A DNA stretch of 35,709 bases from IMG/VR virus record IMGVR_UViG_3300031740_000006, positions 1-35,709 of that record; one strand, 5' to 3'. The translations under genes and the position numbers were made by a program. The DNA comes from a virus. Shown here piece by piece: positions 1 through 35,709 of this stretch (positions are counted from its first letter, which is position 1; each line of letters starts with the position of its first letter). The notes under the pieces are model-generated. The model saw nothing but the letters and a program-made list of their open reading frames with translations. It had not been told where the DNA came from and made no database searches.

Positions 1-14
1 TTAGGCGCCGCGCT

Positions 15-45
15 AAACCCCCCCCCCCGCCGCGGGGGTTTTATT
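15..45 (+). terminator. Rho-independent terminator
   Basis: AAACCCCC at 15-22 can pair with GGGGGTTT at 34-41. The loop is C-rich and a short T tract ending TTTTATT (39-45) follows. It would end rightward transcription entering from outside the left edge, before the replication operon starts. The C run inside the loop could be miscounted in the assembly. Confidence 0.65.
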
Positions 46-50
46 GGTAA

Positions 51-80
51 GGGGGGGGTTGGGGGGGGCATGAGGGGTGG
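51..80 (+). other. Possible G-quadruplex tract
   Basis: Two runs of eight G separated by TT, followed after short loops by GGGG and GGG, make four G-runs on the plus strand. This composition can fold as a quadruplex. No function is shown, and such homopolymer runs are error-prone in sequencing. Confidence 0.4.
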
Positions 81-141
81 GCAGGAGCGATTCTGGCAAA
101 AAGGCCGGGAATGACAAGTAGCTGTAAGTCCTTGAATCTAA

Positions 142-223
142 AGTGCCGGGGGAGGGGATCGGACCCTCACTCACCGTTAGGTGAACAGGATTTTAAGTTA
201 TTTGTCTGCCTTTCTAGCCCCTC
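142..223 (-). pseudogene. tRNA-Leu(UAA)-like remnant or att core
   Basis: Read on the minus strand, the 3' part is tRNA-like: anticodon loop CTTAAAA (anticodon UAA), a type II variable arm with stem TCACC/GGTGA, a T arm GAGGG/CCCTC around loop TCCGATC, then CCCCGGC and discriminator A. The 5' half does not fit: the anticodon 5' stem and the acceptor 5' strand fail to pair, although GGCAGAC resembles a D arm. The T loop has C in place of the conserved T55, and no CCA follows. A 3' tRNA half is what integrating phages carry at attP; a decayed phage tRNA is the alternative. No integrase is present in this window. Confidence 0.5.
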
Positions 224-261
224 TCTTTCCCTAAGAAATTCGCGTTTTCCCTAGCAAATCG

Positions 262-291
262 TTAGGTCACATCTCGCCAGGTGTGACCTAA
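262..291. promoter_or_regulatory. Perfect 10-bp inverted repeat
   Basis: TTAGGTCACA (262-271) is the exact reverse complement of TGTGACCTAA (282-291), with a 10-nt spacer. No T tract follows, so it is not a standard terminator. Its position about 45 nt upstream of the first gene fits an operator or protein-binding site. Confidence 0.5.
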
Positions 292-336
292 CTCACCACG
301 TTTTGCACGCTAGGGGTGGGCAGGGGGTGGGCAGAG

Positions 337-537
337 ATGGCAAATTGCAAGGAACTCCAACAACCCTGGTACCAGTTCGTCGGCGAGCTGGACTGGCTTC
401 TCATCGACGCGCAATACGCCTGGTCCGTCTCCCTTCTCACCGCCATCCGTGACACGGTGATCTCGTCGCGGCGCGTCACCGACGCGCAGCGCCGCACCGT
501 TGACACCATCCGCGCGCGCACCGCAGGAGTGCAGTGA
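337..537 (+). CDS. Small phage protein at head of replication operon
   Basis: 66 aa, with aromatic and acidic N-terminus (WYQFVGELDWLL) and a basic C-terminal helix (SSRRVTDAQRRTVDTIR). I do not assign a function; similar short proteins often sit beside phage replication genes. ATG 337 was preferred to 316 because the upstream seven codons are made of the G-rich repeat. The stop TGA overlaps the ATG of the methyltransferase by one base, so translation is probably coupled. Confidence 0.7.
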   Translation: MANCKELQQPWYQFVGELDWLLIDAQYAWSVSLLTAIRDTVISSRRVTDAQRRTVDTIRARTAGVQ

Positions 538-1079
538 TGCCGCGCCGCCCCCTCGATTTTTACGAAACCCCGGCGCATTACATGGAGCCGCTGCTCCAGC
601 TCATCGGCCCGCTCACCGGGCTACGCGTGTACGAGCCGTGCGTCGGCCGCGGGCACATCAGCCGGTACCTCACCGACGCGCGCGAGCTGCGGACCAACGA
701 CATCGATCCCGCGTGCCCGGCCGACACGCATTTCGACGCACGGTTGCTCGACGCCTGGCAGACGCCGGAGCCGTGGGACTGGACGATCACCAACCCGCCG
801 TTCAGCGACGAGCTGTTGATCCTGAACCGCGCGATCGAGCATTCGCACAACATCGCGTTCCTCGCGCGCCTGAGTTTTCTCGAGCCGACGCGGTCGCGCG
901 CGATCTTCTGGGACATCTACCCGCCGACCGATTTGATCATCCTGCCGCGCTACAGCTTCCGGCTGGACGACCACGGGCGACGACAGACCGACAACGTGAC
1001 GTGTTGCTGGATCGTGCGGCGTGAAGACCGGCCGCCGTGCGTGCAGTTCAGTTTGTGGCGACCAAATGGGGAGAAGTGA
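537..1079 (+). CDS. N6-adenine-type DNA methyltransferase
   Basis: 180 aa class I SAM-dependent methyltransferase. The SAM-binding motif I is EPCVGRG (residues 33-39), an acidic NDID follows at 54-57, and the catalytic motif IV is TNPPF (85-89), a variant of the NPPY motif of adenine-N6 enzymes. It is short, with no obvious separate recognition domain, as in many phage orphan methyltransferases. ATG 537 follows AGGAG with a 7-nt gap; the GTG three bases upstream is less likely. A role in protecting phage DNA from restriction or marking the origin is inference. The next gene starts directly after its stop. Confidence 0.85.
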   Translation: MPRRPLDFYETPAHYMEPLLQLIGPLTGLRVYEPCVGRGHISRYLTDARELRTNDIDPACPADTHFDARLLDAWQTPEPWDWTITNPPFSDELLILNRAIEHSHNIAFLARLSFLEPTRSRAIFWDIYPPTDLIILPRYSFRLDDHGRRQTDNVTCCWIVRREDRPPCVQFSLWRPNGEK

Positions 1080-2291
1080 ATGGCGCGGATCACTCTCAGC
1101 ACGCATTGGAAGTTCCAACGGCTGGCGCGATCGCTGGGCAGCAAGGTCTTGGCCCGTGGCGTGCTCGAAACGCTCTGGGAGCCCTGCTGGGTGGCCGGCG
1201 ACGCCTATTGCGGAACCAGTCAGGACATCGAGCTGCTGTGCGAGTGGAAGGGCGCGCCAGGCGCGCTCACGACCGCACTGCTCATGGCCGACGCGAAGAA
1301 CGCCGGCTTCATCGAACCCTACACCGGGCAGGTGCGGCGCACGGGCGAGATGCACTATCAAGTGCACGACTTCTTCCACCACTGCCCCGAGTACGTGCGC
1401 AAGCGACACGAGCGCGAGCTCGAGCTGACGTCGCCGAAAATCTGCGTCGTCTGCCGGCAGGAATATTTCGGCCGCACCGTTCGCAGCAAGTACTGCGGCG
1501 ATCGCTGCCGCCAGCTCGCGCATCGCGACTCTGACGGCGTGCCGGTCCGTCCGTCTGTCACGGAACTGTCACGGAACGAGGCCGCTTGTCACGGAACTGT
1601 CACGGAACGCCCCGAAAGTTCCGTGACAGACGAGGTCGAAAAAACACCCCCTTGTCACGATAGTTCCGTGACAGTACTGCAGAAGGGTGTTACCCCTAAC
1701 ATAGACGTTTCCGGAACAAAATCGGACGACGCCGACGGCTGTCACGGAACGGTCACGGAACGTCACGATTGTCACGGAACGTCACAGTACTCACACACAC
1801 ACACACACACACACACACGAGAGTACGTACCAGAGAGCTCCGCGCTGGAAAATCCCAGCGCAGAGCCATCACCGCCATCTCCTAACGTCACCCCTCAGAG
1901 CCCCCCTCCGCTCCCACGCGCTCCGGCCGCACCGCGCGTGAAGGCGATCGCCCCCATGGCCGTGGTGTCGGCGGTGGTCTTGACGTTTCCCACAGTCGGG
2001 AAGGCGCAGACGTGGGAGTTGCGCGAGCAACAGGTGTCCACCTGGCAAACGCTGTTTCCGAATCTCGACGTGCTCGCCGAATGCCGGAAAGCGTTGGCGT
2101 GGGTGGTGGCGAATGGGCGCTCGCGGAAAACGCCGGCCGGTATGGAGCGGTACCTCGTGAACTGGCTCAACCGTTCGACCGATCGCGGCCGCGGCGGAGG
2201 ACCGACGGTGATCGCGGGGTCGCTGAAAACGGCGGGGAATAAAGCGGCGATGGACGAGATTCTGCGGAGGCGCGGCCATGTCCTGGACTGA
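1080..2291 (+). CDS. Phage replication initiator (O-like) containing iterons
   Basis: 403 aa. Residues 1-115 look like a winged-helix region. A zinc knuckle follows with C122, C125, C139 and C143. Residues about 155-300 are a low-complexity linker encoded by repeated TGTCACGGAAC elements and a CA repeat (His-Thr at 239-246). The C-terminal domain at about 305-380 (FPTVG...WQTLFPNLDV...GMERYLVNWLN) resembles the C-terminal part of many phage replication proteins. Iterons inside the initiator gene parallel lambda O, where the origin lies in the O gene. ATG 1080 follows GGAG. The last 14 bases overlap the helicase-loader-like gene, a classic O/P arrangement. Function is inferred from architecture and context. 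Confidence 0.75.
   Translation: MARITLSTHWKFQRLARSLGSKVLARGVLETLWEPCWVAGDAYCGTSQDIELLCEWKGAPGALTTALLMADAKNAGFIEPYTGQVRRTGEMHYQVHDFFHHCPEYVRKRHERELELTSPKICVVCRQEYFGRTVRSKYCGDRCRQLAHRDSDGVPVRPSVTELSRNEAACHGTVTERPESSVTDEVEKTPPCHDSSVTVLQKGVTPNIDVSGTKSDDADGCHGTVTERHDCHGTSQYSHTHTHTHTREYVPESSALENPSAEPSPPSPNVTPQSPPPLPRAPAAPRVKAIAPMAVVSAVVLTFPTVGKAQTWELREQQVSTWQTLFPNLDVLAECRKALAWVVANGRSRKTPAGMERYLVNWLNRSTDRGRGGGPTVIAGSLKTAGNKAAMDEILRRRGHVLD
1556..1790. repeat. Iteron array, probable replication origin
   Basis: The 10-mer GTCACGGAAC occurs forward starting at 1557, 1568, 1588, 1599, 1741, 1752 and 1771. It occurs reversed (GTTCCGTGAC) at 1618-1627 and 1663-1672. Most copies extend to TGTCACGGAAC. Partial copies lie at 1653, 1762 and 1781. 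First-pair spacing is 11 bp, about one helical turn. Dense, oriented repeats inside the initiator gene are the pattern of iteron origins. Matching copies recur at 29283-29327. Confidence 0.8.
1792..1817 (+). repeat. (CA)13 microsatellite in coding sequence
   Basis: Thirteen CA units immediately follow the iteron array and encode alternating His-Thr (residues 239-246). Dinucleotide tracts slip during replication, and any change not divisible by three units would shift the frame of the initiator. It may alternatively help helix opening at the origin. Confidence 0.85.
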
Positions 2292-2853
2292 GAAACAAGA
2301 GCGGGCCTTTATCGAGATGCTCATGGCGCTCGGCGAGGTGTTCAACGAGCCCGTGTCGGTGGTGCGCGGGGAGATGTTCATGCGGCTCGTCGAAGACCTC
2401 CTGTTCGCGCCGGTCATGGCGGCGGCGGTGCAGCTCGGCCGCCGCGCCACGTTCTTTCCCAAGCCCGGTGAGATTCGCGCGCTCGTCGAGGGCAAGGTGG
2501 AGGACCAGGCGGAGCTCGCGTGGACGCATCTGCTGTGCGAAGTCGCGCGCGTCGGCTACATCGGCACGCCGACATGGCCGGACGAGACGACGCAACGTGC
2601 GGCCGAGGGGTTGTTCGGGAGTTGGCGGGCGCTCTGCGAGCGTCTGCCCGCCGGCGGGCCGGAGCTGCTCGGCTTTCGCAAACAGTTCCTTGCGCTCTAT
2701 GGCGCAACAGCGCGCAAGGCGATCGCCGGCGAGCTGGGACCGGGGCGTGCGGAGGCGCGCGGCGTGCTCGAGGGATTGCAGGGCGAACTGAAGAAGCGCG
2801 GCTTGCCGTACGAGGGCGCGTTGCGCGTGGTGCCGAAGGTGCCGAAGCCATGA
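2278..2853 (+). CDS. Helicase-loader-like protein
   Basis: 191 aa, starting inside the 3' end of the initiator gene with a GGAGG-type site upstream. The first 72 residues are helical and end in FFPKPGEIRALVEG (59-72), the kind of F-P-x-x-x-E-I motif seen in G39P-like loaders/inhibitors of replicative helicase and related phage proteins. No Walker motif is present, so it is not a DnaC-type ATPase. Its position directly after the initiator fits delivery of the host helicase to the origin. The family assignment is inference. Its stop overlaps the next start (ATGA). Confidence 0.55.
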   Translation: MSWTEKQERAFIEMLMALGEVFNEPVSVVRGEMFMRLVEDLLFAPVMAAAVQLGRRATFFPKPGEIRALVEGKVEDQAELAWTHLLCEVARVGYIGTPTWPDETTQRAAEGLFGSWRALCERLPAGGPELLGFRKQFLALYGATARKAIAGELGPGRAEARGVLEGLQGELKKRGLPYEGALRVVPKVPKP

Positions 2854-3323
2854 TCGCGACGATCCCCGTCGACATCGTGCACGGCAAGCTGCACATCAGC
2901 GGCTCGGCGCGATCGGCGATTCAGGAGGCGGTGCTCGTGTGGTCGGACGGACCCGCCACGCTCACCGTCGAGCGGGAGTCCGCGACGCGCAGTCCGCAAG
3001 CGAACGCCTACTACTGGGGCGTCGTCGTGAAGTCACTCGCCGATCACACCGGCTACACACCCGACGAGACGCACGACGTGTTGAAGATCAAGTTTCTGCC
3101 GAAGGACGTCGCGCTGCGGACGGGCACCGGCACGGTCATCGCCGAGTTCGTCATCGGCGGCAGCACGCGCGCGTTGTCGGTCGGCGAGTTCTACGACTAC
3201 GTCGAGCGCATCCGCCAATGGGCCTTCGACGCGCTCGAGGTGGACATCCCGCCGGGCGATCCCGCGTGGCGAGGAAAAGAGCCCGAATCTCGCGCCAAAC
3301 CGCCCGATTCGCAATCGGTTTAG
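2850..3323 (+). CDS. ninB: NinB-like recombination protein
   Basis: 157 aa, near the 146 aa of lambda NinB. An N-terminal beta-rich part is followed by SPQANAYYWG (residues 48-57), resembling the conserved QN-x-x-(W/Y) region of NinB-type ssDNA-binding proteins. A C-terminal FYDYVERIRQWAFDALEVDIP segment completes the match. The family feeds phage recombination or replication intermediates to strand-exchange functions. ATG 2850 overlaps the previous stop; the upstream in-frame extension is a shadow of the preceding gene. Last gene of the replication block. Confidence 0.6.
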   Translation: MIATIPVDIVHGKLHISGSARSAIQEAVLVWSDGPATLTVERESATRSPQANAYYWGVVVKSLADHTGYTPDETHDVLKIKFLPKDVALRTGTGTVIAEFVIGGSTRALSVGEFYDYVERIRQWAFDALEVDIPPGDPAWRGKEPESRAKPPDSQSV

Positions 3324-3345
3324 GAGTTCCGGATCATGGAGCACG

Positions 3346-4293
3346 ATGGGCCTCACACGCGTTCAGGCCACGCCCGTTGCCACGCCCGTTGGGGCGCCCA
3401 CCGTTGCGGTGACCTTCGCCACGCCCCCCAGCGTGGGGAACAGCGTCGTGGTCGCCGTCATCGGGTCACCCACCACGCCCTTCCCTGTGGGCGCGTGTGT
3501 GGACAACAAGGGGAACGCGCCCTACACGCGGGCGCGGACGCAGGATGGCGGATTCTTCGGGACACTCGGCGTCTACGTCGGCCGCGTCACGGCGACCGGC
3601 AGTTCCTTCACGATCACGATCGCGCCCGGCTTCGGCAGCGTGAACTTTATGGCCGTGGCGTTCGAGGTCGCACAGGTCGGCGGCGGGTTGATTGTGGATG
3701 TGGGCGCGGGTGGCGCGGGCAGTGGGTTGACGCCCTCGACCGTCACCACGACGGGATCGGGCACCGAGAATTTCGTCGTGGCGCTGTGCAGCTTGGGCGC
3801 CACGCAGACCTCCATCGCGATTACCGGCACGGTCCCCGCGTCCCCCACCTGGACGCAGGAGGCCGAGAACCTGACCCTCGCGGGCGAAATCGACAGCCGC
3901 ATTGTGCCGGGACCGACGGTGCATCAAATCACCTGGACCGGGACGGGTTCTGGCTGGATTGGCGCGATGTTGGTGGCGTTGAAGGCGAGTCCGATTCCTG
4001 TTTCCTCCCTCCCGCCTATTCCGTGGGCGGTGGTGAGTGGCTTCTGGAGCAAACACATGGACAGCTATACCGAGTGGATTCCGATTACCGCCTCTGACAC
4101 GGTCGACATCGCCAGCGGCTTGACCCATGCCGTGCTCGTCGGCGGTGCGGGCGACGTGACGGCCGTCATGCAGAACAACCGGGCCGTGACGATCACGGGG
4201 CTGCCGGCCGGCGCGTGGGTGCCGATCCGCGCCAGGCGCATTAACGCGACCGGCACGACCGCGACGGGGCTCGTCGCGCTCTATTCGAGGTGA
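3346..4293 (+). CDS. Spike base protein, RCAP_Rcc01079-like
   Basis: 315 aa. Residues 1-210 are a Gly/Thr/Val-rich beta domain of jelly-roll type. The C-terminal about 70 residues (DTVDIASGLTHAVLVGG...PAGAWVPIRARRINATGTTATGLVALY) match the pattern of phage and gene-transfer-agent spike base proteins, ending in RINATGTTATG. Such proteins anchor receptor-binding enzymes at the tail tip. ATG 3346 has a GGAG 4 nt upstream; ATG 3336 is in another frame. The following hydrolase GTG overlaps its stop, supporting one tail-spike cassette. Confidence 0.6.
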   Translation: MGLTRVQATPVATPVGAPTVAVTFATPPSVGNSVVVAVIGSPTTPFPVGACVDNKGNAPYTRARTQDGGFFGTLGVYVGRVTATGSSFTITIAPGFGSVNFMAVAFEVAQVGGGLIVDVGAGGAGSGLTPSTVTTTGSGTENFVVALCSLGATQTSIAITGTVPASPTWTQEAENLTLAGEIDSRIVPGPTVHQITWTGTGSGWIGAMLVALKASPIPVSSLPPIPWAVVSGFWSKHMDSYTEWIPITASDTVDIASGLTHAVLVGGAGDVTAVMQNNRAVTITGLPAGAWVPIRARRINATGTTATGLVALYSR

Positions 4294-5381
4294 CCGTGTA
4301 TTCCCCCGGTCTGCAAACGCACTTCAACGCGCCCATTGGGCTGGACACGCTCGCGCACCTCGCCGCCGACGTCGGCGTGCGGTGGTGCCGCGTGGACGCC
4401 CAGACCTGCGATACCGCGACGCTGTTGGAGATGATCGCGGATGTCCGGGCCTTCTGGATGGTCCCGCTTCCGATCGTGTACGACCTCGATCGGTTGCGCG
4501 GCGTGCCGGCCGGGATGGATGTCGAGTGGAGCAACGAGCCGGATGGCGACATCCTGCCGAGCCTGTATCGCGAGGGCCTCGATGCGGCGTGCGCGCTGGC
4601 GCTCGAGCTCGGCCTCCGGCTCTGGGGTCCGTGCATCAGCAACCTCGACCGCGATTCGCTGCGGTGGATGGAGATGGTGCGTGGCGACGGCTGGCCGGAT
4701 GGTCTCTACGGCATCACGGTCCATCGCTACGGCAACGGCACGTTCGCGTGGGCGCATGACGGCTTCGACTCACGCGAGGCCGAAGTCGAGAAACTGTTGA
4801 CCCTCTGCGATGGCCGGCCGTTCATGGTGACGGAGTTCGGGTATCCCTCGACGCCGACCGCGCGCATCCGTCGCGGGCCGAAACGCACACGCTTCCTGGC
4901 GCCGGACCTGCAGCTCGACGAAGACCAGCAAGCCGCGAATATCACGAAGGAATGGGCGTTCTGGAAGCCGTACACCGACCGCCCTTTCCTCTACCAGATC
5001 AACGACCCGCCGGATCCAGACGACGGGTGCTATGGCATTCGTCGCTGCTTACCCGATGGCACGCTGACCGACTGGAAACCGGCGGCCTACACCTTTCCGA
5101 AGGAGAGTCCCATGCCTGACCTCGCGCCTGTGAGCGCCAATACCGTGTTCGCGAAAGAAGACCTCGTCGAAGTGCCCGGCCGTGAGGGCGAGTTCGGGAT
5201 CCGGTGCCCGCCGGGCGCCGAGACGTTGCTCTCGCCGAAAACGTCGGGGCATCACGAGCTGCGTGACATGAACGCGCTCGGCGGGCCCGACGAAACGTGT
5301 CAGGTGAAGGGCGACCTCGTCTACTTCTGGCAGAACTCGCAAGGCGGCCGCTTCGCGTGGCGGCTCGCGGACGCGGAGTAG
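4290..5381 (+). CDS. Clan A-like glycoside hydrolase, tail-spike enzyme
   Basis: 363 aa TIM-barrel hydrolase. VEWSNEPDG (residues 78-86) supplies the strand-4 Asn-Glu pair, with E83 as probable acid/base. FMVTEFGYP (178-186) supplies the strand-7 nucleophile E182. H145 lies in VHRYGNG between them. No signal peptide, consistent with virion assembly rather than secretion. GTG 4290 overlaps the previous stop. The last 89 residues form a separate beta-rich module preceded by an in-frame AAGGAGAG and ATG at 5112, so a shorter C-terminal product may also be made. Substrate unknown; probably a host surface glycan. Confidence 0.75.
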   Translation: MTVYSPGLQTHFNAPIGLDTLAHLAADVGVRWCRVDAQTCDTATLLEMIADVRAFWMVPLPIVYDLDRLRGVPAGMDVEWSNEPDGDILPSLYREGLDAACALALELGLRLWGPCISNLDRDSLRWMEMVRGDGWPDGLYGITVHRYGNGTFAWAHDGFDSREAEVEKLLTLCDGRPFMVTEFGYPSTPTARIRRGPKRTRFLAPDLQLDEDQQAANITKEWAFWKPYTDRPFLYQINDPPDPDDGCYGIRRCLPDGTLTDWKPAAYTFPKESPMPDLAPVSANTVFAKEDLVEVPGREGEFGIRCPPGAETLLSPKTSGHHELRDMNALGGPDETCQVKGDLVYFWQNSQGGRFAWRLADAE

Positions 5382-5384
5382 CCC

Positions 5385-7010
5385 ATGTCACTGCTGTTGC
5401 TTTCGTCACGACGCCAGAGCGCGCCGCCCGGAACCGTGAAGCGGCGGGGCCTGGTGCAGGGCACCGGCCATGTCGTCCGCGATGACGACGGCATCTTCCA
5501 TCCGCTCGGGGTCACGCTCTTCTGGGCGCTCTACGGCTGGAAGTTCGAACGCGATCGCATCCTCGCGCATCTCGCGTTCCTCAGCGGCCACGGCTTCGAC
5601 TACGTGCGGATCCTCGGCGAAGTCGATTGGGTCGGTCGCAGCATCGACCCGCCGGCGGATGCCGGGAACATGACGCCGCTCGCCTGGGCCGACTACACGC
5701 CGATGCTGCAACAGTTCGTGGACTGCGCCTACGACCAGTACGGCCTGCGGTCGGAGATCAGCATCATCGGCGGGCGGCCGCGTGATGAAGTCACGGGCGT
5801 GCAACGCTTCGTGCCGACGGACTTGGCGCGCGTGGTCGCCGAGGCGATGGTCGGACGCGAGCACAAGGTCATGCACTTCGAGATGGCGAACGAGTGGCAG
5901 CGGCTCGATAAAGCCACCCCGGACGATCTCATGGCGATGTGCCAGGTCGTCGTGGAGATGAGCCCGAATCTCGTGGCGCTCAGTTGTCCGGCGGAAACGT
6001 CCAGCACGACGTTCGCAGCGATCGAAAACGCGACGGGCGTCGAACCCACGAGCGCGGAGCTCGAGGACGGCATCCACGCGCTGCTGAACCTTGCCAGCTC
6101 GCGATCCATCACGTTCTGGGAGGCGGCGAAGGTTCTCCGCGCGGCGCTCTCGGCCGGTGGCGATTTGAAGGGGCTGCTCGGCAAGCGCTACCACGAGGGA
6201 CTGACGCTCCTTCAGATTCTCCGGGTCGTGCGCGAACTCTACGGGCCGGACGTGGACACGCAGGAGTCCACGGATTCAGACGGCTTCGACGAGATGATTC
6301 TCGCGACCCAGACGGCGGGCGGGAATTGTTACACGCCGCACTTGCGTCGCAGCGATCACGACTACAAGTGGTCGCACGTACGCCAGGGCTATGACCTGCG
6401 CCTCTTCCCGGACGCGACGAGCAATAACGAACCCCAAGGGCCACAGAGCAGCGTCGACACGCTGGACGACCCGCTCCAGCTCGCGTGCGCGCGGTTGCTC
6501 GGCGTGATGTGCGGCGGGGCGCCGTATGTGCTGCACGTCGGACAAGGCGTGACCGGCGAAGCGGATCCGAATCACGGTCGTCCCCAGAACATGTGGGAGG
6601 TTCCCAACATCGACACGATCATGACGGTCGTGCGCCAGGTGGATGTCCTCCTGCCAGAGGGCGTGGAGAACTGGGACGTCGTCAACAACGGGCGCAGTAA
6701 CCATCCGCTCCCCCTCGACGCGCACAAGGGATTTTGGGAGGGCAGTGATGGCAACGCGCCGGCGGTGAACAAGAACTACGCGGCGCTGTCCGGCAATCAG
6801 TTCGTGATGATGCTCACCGGGTGCCGCAGTGTCGAGGAGACCGGGCCCGTGCCCGCCGGCACCGCGATCCGCGCGATGCACGTCGCGGCCTACGACCCCG
6901 TCACGTTGGCGATTGTCGCGGAAGCGGATCTCGAGAAAGGGCAGTCATGGACCGTGCCCGGCCGCCACGACACGATGGCGGGCTATCTCGTTCGTGGGAC
7001 GTATCGCTAG
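5385..7010 (+). CDS. Second glycoside hydrolase-like protein
   Basis: 541 aa. FHPLGVTLFWALYGW (38-52) and FDYVRILGEVDW (71-82) are typical first strands of GH5-type barrels. MHFEMANEW (163-171) carries the Asn-Glu acid/base pair (E170), and SNNEPQGP (347-354) offers E349 as a candidate nucleophile. An insertion of about 90 residues (212-302), rich in helices and acidic residues, separates the two halves. It starts 4 nt after the first hydrolase gene. Tandem distinct hydrolases suggest a multi-enzyme spike or host-range exchange. The enzymatic call rests on motif spacing; activity could be lost. Confidence 0.65.
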   Translation: MSLLLLSSRRQSAPPGTVKRRGLVQGTGHVVRDDDGIFHPLGVTLFWALYGWKFERDRILAHLAFLSGHGFDYVRILGEVDWVGRSIDPPADAGNMTPLAWADYTPMLQQFVDCAYDQYGLRSEISIIGGRPRDEVTGVQRFVPTDLARVVAEAMVGREHKVMHFEMANEWQRLDKATPDDLMAMCQVVVEMSPNLVALSCPAETSSTTFAAIENATGVEPTSAELEDGIHALLNLASSRSITFWEAAKVLRAALSAGGDLKGLLGKRYHEGLTLLQILRVVRELYGPDVDTQESTDSDGFDEMILATQTAGGNCYTPHLRRSDHDYKWSHVRQGYDLRLFPDATSNNEPQGPQSSVDTLDDPLQLACARLLGVMCGGAPYVLHVGQGVTGEADPNHGRPQNMWEVPNIDTIMTVVRQVDVLLPEGVENWDVVNNGRSNHPLPLDAHKGFWEGSDGNAPAVNKNYAALSGNQFVMMLTGCRSVEETGPVPAGTAIRAMHVAAYDPVTLAIVAEADLEKGQSWTVPGRHDTMAGYLVRGTYR

Positions 7011-7026
7011 AAAAAGGGAGTCACGC

Positions 7027-9300
7027 ATGCTCATCTCCGCCTCGCAACGCGCGACCTGGGACCGGATGAAGACGGAGAACCATCCGTTCTACCAGATGAT
7101 TCTGGGCAACGCCGTCGGCGCGCGCTACTCGGACCATGGCCGGTGGCCGGCGCTTGCCTACACCATCACGGGCGATCCGCAGTACGTCCCGATTAGCTTC
7201 GCGTCGTGGAAGGCGAGCTGGCCGGATGTGGGGAGCAACGCGGATTCCGTGCGCGAGTTCACCATCGACTACGCGGTGACCTACGAGATGCTGAAGCCGG
7301 GACTGACGGCCGCCGAGGAGACCGAGTCTCGGGTGAAGCTCATCGCGATTGCCGACAAGATCGTCAAGGGCACGCTGACCAGCGATTCCGATCAAACGAC
7401 CGGGTCCTACCTCGGGTTGCTCTGCATCGACGCCGTGCTCGGCACGTCCTACGGGACCGGGACCTTCCTCGACAGCGGTGTCAGCAAACCCGTCGGCGGC
7501 TACGTCTCGACCGGCGCGGACCGCACGACGATGCGAAACGCCATCTCGCTCTACGTCGCGATGGCGGAGGGCGGCGCCTGGCCCGAGGGCACGATGTACA
7601 ACCCGAACACCATCGGGCATCTGCTTCGGGGTACGCAATGGATCGCCCACCACACCGGGGTCGATTATTTTCCCGAAGTCACCGCGTTCCGCACCGCGTA
7701 CGCGCGCGTCATGATGCACGAGTTCACGCCGAACCTGAAGGACCAGTTCCAGTGGGGCGACATTCAGAAGCCGCATCAGGTGGACTTTGCGGGCGTGCCG
7801 GACATCTTCTCCGTGATGTCCGGGTGTGAACCCGCGCCGCTCGGCGAGGGGCTGCGTCAACTGGAGTCAGAGATTTACGCGGCCAACAACGTCACGCTCA
7901 AGACCGGTGGCAACCCGCTGTACGCGCGGTACATGTGGTTTCTCAATCCCTACGGCGGACAGCAGGCCTGGCAGCCACTCGCCGGCGGGACGTCGAGGGT
8001 CGCGCGCGGCGTCGGGGTGCTCTATGCGCGCCACGAGGACCGTGGGCTCCATCTGCAAATCGGGGATCTGCGGAAAGGCACCGTTGATCACTGGCAGGGT
8101 CTGACCATCGGCGACGTGCGTCTGACGCGCAACGCCCTGTGGCCGATCGATCATCCGCTCGCCTACGCGGCGGACTATCGCTACTACAACGTCCCACTCA
8201 TCGCGAATCGCGGTCCCAACGGCATCGAGGCGTCTGGCCTCGTCGGCCATGCGCATGTGCCCGGCCAGTTCACCTACGCGAGTGGACTGAGCTGCGGGCT
8301 CGGGCCCGACATTTTCCCCGGCTTCTGGCAACCGCCACCGAATTACGGGCATGAAACGGGGCGCACCGTCTTTTGGCTGATGGAGGACGACGAGGACATT
8401 CTGCTGGTCCACGACCGGCGCCACGCCGATGATCCGCGGAACCAGAAGATGGCGAACGGGTCGCCCGCCATCGACCGGTACTACGCGAACGTGCAGACCG
8501 CGTTCAGGAACATGCTCGGGCTGAAGGCCACCCTGTGGCACTCGCCTACCGCCCCGCTCGTCAGCGCCGACAAGAAGCAGTTGTTGTGGATGCAAGGCGA
8601 GACGGTTGTGACAGTGGATCAGATCCTACCGACCTCGTCGCCGACGCTCGTCACCGTGAACGAGAAAACCGGCATCCGCGATGACACGGGCGCGGCGCTC
8701 GTGCCGCCGCTCGGCGGCAACATCTACGACGAGCAGAAGAAGTTCCTCACCTACAGCCTCACCGGCGGCGAGGGCTTCGATACCGTGCTCACCGTGATCA
8801 CGGCGTACGAAGGCACGCAGGCGGAAGGCGGCGCGGTCTGGGTGCCGGGGCATCTCGGCTACCGCGCGGTGCCCACCTACGCGCCGCTCGAGGTCGGCGA
8901 CATGGAAGGCGTCACGATCACGCGGCCGGGGAAGTCCGACGTGGTGGTGCTCTTCAGCCGGAGGCCGGGACCGACGTTGTCGAACACGTTCGACAGTAAG
9001 GGCGTGCTCATCTTCGACCGCACGAAGCTGGACACCGTGAAGGCGGCGCGGACCATCACGACACCGCCGGCGCTGACGCTCACGCCCGGCGCGACCGTCT
9101 ATCTGGCCGATCTCGATAAGGCGATTACGTCCGTCACGATCAACGGGACGTCGCAGCCGCTCACATGGACGGGCGATCTCGCCACGGCAGTCCTCGAGGA
9201 GGAGCCGATCCCGCCGGAACCGCCGGTGGTCACGAAAGAGCAGGAGTTGATCAACCGCATCCGCAAGGACCTCGACGAGCTCGACGCGCTGGTGCCGTAA
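7027..9300 (+). CDS. Heparinase II/III-like polysaccharide lyase or spike
   Basis: 757 aa. The first about 370 residues are helical with Trp/Tyr-rich loops (GGAWPEGTMYNPNTIGHLLRG, a region typical of alpha/alpha-toroid lyases). The next about 330 residues are beta-rich (TVDHWQGLTIGDVRL, AYAADYRYYNVPL). A Pro-rich linker (EEEPIPPEPPVV) and a charged C-terminal helix end the protein. This toroid plus beta-sandwich order is that of heparinase II/III and chondroitinase-type lyases, but I cannot place the catalytic His/Tyr securely. ATG 7027 has AAGGGAG upstream; in-frame codons before it are a shadow of the previous gene. Likely acts on host capsule. Confidence 0.55.
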   Translation: MLISASQRATWDRMKTENHPFYQMILGNAVGARYSDHGRWPALAYTITGDPQYVPISFASWKASWPDVGSNADSVREFTIDYAVTYEMLKPGLTAAEETESRVKLIAIADKIVKGTLTSDSDQTTGSYLGLLCIDAVLGTSYGTGTFLDSGVSKPVGGYVSTGADRTTMRNAISLYVAMAEGGAWPEGTMYNPNTIGHLLRGTQWIAHHTGVDYFPEVTAFRTAYARVMMHEFTPNLKDQFQWGDIQKPHQVDFAGVPDIFSVMSGCEPAPLGEGLRQLESEIYAANNVTLKTGGNPLYARYMWFLNPYGGQQAWQPLAGGTSRVARGVGVLYARHEDRGLHLQIGDLRKGTVDHWQGLTIGDVRLTRNALWPIDHPLAYAADYRYYNVPLIANRGPNGIEASGLVGHAHVPGQFTYASGLSCGLGPDIFPGFWQPPPNYGHETGRTVFWLMEDDEDILLVHDRRHADDPRNQKMANGSPAIDRYYANVQTAFRNMLGLKATLWHSPTAPLVSADKKQLLWMQGETVVTVDQILPTSSPTLVTVNEKTGIRDDTGAALVPPLGGNIYDEQKKFLTYSLTGGEGFDTVLTVITAYEGTQAEGGAVWVPGHLGYRAVPTYAPLEVGDMEGVTITRPGKSDVVVLFSRRPGPTLSNTFDSKGVLIFDRTKLDTVKAARTITTPPALTLTPGATVYLADLDKAITSVTINGTSQPLTWTGDLATAVLEEEPIPPEPPVVTKEQELINRIRKDLDELDALVP

Positions 9301-9304
9301 GGAC

Positions 9305-9496
9305 ATGCCGACGGTCCTCGCGGTCGTCGCCCTCGCGATCCTTTCGGGCTGCGCCCCGAGGCCCTGGACGCTCCGCGCGTTCCCGCGCTGTCCTGATGGC
9401 TTGCCCGTGGAAATTTTCACGGACGTCGCGTGCCCGCCCGATGGGGTCTGTGGCTACTCGTGCCTGCCAGGACGCTGGGGCGCGGTCGTGGAGTAG
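9305..9496 (+). CDS. Small lipoprotein
   Basis: 63 aa with a hydrophobic N-terminus and a clear lipobox LSGC, lipidated Cys at residue 16. The mature part is about 48 residues with four further Cys (CPDG, CPPDGVCGYSC), which could form disulfides in an extracytoplasmic space. It begins 4 nt after the lyase stop, so it is probably translated with the spike cassette. Candidates are a superinfection-exclusion lipoprotein or an outer spanin; no lysis genes are nearby to favour the latter. Confidence 0.6.
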   Translation: MPTVLAVVALAILSGCAPRPWTLRAFPRCPDGLPVEIFTDVACPPDGVCGYSCLPGRWGAVVE

Positions 9497-9604
9497 GGCC
9501 CACCAGGCGAGAATGTCCGCCGCGCGCGTCGGGGTGAAGTAGTCCATGGCCCGGCATCGTAGTACAGCGCGTGAGGAAAGTACAGCCCTCCAGCGAATAC
9601 CCTA

Positions 9605-9633
9605 TTGACGCTTTATAACGCGTCGGTTAGTCT
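9605..9633 (+). promoter_or_regulatory. Candidate sigma-70 promoter
   Basis: TTGACG at 9605-9610 matches the -35 consensus at five of six positions. A 17-nt spacer leads to TAGTCT (9628-9633), a weak -10. It lies about 60 nt before the Ig-like lipoprotein ATG in a local AT-richer stretch, which suits independent (for example lysogenic) expression. Confidence 0.45.
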
Positions 9634-9691
9634 CTGCCGTCCCCAAAACAACGCTTAATCATCGACGGTCACCCCAGCGACAGGAGTGCTT

Positions 9692-10336
9692 ATGCGATCG
9701 CTCGCCTTGATGGTTCTGGTTACCGGTCTCTGTGTTGCGTGCGGCAGCAAAGGCAATCCGGCGGCTCCGCCGCCACCGACGACGACGACACCGCCTCCCC
9801 CGGCCGTCACGCTGCAATCGGTTTCGCTGGCCGCGACCCTCTCGCAGCTCGATCGCGCCGGCGCGACGGCGCAGGTCACCGCCACTGGGACCTTTTCGAA
9901 CGGATCGACATCCGACGTGACCTCCACCTGCGGCGGGTGGGCGTCAGATAACCCGAGTGTGTTGACGGTGAGCGGCGGCGGGCTGATGACCGCGCGGGGC
10001 AGTGGTGCGTCCACGGTGACCACGACCTGCCAGGGCGTCTTCGCGCGCGGGCTCGTCACCCTGAATCTCATTCCCGCGCAGCTCTGGGTCTACAACGGCG
10101 TTGGCGACACCGCGTTCGACATGCCGAGCTATGTGCGGCGCCTCCGCATTCGCGGCGTCTGGAGTGGACGCGGCACGTCGAACTTCGTCGTCAGGATCGG
10201 CGGACGCTTAGTCGTCAACGAGATTTTGCGCCAACAGCCGGGCGGGATCTTTGATGGCACCTACGCGGTCACGCCAGGGCTCGTCGAAATCACGCTCTCG
10301 AGTCAGGTGGCGTGGACCCTCACCGAAGTGCGGTAA
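9692..10336 (+). CDS. Exported Ig-like (Big_2) lipoprotein
   Basis: 214 aa. The N-terminal hydrophobic segment (LALMVLVTGLCVAC) ends at C17, a weak but plausible lipobox. A Pro/Thr linker (25-39) leads to a bacterial Ig-like domain (about 41-125) with WASDNPSVLTVSGGGLMTARG, the Big_2 signature, and C80/C113 placed for a disulfide. The C-terminal 90 residues are a beta-rich module of unknown family. AGGAG precedes ATG 9692 by 5 nt. It has its own possible promoter, and its 3' end overlaps the opposing gene by 129 bp. It may alter the infected cell surface; that is inference. Confidence 0.65.
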   Translation: MRSLALMVLVTGLCVACGSKGNPAAPPPPTTTTPPPPAVTLQSVSLAATLSQLDRAGATAQVTATGTFSNGSTSDVTSTCGGWASDNPSVLTVSGGGLMTARGSGASTVTTTCQGVFARGLVTLNLIPAQLWVYNGVGDTAFDMPSYVRRLRIRGVWSGRGTSNFVVRIGGRLVVNEILRQQPGGIFDGTYAVTPGLVEITLSSQVAWTLTEVR

Positions 10337-10699
10337 CGGGTCACTGAACAGCGCTTTCGGGATGCGGCGTTGCTGGCGTTGCAGGTCGCACGCGACCGCG
10401 TGCCCCTCGAGCGCCGCCGCGCGTGTGCTGTAGCGGCGCTGGTAGCCGTCCAGCGGCCCTCCCAGAATCATCGTCTCCCAGAGAATCGGGGGGCCGACGC
10501 CGAAGAGGTTGTGGTCGAGGCCCAAGAACACCGTCGAGACCAGCACCTCGGGCTCATTGCCTCTGCGCTCGTCCCTGTCCTGCGCGATGATGTTCGCGCG
10601 CGTGCGGCGGGCCTCCTCAAACCACTGCGCCCAGACCATCACGTCGTCGACGGGCACCGGTTCGCCGGCGTCGTCCAGAATCCAGTAGTCAGCCCGCAC
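10208..10699 (-). CDS. Conserved phage protein, unknown function
   Basis: 163 aa. STVFLGLDHN, PILWETMI, and RYSTRAAALEGH form a pattern I recognise from many phage hypothetical proteins, so the reading frame is well supported. The function is not known. It is the last gene of the leftward block. Its final about 43 codons run antisense through the 3' end of the Ig-like lipoprotein gene, so the C-terminus may be a local extension relative to relatives. Confidence 0.75.
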   Translation of the reverse strand: MRADYWILDDAGEPVPVDDVMVWAQWFEEARRTRANIIAQDRDERRGNEPEVLVSTVFLGLDHNLFGVGPPILWETMILGGPLDGYQRRYSTRAAALEGHAVACDLQRQQRRIPKALFSDPLPHFGEGPRHLTRERDFDEPWRDRVGAIKDPARLLAQNLVDD

Positions 10700-10700
10700 C

Positions 10701-11363
10701 CTAGAGCACCGTCGGTTTCCAGACCGGAACGTACCCTTCGTTCACAATCGCGACGTTGTAGACCTCGGTGCCGTTCGGCATCGTGGCATGACCATGCCCG
10801 CCATGGATGTGTCCACACACGACGATTTTCGGCTGCGCGCGTTCGATCGCATCTTTCAGCGCGACCGACCCGAGAAACTGCGTGCCCTCACCGATGATGG
10901 GCACGGCGACGTCGCAGATCCCATGCGGGGGCTGATGACTGACGAGGATGTCGAGGCCGGTGGGGATCTGGGCGTAGACCTTGACGAGCGCCGCGTCCGA
11001 TCGCATGAAGGCCCACTGCATAAACGTGTTGGACCAGGGCGTGCACCAAATCTTCAAACCTTCATACTCGACGAGGGAATCAACAGCGACCGTGACGCGT
11101 GGTCCCAGGTCGAAGCGCGAAGCGGAGTAGGCTTCGCCGCAGAAATCGTGATTGCCCCAGGTCACGATGCAATGGCCCACGGGTTGTTTCGTGAGCCAGT
11201 AGCGCCAGTCACGCAAAAACCAATCACGCTGAAGTGAGGGGTCTTGCCGCGCAGTGACCCTTCTGAATATGTCGGGGCATTGGTCGCCGGCCACGATTAA
11301 GAGATCGCACGCGGGGACTTCGGGGAGATACCCGTGCTGATCACTGAGCGCGACGATCTTCAT
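10701..11363 (-). CDS. Calcineurin-like metallophosphoesterase
   Basis: 220 aa, full-length for small phage phosphoesterases. All metal-binding blocks are present: SDQHG (7-11), AGD (25-27), GNHD (70-73), SHQPP (142-146) and GHIHG (184-188). Two divalent metals would hydrolyse a phosphomonoester or phosphodiester; the substrate could be nucleic acid or a nucleotide signal. The start overlaps the stop of the upstream gene by ATGA-type coupling, and a 1-nt gap separates it from the gene downstream. Confidence 0.9.
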   Translation of the reverse strand: MKIVALSDQHGYLPEVPACDLLIVAGDQCPDIFRRVTARQDPSLQRDWFLRDWRYWLTKQPVGHCIVTWGNHDFCGEAYSASRFDLGPRVTVAVDSLVEYEGLKIWCTPWSNTFMQWAFMRSDAALVKVYAQIPTGLDILVSHQPPHGICDVAVPIIGEGTQFLGSVALKDAIERAQPKIVVCGHIHGGHGHATMPNGTEVYNVAIVNEGYVPVWKPTVL

Positions 11364-11689
11364 GCTGTGGCCTCCAGAAACCCGAGTTGCTGGAGTTCAT
11401 CCTTCTGGAGAAGGCGATTGAGGGGCCACGTGGTCGCGCCGTTCGGCAGTGGCATGTCGGTGATGTCCGCTGTCGCCACCTCGCCACCAGGATTGCACCC
11501 AAGCGTCCACGCTTTTCGCGTCGCGGCCGCCATCCATTCAGCTCCCTCGCCATGGCGTGGGAACCGCACGCGGAGCTCGTCCTTGATGCGCGCGGCCTCG
11601 TCCTCCGTCACCTCAACGATGCAGACGCCGAGAAATTGCTGACCTTTGGGACGGTCGTCATCGGCGAACGAGAGCCAGAAGCGACGCAT
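11360..11689 (-). CDS. Conserved phage protein, unknown function
   Basis: 109 aa. GVCIVEV and the GCNPGGEV turn are typical of a widespread family of phage hypothetical proteins. No catalytic motif is evident. ATG 11689 is preferred to GTG 11695 because it overlaps the upstream stop by one base (TAATG). It overlaps the phosphoesterase start by 4 nt. Confidence 0.75.
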   Translation of the reverse strand: MRRFWLSFADDDRPKGQQFLGVCIVEVTEDEAARIKDELRVRFPRHGEGAEWMAAATRKAWTLGCNPGGEVATADITDMPLPNGATTWPLNRLLQKDELQQLGFLEATA

Positions 11690-11886
11690 TACCACAACCG
11701 TTGCTGCGGGGGCGCCGGCGGAGCCGGACGAACGTAGTTGCAGCTCGTGACGACGAGATAGCCATCCGAGAATTCAATCAGGCAGCTATTCAACCGCCGC
11801 GCACGCTGCACGATGCGGCAGCGGGTGCCTTTGCGCTCCGGGAGTCTCGTGTTCACGCGCCAAATGAGCGGGTACTGTGTCGTCAT
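11689..11886 (-). CDS. Small conserved phage protein
   Basis: 65 aa. YPLIWRVNTRLPERKG followed by CRIV, NSCLIEFSDGY and VVTS resembles a recurrent small phage protein of beta-barrel character. Function unknown. The start lies only 3 nt beyond the CCA end of the tRNA-Arg, so the tRNA and this gene probably come from the same leftward transcript. Confidence 0.7.
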   Translation of the reverse strand: MTTQYPLIWRVNTRLPERKGTRCRIVQRARRLNSCLIEFSDGYLVVTSCNYVRPAPPAPPQQRLW

Positions 11887-11889
11887 GTT

Positions 11890-11966
11890 TGGTGATCGGG
11901 GCGGGACTCCAACCCGCGGCCCCCGCTTTAGAAGAGCGGTGCTCTATGCGACTGAGCTACCCGATC
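11890..11966 (-). tRNA. tRNA-Arg(UCU) with encoded CCA
   Basis: Complete cloverleaf: acceptor GATCGGG/CCCGATC, D stem GCTC/GAGC, anticodon stem CCGCT/AGCGG around loop CTTCTAA (anticodon UCU), T stem GCGGG/CCCGC, discriminator A and CCA. It reads AGA and AGG, rare in GC-rich genes. The T loop is TTGGAGT with G in place of the near-universal C56, which would disturb the D-loop/T-loop contact with G19. The stop codon of the upstream gene lies inside its 5' end. Confidence 0.9.
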
Positions 11967-12178
11967 GTTTCAAAGACGGCGATGATGGTTTCGTTCATTT
12001 CGTCCGGCCTGGGCATCAGCCGATGCAGGCTGAAGGTTACGAGCCGATAGCCTCGCGCGGCGTTGGTGTTGATCACGGCCTCGAACTGCTCGGCGATGAG
12101 CCCTTTCTCCGGATGCAGCTCGGCCCCGCCGACCCAGTTCTTCGACACTTCCGCGACGATAAAGCGCGGCACACTCAT
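11957..12178 (-). CDS. Small phage protein, DUF4177-like
   Basis: 73 aa. A short beta-alpha-beta pattern with AVINTNAARGYRLVTF and ETIIAVFE resembles DUF4177-type proteins (an E...GYRLV core). Function unknown. The last 10 bases, including the TAG, lie within the tRNA-Arg gene, so tRNA processing would cut the message at its stop codon. Confidence 0.65.
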   Translation of the reverse strand: MSVPRFIVAEVSKNWVGGAELHPEKGLIAEQFEAVINTNAARGYRLVTFSLHRLMPRPDEMNETIIAVFETIG

Positions 12179-12435
12179 GACACCCCTCGCAGCGCCTCCG
12201 CGATGTCGGCGATGACGCTCTCCTTCGTCACCGCGACGCCGAGCGTCTCGCCGAGTTGGCGCAGCTCGTGGTCCTCCAGGCAGAAGTCCCAGAGTATCGA
12301 CTCGTCCGTTACGAGTGCGTCTGGATAGCCCAGCGCGTCAAGGATGCGGTCCACTTCCGCCGCAAACTTCTGCACGCGGGACTGTGGCGCGAATTCGACC
12401 GTCTTGCCGGCGAATGGTCCCTTAGTGATTTTCAT
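12175..12435 (-). CDS. Unknown small phage protein
   Basis: 86 aa. KGPFAGKTVEF at the N-terminus forms a beta hairpin, and the rest is helical and acidic (ESILWDFCLEDHELRQLGETLG). I do not recognise a domain. It overlaps both neighbours by 4 nt, the regulator upstream and the DUF4177-like gene downstream, so all three are translationally coupled. Confidence 0.7.
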   Translation of the reverse strand: MKITKGPFAGKTVEFAPQSRVQKFAAEVDRILDALGYPDALVTDESILWDFCLEDHELRQLGETLGVAVTKESVIADIAEALRGVS

Positions 12436-12722
12436 AGGGTTTCTTTCTGTTGCAGCACTTCTGCGTCGTAAATGAGGTCGCTGAGCCGCATTCCGAAGGC
12501 GCAGGCGAGTCGTTGGTAGAAATCGAGGGCCTTGCTCCGGCGTTGGCCGTGCAGGAAATAGCTGACCGCGCTTTGCGACACCCCGAGTTGTTGCCCGAGC
12601 TGCCTTTGGGACCAGCCACGCTGCACCAACCGCTCGTGGACTGTCAGGTGCAGGGCTGCGGCCAGCGTCAGTGGCTGCGGCGGCGGATTCGACGGCGGCT
12701 CAGGGATGAGACGGATCGCCAT
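12432..12722 (-). CDS. Cro/C1-type HTH regulator
   Basis: 96 aa. A Pro-rich N-terminus is followed by a complete HTH_XRE domain at about 34-84 (RGWSQRQLGQQLGVSQSAVS then FYQRLACAFGMRLSDLI). There is no peptidase or dimerisation domain, so it is Cro-sized rather than CI-like. ATG 12722 follows AGGAG with good spacing; an upstream ATG would add eight unlikely residues. It is the only classical regulator in the block and a candidate to act on the divergent promoters at 27052-27135; that link is inference. Confidence 0.85.
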   Translation of the reverse strand: MAIRLIPEPPSNPPPQPLTLAAALHLTVHERLVQRGWSQRQLGQQLGVSQSAVSYFLHGQRRSKALDFYQRLACAFGMRLSDLIYDAEVLQQKETL

Positions 12723-13152
12723 TATCACTCCTACAGACAAGCACACGGCCGTCCTTCCCCAGGCCGCGTGCGTATTTCACCGTCCAGCAGCCGCCGGATT
12801 TTACATGGTCAGCCGTTCCGCAGTGATAACAGAGACGAAACCGCATGCCCGTGTAGTGCGCCGGTAGTCGGTCGATGGTGATGCACACGACCGTCTCGCT
12901 GTCTTCCGCGATGCGGATGTTGCGCGGTTTGTAGCCGTGCTCCCACGACAAGCTGCGGGGCTTATGCTCGACAAACTCGAGCCCGGCGGCCTTCGCTTCC
13001 TCGATCGCGTAGCTGTCGACGCCACCCAGATGGCAGCCACCGCTGATGACGACGTCGCCGGGATGGAGCAGCTCGCGGATGAAGGCCCGCGCCTGGCGCT
13101 CCGTCTCCGCCGTGAACTTCGCCGCCTCGCTGCCGACGATGCCGATTCTCAC
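12700..13152 (-). CDS. SLOG-fold (YspA/cpYpsA-like) phage protein
   Basis: 150 aa. MRIGIVGSEAAKF starts a Rossmann-like fold. GDVVISGGCHLGGVDSYAIEEA supplies the nucleotide-binding SGG turn of the SLOG superfamily (YspA/DUF2493). The C-terminal CYHCG...KSGGCWTVKYA part has a Cys-pair and recurs in phage relatives. SLOG proteins bind nucleotides or nucleotide-derived signals, so roles in NAD/nucleotide sensing or DNA modification are possible. It overlaps the HTH gene start by 23 bp. Confidence 0.65.
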   Translation of the reverse strand: MRIGIVGSEAAKFTAETERQARAFIRELLHPGDVVISGGCHLGGVDSYAIEEAKAAGLEFVEHKPRSLSWEHGYKPRNIRIAEDSETVVCITIDRLPAHYTGMRFRLCYHCGTADHVKSGGCWTVKYARGLGKDGRVLVCRSDNGDPSHP

Positions 13153-13412
13153 GCGTCATCCTCGCCAAATACCCGATAGCCGAGTTTGTCGAGGAAGGAT
13201 TCCAGGAGTTCGATCCGCCCCGCGAGAAAGCCGAGGTCGAGGTACATGATCTCGCGCGGGACGTCGTCCGCCAGATCAAGGTCGCGATACCGCGCCGAAA
13301 TCTTGTGCCAGTCCGTCTCGATGCGCCATCCCGCCTCGAGCACGGCGAGGAACCGTGCGCGCTGTTCTGGCGACAGACGTTGTATTAGGCGCGAGATCCT
13401 GTCATCCGTCAT
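13149..13412 (-). CDS. Unknown small phage protein
   Basis: 87 aa. The first half is a basic/helical segment (ISRLIQRLSPEQRARFLAVLE); the second half is acidic with Leu repeats (MYLDLGFLAGRIELLESFLDKLG). This suggests two amphipathic helices or a coiled coil. No known domain recognised. ATG 13412 chosen since a longer reading frame upstream would run through the preceding gene. Confidence 0.6.
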   Translation of the reverse strand: MTDDRISRLIQRLSPEQRARFLAVLEAGWRIETDWHKISARYRDLDLADDVPREIMYLDLGFLAGRIELLESFLDKLGYRVFGEDDA

Positions 13413-13417
13413 GACGG

Positions 13418-13687
13418 TCAGTTTCGTCGATAAAAGTATTGCAGGTCGCGCAGCGTCTGCCGCGTGACCCCGTACGTGATGGTGTCGCCCTGCGCGGCCG
13501 CTTCGGCTTGGAGCGCGGGGACACACGCGACGCAAATCAAGTGACTGGGCGTCGGGATGTGCGGCCGGTGTTGCACGAACGCATGGCAGCGGCTGCACAC
13601 GCCGCGGACGTTGGTTGGGCTGAACACGTCCCGCACGTCGGCCCCCACGCAGATGATGTAGGGGATGTCGTCGGCTTTTGTGCTCAC
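13418..13687 (-). CDS. Zinc-ribbon-like small protein
   Basis: 89 aa with two Cys pairs, CSRC and CVAC, separated by about 20 residues. This spacing fits one zinc ribbon. Probable GTG start at 13687 behind AGGAG. No function can be assigned. A 58-nt gap upstream of it is one of the few breaks in this leftward run. Confidence 0.65.
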   Translation of the reverse strand: MSTKADDIPYIICVGADVRDVFSPTNVRGVCSRCHAFVQHRPHIPTPSHLICVACVPALQAEAAAQGDTITYGVTRQTLRDLQYFYRRN

Positions 13688-13745
13688 GGCCTCGGCTCCT
13701 GGGGTGGGGCGGGCGCCTGGATCAACGCGGCACGAGCCTTCATGA

Positions 13746-13976
13746 TCATGTCTTCGTGTTTAACCGCCGTCGAGTTTCACCCGGCGGAACCGGTAGCGTT
13801 CGCCACTGTGTTGCGTGATGCGGAAATTTCGCGTCTGTTGATCCCCACCAATACAAGTCGCGTCCACCCGTGTTATAGGGCACGACGGCAAACGTGCAGC
13901 GGTTCTTGGGCACCCATACCAGCACGGCGGTTCCGCAGTATTCATCTGGTAGTGTTCTAATCGGCTTCCACGTCAT
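13746..13976 (-). CDS. DUF551-like protein
   Basis: 76 aa. MTWKPIRTLPDE, VLVWVP, YWWG and WRTLPVPP follow the W-x-P-I...VL...W...LP-x-PP pattern of the DUF551 family, short phage and prophage proteins of unknown role. ATG 13976 overlaps the stop of the zinc-ribbon gene upstream (ATGA) and has AAGGAAG 5 nt away. The longer frame upstream is occupied by that gene. Confidence 0.65.
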   Translation of the reverse strand: MTWKPIRTLPDEYCGTAVLVWVPKNRCTFAVVPYNTGGRDLYWWGSTDAKFPHHATQWRTLPVPPGETRRRLNTKT

Positions 13977-14095
13977 CGTGCCTTCCTTATCCATAGCCAG
14001 CAACACCTTAAGCACCGATAGGCGTTGCGGCGATAAGACAGTCGGCAATCCAATGCGAACACTCTGGACCGACATTTCGGGCAACGAATCATCAT
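13973..14095 (-). CDS. Ogr/NrdR-type zinc-ribbon micro-protein
   Basis: 40 aa, read directly from the minus strand. MMIRCPKCRS, LDCRLSYRRNAYRC and LRC form a compact zinc ribbon with ligands C5, C8, C28 and C31. The C-x2-C...R-R-x-x-Y-x-C-x2-C layout is that of phage late activators of the Ogr/Delta type and of the NrdR N-terminus. Starts are ATG 14095 or 14092. It overlaps the genes on both sides by 4 nt. It uses AGA once and AGG twice, codons served by tRNA-Arg(UCU). Could be a transcription activator; that is inference. Confidence 0.6.
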   Translation of the reverse strand: MMIRCPKCRSRVFALDCRLSYRRNAYRCLRCCWLWIRKAR

Positions 14096-14262
14096 CGCTT
14101 CACCTTTACACGTGTTGGATCGCCCTGTTGATGGCACACACACCAACACCGGCCGCTATAGTCGGACCGGAAGATAAACCCGATGCAGTCGTCGTGCTTA
14201 CCCTCAGCGCAATTCGATCCAGGTAAGAGTCGTGCGTCCTCACGGGAGGGGGCATCAGTCAT
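14092..14262 (-). CDS. Cys-rich micro-protein
   Basis: 56 aa, found by reading the minus strand between its neighbours. It has C18, C26, C39, C41, C43 and H44 (CAEGKHDDC, then CWCVCH), enough for one or two zinc sites. Not recognised as a family. The start overlaps the end of the upstream gene by 8 nt and its stop overlaps the next ATG by 4 nt, the same spacing used throughout this operon, which supports it being real. Confidence 0.55.
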   Translation of the reverse strand: MTDAPSREDARLLPGSNCAEGKHDDCIGFIFRSDYSGRCWCVCHQQGDPTRVKVKR

Positions 14263-14455
14263 GGCAGGCCTTCTGATACGGATCGGCTAGTTGATAGTCG
14301 AGACAGGAGCATTCCCGCGTCCACACCTCACCGGTCATGCGATTTGTGCCGGTCCTAGAATGCAAGCACCGAACCTTCCCAAGCACGCTGCAAAAGTGCT
14401 GGCTCATGGAATGCCCACACGTCATACAGACTTCATCAACGATCTTCTCGCTCAT
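14255..14455 (-). CDS. Cys/His-rich zinc-binding protein
   Basis: 66 aa with CMTCGHSMSQHFC, CLHS and CSC motifs giving six Cys and several His, most likely two zinc sites. GGGAGG lies 9 nt before ATG 14455. Similar short proteins occur in phage early regions; function unknown. It sits in a locally less GC-rich stretch (about 13750-14830). Confidence 0.65.
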   Translation of the reverse strand: MSEKIVDEVCMTCGHSMSQHFCSVLGKVRCLHSRTGTNRMTGEVWTRECSCLDYQLADPYQKACHD

Positions 14456-14456
14456 C

Positions 14457-14828
14457 TCACTTCCCTCCCAGAGAGGAGGGTGGGGCTATTAGATGAACAT
14501 CTGCCGGTTCGCCTAATCCGCAAATGCGGCACATCGTGTTCCGTTTCCGTGGTGCAAATGGATGCCGATTCTGTGTCTTCGGTCCGTAAACGGAATCCCA
14601 CCATTCTCGGCTTGGGTTGTCCGATTCCTCTCTGGCACGGATAGCGGCTTCATCGGGACACCCCGGTCTACACCTCACTGCCCCCTCACTAGTAAAGTCC
14701 TCACGGAATTTCTCCGCCAGCGCATGATGTTGGGCGTCGTCCAAATAAACATCACCCGGTTTCTCAACAGAACGTGCGGCACAGATCGCTACTGTCACAC
14801 CATCAATCGTGCGAATGCGAATACTCAT
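14457..14828 (-). CDS. Conserved phage protein, two-part
   Basis: 123 aa. Residues 1-50 follow a recurrent phage pattern (DGVTVAICAARS, GDVYLDDAQHHALAEKF, DFTSEG). The middle has ESDNPSREWWDSVYG, and the end a CRICG element. Relatives I recall end before the second half, so two small modules may be joined here. GGAG precedes ATG 14828. Function unknown. Confidence 0.7.
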   Translation of the reverse strand: MSIRIRTIDGVTVAICAARSVEKPGDVYLDDAQHHALAEKFREDFTSEGAVRCRPGCPDEAAIRAREESDNPSREWWDSVYGPKTQNRHPFAPRKRNTMCRICGLGEPADVHLIAPPSSLGGK

Positions 14829-15082
14829 ATATTCTCCTTCGTCACTGAGGGTGGGGCGGGCGCGACGGACGGGCCTTCATCCAACACTTCATCCGGAAAA
14901 ATAATCACAGCCTTTCCCTTTTCCGTCGGCGTCGAGGGGGCGGACGCCACGGGGAGGAGGGCGAGGACGTCAGTAATCGCCTGCTCGTAGCCTATGCCCC
15001 GCGCTGATGTTCCCTTCGGCCCACGTAGATACGTTTCTCGCAACTGTTCAATCTGCGCTCGCAGGGGCGTCTCGTCGCTCAT
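14825..15082 (-). CDS. Unknown small phage protein
   Basis: 85 aa. A helical N-terminus (LRAQIEQLRETYLRGPKG) is followed by a Pro/Ala/Ser-rich C-terminus with no clear fold. It overlaps both neighbours by 4 nt (ATGA). No domain recognised. Confidence 0.65.
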   Translation of the reverse strand: MSDETPLRAQIEQLRETYLRGPKGTSARGIGYEQAITDVLALLPVASAPSTPTEKGKAVIIFPDEVLDEGPSVAPAPPSVTKENI

Positions 15083-15345
15083 CCGCGCGTCTCCTTCGCG
15101 CGTGCCTCATGACGGATCGCCAGCTCGCAGACCTTCGGGCCCACCGCCTCGATCGCCGCGACGAAGGAGGCGAGCAGCTGGTAGGCAGCGTAGACGTCGG
15201 CTCCCCAGATCGTGCCGCCTTGCGTGCGCTTCGTGTGTAGGCGCTCCTCGAGTCGTGCGAGTTCTTCTGGCAACTCCTCACGGCCCTTCGCGAGGATCTC
15301 CTTCGCGCGCGTGACGTCTTCCTCGAGCGTAGGGTAGTAGCTCAT
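15079..15345 (-). CDS. Conserved helical phage protein
   Basis: 88 aa, almost entirely helical and charged (YYPTLEEDVTRAKEIL, ELARLEERLHT) with the conserved GGTIWGADVYAAYQLL segment seen in many phage hypotheticals. Function unknown. Coupled to neighbours by 4-nt overlaps. Confidence 0.7.
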   Translation of the reverse strand: MSYYPTLEEDVTRAKEILAKGREELPEELARLEERLHTKRTQGGTIWGADVYAAYQLLASFVAAIEAVGPKVCELAIRHEARAKETRG

Positions 15346-15632
15346 GATGGGAACACCGTACTACGACTGCCTTGGCGCAGCTCGCGGAAGTCCAGCAACG
15401 CCTGCGCCGCTTGTGCCTCGGACAGGCCGACCTTCCCGGTCAGGAACTGGAACATGAGCATGTCGGAGACGGCGGCCTCGATCGCGCTGCTCAACATGCC
15501 CAGCACTTCGCGGGCCTTGTCCAAGTCCATCTGCACCGTGCGCTCATCAAGAGTGAACTCCACCTTGCCCTCTTTGGTGCGGGCGCTGACAATCGAAGCG
15601 AACGTAATCGTGTGGATGGTCTCATCGGTCAT
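15342..15632 (-). CDS. Conserved phage protein, unknown function
   Basis: 96 aa. An N-terminal beta strand region (ITFASIVSARTKEGKVEFTL) is followed by helices ending LSEAQAAQALLDFRELRQGS, a tail I recognise from related phage proteins. No enzymatic motif. ATGA-type overlaps on both sides. Confidence 0.7.
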   Translation of the reverse strand: MTDETIHTITFASIVSARTKEGKVEFTLDERTVQMDLDKAREVLGMLSSAIEAAVSDMLMFQFLTGKVGLSEAQAAQALLDFRELRQGSRSTVFPS

Positions 15633-16105
15633 TTGGGCCTCGGGTCATATCGGTGAATGCCTTTGTAGTGTTGCCAGAACTGCGCGAGCATGTCGAGTTG
15701 CGCGATGGACCGGATCGCCCACGGGGTGTGTGCGGCGTGCCGGCGTTCGAGCGCCTCGGTTTGTCGCCGGCAGAAGGCGAGCACACGCCGCTGCAACGTG
15801 CGGATGTCGCGCTCGAGGATCGCCTGCCCACAGGGCTCGCACGCGGCCCAGCCGCCGATGCTCGTGTAATCGACGAGGCGTGACTCGAAGGTGGCGCACT
15901 CCACGTCCCACGTGACCGGCCGGTCATGGCAGAAGTCGCAGACGGCCAGTTGCGGGAACTTCTGCAAGTCCACTTCCTTGCTGTCGAACGTGTGGCGCCC
16001 GTCGACGTCGGCGGTGAGGCCGAGACGGGCGAGCGCGTCCCACACGTCCTGGTCGAAGTAGTGCGGGTGTCCCGCTTCGTCGTAGGCTTCAACTTCGGCG
16101 CTCAT
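15629..16105 (-). CDS. Zinc-binding phage protein
   Basis: 158 aa. CDFCHDRP and, about 35 residues later, CEPCGQ make a four-Cys zinc site in the centre. The C-terminus is a long helix (RDIRTLQRRVLAFCRRQTEAL). The N-terminus is acidic and unassigned. It may bind nucleic acid or a host protein; nothing in the sequence decides. Confidence 0.65.
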   Translation of the reverse strand: MSAEVEAYDEAGHPHYFDQDVWDALARLGLTADVDGRHTFDSKEVDLQKFPQLAVCDFCHDRPVTWDVECATFESRLVDYTSIGGWAACEPCGQAILERDIRTLQRRVLAFCRRQTEALERRHAAHTPWAIRSIAQLDMLAQFWQHYKGIHRYDPRPK

Positions 16106-16371
16106 AGGATTTGCTTACGGACGCGGAGCCAGGCCTCGACTTCCGCCTTCGCGCGCTCGAGATCGAAGTAGTAGCGCGGCCAGCGGTCGGCCGCGTCGAC
16201 GTCGAGCAAACGCGGGTGCGCGACCTCGACGTGCGCGAGCCAGCGACCACGGTCGCAGTAGGCGGGCCGCGCCTGCATCCAGACCCAGCAGTCGCGTGTG
16301 CGGATGACGTGGCAGCCCTCGTCATCGACGGTCCAGCGCGGCAGCGCCTCAGTAGGTGCGGTGTCCTTCAT
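16102..16371 (-). CDS. Conserved small phage protein
   Basis: 89 aa. RDCWVWMQARPAYCDRGRW and RYYFDLERAKAEVEAWL recall a repeated phage hypothetical type with an aromatic core. ATG 16371 chosen; the longer frame upstream overlaps the zinc-ribbon gene, which has a better ribosome site. It overlaps that gene by 23 nt. Function unknown. Confidence 0.65.
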   Translation of the reverse strand: MKDTAPTEALPRWTVDDEGCHVIRTRDCWVWMQARPAYCDRGRWLAHVEVAHPRLLDVDAADRWPRYYFDLERAKAEVEAWLRVRKQIL

Positions 16372-16531
16372 GGCCGGTGACAGTGGTCTGTTTCCGCGTG
16401 CAGTCGCACTCATAGAAAAACTCATCGCACTGCCGACAATAGTTGCGGCGAATCCATTGCAAACAGCGGTCGCACTGGCGTTCGGTGACGCCGAGGAGTT
16501 GTCGCTGGCTTTCGCGGTCGAGCAGCGGCAT
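16349..16531 (-). CDS. Zinc-ribbon protein
   Basis: 60 aa. CDRC, then RRNYCRQCDEFFYECDC and a C-terminal GHEGHRTY tail give at least six Cys with His, a dense zinc-binding arrangement. ATG 16531 follows GGAGGG with a 9-nt gap. No known family name can be given. Confidence 0.65.
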   Translation of the reverse strand: MPLLDRESQRQLLGVTERQCDRCLQWIRRNYCRQCDEFFYECDCTRKQTTVTGHEGHRTY

Positions 16532-16535
16532 TTGG

Positions 16536-16799
16536 TCAGCCCTCCGAGAGCACGGCCCGTCCGCAGAGCTGGCACATGCCATCCTTCACCCACTCGCTGC
16601 ACTCATGTCCGGCGCCCGCTTTCACGCCGGCCCGCGCTTCGACCACGAGCAATTCCTGTCGTTGGTGGAACGCGATTAACTGCCCGAGGATGTTCAGGTC
16701 GGCACACAGTTCCTCGACGGCCAGCTCGCGCCAGATCGCCAGGAGCTGCTCGTGGCGCGCGATGCGCTTCCGATCGATGGCGTCAAAGGGATCAGTCAT
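16536..16799 (-). CDS. Helical protein with C-terminal zinc ribbon
   Basis: 87 aa. About 60 helical residues (IARHEQLLAIWRELAVEEL, LGQLIAFHQRQELLV) precede ECSEWVKDGMCQLCGRA. Only three Cys are visible, so the fourth ligand may be a His. Unknown function. Confidence 0.65.
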   Translation of the reverse strand: MTDPFDAIDRKRIARHEQLLAIWRELAVEELCADLNILGQLIAFHQRQELLVVEARAGVKAGAGHECSEWVKDGMCQLCGRAVLSEG

Positions 16800-16801
16800 G
16801 G

Positions 16802-16993
16802 TCAGTGAATCAGAGCATCGTCGTCGGTCAGGTGTAACGGCGCGGGCCGCGTTGGGGCCTCAGTCCACACGGTGTGCAGCACGTAGCGGCGCCCGCACAC
16901 CTCGCAGCGGTGCTCGTCGCCTTCGTCTCCAGGTCGGAACGCTTCCCGAACGCCCTTGTTCACGAAGCTGCGGACGCAACAGGTCGGCATCAT
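16802..16993 (-). CDS. Small Cys-rich protein
   Basis: 63 aa. CC near the N-terminus and CEVCGRRYVLHTVW in the middle form a probable zinc ribbon. Start ATG 16993 overlaps the upstream stop by one base (TGATG); ATG 16990 is also possible. Not assigned to a family. Confidence 0.6.
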   Translation of the reverse strand: MMPTCCVRSFVNKGVREAFRPGDEGDEHRCEVCGRRYVLHTVWTEAPTRPAPLHLTDDDALIH

Positions 16994-17172
16994 CACTGGT
17001 GTCCTCGACTGGTCTTCTTCTTCTTCTTCAACGTGCGTCTCCGTTTGCACGGCGCGCATGTGCATCGCGGCGGATGGTACGTCCAGCCGGTGCGCGGGTC
17101 CGTCCACGGCAATCCCACCGAGTGGCACGCGTCCATCGCGGCCCAATAGAGGCCGGAGTGCTCGTCGCTCAT
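16993..17172 (-). CDS. Small basic Cys-containing protein
   Basis: 59 aa. YWAAMDACHSVGLPW at the start, then CTCAPCKRRR followed by a polylysine stretch (KKKKK). The CxC-x2-C element plus basic tail suggests nucleic-acid contact. Start overlaps the previous stop by one base (TGATG). Confidence 0.55.
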   Translation of the reverse strand: MSDEHSGLYWAAMDACHSVGLPWTDPRTGWTYHPPRCTCAPCKRRRTLKKKKKTSRGHQ

Positions 17173-17396
17173 CACCGTCCCTCCAGAGCCGTCACTTCGG
17201 GAAAGCCCAGCGTCGGCAGCTCGACCGCTTTCAGCCCGTGCAGCGCGATGTAGTGGCGCGGCACCATCCAGCTCCGCCCCTCGACGGTGACCTTCACGTA
17301 TGTGCCGAGGAGGAGAATCTGCGCCTCAACCCAGCGCCGATGGTTCGCATTGGCGTAGTGCAGCGGGCGTCCGCACGCGCAGACCTCGTCCTCCAT
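17172..17396 (-). CDS. Small phage protein with CxC motif
   Basis: 74 aa. CACGRPLHYAN at the N-terminus (as in zinc-ribbon tails), then a beta-rich part (YVKVTVEGRSWMVPRHYIALHG). The VPRHYIALHG segment is recurrent in phage small proteins. ATG 17396 overlaps the upstream TGA. Function unknown. Confidence 0.65.
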   Translation of the reverse strand: MEDEVCACGRPLHYANANHRRWVEAQILLLGTYVKVTVEGRSWMVPRHYIALHGLKAVELPTLGFPEVTALEGR

Positions 17397-17593
17397 CACC
17401 GTTTGGGCTGAATATCGAACTTCATGGTCGTGTCGTCGCTGGGCGTCACAAACACCTTCAATGTGCGCCCTTCGTCTTGGACCGAGAACTCAATCGCCAC
17501 GGGCCACATGGAGAGCAGTCGCCCCTGCGGCCCAATGATCTCCAGCCGCGTCACGGTGTCTGTCCATTGCGTCGTCGTCGTGGCGTCGCTCAT
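17396..17593 (-). CDS. Unknown small beta-rich protein
   Basis: 65 aa. Alternating strands (TRLEIIGPQGRLLSMW, LKVFVTPSDDTTMKFDIQ) suggest a small beta sandwich. No Cys pair. ATG 17593 overlaps the upstream stop (ATGA); the longer frame is a shadow of the next gene. Confidence 0.6.
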   Translation of the reverse strand: MSDATTTTQWTDTVTRLEIIGPQGRLLSMWPVAIEFSVQDEGRTLKVFVTPSDDTTMKFDIQPKR

Positions 17594-17961
17594 GCGTGAC
17601 TGCCGCCCATCTTGCCGCCACTGGCATACAGCGTGTTGGTGACCGTGGCCGAGTGGAACCAGGCCCACTCGTTGCGGACGAGCTGCGCGAAGTCCACGCG
17701 CGAGATCTGCACCTGCTCCGCGACCTCCATCTCGAGCATGTCGATCGCGCGGTCGTATTCCGCCGTGTGGTCCTGCGGCGGCTCGAGGCCCACATACAAG
17801 CGCACCTCGCCGGACTGCGCGTGCTTCATCATGTCGTCCAGTTCCTCGATCGCGCGTGCGCGGAAGCCCTCTTGGGCTTTCACAAACAAGGCGTGATGAT
17901 CATCCCGGTTTTTGCGGATCCGCGCGAGGAGGTCGTTTCGGTTCACGGTGATCGTCTGCAT
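17590..17961 (-). CDS. Conserved phage protein, unknown function
   Basis: 123 aa. ITVNRNDLLARIRKNRDDHHALFVKAQE, split here at residues 4-20 and beyond, and PQDHTAEYDRAIDMLEMEV are strongly recurrent in phage hypotheticals. Mostly helical. Function unknown, but the gene model is secure. Confidence 0.8.
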   Translation of the reverse strand: MQTITVNRNDLLARIRKNRDDHHALFVKAQEGFRARAIEELDDMMKHAQSGEVRLYVGLEPPQDHTAEYDRAIDMLEMEVAEQVQISRVDFAQLVRNEWAWFHSATVTNTLYASGGKMGGSHA

Positions 17962-18142
17962 CGCGCCCTTTCGTTCGCAGTTGGACTACGTCGTCGCCGA
18001 GGTCGAGTTCTGTTTCGTGGTAGCGCCCGACGCGTATCCACTGGTTGTTTACCCATCGCCACACCGCACCCGTGCTGATCTCAATCACGCGAACGTCATC
18101 GGCGCGTCCGACAAAGGTGAGCGGCTCGCGGGGCTTCGTCAT
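17900..18142 (-). CDS. Unknown small phage protein
   Basis: 80 aa. FVGRADDVRVIEIS, VWRWVNNQWIRVGRY and LDLGDDVVQL give a compact beta protein with a Trp-rich centre. The last about 20 residues overlap the next gene by 62 nt, an unusually long overlap here, and are charged and disordered. Gene real, C-terminus less certain. Confidence 0.55.
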   Translation of the reverse strand: MTKPREPLTFVGRADDVRVIEISTGAVWRWVNNQWIRVGRYHETELDLGDDVVQLRTKGRDADDHREPKRPPRADPQKPG

Positions 18143-18144
18143 CG

Positions 18145-18441
18145 CTACAGCTCGCCGCCCTCCATGAGCGCTTGCTGAATGATGTCGAGACAGGACGCGA
18201 GGCCCATGCCCTCCCGGTCCGACCACAGCTTGCCGTCGCGGACCTTGAGCGTCAGCTCGCCGAAGCCGATGCCGGGCCGCGACCACTGCAACACGATGAT
18301 GCCGCGACGATAGCCCGTCTGTGCGACGACGGCGTCTGGCCCGTGGCGGATCGCCTCGTTGCCGATGACCACCTGGCCGGTCTTCAGCAACGCCTTGGCG
18401 TGCTCGAGACGTGCGTGTGGGGTCTTGTGCCGCTTCTTCAC
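18145..18441 (-). CDS. Unknown small phage protein
   Basis: 98 aa. A basic N-terminus (MKKRHKTPHARLEHAKALLK) precedes a beta-rich core (GIIVLQWSRPGIGFGELTLKV) and a helix (GLASCLDIIQQALMEGG). Not recognised. Overlaps the upstream gene by 4 nt. Confidence 0.65.
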   Translation of the reverse strand: MKKRHKTPHARLEHAKALLKTGQVVIGNEAIRHGPDAVVAQTGYRRGIIVLQWSRPGIGFGELTLKVRDGKLWSDREGMGLASCLDIIQQALMEGGEL

Positions 18442-18758
18442 TGCACGTGCTCCTGGCGCCCGCGAAAGGCGAGATACGCGAGTTTGGCGGCATCGCGGAT
18501 GCTCAGCTCGGGCGGGTCGTGGTCCTCGCCGCCGCGACAGCTACACGTCCCTTGTTGATGTGCGGCTGAGCCGACGATCATGCGGATGAAGCACTCGTGG
18601 TGGAAGGGCGCGGAGTCGGGGTTGGCGTAGTAGAGGCCGTTGTCGTGCGCGGCGATCGCCTCCGCGCACCAGCCGCACGACACCCCCACAGGTACCGGCA
18701 CCTGGGGGGTGTCCTGACAGATCCGCGCAAACGGAGCGAACCCAAACCAGCGCATCAT
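18438..18758 (-). CDS. Conserved Cys/His-rich phage protein
   Basis: 106 aa. CGWC, HHECFIRMIVGSAAHQ, CSC and DPPELSIRDAAKLA follow a recurrent phage pattern (C-x2-C...H-x-E-C...GS-x2-HQ...CSC...DPP). Two zinc sites are likely. GAGGAGG precedes ATG 18758. Function unknown; the conserved histidines could be structural or catalytic. Confidence 0.75.
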   Translation of the reverse strand: MMRWFGFAPFARICQDTPQVPVPVGVSCGWCAEAIAAHDNGLYYANPDSAPFHHECFIRMIVGSAAHQQGTCSCRGGEDHDPPELSIRDAAKLAYLAFRGRQEHVQ

Positions 18759-18778
18759 CGACGCCTCCTCGTTCTCCT

Positions 18779-19756
18779 TCACGCCGACGGCGCTTTCGGG
18801 CCGACGCTGTACGCGTACTTGCCGGGTTTCGCGCCGCTGCGCGTGAGCGCTCCGGAGTTCACGTAGTTGGTAATCCCCGTCAGCCCGCCACCGCCACGTG
18901 CGCGGACCTCTTTCGCGAGTTCCTTGATCGCTAACGGGCCCGAATCGCGTAAGACGGAGAGGACGATGGGAAGTGACTCCGCGACGGCGCCGGCCTTGGG
19001 TGGTTTCTTCCCGCCGCGTGCCCGTGCGCGTTTCTCGGCGGCCTTGCCGTTGGCGGCATTCCCGTTGGGTTTGCCTTTGCTGTCGTCCGATCGGAGATAC
19101 CACCGATTCGGGACATTGCGGGAGCCTGACCGTTCCGCGCGGGCGATTGGGCGCAGGTGTTTCGCGAAGCTGTTGGAGTGATAGCCGAGATGTGCGGCGA
19201 GCTCCGGCGTGGTGGCGCCGGGATGTGTCTTGAGAAAGGCGCGGGCCAGCGCCAGGCTCTCGCGCGCGGGCCGCCGTGCTTCGCGGTACTTTCTTTTTGC
19301 CTTGGGTGTGCTTTTCGTGCGCGTCTGTGGCGGATGCGACGATCCATTGCTCAAGCGCCACTCGTTGTCCCCGACGCGGCGCGCCCCGAGCTTGCGAAGA
19401 TCCGTCCAGATGACGTTGGCGTGGTGACGGATGTGATGGCGCGTGGAGAGTTCCGCGCGAATCGCCTCGACGGTGGTATGCGTCTCGTTCTCCACCATGT
19501 GCTGGATGAGTGACCGTCGGCGTGCGACGCGGTCAGTCCGAGTGCGGCCAAAGCGTTCGCCGGTGTCTGCCGACCCATTGCCGTTGGCGCGAGCGGCCGT
19601 GCGTGTCGCCACAGCGGCTTTGAGCCGTTGGGGGAAGAGCTCTTGCGCGGTCAGCGTTCGCTCCGTGTCCAGTTCGCGTGCGGCCACGCGCAGCGCGGCG
19701 GCCTTTCGGTCGTGCTCGTCGGCGAGTTGTAACAAGCGCTCAGTCGTGGTCGTCAT
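18779..19756 (-). CDS. Multi-winged-helix DNA-binding protein
   Basis: 325 aa, the longest leftward gene. Three putative winged-helix units lie at about 80-135 (HTTVEAIRAELSTRHHIRHH), 160-220 (GATTPELAAHLGYHSNSFAKHL) and 255-325 (LAIKELAKEVRARGGGGLTG). They are joined by basic, Ala/Gly/Lys-rich linkers. An N-terminal helical segment precedes them. This could compact DNA or repress several promoters. AGGAG lies upstream of ATG 19756. Fold assignment is by pattern only. Confidence 0.6.
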   Translation of the reverse strand: MTTTTERLLQLADEHDRKAAALRVAARELDTERTLTAQELFPQRLKAAVATRTAARANGNGSADTGERFGRTRTDRVARRRSLIQHMVENETHTTVEAIRAELSTRHHIRHHANVIWTDLRKLGARRVGDNEWRLSNGSSHPPQTRTKSTPKAKRKYREARRPARESLALARAFLKTHPGATTPELAAHLGYHSNSFAKHLRPIARAERSGSRNVPNRWYLRSDDSKGKPNGNAANGKAAEKRARARGGKKPPKAGAVAESLPIVLSVLRDSGPLAIKELAKEVRARGGGGLTGITNYVNSGALTRSGAKPGKYAYSVGPKAPSA

Positions 19757-19780
19757 CGGAACTCTCCTCTTGTGTGTGTA

Positions 19781-20314
19781 CTAACTGCTGGTCGTCCGCG
19801 CCTCCGCCGCCGCCGCCGCCGTGCGTTCCTCGAACCGCTCGACCCGTTGTTCGTGTGCCTGGTCCCGTCGTGCTCGTTTGCGGGTCTTGCGCGCCTTGCG
19901 TTCGTTCGCGAGTTCCACCTGTTCGCGATGCTTGAGCGTGGTCCACGTGATGAAATGCGGCTTGCCGTTGTTGTCGGCGGTGTGTTTCCTGACGTAGCTC
20001 TCTAACGGCGTCCCGCCGCCGATCTTCTTCGCTTCAAAGGCCGCGCCGAGGACGGCGAGGCTGATCGTGCCCATGTTCGGGACCGCGAGCTGGAGCGGCG
20101 GCACCTTTTCATAGACGTAGCGAAGATTCGGGACTTTGAGGAGATCGTGCAGGATGTGGGTGAGCAGACGCGCCGCGTGGAAGTTGTAGCACTGCACCGC
20201 GGCGAGCTGACCGCGAGTGAGTGTGTCGGATCCGACGCGGAGAACAGAGGCGGTGGCGCTATCGCGGAGGTGTTTGACGGCGGTCGAGCCGAGAATCGAG
20301 GCGGCGAGGTTCAT
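19781..20314 (-). CDS. Conserved phage protein with coiled-coil tail
   Basis: 177 aa. The N-terminal 125 residues (MNLAASILGSTAVKHLRD, CYNFHAARLLTHIL, AVLGAAFEAKKIGGG) recur in other phage genomes as a hypothetical protein. The C-terminal 50 residues are a strongly charged helix ending in poly-Ala. AAAGGAG precedes ATG 20314. A 206-nt untranslated region with hairpins lies upstream, so it heads its own transcription unit. Confidence 0.7.
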   Translation of the reverse strand: MNLAASILGSTAVKHLRDSATASVLRVGSDTLTRGQLAAVQCYNFHAARLLTHILHDLLKVPNLRYVYEKVPPLQLAVPNMGTISLAVLGAAFEAKKIGGGTPLESYVRKHTADNNGKPHFITWTTLKHREQVELANERKARKTRKRARRDQAHEQRVERFEERTAAAAAEARTTSS

Positions 20315-20346
20315 AGTGGAGTCTCCTTTGTGCTGTCATTTACATC

Positions 20347-20357
20347 TAATAGTGTGT
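20347..20357 (-). promoter_or_regulatory. Shared element ACACACTATTA, copy 1
   Basis: Read leftward, ACACACTATTA lies about 35-45 nt before ATG 20314. The same 11-mer lies at the same distance before ATG 23118. The position fits a -10 region (TATTA) and initiation about 7 nt downstream. No good -35 is visible, so it may need an activator. Confidence 0.45.
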
Positions 20358-20380
20358 GCTCGCTGTTTCGCCTTGGATTT

Positions 20381-20436
20381 GGGCGGGGAGTGCCGTACTG
20401 GCACCCCCCGTGCGCCCAGAAGGCTGGCGAAAGCCT
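20381..20436 (-). other. Tandem hairpins in untranslated region
   Basis: Ten base pairs (20385-20394 with 20400-20409, one G-T wobble) close a 5-nt loop GTACT, and GGGC/GCCC outside can extend it. A second, smaller hairpin (AGGCT/AGCCT) follows. No T tract on either strand. Could be an RNA structure controlling the 177-aa gene, or an mRNA stabiliser. The rest of 20315-20520 shows no gene. Confidence 0.5.
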
Positions 20437-20520
20437 CCTCTGTTCTCAGGCGCTAGTGTATACGATCGTGTTTTCAGACTTTCCCGAATTTCACGCTAAT
20501 CCTAAACTACGTACGATTCC

Positions 20521-20754
20521 TTACGCAACTCGATTTTCGGCCTGCTCGTCCGGCTTGTCCTCGTCCGGCCGGCGGCCCTCGACCCAATTCCGCATCCACC
20601 CCAGCACCAGGTTGCGCTGCGATTTATCGACGCGGCGACATTTGGCGCGAAACTTCGTCAGCAGCGTCGGCGGCACCCCCGAGATGTTCAAACTAATGGT
20701 CTTTGCGCCGCGCGGGGTAAACGCGCGGGACCACGATCGTTGTTTCTTAGCCAC
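20521..20754 (-). CDS. Ribbon-helix-helix-like DNA-binding protein
   Basis: 77 aa. A basic N-terminus (AKKQRSWSRAF) leads to ISLNISGVPPTLLTKFRAKC, with a short beta strand and two helices as in Arc/MetJ-type proteins; phage relatives share NISG-x-P. GTG 20754 chosen with AGGAA 7 nt upstream. A regulator of the adjacent transcript is possible. Confidence 0.6.
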   Translation of the reverse strand: MAKKQRSWSRAFTPRGAKTISLNISGVPPTLLTKFRAKCRRVDKSQRNLVLGWMRNWVEGRRPDEDKPDEQAENRVA

Positions 20755-21049
20755 GGTTCGTTCCTCCCCTGTTCTCGCCACAGTCATCACAGACGCCGTA
20801 CCCGTCGTCCGTCCGGTAGCCCCACTCGTGCTCGTGACGCGGGTTGCTGTGACAGATCGCGCAGCTCTCGGGCGGGATCGGCTGGCCCGCCTTCGCGGCG
20901 TCCACTTGGTCATCCGTCGGATCGACAATCAGCGTGGGACTGCCGTAGTCCACGCGCTGCACCTCGTCGCCTGACTCCACGTCGAGCAAGCGACATTCGT
21001 TGAGATCGTCACCGACGAGGTAAATCTTCTGTTCGTAAATCGCGAGCAT
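20747..21049 (-). CDS. Phage protein with C-terminal zinc ribbon
   Basis: 100 aa. An N-terminal beta domain (MLAIYEQKIYLVGDDL) and CAIC...CDDCG zinc site near the C-terminus with HEHEWGY between. It overlaps the ribbon-helix-helix gene by 8 nt. Function unknown. Confidence 0.65.
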   Translation of the reverse strand: MLAIYEQKIYLVGDDLNECRLLDVESGDEVQRVDYGSPTLIVDPTDDQVDAAKAGQPIPPESCAICHSNPRHEHEWGYRTDDGYGVCDDCGENRGGTNRG

Positions 21050-21064
21050 TGCCGTCTCCTTGAT

Positions 21065-21394
21065 TCAGTGCTTCGGCGCCGTGCGGCACGTGTCGCACAC
21101 GCCGATGTGCATCACGTTGAGGCCCACGCCAATCAGGGCACCGCAGACCTGGCACCGGTCCTCGGTGAACTGCGGTTGCGGGAACTGCTTGACGAGCGCG
21201 TCCACCAGCTCGTCGCCCTCCTCGTCCTCCGGCACGTCCGAGACGACGCTGTCGTATTCGGACGCCACCGTCAGCGTGCGATCGTCGGCGCGGAGCAGCT
21301 CGGCTAGGCGGTCGCCCATGTCCTCGAGCGCGAGCGTGTTCTCGTCGCCATCAAAGGCGGCGAGGAGCGTGAATTTTACTAAGGTGCGTTTCAT
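21065..21394 (-). CDS. Acidic protein with C-terminal zinc ribbon
   Basis: 109 aa. MKRTLVKFTLLAAFDGDEN starts a beta-alpha fold; the middle is acidic (PEDEEGDELVDAL); CQVCG and CDTC at the end form a zinc ribbon. Starts at ATG 21394, overlapping the upstream stop. Not assigned. Confidence 0.65.
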   Translation of the reverse strand: MKRTLVKFTLLAAFDGDENTLALEDMGDRLAELLRADDRTLTVASEYDSVVSDVPEDEEGDELVDALVKQFPQPQFTEDRCQVCGALIGVGLNVMHIGVCDTCRTAPKH

Positions 21395-21684
21395 CGGCCT
21401 AGTTCTCCTGTCGGTGTGTCGGCGGCGGCCTGTGCGAGCCGCGCGTGATGCGCGGCCTTGCACGCGTACTTGACCGCGTCGGTCGCGTTCTTCGTGGCGC
21501 GTGCCTCCCACATCTGTGTCAGCTCGCCGCTCACGCCATCAACCGCCCGCCACTGCCGCGCTTCGCCGGCGTGAAAGATCAGTTGACGCACGGCGATGAC
21601 GCTCTGCTGCCCAAAGTACCGCGCTTCAGCACGCTCCTGTTTCTCCGTCTGCGACATGCTGCGTGAGCGCCTCGGAATCCCCAT
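21391..21684 (-). CDS. Unknown helical phage protein
   Basis: 97 aa. Helical throughout (EKQERAEARYFGQQSVIAV, ATKNATDAVKYACKAAHH). No domain recognised. ATG 21684 follows AAGGAG by about 10 nt; MSQTEK nine codons later is an alternative start. Confidence 0.6.
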   Translation of the reverse strand: MGIPRRSRSMSQTEKQERAEARYFGQQSVIAVRQLIFHAGEARQWRAVDGVSGELTQMWEARATKNATDAVKYACKAAHHARLAQAAADTPTGELGR

Positions 21685-22236
21685 TCACTTTTTCTCCTTC
21701 TCGCGCAGCCCGCAGGCGCGCTCTAACTCGACTCGATCGGGTGACAACGGCTCGCCCGGTGTCACGTAGACCGCAAACTGCTGCTTCGCCGCATCGAGCT
21801 GCATGTTGATGGTTTCAATCTCGCTAAACAAGATCGCCACGCGGCCTAACAGGGCCGCGTCCGCCAGCGCTTTCGCGCGAAGCGCATTGCGTTCGCGTCG
21901 GTCTTTGAAGTAGCTCGGGTTGGCCTTCTCCACGAACGACGCATCTACCACCGTGCCACTCGCATCACTCCTCGCCAGTGTCAGACTCACGCCTTCCGCT
22001 TTCTCTCGGAGGTAGGCGCGGTTGCGAATGGTCGTCTCGCCTAGCTGTCGATGGATGCGCCACTCGACGCGGCCCCCAGGGAGTTTGTCGAGCAAGCGTG
22101 TCGTAATGACTTGCCCCTCTAACTTCTGTAGCGCTGCTAAGACGTCTTCCGCTGTGTCCGGTTCGATGTTCTTCCGAATGATCTCCGCCACCGTCGCTGC
22201 GTTGTGACTTGGCGGAGACGGGTTGTTTGGTGTCAT
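21685..22236 (-). CDS. Unknown phage protein
   Basis: 183 aa. A Pro/Ser-rich N-terminus, then VAEIIRKNIEPDTAEDVLAAL and a region rich in Arg/Lys-Leu helices (YFKDRRERNALRAKALADAA). C-terminus basic (ACGLREKEKK). ATG 22236 was chosen; a further 23 upstream codons lie in AT-rich DNA that looks like promoter. Function not assigned. Confidence 0.6.
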   Translation of the reverse strand: MTPNNPSPPSHNAATVAEIIRKNIEPDTAEDVLAALQKLEGQVITTRLLDKLPGGRVEWRIHRQLGETTIRNRAYLREKAEGVSLTLARSDASGTVVDASFVEKANPSYFKDRRERNALRAKALADAALLGRVAILFSEIETINMQLDAAKQQFAVYVTPGEPLSPDRVELERACGLREKEKK

Positions 22237-22383
22237 AGAAGGGAACCCCTCGCTGGAGGTTTGCGTCGTAAAAAACGTATTTCCCTTATATACCACCGAA
22301 ATCACCTTTAAGCCGCTTTAACGTTTGTGGCTTTTCGTCGCAAATCGTCGCGCGGGTAATTGGGCTGTAGGACTTTTCCCTAC
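22237..22383 (-). promoter_or_regulatory. AT-rich untranslated region, possible promoter
   Basis: 147 nt without a gene. Read leftward it includes TATATAAGG (about 22283-22291) about 50 nt before ATG 22236, a candidate -10, and an imperfect palindrome TTAAGCCGCTTTAA just upstream. It is distinctly AT-richer than the surrounding genes. No clear -35 is seen. Confidence 0.35.
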
Positions 22384-22662
22384 TCAATGGTGACTCCCGC
22401 GTAGCGCTTCTTGAATCAAGTCCAACACGTCCATCTCGCGGATTAACGCTTGGTCCCCGTCCCACCCGGCGACGGGCACCGCGTACGGTCCAAAACCATC
22501 GTAGCTCGCGCGCCGGTGTCCCTCGATGGCACGGGTCGCTTGGCGCTCGGTGTTGTAGAACGACGGGTAGAACTCGGCGCTCGAGCCGCCGTTCTGCACG
22601 GCGAGCTGGAGGGTCTTCGGCTTACGCCGCTTCGTGGTCCCGGCTTTCTGTCTCTCTGCCAT
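22384..22662 (-). CDS. Small basic phage protein
   Basis: 92 aa. A basic N-terminus (AGTTKRRKPKTLQLAV) precedes a region with SFYNTERQATRAIEGHRRASYDGFGPYAVPV and a helix (VLDLIQEALRG). The basic start may bind nucleic acid. It overlaps the upstream 45-aa gene by 41 nt in another frame. Confidence 0.65.
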   Translation of the reverse strand: MAERQKAGTTKRRKPKTLQLAVQNGGSSAEFYPSFYNTERQATRAIEGHRRASYDGFGPYAVPVAGWDGDQALIREMDVLDLIQEALRGSHH

Positions 22663-22759
22663 CGGTCGTCTCCTTTACCTCTTTACACTGACTGCATGTC
22701 TTCGCTAGGGGTTCGATGCGCCACTGCCCGCATCGTGGGCATTTCCACTTGGTCGCCAC
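22622..22759 (-). CDS. Zinc-ribbon micro-protein
   Basis: 45 aa, read directly from the strand. KWKCPRCGQWRIE and TCSQCK make a four-Cys ribbon (C7, C10, C22, C25). Probable GTG start at 22759, 2 nt after the upstream stop. The C-terminal 14 residues overlap the next gene in another frame. CPRCG is a strong coding signature. Confidence 0.55.
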   Translation of the reverse strand: MATKWKCPRCGQWRIEPLAKTCSQCKEVKETTDGRETESRDHEAA

Positions 22760-22761
22760 GG

Positions 22762-22944
22762 TTATGCCCGCGCCTCTTGGTCAAGCGCGGCGAGCAAGTT
22801 CAAGACGCCTTCCAGCGCCTCAAACCACTCGTCCGCGTGTGGGCTTGTGTCTCCGGCGGTGAGGAACGCTTGGATCTCCGCCAGGCACACGGCTTGCCGG
22901 CGGAGGAGCGCCCGATCAATTGTCATCTTCTGTTCATCAGCCAT
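22762..22944 (-). CDS. Small helical phage protein
   Basis: 60 aa, one or two helices (DRALLRRQAVCLAEIQAFL, EWFEALEGVLNLLAALDQEA) with no Cys pair. Function unknown. It follows the 57-aa gene directly, with its ATG at 22944 one base after that gene's TAG. Confidence 0.65.
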   Translation of the reverse strand: MADEQKMTIDRALLRRQAVCLAEIQAFLTAGDTSPHADEWFEALEGVLNLLAALDQEARA

Positions 22945-23118
22945 CTAGGTCTTCTCTTTCTGTGATTGGTCGGCGTGCAAGCTCTGTAAGACGCGGAGCA
23001 CTTGCGCGGCCAGGGACTCCACGTCCGTTTCGTTTAGCCGGTGGTAAATGCCGTCCACGTGCAGCTCGACCTCTCGCGTGCCCATCTTGCGTGTGAGTCG
23101 AATGCGCTGACGCCTCAT
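22945..23118 (-). CDS. Small basic phage protein
   Basis: 57 aa, read directly. A basic N-terminus (MRRQRIRLTRKMGTREV) with alternating strand pattern is followed by a helix (DVESLAAQVLRVLQSLHADQ). It is first after the ACACACTATTA element, so it heads a transcription unit. The site AGGAA lies 12 nt upstream. No family recognised. Confidence 0.55.
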   Translation of the reverse strand: MRRQRIRLTRKMGTREVELHVDGIYHRLNETDVESLAAQVLRVLQSLHADQSQKEKT

Positions 23119-23148
23119 GGTTTAATGATGTTCCTTTTACTACTATTT

Positions 23149-23159
23149 TAATAGTGTGT
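23149..23159 (-). promoter_or_regulatory. Shared element ACACACTATTA, copy 2
   Basis: Identical to the element at 20347-20357 and placed about 31 nt before ATG 23118. Next to it, ATAGTAGTAAAA (leftward) resembles the AGTAGTAAA repeats between the divergent promoters near 27090, tying this site to that control region. Confidence 0.45.
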
Positions 23160-23161
23160 CA

Positions 23162-23539
23162 TTAGTCGATGTAGAACCGCAGCTCGCCGTCGTGGGAGTT
23201 GACGGACTGACGCCAGGCGCCCGCCGCTAAGATCTTCATGTTGCCGACGAGCGCTTTGAGGTCGTCATCGGTCGTCTCACGCAGTTCGCTGTCCTCGTCG
23301 GTTAGGTCGATGTGCTCCCGCGCCGTCTCGATGGTGAACGCGGGACTGACGAGAAAGTCGAGGAACGCCTTGCCCGTCTCGATCCACACCTCGGTCCAGT
23401 CGCTGTCTTCGTGGACGCTGGACTGGCTGTTCACAGCCGCCGCGACCCATTCAAAGAGCGCGACGGCATCCTCACTGCTGATAAACACGCTGCTGGCTTC
23501 GCCCCATTTCACGGTCACCGGTCGTAACGATCTACTCAT
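23162..23539 (-). CDS. Unknown acidic phage protein
   Basis: 125 aa, acidic, with helices (EDAVALFEWVAAAVN, TGKAFLDFLV). EDSDWTEVWIE and LTDEDSELRETTDDD give a strongly negative surface. GGAGGG precedes ATG 23539. A DNA-mimic or structural role is possible but unproven. Confidence 0.6.
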   Translation of the reverse strand: MSRSLRPVTVKWGEASSVFISSEDAVALFEWVAAAVNSQSSVHEDSDWTEVWIETGKAFLDFLVSPAFTIETAREHIDLTDEDSELRETTDDDLKALVGNMKILAAGAWRQSVNSHDGELRFYID

Positions 23540-23594
23540 CTCATTCCCTCCGGCTTGCCCCCACACGCCGTGGGGGCAAGGCGCAAGGCGCGAG

Positions 23595-24197
23595 CTAGTA
23601 AACGACGATCTCCCGAATGTCCTCGTAGGGGACCAATTCCGTCTGCGAGGCGTCGAGCGGTTTGTAGTGCTCGGTGTCCAGCTCCTGCACGCCAATCCCG
23701 CACACGCGGTCGCAGCTCGGTGGCTGGGCATTGGCCGCATGCGCCGCGTCCGATGCGGCGGTGTAGGCCGGGTCAATCTGTTGCCACTCGATGATGTTCA
23801 CGGGACGCGAGCGCCCGTCTGCGGTCGTGAGCAGCACGTTCAGCTTGAGGAGGCGCTCCAGGCCGAAGGCGGTCGTGTCCCAATCGCTGCCGTGGGAGAA
23901 GGCCACGGTCCAGCCGCACCACGGGTGCTCGTCCCGGAGGGCGGCGCTGGCCTGTGCCCACCGGTCGGGCACGAATTCCCCGCCGGTTGTTCGCTGTTTT
24001 ATGTCCTGCCACACATCGTCGGCGCGGTCGAGCACTTCGCAAATATCCGCCCAGGCCAGATCCATCGAGGCACAGAGCGCCTCGCGCTGTCTCGTCGTGA
24101 AGTCCACCGTCGCCAACATCTCAGAGAGCAGACGCGCAAATTGGATGCTGTCGTTCTGCCAATTTTCGGTGTTTGTCATTTGTCCTTTACTCATCAC
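23595..24197 (-). CDS. Unknown phage protein
   Basis: 200 aa. N-terminus helical (FARLLSEMLATVDFTT), then a beta-rich part (GWTVAFSHGSDWDTTAFGLERLL) and VNIIEWQQIDPAY. CDRVCG lies near the C-terminus. Start at ATG 24197 or 24179; each has a weak site. No recognised family. Confidence 0.6.
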   Translation of the reverse strand: MMSKGQMTNTENWQNDSIQFARLLSEMLATVDFTTRQREALCASMDLAWADICEVLDRADDVWQDIKQRTTGGEFVPDRWAQASAALRDEHPWCGWTVAFSHGSDWDTTAFGLERLLKLNVLLTTADGRSRPVNIIEWQQIDPAYTAASDAAHAANAQPPSCDRVCGIGVQELDTEHYKPLDASQTELVPYEDIREIVVY

Positions 24198-24211
24198 TCA
24201 TTCACTCCGGC

Positions 24212-24409
24212 TTAGCTCACGTACTCGGGATCGAACCGCGTGATGTACTCGCGCACGCGGTCCTCGTCAGTGTTGTACTTCTCGATAATGCTGGCGTCGT
24301 GGCCCAGCTCGCGGGCCTGCTCTGCCATCGTCGCCAACTGCGCCGCCGCGCAGTCGAGCGCGTAGGCGAGAAAGGCACGATCCGCTCGGGTCAGTCGTAG
24401 GGGGGTCAT
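24212..24409 (-). CDS. Small helical protein
   Basis: 65 aa: RADRAFLAYALDCAAAQLATMAE is one long helix, then a charged segment (SIIEKYNTDEDRVREYI). Not recognised. Separate from neighbours by short gaps. Confidence 0.6.
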   Translation of the reverse strand: MTPLRLTRADRAFLAYALDCAAAQLATMAEQARELGHDASIIEKYNTDEDRVREYITRFDPEYVS

Positions 24410-24425
24410 TGTTTTGTGTCTCCTG

Positions 24426-24785
24426 TTATCCGCGAATCGGTTTGGGGTCGTCGTAGAACGTCCAGCCGTGTGCCTCTAAAACCTCTTGCGCGTCGGCGCC
24501 GCATTCGGTGCAGGTGGCGCTGTCGTTGGTATCGGTGTGGTCGCCGCCTTCGTAGTCGTCGTCCCAATCGCCGTCGTCGGCGGTCGTTGTCTCGTCAGGG
24601 TCTTCCTCAAACTGGATGCTCTGCGATACCAGCGTCCAGGCGTAGACCTTGAAACGTCGGCCCCCACAGTGCGGACAGGTCGGAATGCGCTCGGCGTCCG
24701 CCAGGCGCGTGGTCTTCTGCTCCTCGGCTTCGATGCGGTCGGCCTCGGCCCGCAGCTCGGCGGGCGTCTGTGGTGTCTGTGTCAT
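24426..24785 (-). CDS. Acidic zinc-ribbon protein
   Basis: 119 aa. CPHCGGRR at the centre and CTECGAD further on make a zinc ribbon split by a 30-residue acidic Asp/Glu/Thr run. PxELRAEADRIEAEEQK starts it as a coiled-coil helix. Function unknown. Confidence 0.65.
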   Translation of the reverse strand: MTQTPQTPAELRAEADRIEAEEQKTTRLADAERIPTCPHCGGRRFKVYAWTLVSQSIQFEEDPDETTTADDGDWDDDYEGGDHTDTNDSATCTECGADAQEVLEAHGWTFYDDPKPIRG

Positions 24786-25168
24786 TGCGGTGCCCTCACA
24801 TGAATCGGTTCAGTGGCGCAGCGGACGACGTGCAGAATGAACACGTCTTCCTCGGGCTGCGTCTCGTTCTCCTCGCGGATCGTCCGCTCGGCCTTCGCCA
24901 TCGCGGTCTGTTCGTCATCGGCTCGCAGGATGTAGAGCGAGTCCTCGTCATCGAAGGCCACGCGGCACGTGACCACCCACCAGCTCCGGCCCGCGTCTGT
25001 CTCAGCGATCTCTGGTTCGTCGTCGCCCTCGTCTTCGCCCTCCTCTGCTTCGGCGCTCTTATCCGCGCAGCTCGGGCACTCGTCGTCAAACCCATCGCCG
25101 CCCGCGTGGTAGAGGTCGCCGCAGGTGCGGCATACTTCGGTCGCGCCGCCCTCGTCAATCTGTGCCAT
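24782..25168 (-). CDS. Acidic zinc-ribbon protein
   Basis: 128 aa. CRTCGDLYHAGG and CPSCADK give an N-terminal zinc ribbon, followed by a Glu/Asp stretch and a beta domain (SWWVVTCRVAFDDEDSLYIL). Similar in layout to the preceding gene and may have arisen by duplication. Overlaps it by 4 nt. Confidence 0.65.
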   Translation of the reverse strand: MAQIDEGGATEVCRTCGDLYHAGGDGFDDECPSCADKSAEAEEGEDEGDDEPEIAETDAGRSWWVVTCRVAFDDEDSLYILRADDEQTAMAKAERTIREENETQPEEDVFILHVVRCATEPIHVRAPQ

Positions 25169-25394
25169 TGCTCGTTCCTTTCTCTAGTTGCGCTTTCATG
25201 TACGTCGCGCTCGCGATGAATTCATCGAGCATCGCCAGCAGGTGTTCACGTTCGGTGGCCGGTTCCAGCTCGCCCGCGATGGCGTCATAGTCGTCGAGCG
25301 CATCCGCCAGGGCGTCGTAGATGGCTCGGTATTCAGTGCTGCCGACCAGATCTGGGTCGGTCAGTCCCCACGTCGTCAGGCTTTTGTGCGTCAT
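25155..25394 (-). CDS. Small acidic helical protein
   Basis: 79 aa. TEYRAIYDALADALDDYDA and EREHLLAMLDEFIASATYM suggest a helical bundle. ATG 25394 overlaps the RadC stop (ATGA). It overlaps the next gene by 14 nt. Unknown. Confidence 0.6.
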   Translation of the reverse strand: MTHKSLTTWGLTDPDLVGSTEYRAIYDALADALDDYDAIAGELEPATEREHLLAMLDEFIASATYMKAQLEKGTSNGTD

Positions 25395-25852
25395 AGCGTC
25401 CCGACCTCGCGGAAACTGAAATAGCCTCGGCCTGTCGTGTCGGTGTGCGCGATGATGAGCGAGTCGAGCAGCTCGATGTCCAGGAGCTGGCCGCACTCAC
25501 GCAAGCGCAGCGTGATCGCCCGGTCATCGGGTGACGGCGTGAGATCGCCGGACGGGTGGTTGTGGGCAATGACGATGCTCGCCGCCGAATCCGCAATCGC
25601 CGTGCGAAAGACTTCACGCGGGTGAAAGCTGGCCGTGTCAATCGTGCCTCGGCTGATTTCGTGATACGCGATGAGCCGATGCTTGGTGTTGAGCGTGAGC
25701 ACGACGCCCACTTCCACCAGCTCGTCCGCCAGGGGCGCGAGAAACGCGCCGATGGCCGCAGGGGTGGCGAACCTCCCGCCGCTGGTCGGCAGCGGGAGAT
25801 CGGGGCGCGTGACGTAGCGCGTGACGGCTTCGCGGGCGTAGCGACGTGTCAC
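25391..25852 (-). CDS. radC: RadC-like JAB/MPN domain protein
   Basis: 153 aa. HNHPSGDLTPSPDD (residues 97-110) is the JAMM zinc motif of the RadC family, with HPREVFRTAIADSAASIVIA before it and LLDIELLDSLIIAH after it. Only the C-terminal RadC domain is present; the N-terminal helix-hairpin-helix is missing, as in many mobile-element copies. GTG start at 25852 overlaps the upstream TGA. Its biochemical role is unsettled; some mobile elements carry it near anti-restriction genes. Confidence 0.85.
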   Translation of the reverse strand: MTRRYAREAVTRYVTRPDLPLPTSGGRFATPAAIGAFLAPLADELVEVGVVLTLNTKHRLIAYHEISRGTIDTASFHPREVFRTAIADSAASIVIAHNHPSGDLTPSPDDRAITLRLRECGQLLDIELLDSLIIAHTDTTGRGYFSFREVGTL

Positions 25853-26115
25853 AGCTCGTCCTCGTCGCTGTCGTCCGCGTCCTCGTCCTCCTCGATGTTG
25901 TCGAGGGTCAGCGCGTTCGTGTTGAAGTACGTGCAGATCGTGATCGGCTCACGATCATCCATGTCGTAGGTGTCTTCGAGCTGATCGGGAAACAGCTTTT
26001 TGATTTTGTCCAGCGCGGCTTCCTTCGTGTCGGCTTTGATGCCGTAGGCACAAAAGCCAATCTGCCCAGTGCTGCTGTTGCCCGCGTCGATCTTCCACGT
26101 CTTCGTTTTTGCCAT
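25849..26115 (-). CDS. Unknown acidic phage protein
   Basis: 88 aa. KTWKIDAGNSSTGQIGFCAYGIKA then a Lys-rich helix (KEAALDKIKKLFPDQLE) and a highly acidic tail (EEDEDADDSDEDE). GGAGGG precedes ATG 26115. Acidic tails of this kind occur in ssDNA-binding or DNA-mimic proteins, but nothing proves either. Confidence 0.6.
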   Translation of the reverse strand: MAKTKTWKIDAGNSSTGQIGFCAYGIKADTKEAALDKIKKLFPDQLEDTYDMDDREPITICTYFNTNALTLDNIEEDEDADDSDEDEL

Positions 26116-26117
26116 TC

Positions 26118-26384
26118 TCACTGCCCTCCGTGTCGCGGGCAATCGTCCCCGCAATCCGCGCCGTCAACTTCCTCCCGGTGATGCCCCGCTGCCCGCTCTG
26201 CCAGTGCGTCAAAGTCCAGGCCGTCTTGATCGCACAGGTGCATGAGGTCCGAGAGCAGATCCTGAAGTACCGTCTCGCGGTCCTCGTTCTCAGCCCCGTA
26301 GACGCTCACAGCGCGGTCGAGCACCGTCGCGGCGCGGTTCGCGCATGCGCCACAGCGCGTGCAAGGTTTCTGTGTGTCTGCCAT
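26118..26384 (-). CDS. Cys-rich small phage protein
   Basis: 88 aa. CTRCGAC at the N-terminus with later C-x3-C (DCGDDCPRHGG) suggests a zinc site. A helical middle (DRETVLQDLLSDLMHL) is acidic. AGGAG lies 6 nt before ATG 26384. Unknown. Confidence 0.65.
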   Translation of the reverse strand: MADTQKPCTRCGACANRAATVLDRAVSVYGAENEDRETVLQDLLSDLMHLCDQDGLDFDALAERAAGHHREEVDGADCGDDCPRHGGQ

Positions 26385-26420
26385 TCGTGCTCCTACGGTT
26401 CCCGTCATGGGTTCCGCGAG

Positions 26421-26445
26421 GGACGCGAGCACAGCGCTCGCGTCC
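26421..26445 (-). other. Perfect 10-bp hairpin between genes
   Basis: GGACGCGAGC (26421-26430) pairs perfectly with GCTCGCGTCC (26436-26445) around a 5-nt loop. No T tract follows on either strand. It lies in the 82-nt gap between two leftward genes, so it could stabilise or attenuate the message between them. Confidence 0.55.
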
Positions 26446-26466
26446 GACGCGCAACCGACGAAGGGG

Positions 26467-26778
26467 TTAGCCGTGATTGGATTCCTGTACGAGCGTTTCC
26501 TCGAAGGTCGCATACGCCTGAAGCACGACTTCGCGGATACGGTCCTGGGCGAGTGCGTCCGTGATCGGCCGGAGCAGCGCGAAGCTGCGGCGTTCGCCGT
26601 TAATCGAATACTGCCGCGCCGGAAACGTGACGTTGCGTCCGTTGCCGCCCCGACGTTCCCAAATGGCGAAGCCGACGAGCTTGAGGCCCGCCAACGGGCC
26701 ATCCTCGAAGTGCAATTCCGCCTCCGCCAGCTTGCCGGGGGGCGTGCCCTTGTCGTTGTTCGTGATCTTGACGGTCAT
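26467..26778 (-). CDS. SpoVG-like protein (tentative)
   Basis: 103 aa. GPLAGLKLVGFAIWER, VTFPARQYSIN and RRSFALLRPITDAL follow, in order, the strand pattern of SpoVG (a short DNA/RNA-binding regulator: ...vhDIkVi...vaMPs...riahPI...i...vl). Sequence identity is low. AGGAG 9 nt before ATG 26778. If correct, it would be an early nucleic-acid binding protein. Confidence 0.4.
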   Translation of the reverse strand: MTVKITNNDKGTPPGKLAEAELHFEDGPLAGLKLVGFAIWERRGGNGRNVTFPARQYSINGERRSFALLRPITDALAQDRIREVVLQAYATFEETLVQESNHG

Positions 26779-26820
26779 GTCGCTGTGCTCCTGTTTGATG
26801 GTGGGGTGATTGGGACGTGC

Positions 26821-27000
26821 CTACTTCGTGTAGGCGTTGAGGCCGAGATAAATCTCGCGGCCCGCGACCTGAATCTTTTGATTGCCCTTCGTGCTGGCAA
26901 CCATGCGCGTCTTGCCGGTCTTGCTTGCGCCGAGGTCCGCCGCGCCGTCGATTTCGATAACGAGTGTGCTGCCCTTGGTGGTGATCTTCACGTTGTCCAT
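26821..27000 (-). CDS. Small conserved phage protein, first leftward gene
   Basis: 59 aa. MDNVKITTKGSTLVIEID, SKTGKTRMVASTKGNQ and REIYLGLNAYTK are widespread in phage genomes as a small beta protein of unknown role. Its ATG lies 52 nt beyond the leftward promoter -10, so it leads the leftward operon and is likely made early. Confidence 0.75.
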   Translation of the reverse strand: MDNVKITTKGSTLVIEIDGAADLGASKTGKTRMVASTKGNQKIQVAGREIYLGLNAYTK

Positions 27001-27051
27001 GTGCTGTCTCTCTCCTGTGGTTGCGCCGCAGCGCGATCCGAATTGGCCTTC

Positions 27052-27081
27052 AGTATGTGACCGGTTCCAATGCCGTGTCAA
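27052..27081 (-). promoter_or_regulatory. Leftward sigma-70 promoter
   Basis: Reading leftward, perfect -35 TTGACA (27081-27076), an 18-nt spacer, then CATACT (27057-27052), four of six matches to the -10. It would drive the 16-kb leftward block. Confidence 0.7.
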
Positions 27082-27112
27082 GTTCAATAGTAGTTTAGTA
27101 GTAAAGTTGACA
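27076..27112. promoter_or_regulatory. Operator region between divergent -35 boxes
   Basis: TGTCAA (27076-27081) and TTGACA (27107-27112) form a perfect inverted repeat 25 nt apart, and AGTAGT occurs twice between them, in tandem 9 nt apart. A protein bound here would block both promoters. The HTH regulator at 12432-12722 is a candidate. Confidence 0.5.
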
Positions 27113-27135
27113 CTGGCCGTGTGACCCGCTATGCT
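27107..27135 (+). promoter_or_regulatory. Rightward sigma-70 promoter
   Basis: Perfect -35 TTGACA (27107-27112), 17-nt spacer, then TATGCT (27130-27135), four of six matches to the -10. It would start the RNA about 14 nt before ATG 27157, just upstream of AAGGAG. Confidence 0.75.
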
Positions 27136-27156
27136 CAGTCCCAAGGAGACAGAGTT

Positions 27157-27399
27157 ATGACTTTTACCGACACGCGACAGATTGCGAAGAAACCGTCCAA
27201 GCGTCAGCTCGCCAAGATCGACCGTGAGATCGAAGCGTTCTTCTACCGTCACGGGCGGGGCGTCTCAATTCCCATCATGGAGCTATCCAAGATCACCGCG
27301 GCGGGGCGTGCTGCCGCGTCCGGCGGTTCGGACGCTATCGAGGCCGCTGTGATTGCCGCCATCGCGCCGTATCGTGAGCCCGCGCTCGGAGATCAGTAG
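27157..27399 (+). CDS. Small conserved phage protein, first rightward gene
   Basis: 80 aa. SKRQLAKIDREIEAFFY, a segment VSIPIMELSKITAAGRAAAS and AVIAAIAPYRE match a recurrent phage hypothetical type with a basic N-terminus. AAGGAG precedes ATG 27157 by 8 nt. First product of the rightward promoter, so likely early. Function unknown. Confidence 0.75.
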   Translation: MTFTDTRQIAKKPSKRQLAKIDREIEAFFYRHGRGVSIPIMELSKITAAGRAAASGGSDAIEAAVIAAIAPYREPALGDQ

Positions 27400-27401
27400 C
27401 C

Positions 27402-27683
27402 ATGATTGACATGACGCACACTCCAACCTTGACCACCTTCGACCCGCACGTGCTCCGCGCTCGCGTGACCCGCGAGTGCTTCGGGTTCGTAACCGCTGCG
27501 GACGTGGCGCAGCTCGCGGCGCATCCGACGAGCCGCTTGTGGCAACTGCTGGTCCGCTGCGGCGGTTGCCGGTTCACCGCTGCGGCGCAGGACGTGGCCG
27601 CGCTGATTGCCGCCGTCGAAGCGAGCGGCGATCACGTGCGCGACGTGTCCTTCCCGGTGTCTACGCGAGAGGGGGACCGATGA
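27402..27683 (+). CDS. Unknown phage protein
   Basis: 93 aa, alpha/beta. TADVAQLAAHPTSRLW resembles no named domain. CGGC in the middle. It starts 2 nt after the previous stop and overlaps the next gene by 4 nt (ATGA). Confidence 0.65.
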   Translation: MIDMTHTPTLTTFDPHVLRARVTRECFGFVTAADVAQLAAHPTSRLWQLLVRCGGCRFTAAAQDVAALIAAVEASGDHVRDVSFPVSTREGDR

Positions 27684-28360
27684 AGTTCTACACGCTGCGC
27701 TCGGGCGACAAGGTCACGTCGAAAGACGGCACGTGGCCGACCCAGTACACCAACCGGACCCAGGCGGCGCGAGCTGCGGCGAAGATTCCCAGCGCGGTGG
27801 TCATTCAACGCGGGCGTCCGTTCTACGTCCGGTTGTTCTCGGAGGATGTCGTGTGTCCAGACGGTCCCGCGTGCGCGGACCCCGTCGTGTCAGACTACGC
27901 GACACGCCCACGGCTTGCCGGTGAAGGAGGACGCATGAACGGCGACTGTATCGAGGTGTGGGCGGTGCCAGGCCGCAACAGCATCATTGACGAGATCCAC
28001 CCTGTCACGGGCCTCACGCTCGTCTGCGGGAAGGATGCCGCTGCCGTGCTGGCGTCGGAACCGCTCGCCGTGCGCATGAGCTGGACGGCGTGGCGCGAGG
28101 CCGCGCACCAGCGTCAGCAGACGCCGATCACGTGGTCGGCAGTGCCGGAGGAGGTGTTTTACGAGATGTTGGAAGTCCTGCCTCCGGCGTTCTTGCGCGG
28201 CGGGGCGTTCTTGGTGGGCGAACCGGCCGATCATTGCGTGGTGACGGGTTCCCCGCGTTTCGCGGCGTTCCGGCAGCGTGGCGATCTGTATTACGCGAGC
28301 AATCGGCCCCTGACTATCGCGGAAATGAAAGCAGCGTGTACGTCACCTGCTACACTGTGA
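27680..28360 (+). CDS. DUF1419-like protein, possibly fused
   Basis: 226 aa. Residues 86-226 match DUF1419: TWSAVPEEVFYEMLEVLPP, GAFLVGEPADHCVVTG, SNRPLTIAEMKA. The first 85 residues are a different basic module (GDKVTSKDGTWPTQYTNRTQ). GAAGGAGGACGC directly precedes an in-frame ATG at 27935, the start of the DUF1419 part. So this is either one fused protein or two genes whose intervening stop was lost. DUF1419 function is unknown. Confidence 0.6.
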   Translation: MKFYTLRSGDKVTSKDGTWPTQYTNRTQAARAAAKIPSAVVIQRGRPFYVRLFSEDVVCPDGPACADPVVSDYATRPRLAGEGGRMNGDCIEVWAVPGRNSIIDEIHPVTGLTLVCGKDAAAVLASEPLAVRMSWTAWREAAHQRQQTPITWSAVPEEVFYEMLEVLPPAFLRGGAFLVGEPADHCVVTGSPRFAAFRQRGDLYYASNRPLTIAEMKAACTSPATL

Positions 28361-28371
28361 GGACACGATTT

Positions 28372-28590
28372 ATGGCACTTCGCATGGGCGCACTCTACGA
28401 CGCGCTACGACACGCTCCCGGCATCCCGGAAGACGCGGCACGCCTCGCGGCGGAGGAAGTCGCGAACTACGACAACCGGATCGGCCGCATTGAGGCCGAT
28501 CTGACGCTGCTCAAATGGATGGTGGGCTTTCTCTTGGCGCTCGGCCTCGCGCACTTCTGGCTGACGTTCAGTCTGCTCGGACGGCTCTAA
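28372..28590 (+). CDS. Small membrane-associated protein with coiled coil
   Basis: 72 aa. An acidic helical region (NYDNRIGRIEADLTLLKW) precedes a hydrophobic segment (MVGFLLALGLAHFWLTF) near the C-terminus, one membrane span. Relatives are often mis-annotated as integrase; no recombinase motif is present. Last gene before the terminator. Confidence 0.65.
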   Translation: MALRMGALYDALRHAPGIPEDAARLAAEEVANYDNRIGRIEADLTLLKWMVGFLLALGLAHFWLTFSLLGRL

Positions 28591-28617
28591 CCACTACCCC
28601 GATTTGCACTTCGCTCC

Positions 28618-28655
28618 ACGGACGCGCACACTACTTGCGCGTCCGTTTTCTTTTT
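28618..28655 (+). terminator. Strong rho-independent terminator
   Basis: ACGGACGCGC (28618-28627) pairs perfectly with GCGCGTCCGT (28637-28646) over a 9-nt loop, followed by TTTTCTTTTT. It ends the rightward operon that begins at the divergent promoter. Confidence 0.9.
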
Positions 28656-28660
28656 CCCCA

Positions 28661-29146
28661 ATGAATCTCACACACGGCGAACGTCGCGCTTACGCTCGGG
28701 GCTGTCGCTGTGTCGCGTGTCGTGCGGCGAACGCGGCGTATGTCCAGGCGCACCGCGTCCCGCTCGGCCTCTTGGCCGCTGATGCCGTGCGCGTCCACCT
28801 TCAGCAGCTCGCGGCGCAGGGGTGCGGCATTCGGCAGATTGCCCGACACACGGGCGTTTCGGCGCAGACCGTGGCCGGCATCCGCTCAGGGCGCCGGCGC
28901 CTGTTGCGGGCGTCTACCGCCACGCGCCTGATGGCCGCCACGTCCGACGTGGCCCCCGGCGCACTGGTCGCCGCGACGAAATCGTGGCGCTTCCTCGATA
29001 GCCTCAAACGCGAAGGGTTCACGCGCCGTGCCCTCGCGTGGCATCTCGGCGCTCGCAGTCAGCAGCTCCAACTCGCCAAGCGCTCGATTCGGGCGCACAC
29101 CGCACAGCTCATCGCCAAGCTCTATCACAAGCTCGCCGTCGCCTAG
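28661..29146 (+). CDS. HTH-containing phage protein with Cys-pair
   Basis: 161 aa. HGERRAYARGCRCVACRAANAAYVQAHR, with C-x-C-x2-C, is an N-terminal module seen in several phage DNA-binding proteins. GCGIRQIARHTGVSAQTVAGI at about 58-80 is a helix-turn-helix. The C-terminus has LDSLKREGFTRRALAWHLG, a second possible HTH. No ribosome site precedes ATG 28661, which sits only 5 nt after the terminator T tract, so a leaderless message is possible. Alternative starts lie in the terminator region. Confidence 0.6.
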   Translation: MNLTHGERRAYARGCRCVACRAANAAYVQAHRVPLGLLAADAVRVHLQQLAAQGCGIRQIARHTGVSAQTVAGIRSGRRRLLRASTATRLMAATSDVAPGALVAATKSWRFLDSLKREGFTRRALAWHLGARSQQLQLAKRSIRAHTAQLIAKLYHKLAVA

Positions 29147-29233
29147 CGACACGCCGATCCGGCGGCATAGAGAAGGCCGACCCCCTCAACGTTCGTCGCT
29201 CCTCGGGCATCCTGACGCCTTCCACCAGCTCCC

Positions 29234-29260
29234 AAACAGCCTAAACAGCCACAACAGCCA
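29234..29260 (+). repeat. Three tandem 9-mers
   Basis: AAACAGCCT, AAACAGCCA and CAACAGCCA are contiguous and lie 23 nt before the first full iteron. Tandem 9-mers next to iterons are common in phage and plasmid origins, although they are not DnaA boxes. Confidence 0.6.
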
Positions 29261-29282
29261 ATAGACGCCGTTTTGTCACGGC

Positions 29283-29327
29283 TGTCACGGAACGTCACGG
29301 AACGTGTCACGGAACGGTTCCGTGACA
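29283..29327. repeat. Second iteron cluster, including a 23-bp palindrome
   Basis: TGTCACGGAAC at 29283-29293 and 29305-29315, GTCACGGAAC at 29294-29303, and the reverse GTTCCGTGACA at 29317-29327. The last two together with G29316 form a perfect 23-bp palindrome (29305-29327). A partial copy (TGTCACGG) begins at 29274. The sequence is identical to the repeats in the initiator gene. Confidence 0.85.
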
Positions 29328-29428
29328 GCACCATCACGCGCCGCAAGCTCAACCGGCAGCTATCACCGCTGCCTTGCGTTGCCGCCGCGACGGTTAGCGA
29401 TAGGAAATCGGCTGTTAGGAGAACTCCG

Positions 29429-29950
29429 TTGCCAAGGGCGAACATCACCACGCCAAAAGGCGAGCGTTATCCAGGCTCAGGCCGTAAGAAAGGCACGCCA
29501 AACCGCGTCAGTGTGGCCGCGAAAGTCCTTGTCGGTGAACTCGTTACCGACGCTCGCTACCAAATGAAGCTCCGCCGCGACTTCGTTGCACGCAAGGTGC
29601 ATCCGGCTATCGAGTCGCTCGTCTGGAGCTATCACCTGGGCAAGCCGTCGCAACCGCTGGAAGTCACCGGCAGCATGGCGCTCGACGTTCATGCACGGCT
29701 CGAGGAAGAACGCCGCGTCTTCGCGCAGCTCGATATTCGCGACCTCGAGCAGCTCGCCGCCGAGTCACAAGCGCTGGTCGATCGCGCGTTCCAGCTCGCC
29801 AAGATCGCGAGTAATGCGCCGCAAGACCCACAAGATGTTGTGGTTAGGGAAAACGAGGAGAATCCACCCTCGGAAATGCTAGGAAAAGGGGCTGAGTCCT
29901 ATAAGCGCGCTTATGATAACCAAACCCCATCCGACGAGGAGGATCGCTAA
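29429..29950 (+). CDS. terS: Small terminase subunit (probable)
   Basis: 173 aa. An N-terminal GSGRKKGTPNR (residues 16-26), Gly/Lys/Arg-Pro-Asn, is the typical small-terminase DNA-recognition start. It is followed by a helical region (VAAKVLVGELVTDARYQMK) and a long coiled-coil helix (ARLEEERRVFAQLDIRDLEQL). AGGAG lies 7 nt before TTG 29429; an ATG-type extension upstream would run through the iterons. It is near the large terminase with only small genes between. A perfect palindrome ATAAGCGCGCTTAT sits near its 3' end (29901-29914). Confidence 0.65.
   Translation: MPRANITTPKGERYPGSGRKKGTPNRVSVAAKVLVGELVTDARYQMKLRRDFVARKVHPAIESLVWSYHLGKPSQPLEVTGSMALDVHARLEEERRVFAQLDIRDLEQLAAESQALVDRAFQLAKIASNAPQDPQDVVVRENEENPPSEMLGKGAESYKRAYDNQTPSDEEDR
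29901..29914. other. Palindrome ATAAGCGCGCTTAT
   Basis: Perfect 14-bp palindrome near the 3' end of the small terminase gene, in a relatively AT-rich stretch. Possible pac/cos-associated or regulator site; no other evidence. Confidence 0.4.
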
Positions 29951-30415
29951 ATGCCATTCTCCCAATGGGTTGCGCGTGTAAGTTCATATGTCATTGATGC
30001 GTTTCTAGTCAACCATAATCGACACCGCATTACGTCCGCGCCAGGCACGGCGGAGGCAAGAGGCATCGAGGCATCGATGACCGCCGCGACGACGAGGGCG
30101 ACGACCCACCCCCCCCACCCTATGGCACCCCACCCCATGCCGGGTGCGAAGTCGAACACGGGCGCCGCCGCCCCGGCCCCCACTGTACCTCTCGTATCGG
30201 AGCAGCGGGTCCTCTCTGTGGAGGCGCGCTGGTCGCGCTGGAAGGCGCTAAGTGTGTTTCGAAAGGGCGGTGCCCGCCCGTGCGCATGTGAGCCTTTTGC
30301 TGGCAATTCCGCGGAATCGTGGCGGCAGGCGCAAAACGAGTTAGCGGCACGGTGCCGGAAAAAGGGCCCCCCGGTGGGGGGTGATCCTGGGGCTGGGGCG
30401 GGTCATGGCGTCTGA
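29951..30415 (+). CDS. Doubtful open frame after small terminase
   Basis: 154 aa if real. It starts directly after the small-terminase stop, with GAGGAGG 8 nt upstream, which is a strong ribosome site. But after about 30 residues (MPFSQWVARVSSYVIDAF) the product is low-complexity, Pro/Ala/Arg-rich (THPPHPMAPHPMPG), and looks non-coding. Either a short gene with an accidental extension, or an untranslated stretch. About 29951-30404 has no better candidate. Confidence 0.3.
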   Translation: MPFSQWVARVSSYVIDAFLVNHNRHRITSAPGTAEARGIEASMTAATTRATTHPPHPMAPHPMPGAKSNTGAAAPAPTVPLVSEQRVLSVEARWSRWKALSVFRKGGARPCACEPFAGNSAESWRQAQNELAARCRKKGPPVGGDPGAGAGHGV

Positions 30416-30638
30416 GGGGGGCCCCATCCGCGGGGCGGCGGAGCTCGCGCAGGCGTTGCGGGCGCGGGCGGGGCTGTTGGGCGGGCAGGGGTGGGAGGTG
30501 CCGGCGACGGTGGCGATGATGCGGGAGGCGGCGGATCGGATTGAGCGGGACGCGAGGGCGGTGCGCGAGCTCGTGCGGGTGATTGATGCGGCGATCGCAC
30601 TGCTGGCGGAGCCGCCGGCGGAGTTGGAAAAGCGCTAA
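30405..30638 (+). CDS. Small helical protein
   Basis: 77 aa, ELAQALRARAGLLGG, VPATVAMMREAADRIERDA and VRELVRVIDAAIALL form helices. Small proteins with this 'AADRIER' pattern occur among phage structural-region genes. No known function. Confidence 0.6.
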   Translation: MASEGGPIRGAAELAQALRARAGLLGGQGWEVPATVAMMREAADRIERDARAVRELVRVIDAAIALLAEPPAELEKR

Positions 30639-30650
30639 CGGAGGTGTGGG

Positions 30651-30824
30651 ATGGCAGTAGGCGGCAAGGTGGTCGGGGGGATGCGGCGCCCGGCGCAAAA
30701 GGGGCGGGAGGCGGGGCCGGCGCGGGTGACGACGACGCCGTTGCGGACGAAGACGACGACGGCAAAGAACCCGGCGTTGGTGCGGGCGGCGGGCGGGAGG
30801 GGCAGCGGAAAGGCGGCGCGCTGA
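30651..30824 (+). CDS. Small basic Arg/Lys/Thr-rich protein
   Basis: 57 aa (MAVGGKVVGGMRRPAQ, RVTTTPLRTKTTTAKNPALV). It is followed directly by the next ATG, and GGAGGTG lies before ATG 30651. Very basic, low complexity; could bind DNA during packaging. Function unknown. Confidence 0.5.
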   Translation: MAVGGKVVGGMRRPAQKGREAGPARVTTTPLRTKTTTAKNPALVRAAGGRGSGKAAR

Positions 30825-31106
30825 ATGACACGGCGCGGGTTGTTCCAGGCGATCGCGGCGGCGGCGATGGGGAACGCGATCCCGGTCGGGCCGGTGGCGG
30901 TGCTACCGAGGGTGCCAGCGATCCCGCCGATAGGGGTCGGCCTTGGGGAGACGAGCGGCACGGGCACGACGAGCGGGGGCGCGCACACGCACACGATCAG
31001 CGGGGTCGAGGGGCTGTCGCTGTCGCATACGCACTGTTGTGGACAGGGGACGGGGACGGACCTCTATGCGGTGCTGACGCACACGCACGGCGGGCACGGC
31101 CGATGA
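30825..31106 (+). CDS. Tat-like signal, His-rich small protein
   Basis: 93 aa. TRRGLFQ at the N-terminus fits the twin-arginine consensus, followed by a hydrophobic segment. The C-terminal half is Gly/Thr/His-rich (GAHTHTIS, SLSHTHCCG, LTHTHGG), a HTH pattern of the kind that binds metal. It could be exported or a small virion component; both are inference. Confidence 0.55.
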   Translation: MTRRGLFQAIAAAAMGNAIPVGPVAVLPRVPAIPPIGVGLGETSGTGTTSGGAHTHTISGVEGLSLSHTHCCGQGTGTDLYAVLTHTHGGHGR

Positions 31107-31477
31107 GGGACGACCGGTTCGTGTATCTCTCGGGGCCGATTACGGCGCGGGACGGGTGCACGGTCGAGGAGAACGTCGCGAGCGCGGTGAAGGTCTACCT
31201 CGCGCTGGTGGCGGCCGGCGTGCCGACGTTTTGTCCGCAGCTCTCGGCGATCTTTCCCTCGGCGTGGACCCAGGCGACCTACGAGCAGTGGATGACGCAG
31301 GACCTGGCGGTGATTGCGCGGTGTTCGCATCTGCTGCTGTTGCCGCGGTGGGAGACGAGTCCGGGCGCGATGCGGGAGAAAGCGTATGCGGAGGCGATCG
31401 GGGTGACGGTGGTCGGTTCGATCGAGGCCTTGGTGGGCGACACAGCAAAGGAGCGCGAATGCGAGCGACTGAGTTAG
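31103..31477 (+). CDS. Nucleoside deoxyribosyltransferase-like (DUF4406) protein
   Basis: 124 aa. YLSGPIT near the N-terminus, EENVASAV, and YEQWMTQDL...RCSHLLLLP...ETSPGAMREKAYAEAIG follow the nucleoside 2-deoxyribosyltransferase/DUF4406 pattern, with the active-site Glu probably in the REK region. Such phage enzymes may recycle nucleosides or act on modified bases. ATG 31103 overlaps the previous stop. Confidence 0.7.
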   Translation: MRDDRFVYLSGPITARDGCTVEENVASAVKVYLALVAAGVPTFCPQLSAIFPSAWTQATYEQWMTQDLAVIARCSHLLLLPRWETSPGAMREKAYAEAIGVTVVGSIEALVGDTAKERECERLS

Positions 31478-31683
31478 CGGCGTTTGTGGCGGTGCGGGAC
31501 GCGTGGGGCGGGACGATGTATCTGCGGCCGGACGCGGTGCAGGCGATTTCGGCGCAGCAGGAGGGCGAGACGCCCGAGGTGAAACATCCGTCGGAGCCCT
31601 ATCGGGTGGTGACGTTGGAAGGCGGCGGGCACGTGGCCGTGGCGTCGACCGATCGCACCTTGCTCGGCGCGTTCGGGCTGTAG
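31459..31683 (+). CDS. Small conserved phage protein
   Basis: 74 aa. GGTMYLRPDAVQAISAQ and YRVVTLEGGGHVAVAS form a small beta domain seen in phage hypotheticals. AAAGGAG before ATG 31459. It overlaps the preceding gene by 19 nt. Confidence 0.65.
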   Translation: MRATELAAFVAVRDAWGGTMYLRPDAVQAISAQQEGETPEVKHPSEPYRVVTLEGGGHVAVASTDRTLLGAFGL

Positions 31684-31685
31684 GG

Positions 31686-31871
31686 ATGGCGGACGTGCAT
31701 GTCGTGCCGGTGAACGATCTGAAAGACCACGTCGAGACGATTCACTGCTGGTGCGCGCCGCGGTTGGAGTGGGCGGAACCGGGGTGGGTGGTCGTGCATC
31801 ACGCGGCGGATCGGCGGGAGTGGACCGAGCCGAAGCCGGAGCCGCTGGTGGTGCAGCGGCGGCCGCACTGA
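31686..31871 (+). CDS. Conserved phage protein, CWC motif
   Basis: 61 aa. HVVPVNDLKDHVET, CWCAPRLEW and GWVVVHHAADRREW are strongly recurrent in phages; the pattern HVVPVNDL...CWC...VVVH is well known, but no function is known. The next ATG overlaps its stop by one base. Confidence 0.8.
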   Translation: MADVHVVPVNDLKDHVETIHCWCAPRLEWAEPGWVVVHHAADRREWTEPKPEPLVVQRRPH

Positions 31872-32071
31872 TGGTGCGGCGCACGCCGTGTGCGCGGCGA
31901 CGAGCGCGAGCACCGCGAGGGATTGACCCGCCCCTCTCCGGACCTTGCGGCACCCCGGTCAGCCGTCGGCACGATGCCCGCGACGACAGGATCGCACGGG
32001 TCCCCGAGTTTCCGCACGTCTGTCCGGGCGACGGGTGCGCGGTGTGTCGGTGGGTCGATCGGAAAGGGTGA
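31871..32071 (+). CDS. Small basic Cys-containing protein
   Basis: 66 aa, very basic N-terminus with an Arg run. FPHVCPGDGCAVCRW near the end has three Cys and looks zinc-binding. Overlaps the previous gene stop (TGATG). Not assigned. Confidence 0.55.
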   Translation: MVRRTPCARRRARAPRGIDPPLSGPCGTPVSRRHDARDDRIARVPEFPHVCPGDGCAVCRWVDRKG

Positions 32072-32076
32072 CGCCC

Positions 32077-32265
32077 ATGGCCTGTCTCGATCACGTCTGC
32101 GTCGTCTGCGGCTACGCGTGGATGGACAACGTCCTGGCGCGCGAGCCGTGTCCGCAGTGCGGCGGGCGGGTGACGAACGATTTCGATGAAGACGTCGACG
32201 ACCGATGGGATGTGGACGCGTCGGGCGAGAACGACGCGCGGGACGACGACGAGGACGAGGCATGA
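32077..32265 (+). CDS. Zinc-ribbon protein with acidic tail
   Basis: 62 aa. CVVCGYAW and CPQCGGR make a zinc ribbon; the C-terminus is rich in Asp/Glu. Function unknown. A weak AAGGG site upstream of ATG 32077. Confidence 0.7.
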   Translation: MACLDHVCVVCGYAWMDNVLAREPCPQCGGRVTNDFDEDVDDRWDVDASGENDARDDDEDEA

Positions 32266-32546
32266 CGCGCGCCGAGGTGGACGCGTGGGCGGAGGCGAGC
32301 GAGATTCCGGTCTTCTGCGCCGATGGCCTCGATGACGCGATTCTCGGGATCGGCCAGCGCTTCAATCGCTACTTCGTGGTCTACGACGTCACCCAGGTGA
32401 TTGCGATTCTGATGCGCGACGGCATGGACTACGAGGGGGCGGTGGAATGGTTTGAGTTCAACATCGTGGGCGCGTGGGTCGGCAACCCGGACGATCCGAA
32501 CGAACCCGATGGCCCGCCCTGTTTTCTGATGTCGAGTGTGCCATGA
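32262..32546 (+). CDS. Unknown conserved phage protein
   Basis: 94 aa, with the pattern FNRYFVVYDVTQVIAILM and EWFEFNIVGAWVG, which recurs in phages. Overlaps both neighbours by 4 nt (ATGA). No function known. Confidence 0.65.
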   Translation: MTRAEVDAWAEASEIPVFCADGLDDAILGIGQRFNRYFVVYDVTQVIAILMRDGMDYEGAVEWFEFNIVGAWVGNPDDPNEPDGPPCFLMSSVP

Positions 32547-32839
32547 CCGATCCGCTCGAGGACATGGTCTGCGAACAGCATCCTGATCGCGTCTGGCCGC
32601 ACGACGAGTGTGCCGGACCGGGGATGCCACGCGCGGACGTGGAGCCGCGGCCGACGATCCGCGAACGCGCGGCGCTCTTGCGCTGGCGGCTGCAGTGGTT
32701 GATTCGGATCGGGTCGGCGCCGGGGATTGGCGACTACCACTACCTCGCGGACGAGAGCGTCGACGTCATCGAGCAGATGTTCCGGGAAATCGCGAAGGAG
32801 GCGCACGATGTCGACCCCCAAACTCCCCAAGCCGATTGA
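32543..32839 (+). CDS. Conserved phage protein with Cys/His motif
   Basis: 98 aa. CEQHPDRVWPHDECAGPGMP is a recurrent phage element resembling a zinc site. C-terminal half helical (YLADESVDVIEQMFREIA). Overlaps the next gene by 32 nt. Unknown function. Confidence 0.7.
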   Translation: MTDPLEDMVCEQHPDRVWPHDECAGPGMPRADVEPRPTIRERAALLRWRLQWLIRIGSAPGIGDYHYLADESVDVIEQMFREIAKEAHDVDPQTPQAD

Positions 32840-33089
32840 TCCGGCGCTGGTCGCGATCGACACGATCGCGGTGCCGCGCACCTGGATTGCCGCGCACGGC
32901 TGGCCGCGCACCTTCGACGCGCTCGTGGCGCTCGAGGCCGCCGGCACCGAGGGCGTGCACCGCAGCATCAACCCCAGAGGCGATCTCGTCTACGAGATCC
33001 AGCGGCGCGTCCCGCCGGTGGCGGTCTTTCGGCACGGGCCCAAGGGCGAAGCGTTTCTGTATGTGCAGGGCTGGGACGGACCCGCGTAA
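32808..33089 (+). CDS. Unknown small phage protein
   Basis: 93 aa. IDTIAVPRTWIAAHGW and a beta-rich C-terminus (PPVAVFRHGPKGEAFLYV). AAGGAGG precedes ATG 32808. Its stop overlaps the large-terminase ATG by one base. Confidence 0.65.
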   Translation: MSTPKLPKPIDPALVAIDTIAVPRTWIAAHGWPRTFDALVALEAAGTEGVHRSINPRGDLVYEIQRRVPPVAVFRHGPKGEAFLYVQGWDGPA

Positions 33090-34840
33090 TGGAGCAGCCG
33101 GAGATCCAACCCGCCTTTCTCGATTTCCTCGTCCAGCGCAACGAGATCATTCAGTCGCTCGTCGGGGAAGCGCACGGCTGGAAAATCACGCGCTACTTCC
33201 ACGACTGCCTCCCGACGTGTCAGCCCGACTCGGATAATCCCGAAGACCACACGCCGCTCCGCCCCGATCAAGGCCCGACCTGTCGCAAGCTCTACAAAAA
33301 AGCGCGCCGCTGGCTCCGTGCCGGCCAGCACTATCCCGAACGCGGCTTCATCGCGGCGAACCGCATCGGCAAAACGGACACCGCCGCCTACGAGGTGACG
33401 TGTCATCTCACTGGCCGGTATCCGTCGTGGTGGGAGGGGAAGCGCTGGGATCGGCCGACGGATTGGCGCGTCGCGGGCGACACGATGCTCACGACCCGCG
33501 ACATTCTGCAGAAGGCGTTGCTCGGGCCGCATGAAGGCGTGCCGGTCAAAGAGTGGAGCGGCATGATCCCGCCGCGCGCGGTCCTCGACGTCACGCGGCG
33601 GTCGGGCGGCATCACCAACTGCGTCGACACGATTCATGTCCGCCATGTCTCGGGCGGCGTCTCCCGGCTGAGCTTTTTGTCCTACGACATGGGCCGCCGC
33701 GTCTTTCAGGGATTCGATTGCGACGGGTTCTGGATCGATGAGGAACCGCCCGACCCCGCCGAACGCGCGGAAGCCGTGGCCGCCGGCTCGGGCGACATCT
33801 ACGGCGAGTGTTTGCTCCGCACGATGACCACCGATGGGATTGTCATCGCGACGTTCACGCCGCTCCGCGGCTGGACGGCGTTCATGCGCGGCTACTTCGC
33901 GGCGGCGATGATGCCGGGCACCGAAGGCGATGACGAGATCGACGTGCCGGCCAAGACCGCCGTCACGAGCACGCTCGAGGGCGCCGCGGCCGAAGCCGAT
34001 GAAACCGACTTCGCGGTCCAGTCCGACAAGGTCGTGGTCGCGGCCGACACGAATCCCTATGCGTCCGTCCGCCCGCGCTTCATCATCGGCGCGACCTGGG
34101 ACGATGCGCCGCATCTCACCGAGAAGGTCAAGGCGCAGCAGTGGGCGTCGATGCTCCCGTATCAGCGCGCCGCGCGCACGAAGGGCATTCCCCAGCTCGG
34201 CGCCGGCGCGGTCTATCCGATCGACGAGGGCGATCTGCGCGTTGCGGACTTCGCGATTCCCGAGCACTGGTGGCGCGGGTTCGGGATGGACGTCGGCGGC
34301 GGCGCGAAACCCACCGCGGCCGTGTTCTGCGCGCTCAACCCCGATGACCGCGTGCTGTATGTGACCTCCGTCTACAAACGCGCGAGTAATGAACCGTCGC
34401 TCCACGCGGCGGCGATCAAGGAACGGATGATGCGGCCGACCGGCTGGTTGTGGCCGGGCGTCGGCGACGCGGCGGCGCTCATCATGACGGACCACGACGC
34501 CGAACAGTTGGTGTACGTCTATCGCCGCCTCGGGCTGCAGCTCTATCTGCCGGACAAAGCGGTCGAGACCGGGATCGCGGACCTGTGGGATCTGATGGTG
34601 ACGGGGCGCTTCAAGGTATTCGCGTCCTGTCAGGCCTGGTTCGATGAGTTCCGGATGTATCGCCGCGACGCGCGCGGGCGCGTCGTGAAGAGCAACGACC
34701 ACGTCATGGACTCGACGCGCTACATGGCGCGCTCCGGGATCGCGCGCATGAAGCGCAAACCCGCCAAAGGATCGGAGGAGCTGTCGAAGGTCCTCCCGTT
34801 CGATCGCAACAGCGTCAATCTCGGCTGGATGGGGGGTTGA
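33089..34840 (+). CDS. terL: Terminase large subunit
   Basis: 583 aa. Walker A AANRIGKT (89-96), Walker B GFWIDEEP (213-220, D217 and E218/E219), coupling motif FTPLRG (256-261), and nuclease acidic residues GMDVGGG (D401) and NDHVMDSTRYM in the C-terminal part. The ATPase motor pumps DNA into the prohead and the RNase H-like nuclease cuts it. Residues about 270-330 form an insertion (Ala/Asp/Glu-rich) between the motor and linker. ATG 33089 overlaps the previous stop by one base. Its class (headful or cos) cannot be decided from the sequence. Confidence 0.9.
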   Translation: MEQPEIQPAFLDFLVQRNEIIQSLVGEAHGWKITRYFHDCLPTCQPDSDNPEDHTPLRPDQGPTCRKLYKKARRWLRAGQHYPERGFIAANRIGKTDTAAYEVTCHLTGRYPSWWEGKRWDRPTDWRVAGDTMLTTRDILQKALLGPHEGVPVKEWSGMIPPRAVLDVTRRSGGITNCVDTIHVRHVSGGVSRLSFLSYDMGRRVFQGFDCDGFWIDEEPPDPAERAEAVAAGSGDIYGECLLRTMTTDGIVIATFTPLRGWTAFMRGYFAAAMMPGTEGDDEIDVPAKTAVTSTLEGAAAEADETDFAVQSDKVVVAADTNPYASVRPRFIIGATWDDAPHLTEKVKAQQWASMLPYQRAARTKGIPQLGAGAVYPIDEGDLRVADFAIPEHWWRGFGMDVGGGAKPTAAVFCALNPDDRVLYVTSVYKRASNEPSLHAAAIKERMMRPTGWLWPGVGDAAALIMTDHDAEQLVYVYRRLGLQLYLPDKAVETGIADLWDLMVTGRFKVFASCQAWFDEFRMYRRDARGRVVKSNDHVMDSTRYMARSGIARMKRKPAKGSEELSKVLPFDRNSVNLGWMGG

Positions 34841-34841
34841 C

Positions 34842-35072
34842 ATGTCGCTGTATACGCAGCTCTTCGTGCTGACGCATGACATCTGGGACGACAGCGTCCC
34901 CGGCGACGTCACGCATGTCGCGGGGGTGTATCGCACCAAGCGCGATGCCTTGGCGGACTGCGACGGCCTGCGAAATCCCACGCTGCACGAGACCCTCTTG
35001 GTCGACGACCCGCCGTGGGGCGGCTGGCCGGCGTCGACGCCGGAGTTCCTCGCCTGTCTCAAGAGGGAGTAA
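34842..35072 (+). CDS. Unknown small phage protein
   Basis: 76 aa. LFVLTHDIWDDSVPGDVTHVAGVY and RTKRDALADCDGL give a small alpha/beta protein. It starts 1 nt after the large-terminase stop. Not recognised. Confidence 0.65.
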   Translation: MSLYTQLFVLTHDIWDDSVPGDVTHVAGVYRTKRDALADCDGLRNPTLHETLLVDDPPWGGWPASTPEFLACLKRE

Positions 35073-35405
35073 ATGGACCGCCGACGCTTTCTCCAGCTTG
35101 GGGCGGCCGTGGTGGCAGGGACGGCGTTCGATCCGGAGCGTCTGCTCTGGGTGCCCGGCGCCAAAACATATTTCATCCCCGATCCGACGCTCGTGACGGC
35201 GACGACGATGGCCGAGGCGCTCGTCAAGAGCCTCTGCGCGCGCGTGCCGAATGGGCACGGCGGCTGGTGCGACATCGAGCTGCGCCTCGAGGGGCCGGAT
35301 CTGCACGCGAAGGTGCAGCGCGAGCTCGCCGCGGTGCGGGCGATGGGCGGCCGGATCGTCGAACGACGGACCTATACCACCCACACGTGGAGGGCGGATG
35401 CCTGA
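35073..35405 (+). CDS. Tat-like signal phage protein
   Basis: 110 aa. MDRRRFLQLGAAVVAG is a good twin-arginine signal; a further YFIPDPTLVTATTM follows. The rest is alpha/beta (HGGWCDIELRLEGPDLHAKV). Similar signal-bearing proteins occur near terminase genes in other phages. Exported or membrane-anchored if the Tat system recognises it. Confidence 0.6.
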   Translation: MDRRRFLQLGAAVVAGTAFDPERLLWVPGAKTYFIPDPTLVTATTMAEALVKSLCARVPNGHGGWCDIELRLEGPDLHAKVQRELAAVRAMGGRIVERRTYTTHTWRADA

Positions 35406-35502
35406 TCTCACGCTCCCCCAAGCGCTCCTCATCGTCGGCCTCGTCTTCGCCTGGCTCCTGTTCGTCATCGCGCGCGCGTGGTTCGAACGCGGAGGCTCCT
35501 GA
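35398..35502 (+). CDS. 34-aa membrane peptide
   Basis: 34 aa with one hydrophobic helix (ALLIVGLVFAWLLFVIA) and a short positively charged end (RAWFERGGS). It overlaps the previous stop by 8 nt. Could be a small holin-like or membrane anchor; too short to decide. Confidence 0.5.
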   Translation: MPDLTLPQALLIVGLVFAWLLFVIARAWFERGGS

Positions 35503-35503
35503 G

Positions 35504-35689
35504 ATGCCCAGTAAGTGGAATTGGAAGATCGAGGTGCGGACCGGCGACCACGAGCCCCACGCGGAGTGGCTCGAGCTCTACGACCGGGGCCGGCGCTATC
35601 GGTTCGTGGAACGCGAGGAAGCGGAAAACATGCTCGCGAAGCTGAAACGCGTCCAACCGCACGCGGAGTTCCGTGTCGCGGCGGCCTGA
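35504..35689 (+). CDS. Small conserved phage protein
   Basis: 61 aa. KWNWKIEVRTG and YRFVEREEAENMLAKLKRVQPH, a small beta-alpha protein seen near structural genes. GGAGG lies 8 nt before ATG 35504. Confidence 0.65.
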   Translation: MPSKWNWKIEVRTGDHEPHAEWLELYDRGRRYRFVEREEAENMLAKLKRVQPHAEFRVAAA

Positions 35690-35699
35690 AAGGGACACG

Positions 35700-35709
35700 A
35701 TGACACCAG
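35700..35709 (+). CDS. Start of next gene (partial)
   Basis: ATG at 35700 behind AAAGGGA; only three codons are inside the window. By position it could be the portal protein, which cannot be shown here. Confidence 0.4.

Follow-up and report, generated by a model that had tools for sequence, protein, structure and literature searches.

We found that a short repeated word, TGTCACGGAAC, which is clustered inside the putative replication initiator gene of this phage, is clustered a second time in the late region, beside the terminase genes. With slightly more confidence than doubt, we read the second cluster as a distant binding site for the phage's own initiator, which may work as a late origin or fork barrier like that of phage SPP1. 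The window that we analyzed is a 35,709-nt (35.7-kb) stretch of DNA from a soil phage, IMG/VR record IMGVR_UViG_3300031740_000006. Over the whole window there are 13 matches to the word at one mismatch or fewer, where 0.90 would be expected, and 100 shuffles gave a maximum of 3. Nine of the copies lie at 1556-1780 (cluster 1) and four at 29283-29327 (cluster 2), which places the clusters 27.5 kb apart as measured on the contig, since the window probably covers only part of a larger phage. When the window was scanned blind for clustered k-mers, these two places ranked first and second and there was no third cluster of the word, in agreement with the original prediction that nothing similar would be seen elsewhere in the window.

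Cluster 1 lies within a 403-aa open reading frame (1080-2291, plus strand) that we annotate as a putative replication initiator (replisome organizer) from its C-terminal match and its linker repeats. The protein has an N-terminal domain, a C4-type zinc-finger-like stretch, a long linker and a conserved C-terminal domain, and the nine copies (seven plus and two minus, at one mismatch or fewer) fall in the linker, between the zinc-finger-like stretch and the C-terminal domain. They occupy all three reading frames and both strands of the ORF, so selection is on the DNA and not on the peptide. We presume this cluster to be the primary origin. By nearest-neighbour stability, its least stable 50-bp stretch (1673-1722) is a candidate unwinding element, with just 0.9% of window positions being less stable. 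Residues 314-371 of the protein match gp42, a 'replisome organizer' of Ruminococcus phage phiRgIBDN1, at 41% (E 6e-7). There was no Pfam match, a search of a plasmid collection gave only short C-terminal matches, and AlphaFold, run on two sequences, gave a usable model for the C-terminal domain only (N-terminal pLDDT 24-44). Scans that used the initiator or the terS-like protein described below as a single sequence found no confirmed relatives, and alignment searches with the two recovered no contigs beyond those already found. Adjoining the initiator gene is a conserved partner gene (2278-2853, plus strand, phrog_10105) in the position of a helicase loader, and then a gene for a NinB/Orf-like recombination mediator (2850-3323, plus strand; phrog_72, E 1.2e-14).

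Cluster 2, the presumed second initiator site, sits in the gap between a gene for an XRE-like helix-turn-helix (HTH) protein (28604-29146, plus strand; PF13936, phrog_1590/769/6831) and a 173-aa ORF that starts at 29429. Three forward copies at 29283-29293 (exact), 29293-29303 (one mismatch) and 29305-29315 (exact) are followed by an exact reverse copy at 29317-29327. A partial fifth copy at 29274-29284 (8/11) extends the cluster to 29274-29327, with start spacings of 9, 10, 12 and 12 bp. The last two copies form a perfect 23-bp palindrome, TGTCACGGAAC-G-GTTCCGTGACA, at 29305-29327. Beside the cluster, three near-identical 9-mers (AAACAGCCT/AAACAGCCA/CAACAGCCA) stand in tandem on the plus strand at 29234-29260, and the 50-bp stretch from 29229 is among the 5% least stable. 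On rescanning, the extent of the cluster, its three forward copies and one reverse copy in an intergenic region, the palindrome and the tandem 9-mers were all as first described. An IMG/VR scan for the exact inverted pair TGTCACGGAAC..GTTCCGTGACA gave no match. We rejected an RNA element at cluster 2, as the fold at the palindrome is modest (z = -2.2) and is accounted for by the palindrome. An Rfam search of the window found only a tRNA; a tRNA-Arg(TCT) gene lies at 11890-11966 on the minus strand.

The 173-aa ORF downstream of the cluster (29429-29950, plus strand) has a TTG start and an AGGAG ribosome site. No family model recognises it. It weakly matches (E 0.01) an ORF annotated as terS, upstream of terL, in Synechococcus phage Yong-M2-251, and a terS-like gene upstream of TerL is conserved in three relatives. 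By position and this weak match, it is probably the small terminase. The cluster had been placed beside the small terminase from the start; the position is right, and the name of the neighbor carries the weakness of the match. The large terminase (33089-34840, plus strand; PF03237, PF17289) is a relative of the P22-like podovirus TerL, at 41% against that of EBPR podovirus 1.

Searches with TerL led to six contigs that are 79-89% identical over TerL. One of these, G001 (IMG/VR IMGVR_UViG_3300015371_000007, 94.5 kb, TerL 85% identical to the window's), is the sole relative with the initiator and the terminase-side genes on one contig. It carries orthologs of the initiator (51% identical) and, beside it, of the partner gene (60% identical), along with NinB, HTH and terS-like genes. 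The word in its initiator linker is a different one, GTAACGGC, with four exact copies and six GTAACG at 12660-12835. This word makes a second cluster about 350 bp downstream of the terS-like gene, with four exact copies at 30117-30178 and six GTAACG that run through 30199; two further GTAACG are at the end of the terS-like gene (29757, 29766). Of nine exact GTAACGGC occurrences in the 94.5 kb, eight are inside the two clusters and one is elsewhere, and when a 20-kb stretch of G001 was shuffled 200 times, four copies never arose. The window has 13 occurrences of GTCACGGAA and G001 has none. The words of the two phages are related (TGTCACGG vs TGTAACGG). Since G001 is without the window's word and has its own at both sites, both sites have changed word together. 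A joint change points to one DNA-binding protein, most simply the initiator, and we regard it as well supported by these sequences that a single protein would act at both clusters.

Two other origins for the second cluster, chance or a copy of the initiator region that was moved by recombination and is drifting without function, are very improbable. The clusters are short and intergenic DNA tolerates insertions, but chance is excluded by the shuffles of both the window and G001. A moved copy does not fit with clusters that have only the word in common while their surrounding sequence differs, nor with G001, which independently has two clusters with a changed word. The original prediction named a lack of the second cluster in relatives as evidence against it, and in the one relative with both genes the result went the other way. 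It also asked whether relatives have both clusters in the same places: G001 does keep both, with the second on the opposite side of the terS-like gene.

Outside G001, the contig L006 has a weaker cluster in the gap that separates its HTH gene from its terS-like gene (three GAAACGG and one reversed CTGTAACGGC), on a contig without the initiator. The contig L008, which also does not include the initiator, has no recognisable second cluster. Within 100 bp of L008 (1745-1845) TATGCA occurs three times, its only occurrences in 12 kb, and this group follows the terS-like gene at about 340 bp, where G001 has its second cluster.

Cluster 2 precedes the terS-like gene in the window and L006 and follows it in G001, which bears on whether it could be an operator. 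As an operator, the cluster would let rising initiator bind a late-gene leader and repress or time its transcription, so that replication is linked to late expression. In the window and L006 the cluster precedes the start of the terS-like gene by approximately 90-150 bp, and in G001 another small ORF, with a ribosome site, follows it directly, all of which an operator would predict. However, a site found on opposite sides of the terS-like gene has no single target gene, making a dedicated terS operator less likely, and 28500-30000 holds no sigma-70-like promoter by a consensus that may not be that of the host. We consider an operator unlikely, though a serious alternative.

There are other conserved features in this region. 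A non-coding GAGGGGGGCCCCATCCGCGGGG(G)CGGC element is near-identical 3' of the terS-like gene in the window (30414-30439), L006 (~2964-2990) and a further contig, L007 (~20-45). Upstream of it is a second conserved stretch, GGTACCTCTCG..CCGCGAAC.GGGTCC, in G001 and L006 and more weakly in the window and L008. These stretches near the terS-like gene are possible promoter, pac or leader elements. Cumulative GC skew has a local minimum at 30193 in the window, 30009 in G001, 2926 in L006 and 1705 in L008, which in all four is about 0.25-0.3 kb after the terS-like gene; in the window it is 0.9 kb from cluster 2. We did not accept the skew vertex at 30.0-30.2 kb in the window and G001 as the sign of an origin, as it spans only 2-3 kb and may follow gene composition.

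We also found 20 more distant relatives of the partner gene, and fetched and scanned 14 of their contigs. Nine initiator-position clusters (G007-G010, G012, G016-G018 and G024, with G017 and G018 sharing a word set) were scored for recurrence. In these nine, a word is clustered approximately 350-600 bp upstream of the partner gene, at the location of the initiator gene. A second cluster on the scale of those in the window and G001 is absent from all nine, the best groups outside being three copies of common words with one mismatch, and the 8-mer two-site pattern is absent from three TerL-related annotated podoviruses (EBPR podovirus 1, CV-1-33 and ct2G2228). Repeats at the initiator position thus seem to accompany these initiators generally, and the second cluster accompanies the window's lineage. 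The expectation of a second cluster in relatives is borne out for G001 and not for these nine or for L008, where none is recognisable.

The initiator-position iterons are at 33795-33912 in G007 (CATCTGGT), 23072-23177 in G008 (CCAGATCT), 4043-4178 in G009 (CCGGAAGC), 38134-38246 in G012 (AAGTTCCC), 4631-4688 in G016 (GCGTGCCC), 10797-10842 in G018 (ATCTGACC) and 17971-18065 in G024 (TCCCTCCA). These differing words are a ready set for studying how initiator specificity evolves. In three of these contigs, other words (ACTGGCA, GGGAGCA), unrelated to the linker words, form strong clusters at several kb from the initiator (G007 28081-28185, G008 29828-30024, G009 35818-35933).

The distant relatives also help in choosing the protein that binds. 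If the word were the site of the XRE-like HTH protein, cluster 2 would be an operator downstream of that protein's own gene, and the copies within the initiator gene would be another, controlling replication. Cluster 2 starts about 130 bp (window) or 200 bp (L006) after the HTH gene and contains a palindrome, as is typical of XRE dimers, and the HTH gene travels with the terS/terL module. However, direct repeats in tandem account for most of the copies, about 1.15 kb separates cluster 2 from the HTH gene in G001, and the nine relatives with initiator-position repeats gave no tblastn match to the HTH gene, so we think the HTH protein a quite unlikely binder. An AlphaFold model of it gave weak XRE-type matches, and searching a phage collection with the DNA and with the HTH protein gave no match. 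Relatives in which no HTH gene was detected still have repeats at the initiator position, which makes the initiator the best candidate for the protein that would bind both clusters.

We call the window a probable fragment because its left end resembles an attachment region and because G001 suggests a genome of at least 90 kb. At this end (74-334), which looks like an attachment or integrase-arm region, there are three copies of GGGGTGGGCAG (74-84, 313-323 and 324-334) and an inverted repeat, GTTAGGTCACA/TGTGACCTAAC (261-292), not far from a tRNA-like fragment at about 120-200. In G001, GGCTGGCA repeats at 11245-11316 lie just 3' of the integrase gene. G001 also has a 7,823-codon ORF (54822-78293), probably a giant multi-domain phage protein, which suggests that the window's phage is about 90 kb or more.

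We infer that cluster 1 is the origin and that cluster 2 has its role in replication rather than transcription. The initiator would assemble on the copies within its own gene and, in the late region next to the terminase genes, on cluster 2 as well. By analogy with SPP1 oriR, this second complex would have a late role, as another origin or as a barrier at which forks stall and restart, and near the place where packaging starts it would promote the change from circle-to-circle to concatemeric replication. This main reading is favored by the less stable DNA that flanks both clusters in the window and by the C-terminal match to a replisome organizer. Against it, the co-change rests on one relative, and the second cluster is small (4-6 copies) and not general. 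The surroundings of cluster 2 in G001 are not specially unstable (12.6% of positions are less stable), so a shared binding site has stronger evidence behind it than an origin proper.

More tentatively, and as a rather unlikely case, the second site would be a late origin beside pac that physically ties the replication switch to the onset of packaging, perhaps through direct contact of initiator and terminase. One initiator would then have two co-evolving sites, with the second held beside the terminase genes despite crossing terS. Cluster 2 could instead be a pac-linked or titration site with no replication start, where bound initiator guides the terminase or limits initiation by handcuffing, which is known for iteron replicons. 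The cluster adjoins the terminase genes, as such a site might, and a late origin next to pac is proposed for ICP1 (PMC7145576), but the sequence offers nothing to separate this from the main reading of a late-acting initiator site; we judge it decidedly unlikely. How tailed phages switch from theta to concatemer replication, and whether this is tied to packaging, is an old question that has been studied mainly in SPP1 and lambda. A linker word that recurs in a second cluster is a sequence signature by which such phages could be discovered computationally.

In origins of the lambda O and P22 gp18 type, iterons lie in the linker-coding part of the initiator gene, as in lambda O. The window is similar in that its iterons are under selection as DNA inside the initiator coding sequence. 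The conserved neighbor at 2278-2853 has the position of a P-like helicase loader and belongs to phrog_10105, a family with no functional annotation. For lambda and P22, no second iteron cluster close to the terminase genes is known to us. In Vibrio phage ICP1, a late, rolling-circle-like origin near pac was proposed from read depth (PMC7145576). Both phages may have a late-acting origin close to the packaging site, proposed for ICP1 and inferred here, but that of ICP1 is known from coverage rather than from a further cluster of iterons for the early initiator. The window also resembles satellite phage P4 in probably having one initiator for repeats at two sites, and differs from it in the type of initiator, the satellite status and the distance between the sites. 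In P4, the alpha protein is a primase-helicase that carries an origin-binding domain; the repeats it binds form two sites (ori1/crr), both of them needed and only a few kb apart, and P4 is a satellite without its own terminase.

The closest system is that of the Bacillus phage SPP1, whose oriL lies within its initiator gene, gene 38, and whose oriR is about 13 kb away in a part of the late region that is non-coding; G38P (gp38) binds both, and at oriR it is proposed to stall the fork and start concatemers (PMC6316719, PMC3485210). As this is the same layout and a direct precedent, the original prediction of an undescribed system is not upheld. The window and G001 are different from SPP1 in the repeat, in a second site that is beside terS and not inside the head-gene block, and in the separation of the sites (27.5 kb for the window and about 17 kb for the 94.5-kb G001, compared with about 13 kb on the 44-kb SPP1 genome). 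SPP1 is also lytic, and the likeness is drawn from layout, with no demonstrated homology to gp38. An A+T-rich unwinding element of the SPP1 type would be among the least stable 1% at site 1 of the window and 5% at site 2, and 12.6% at site 2 of G001. As in SPP1, a cluster of repeats lies within the initiator's own gene (nine copies in the window, G001 with its own set) and a second cluster of the same repeat is in a distant non-coding late region (29283-29327 in the window, 30117-30199 in G001). A second lineage with this two-site layout, in which the words at both sites change together, would be independent evolutionary evidence that a distant initiator site functions.
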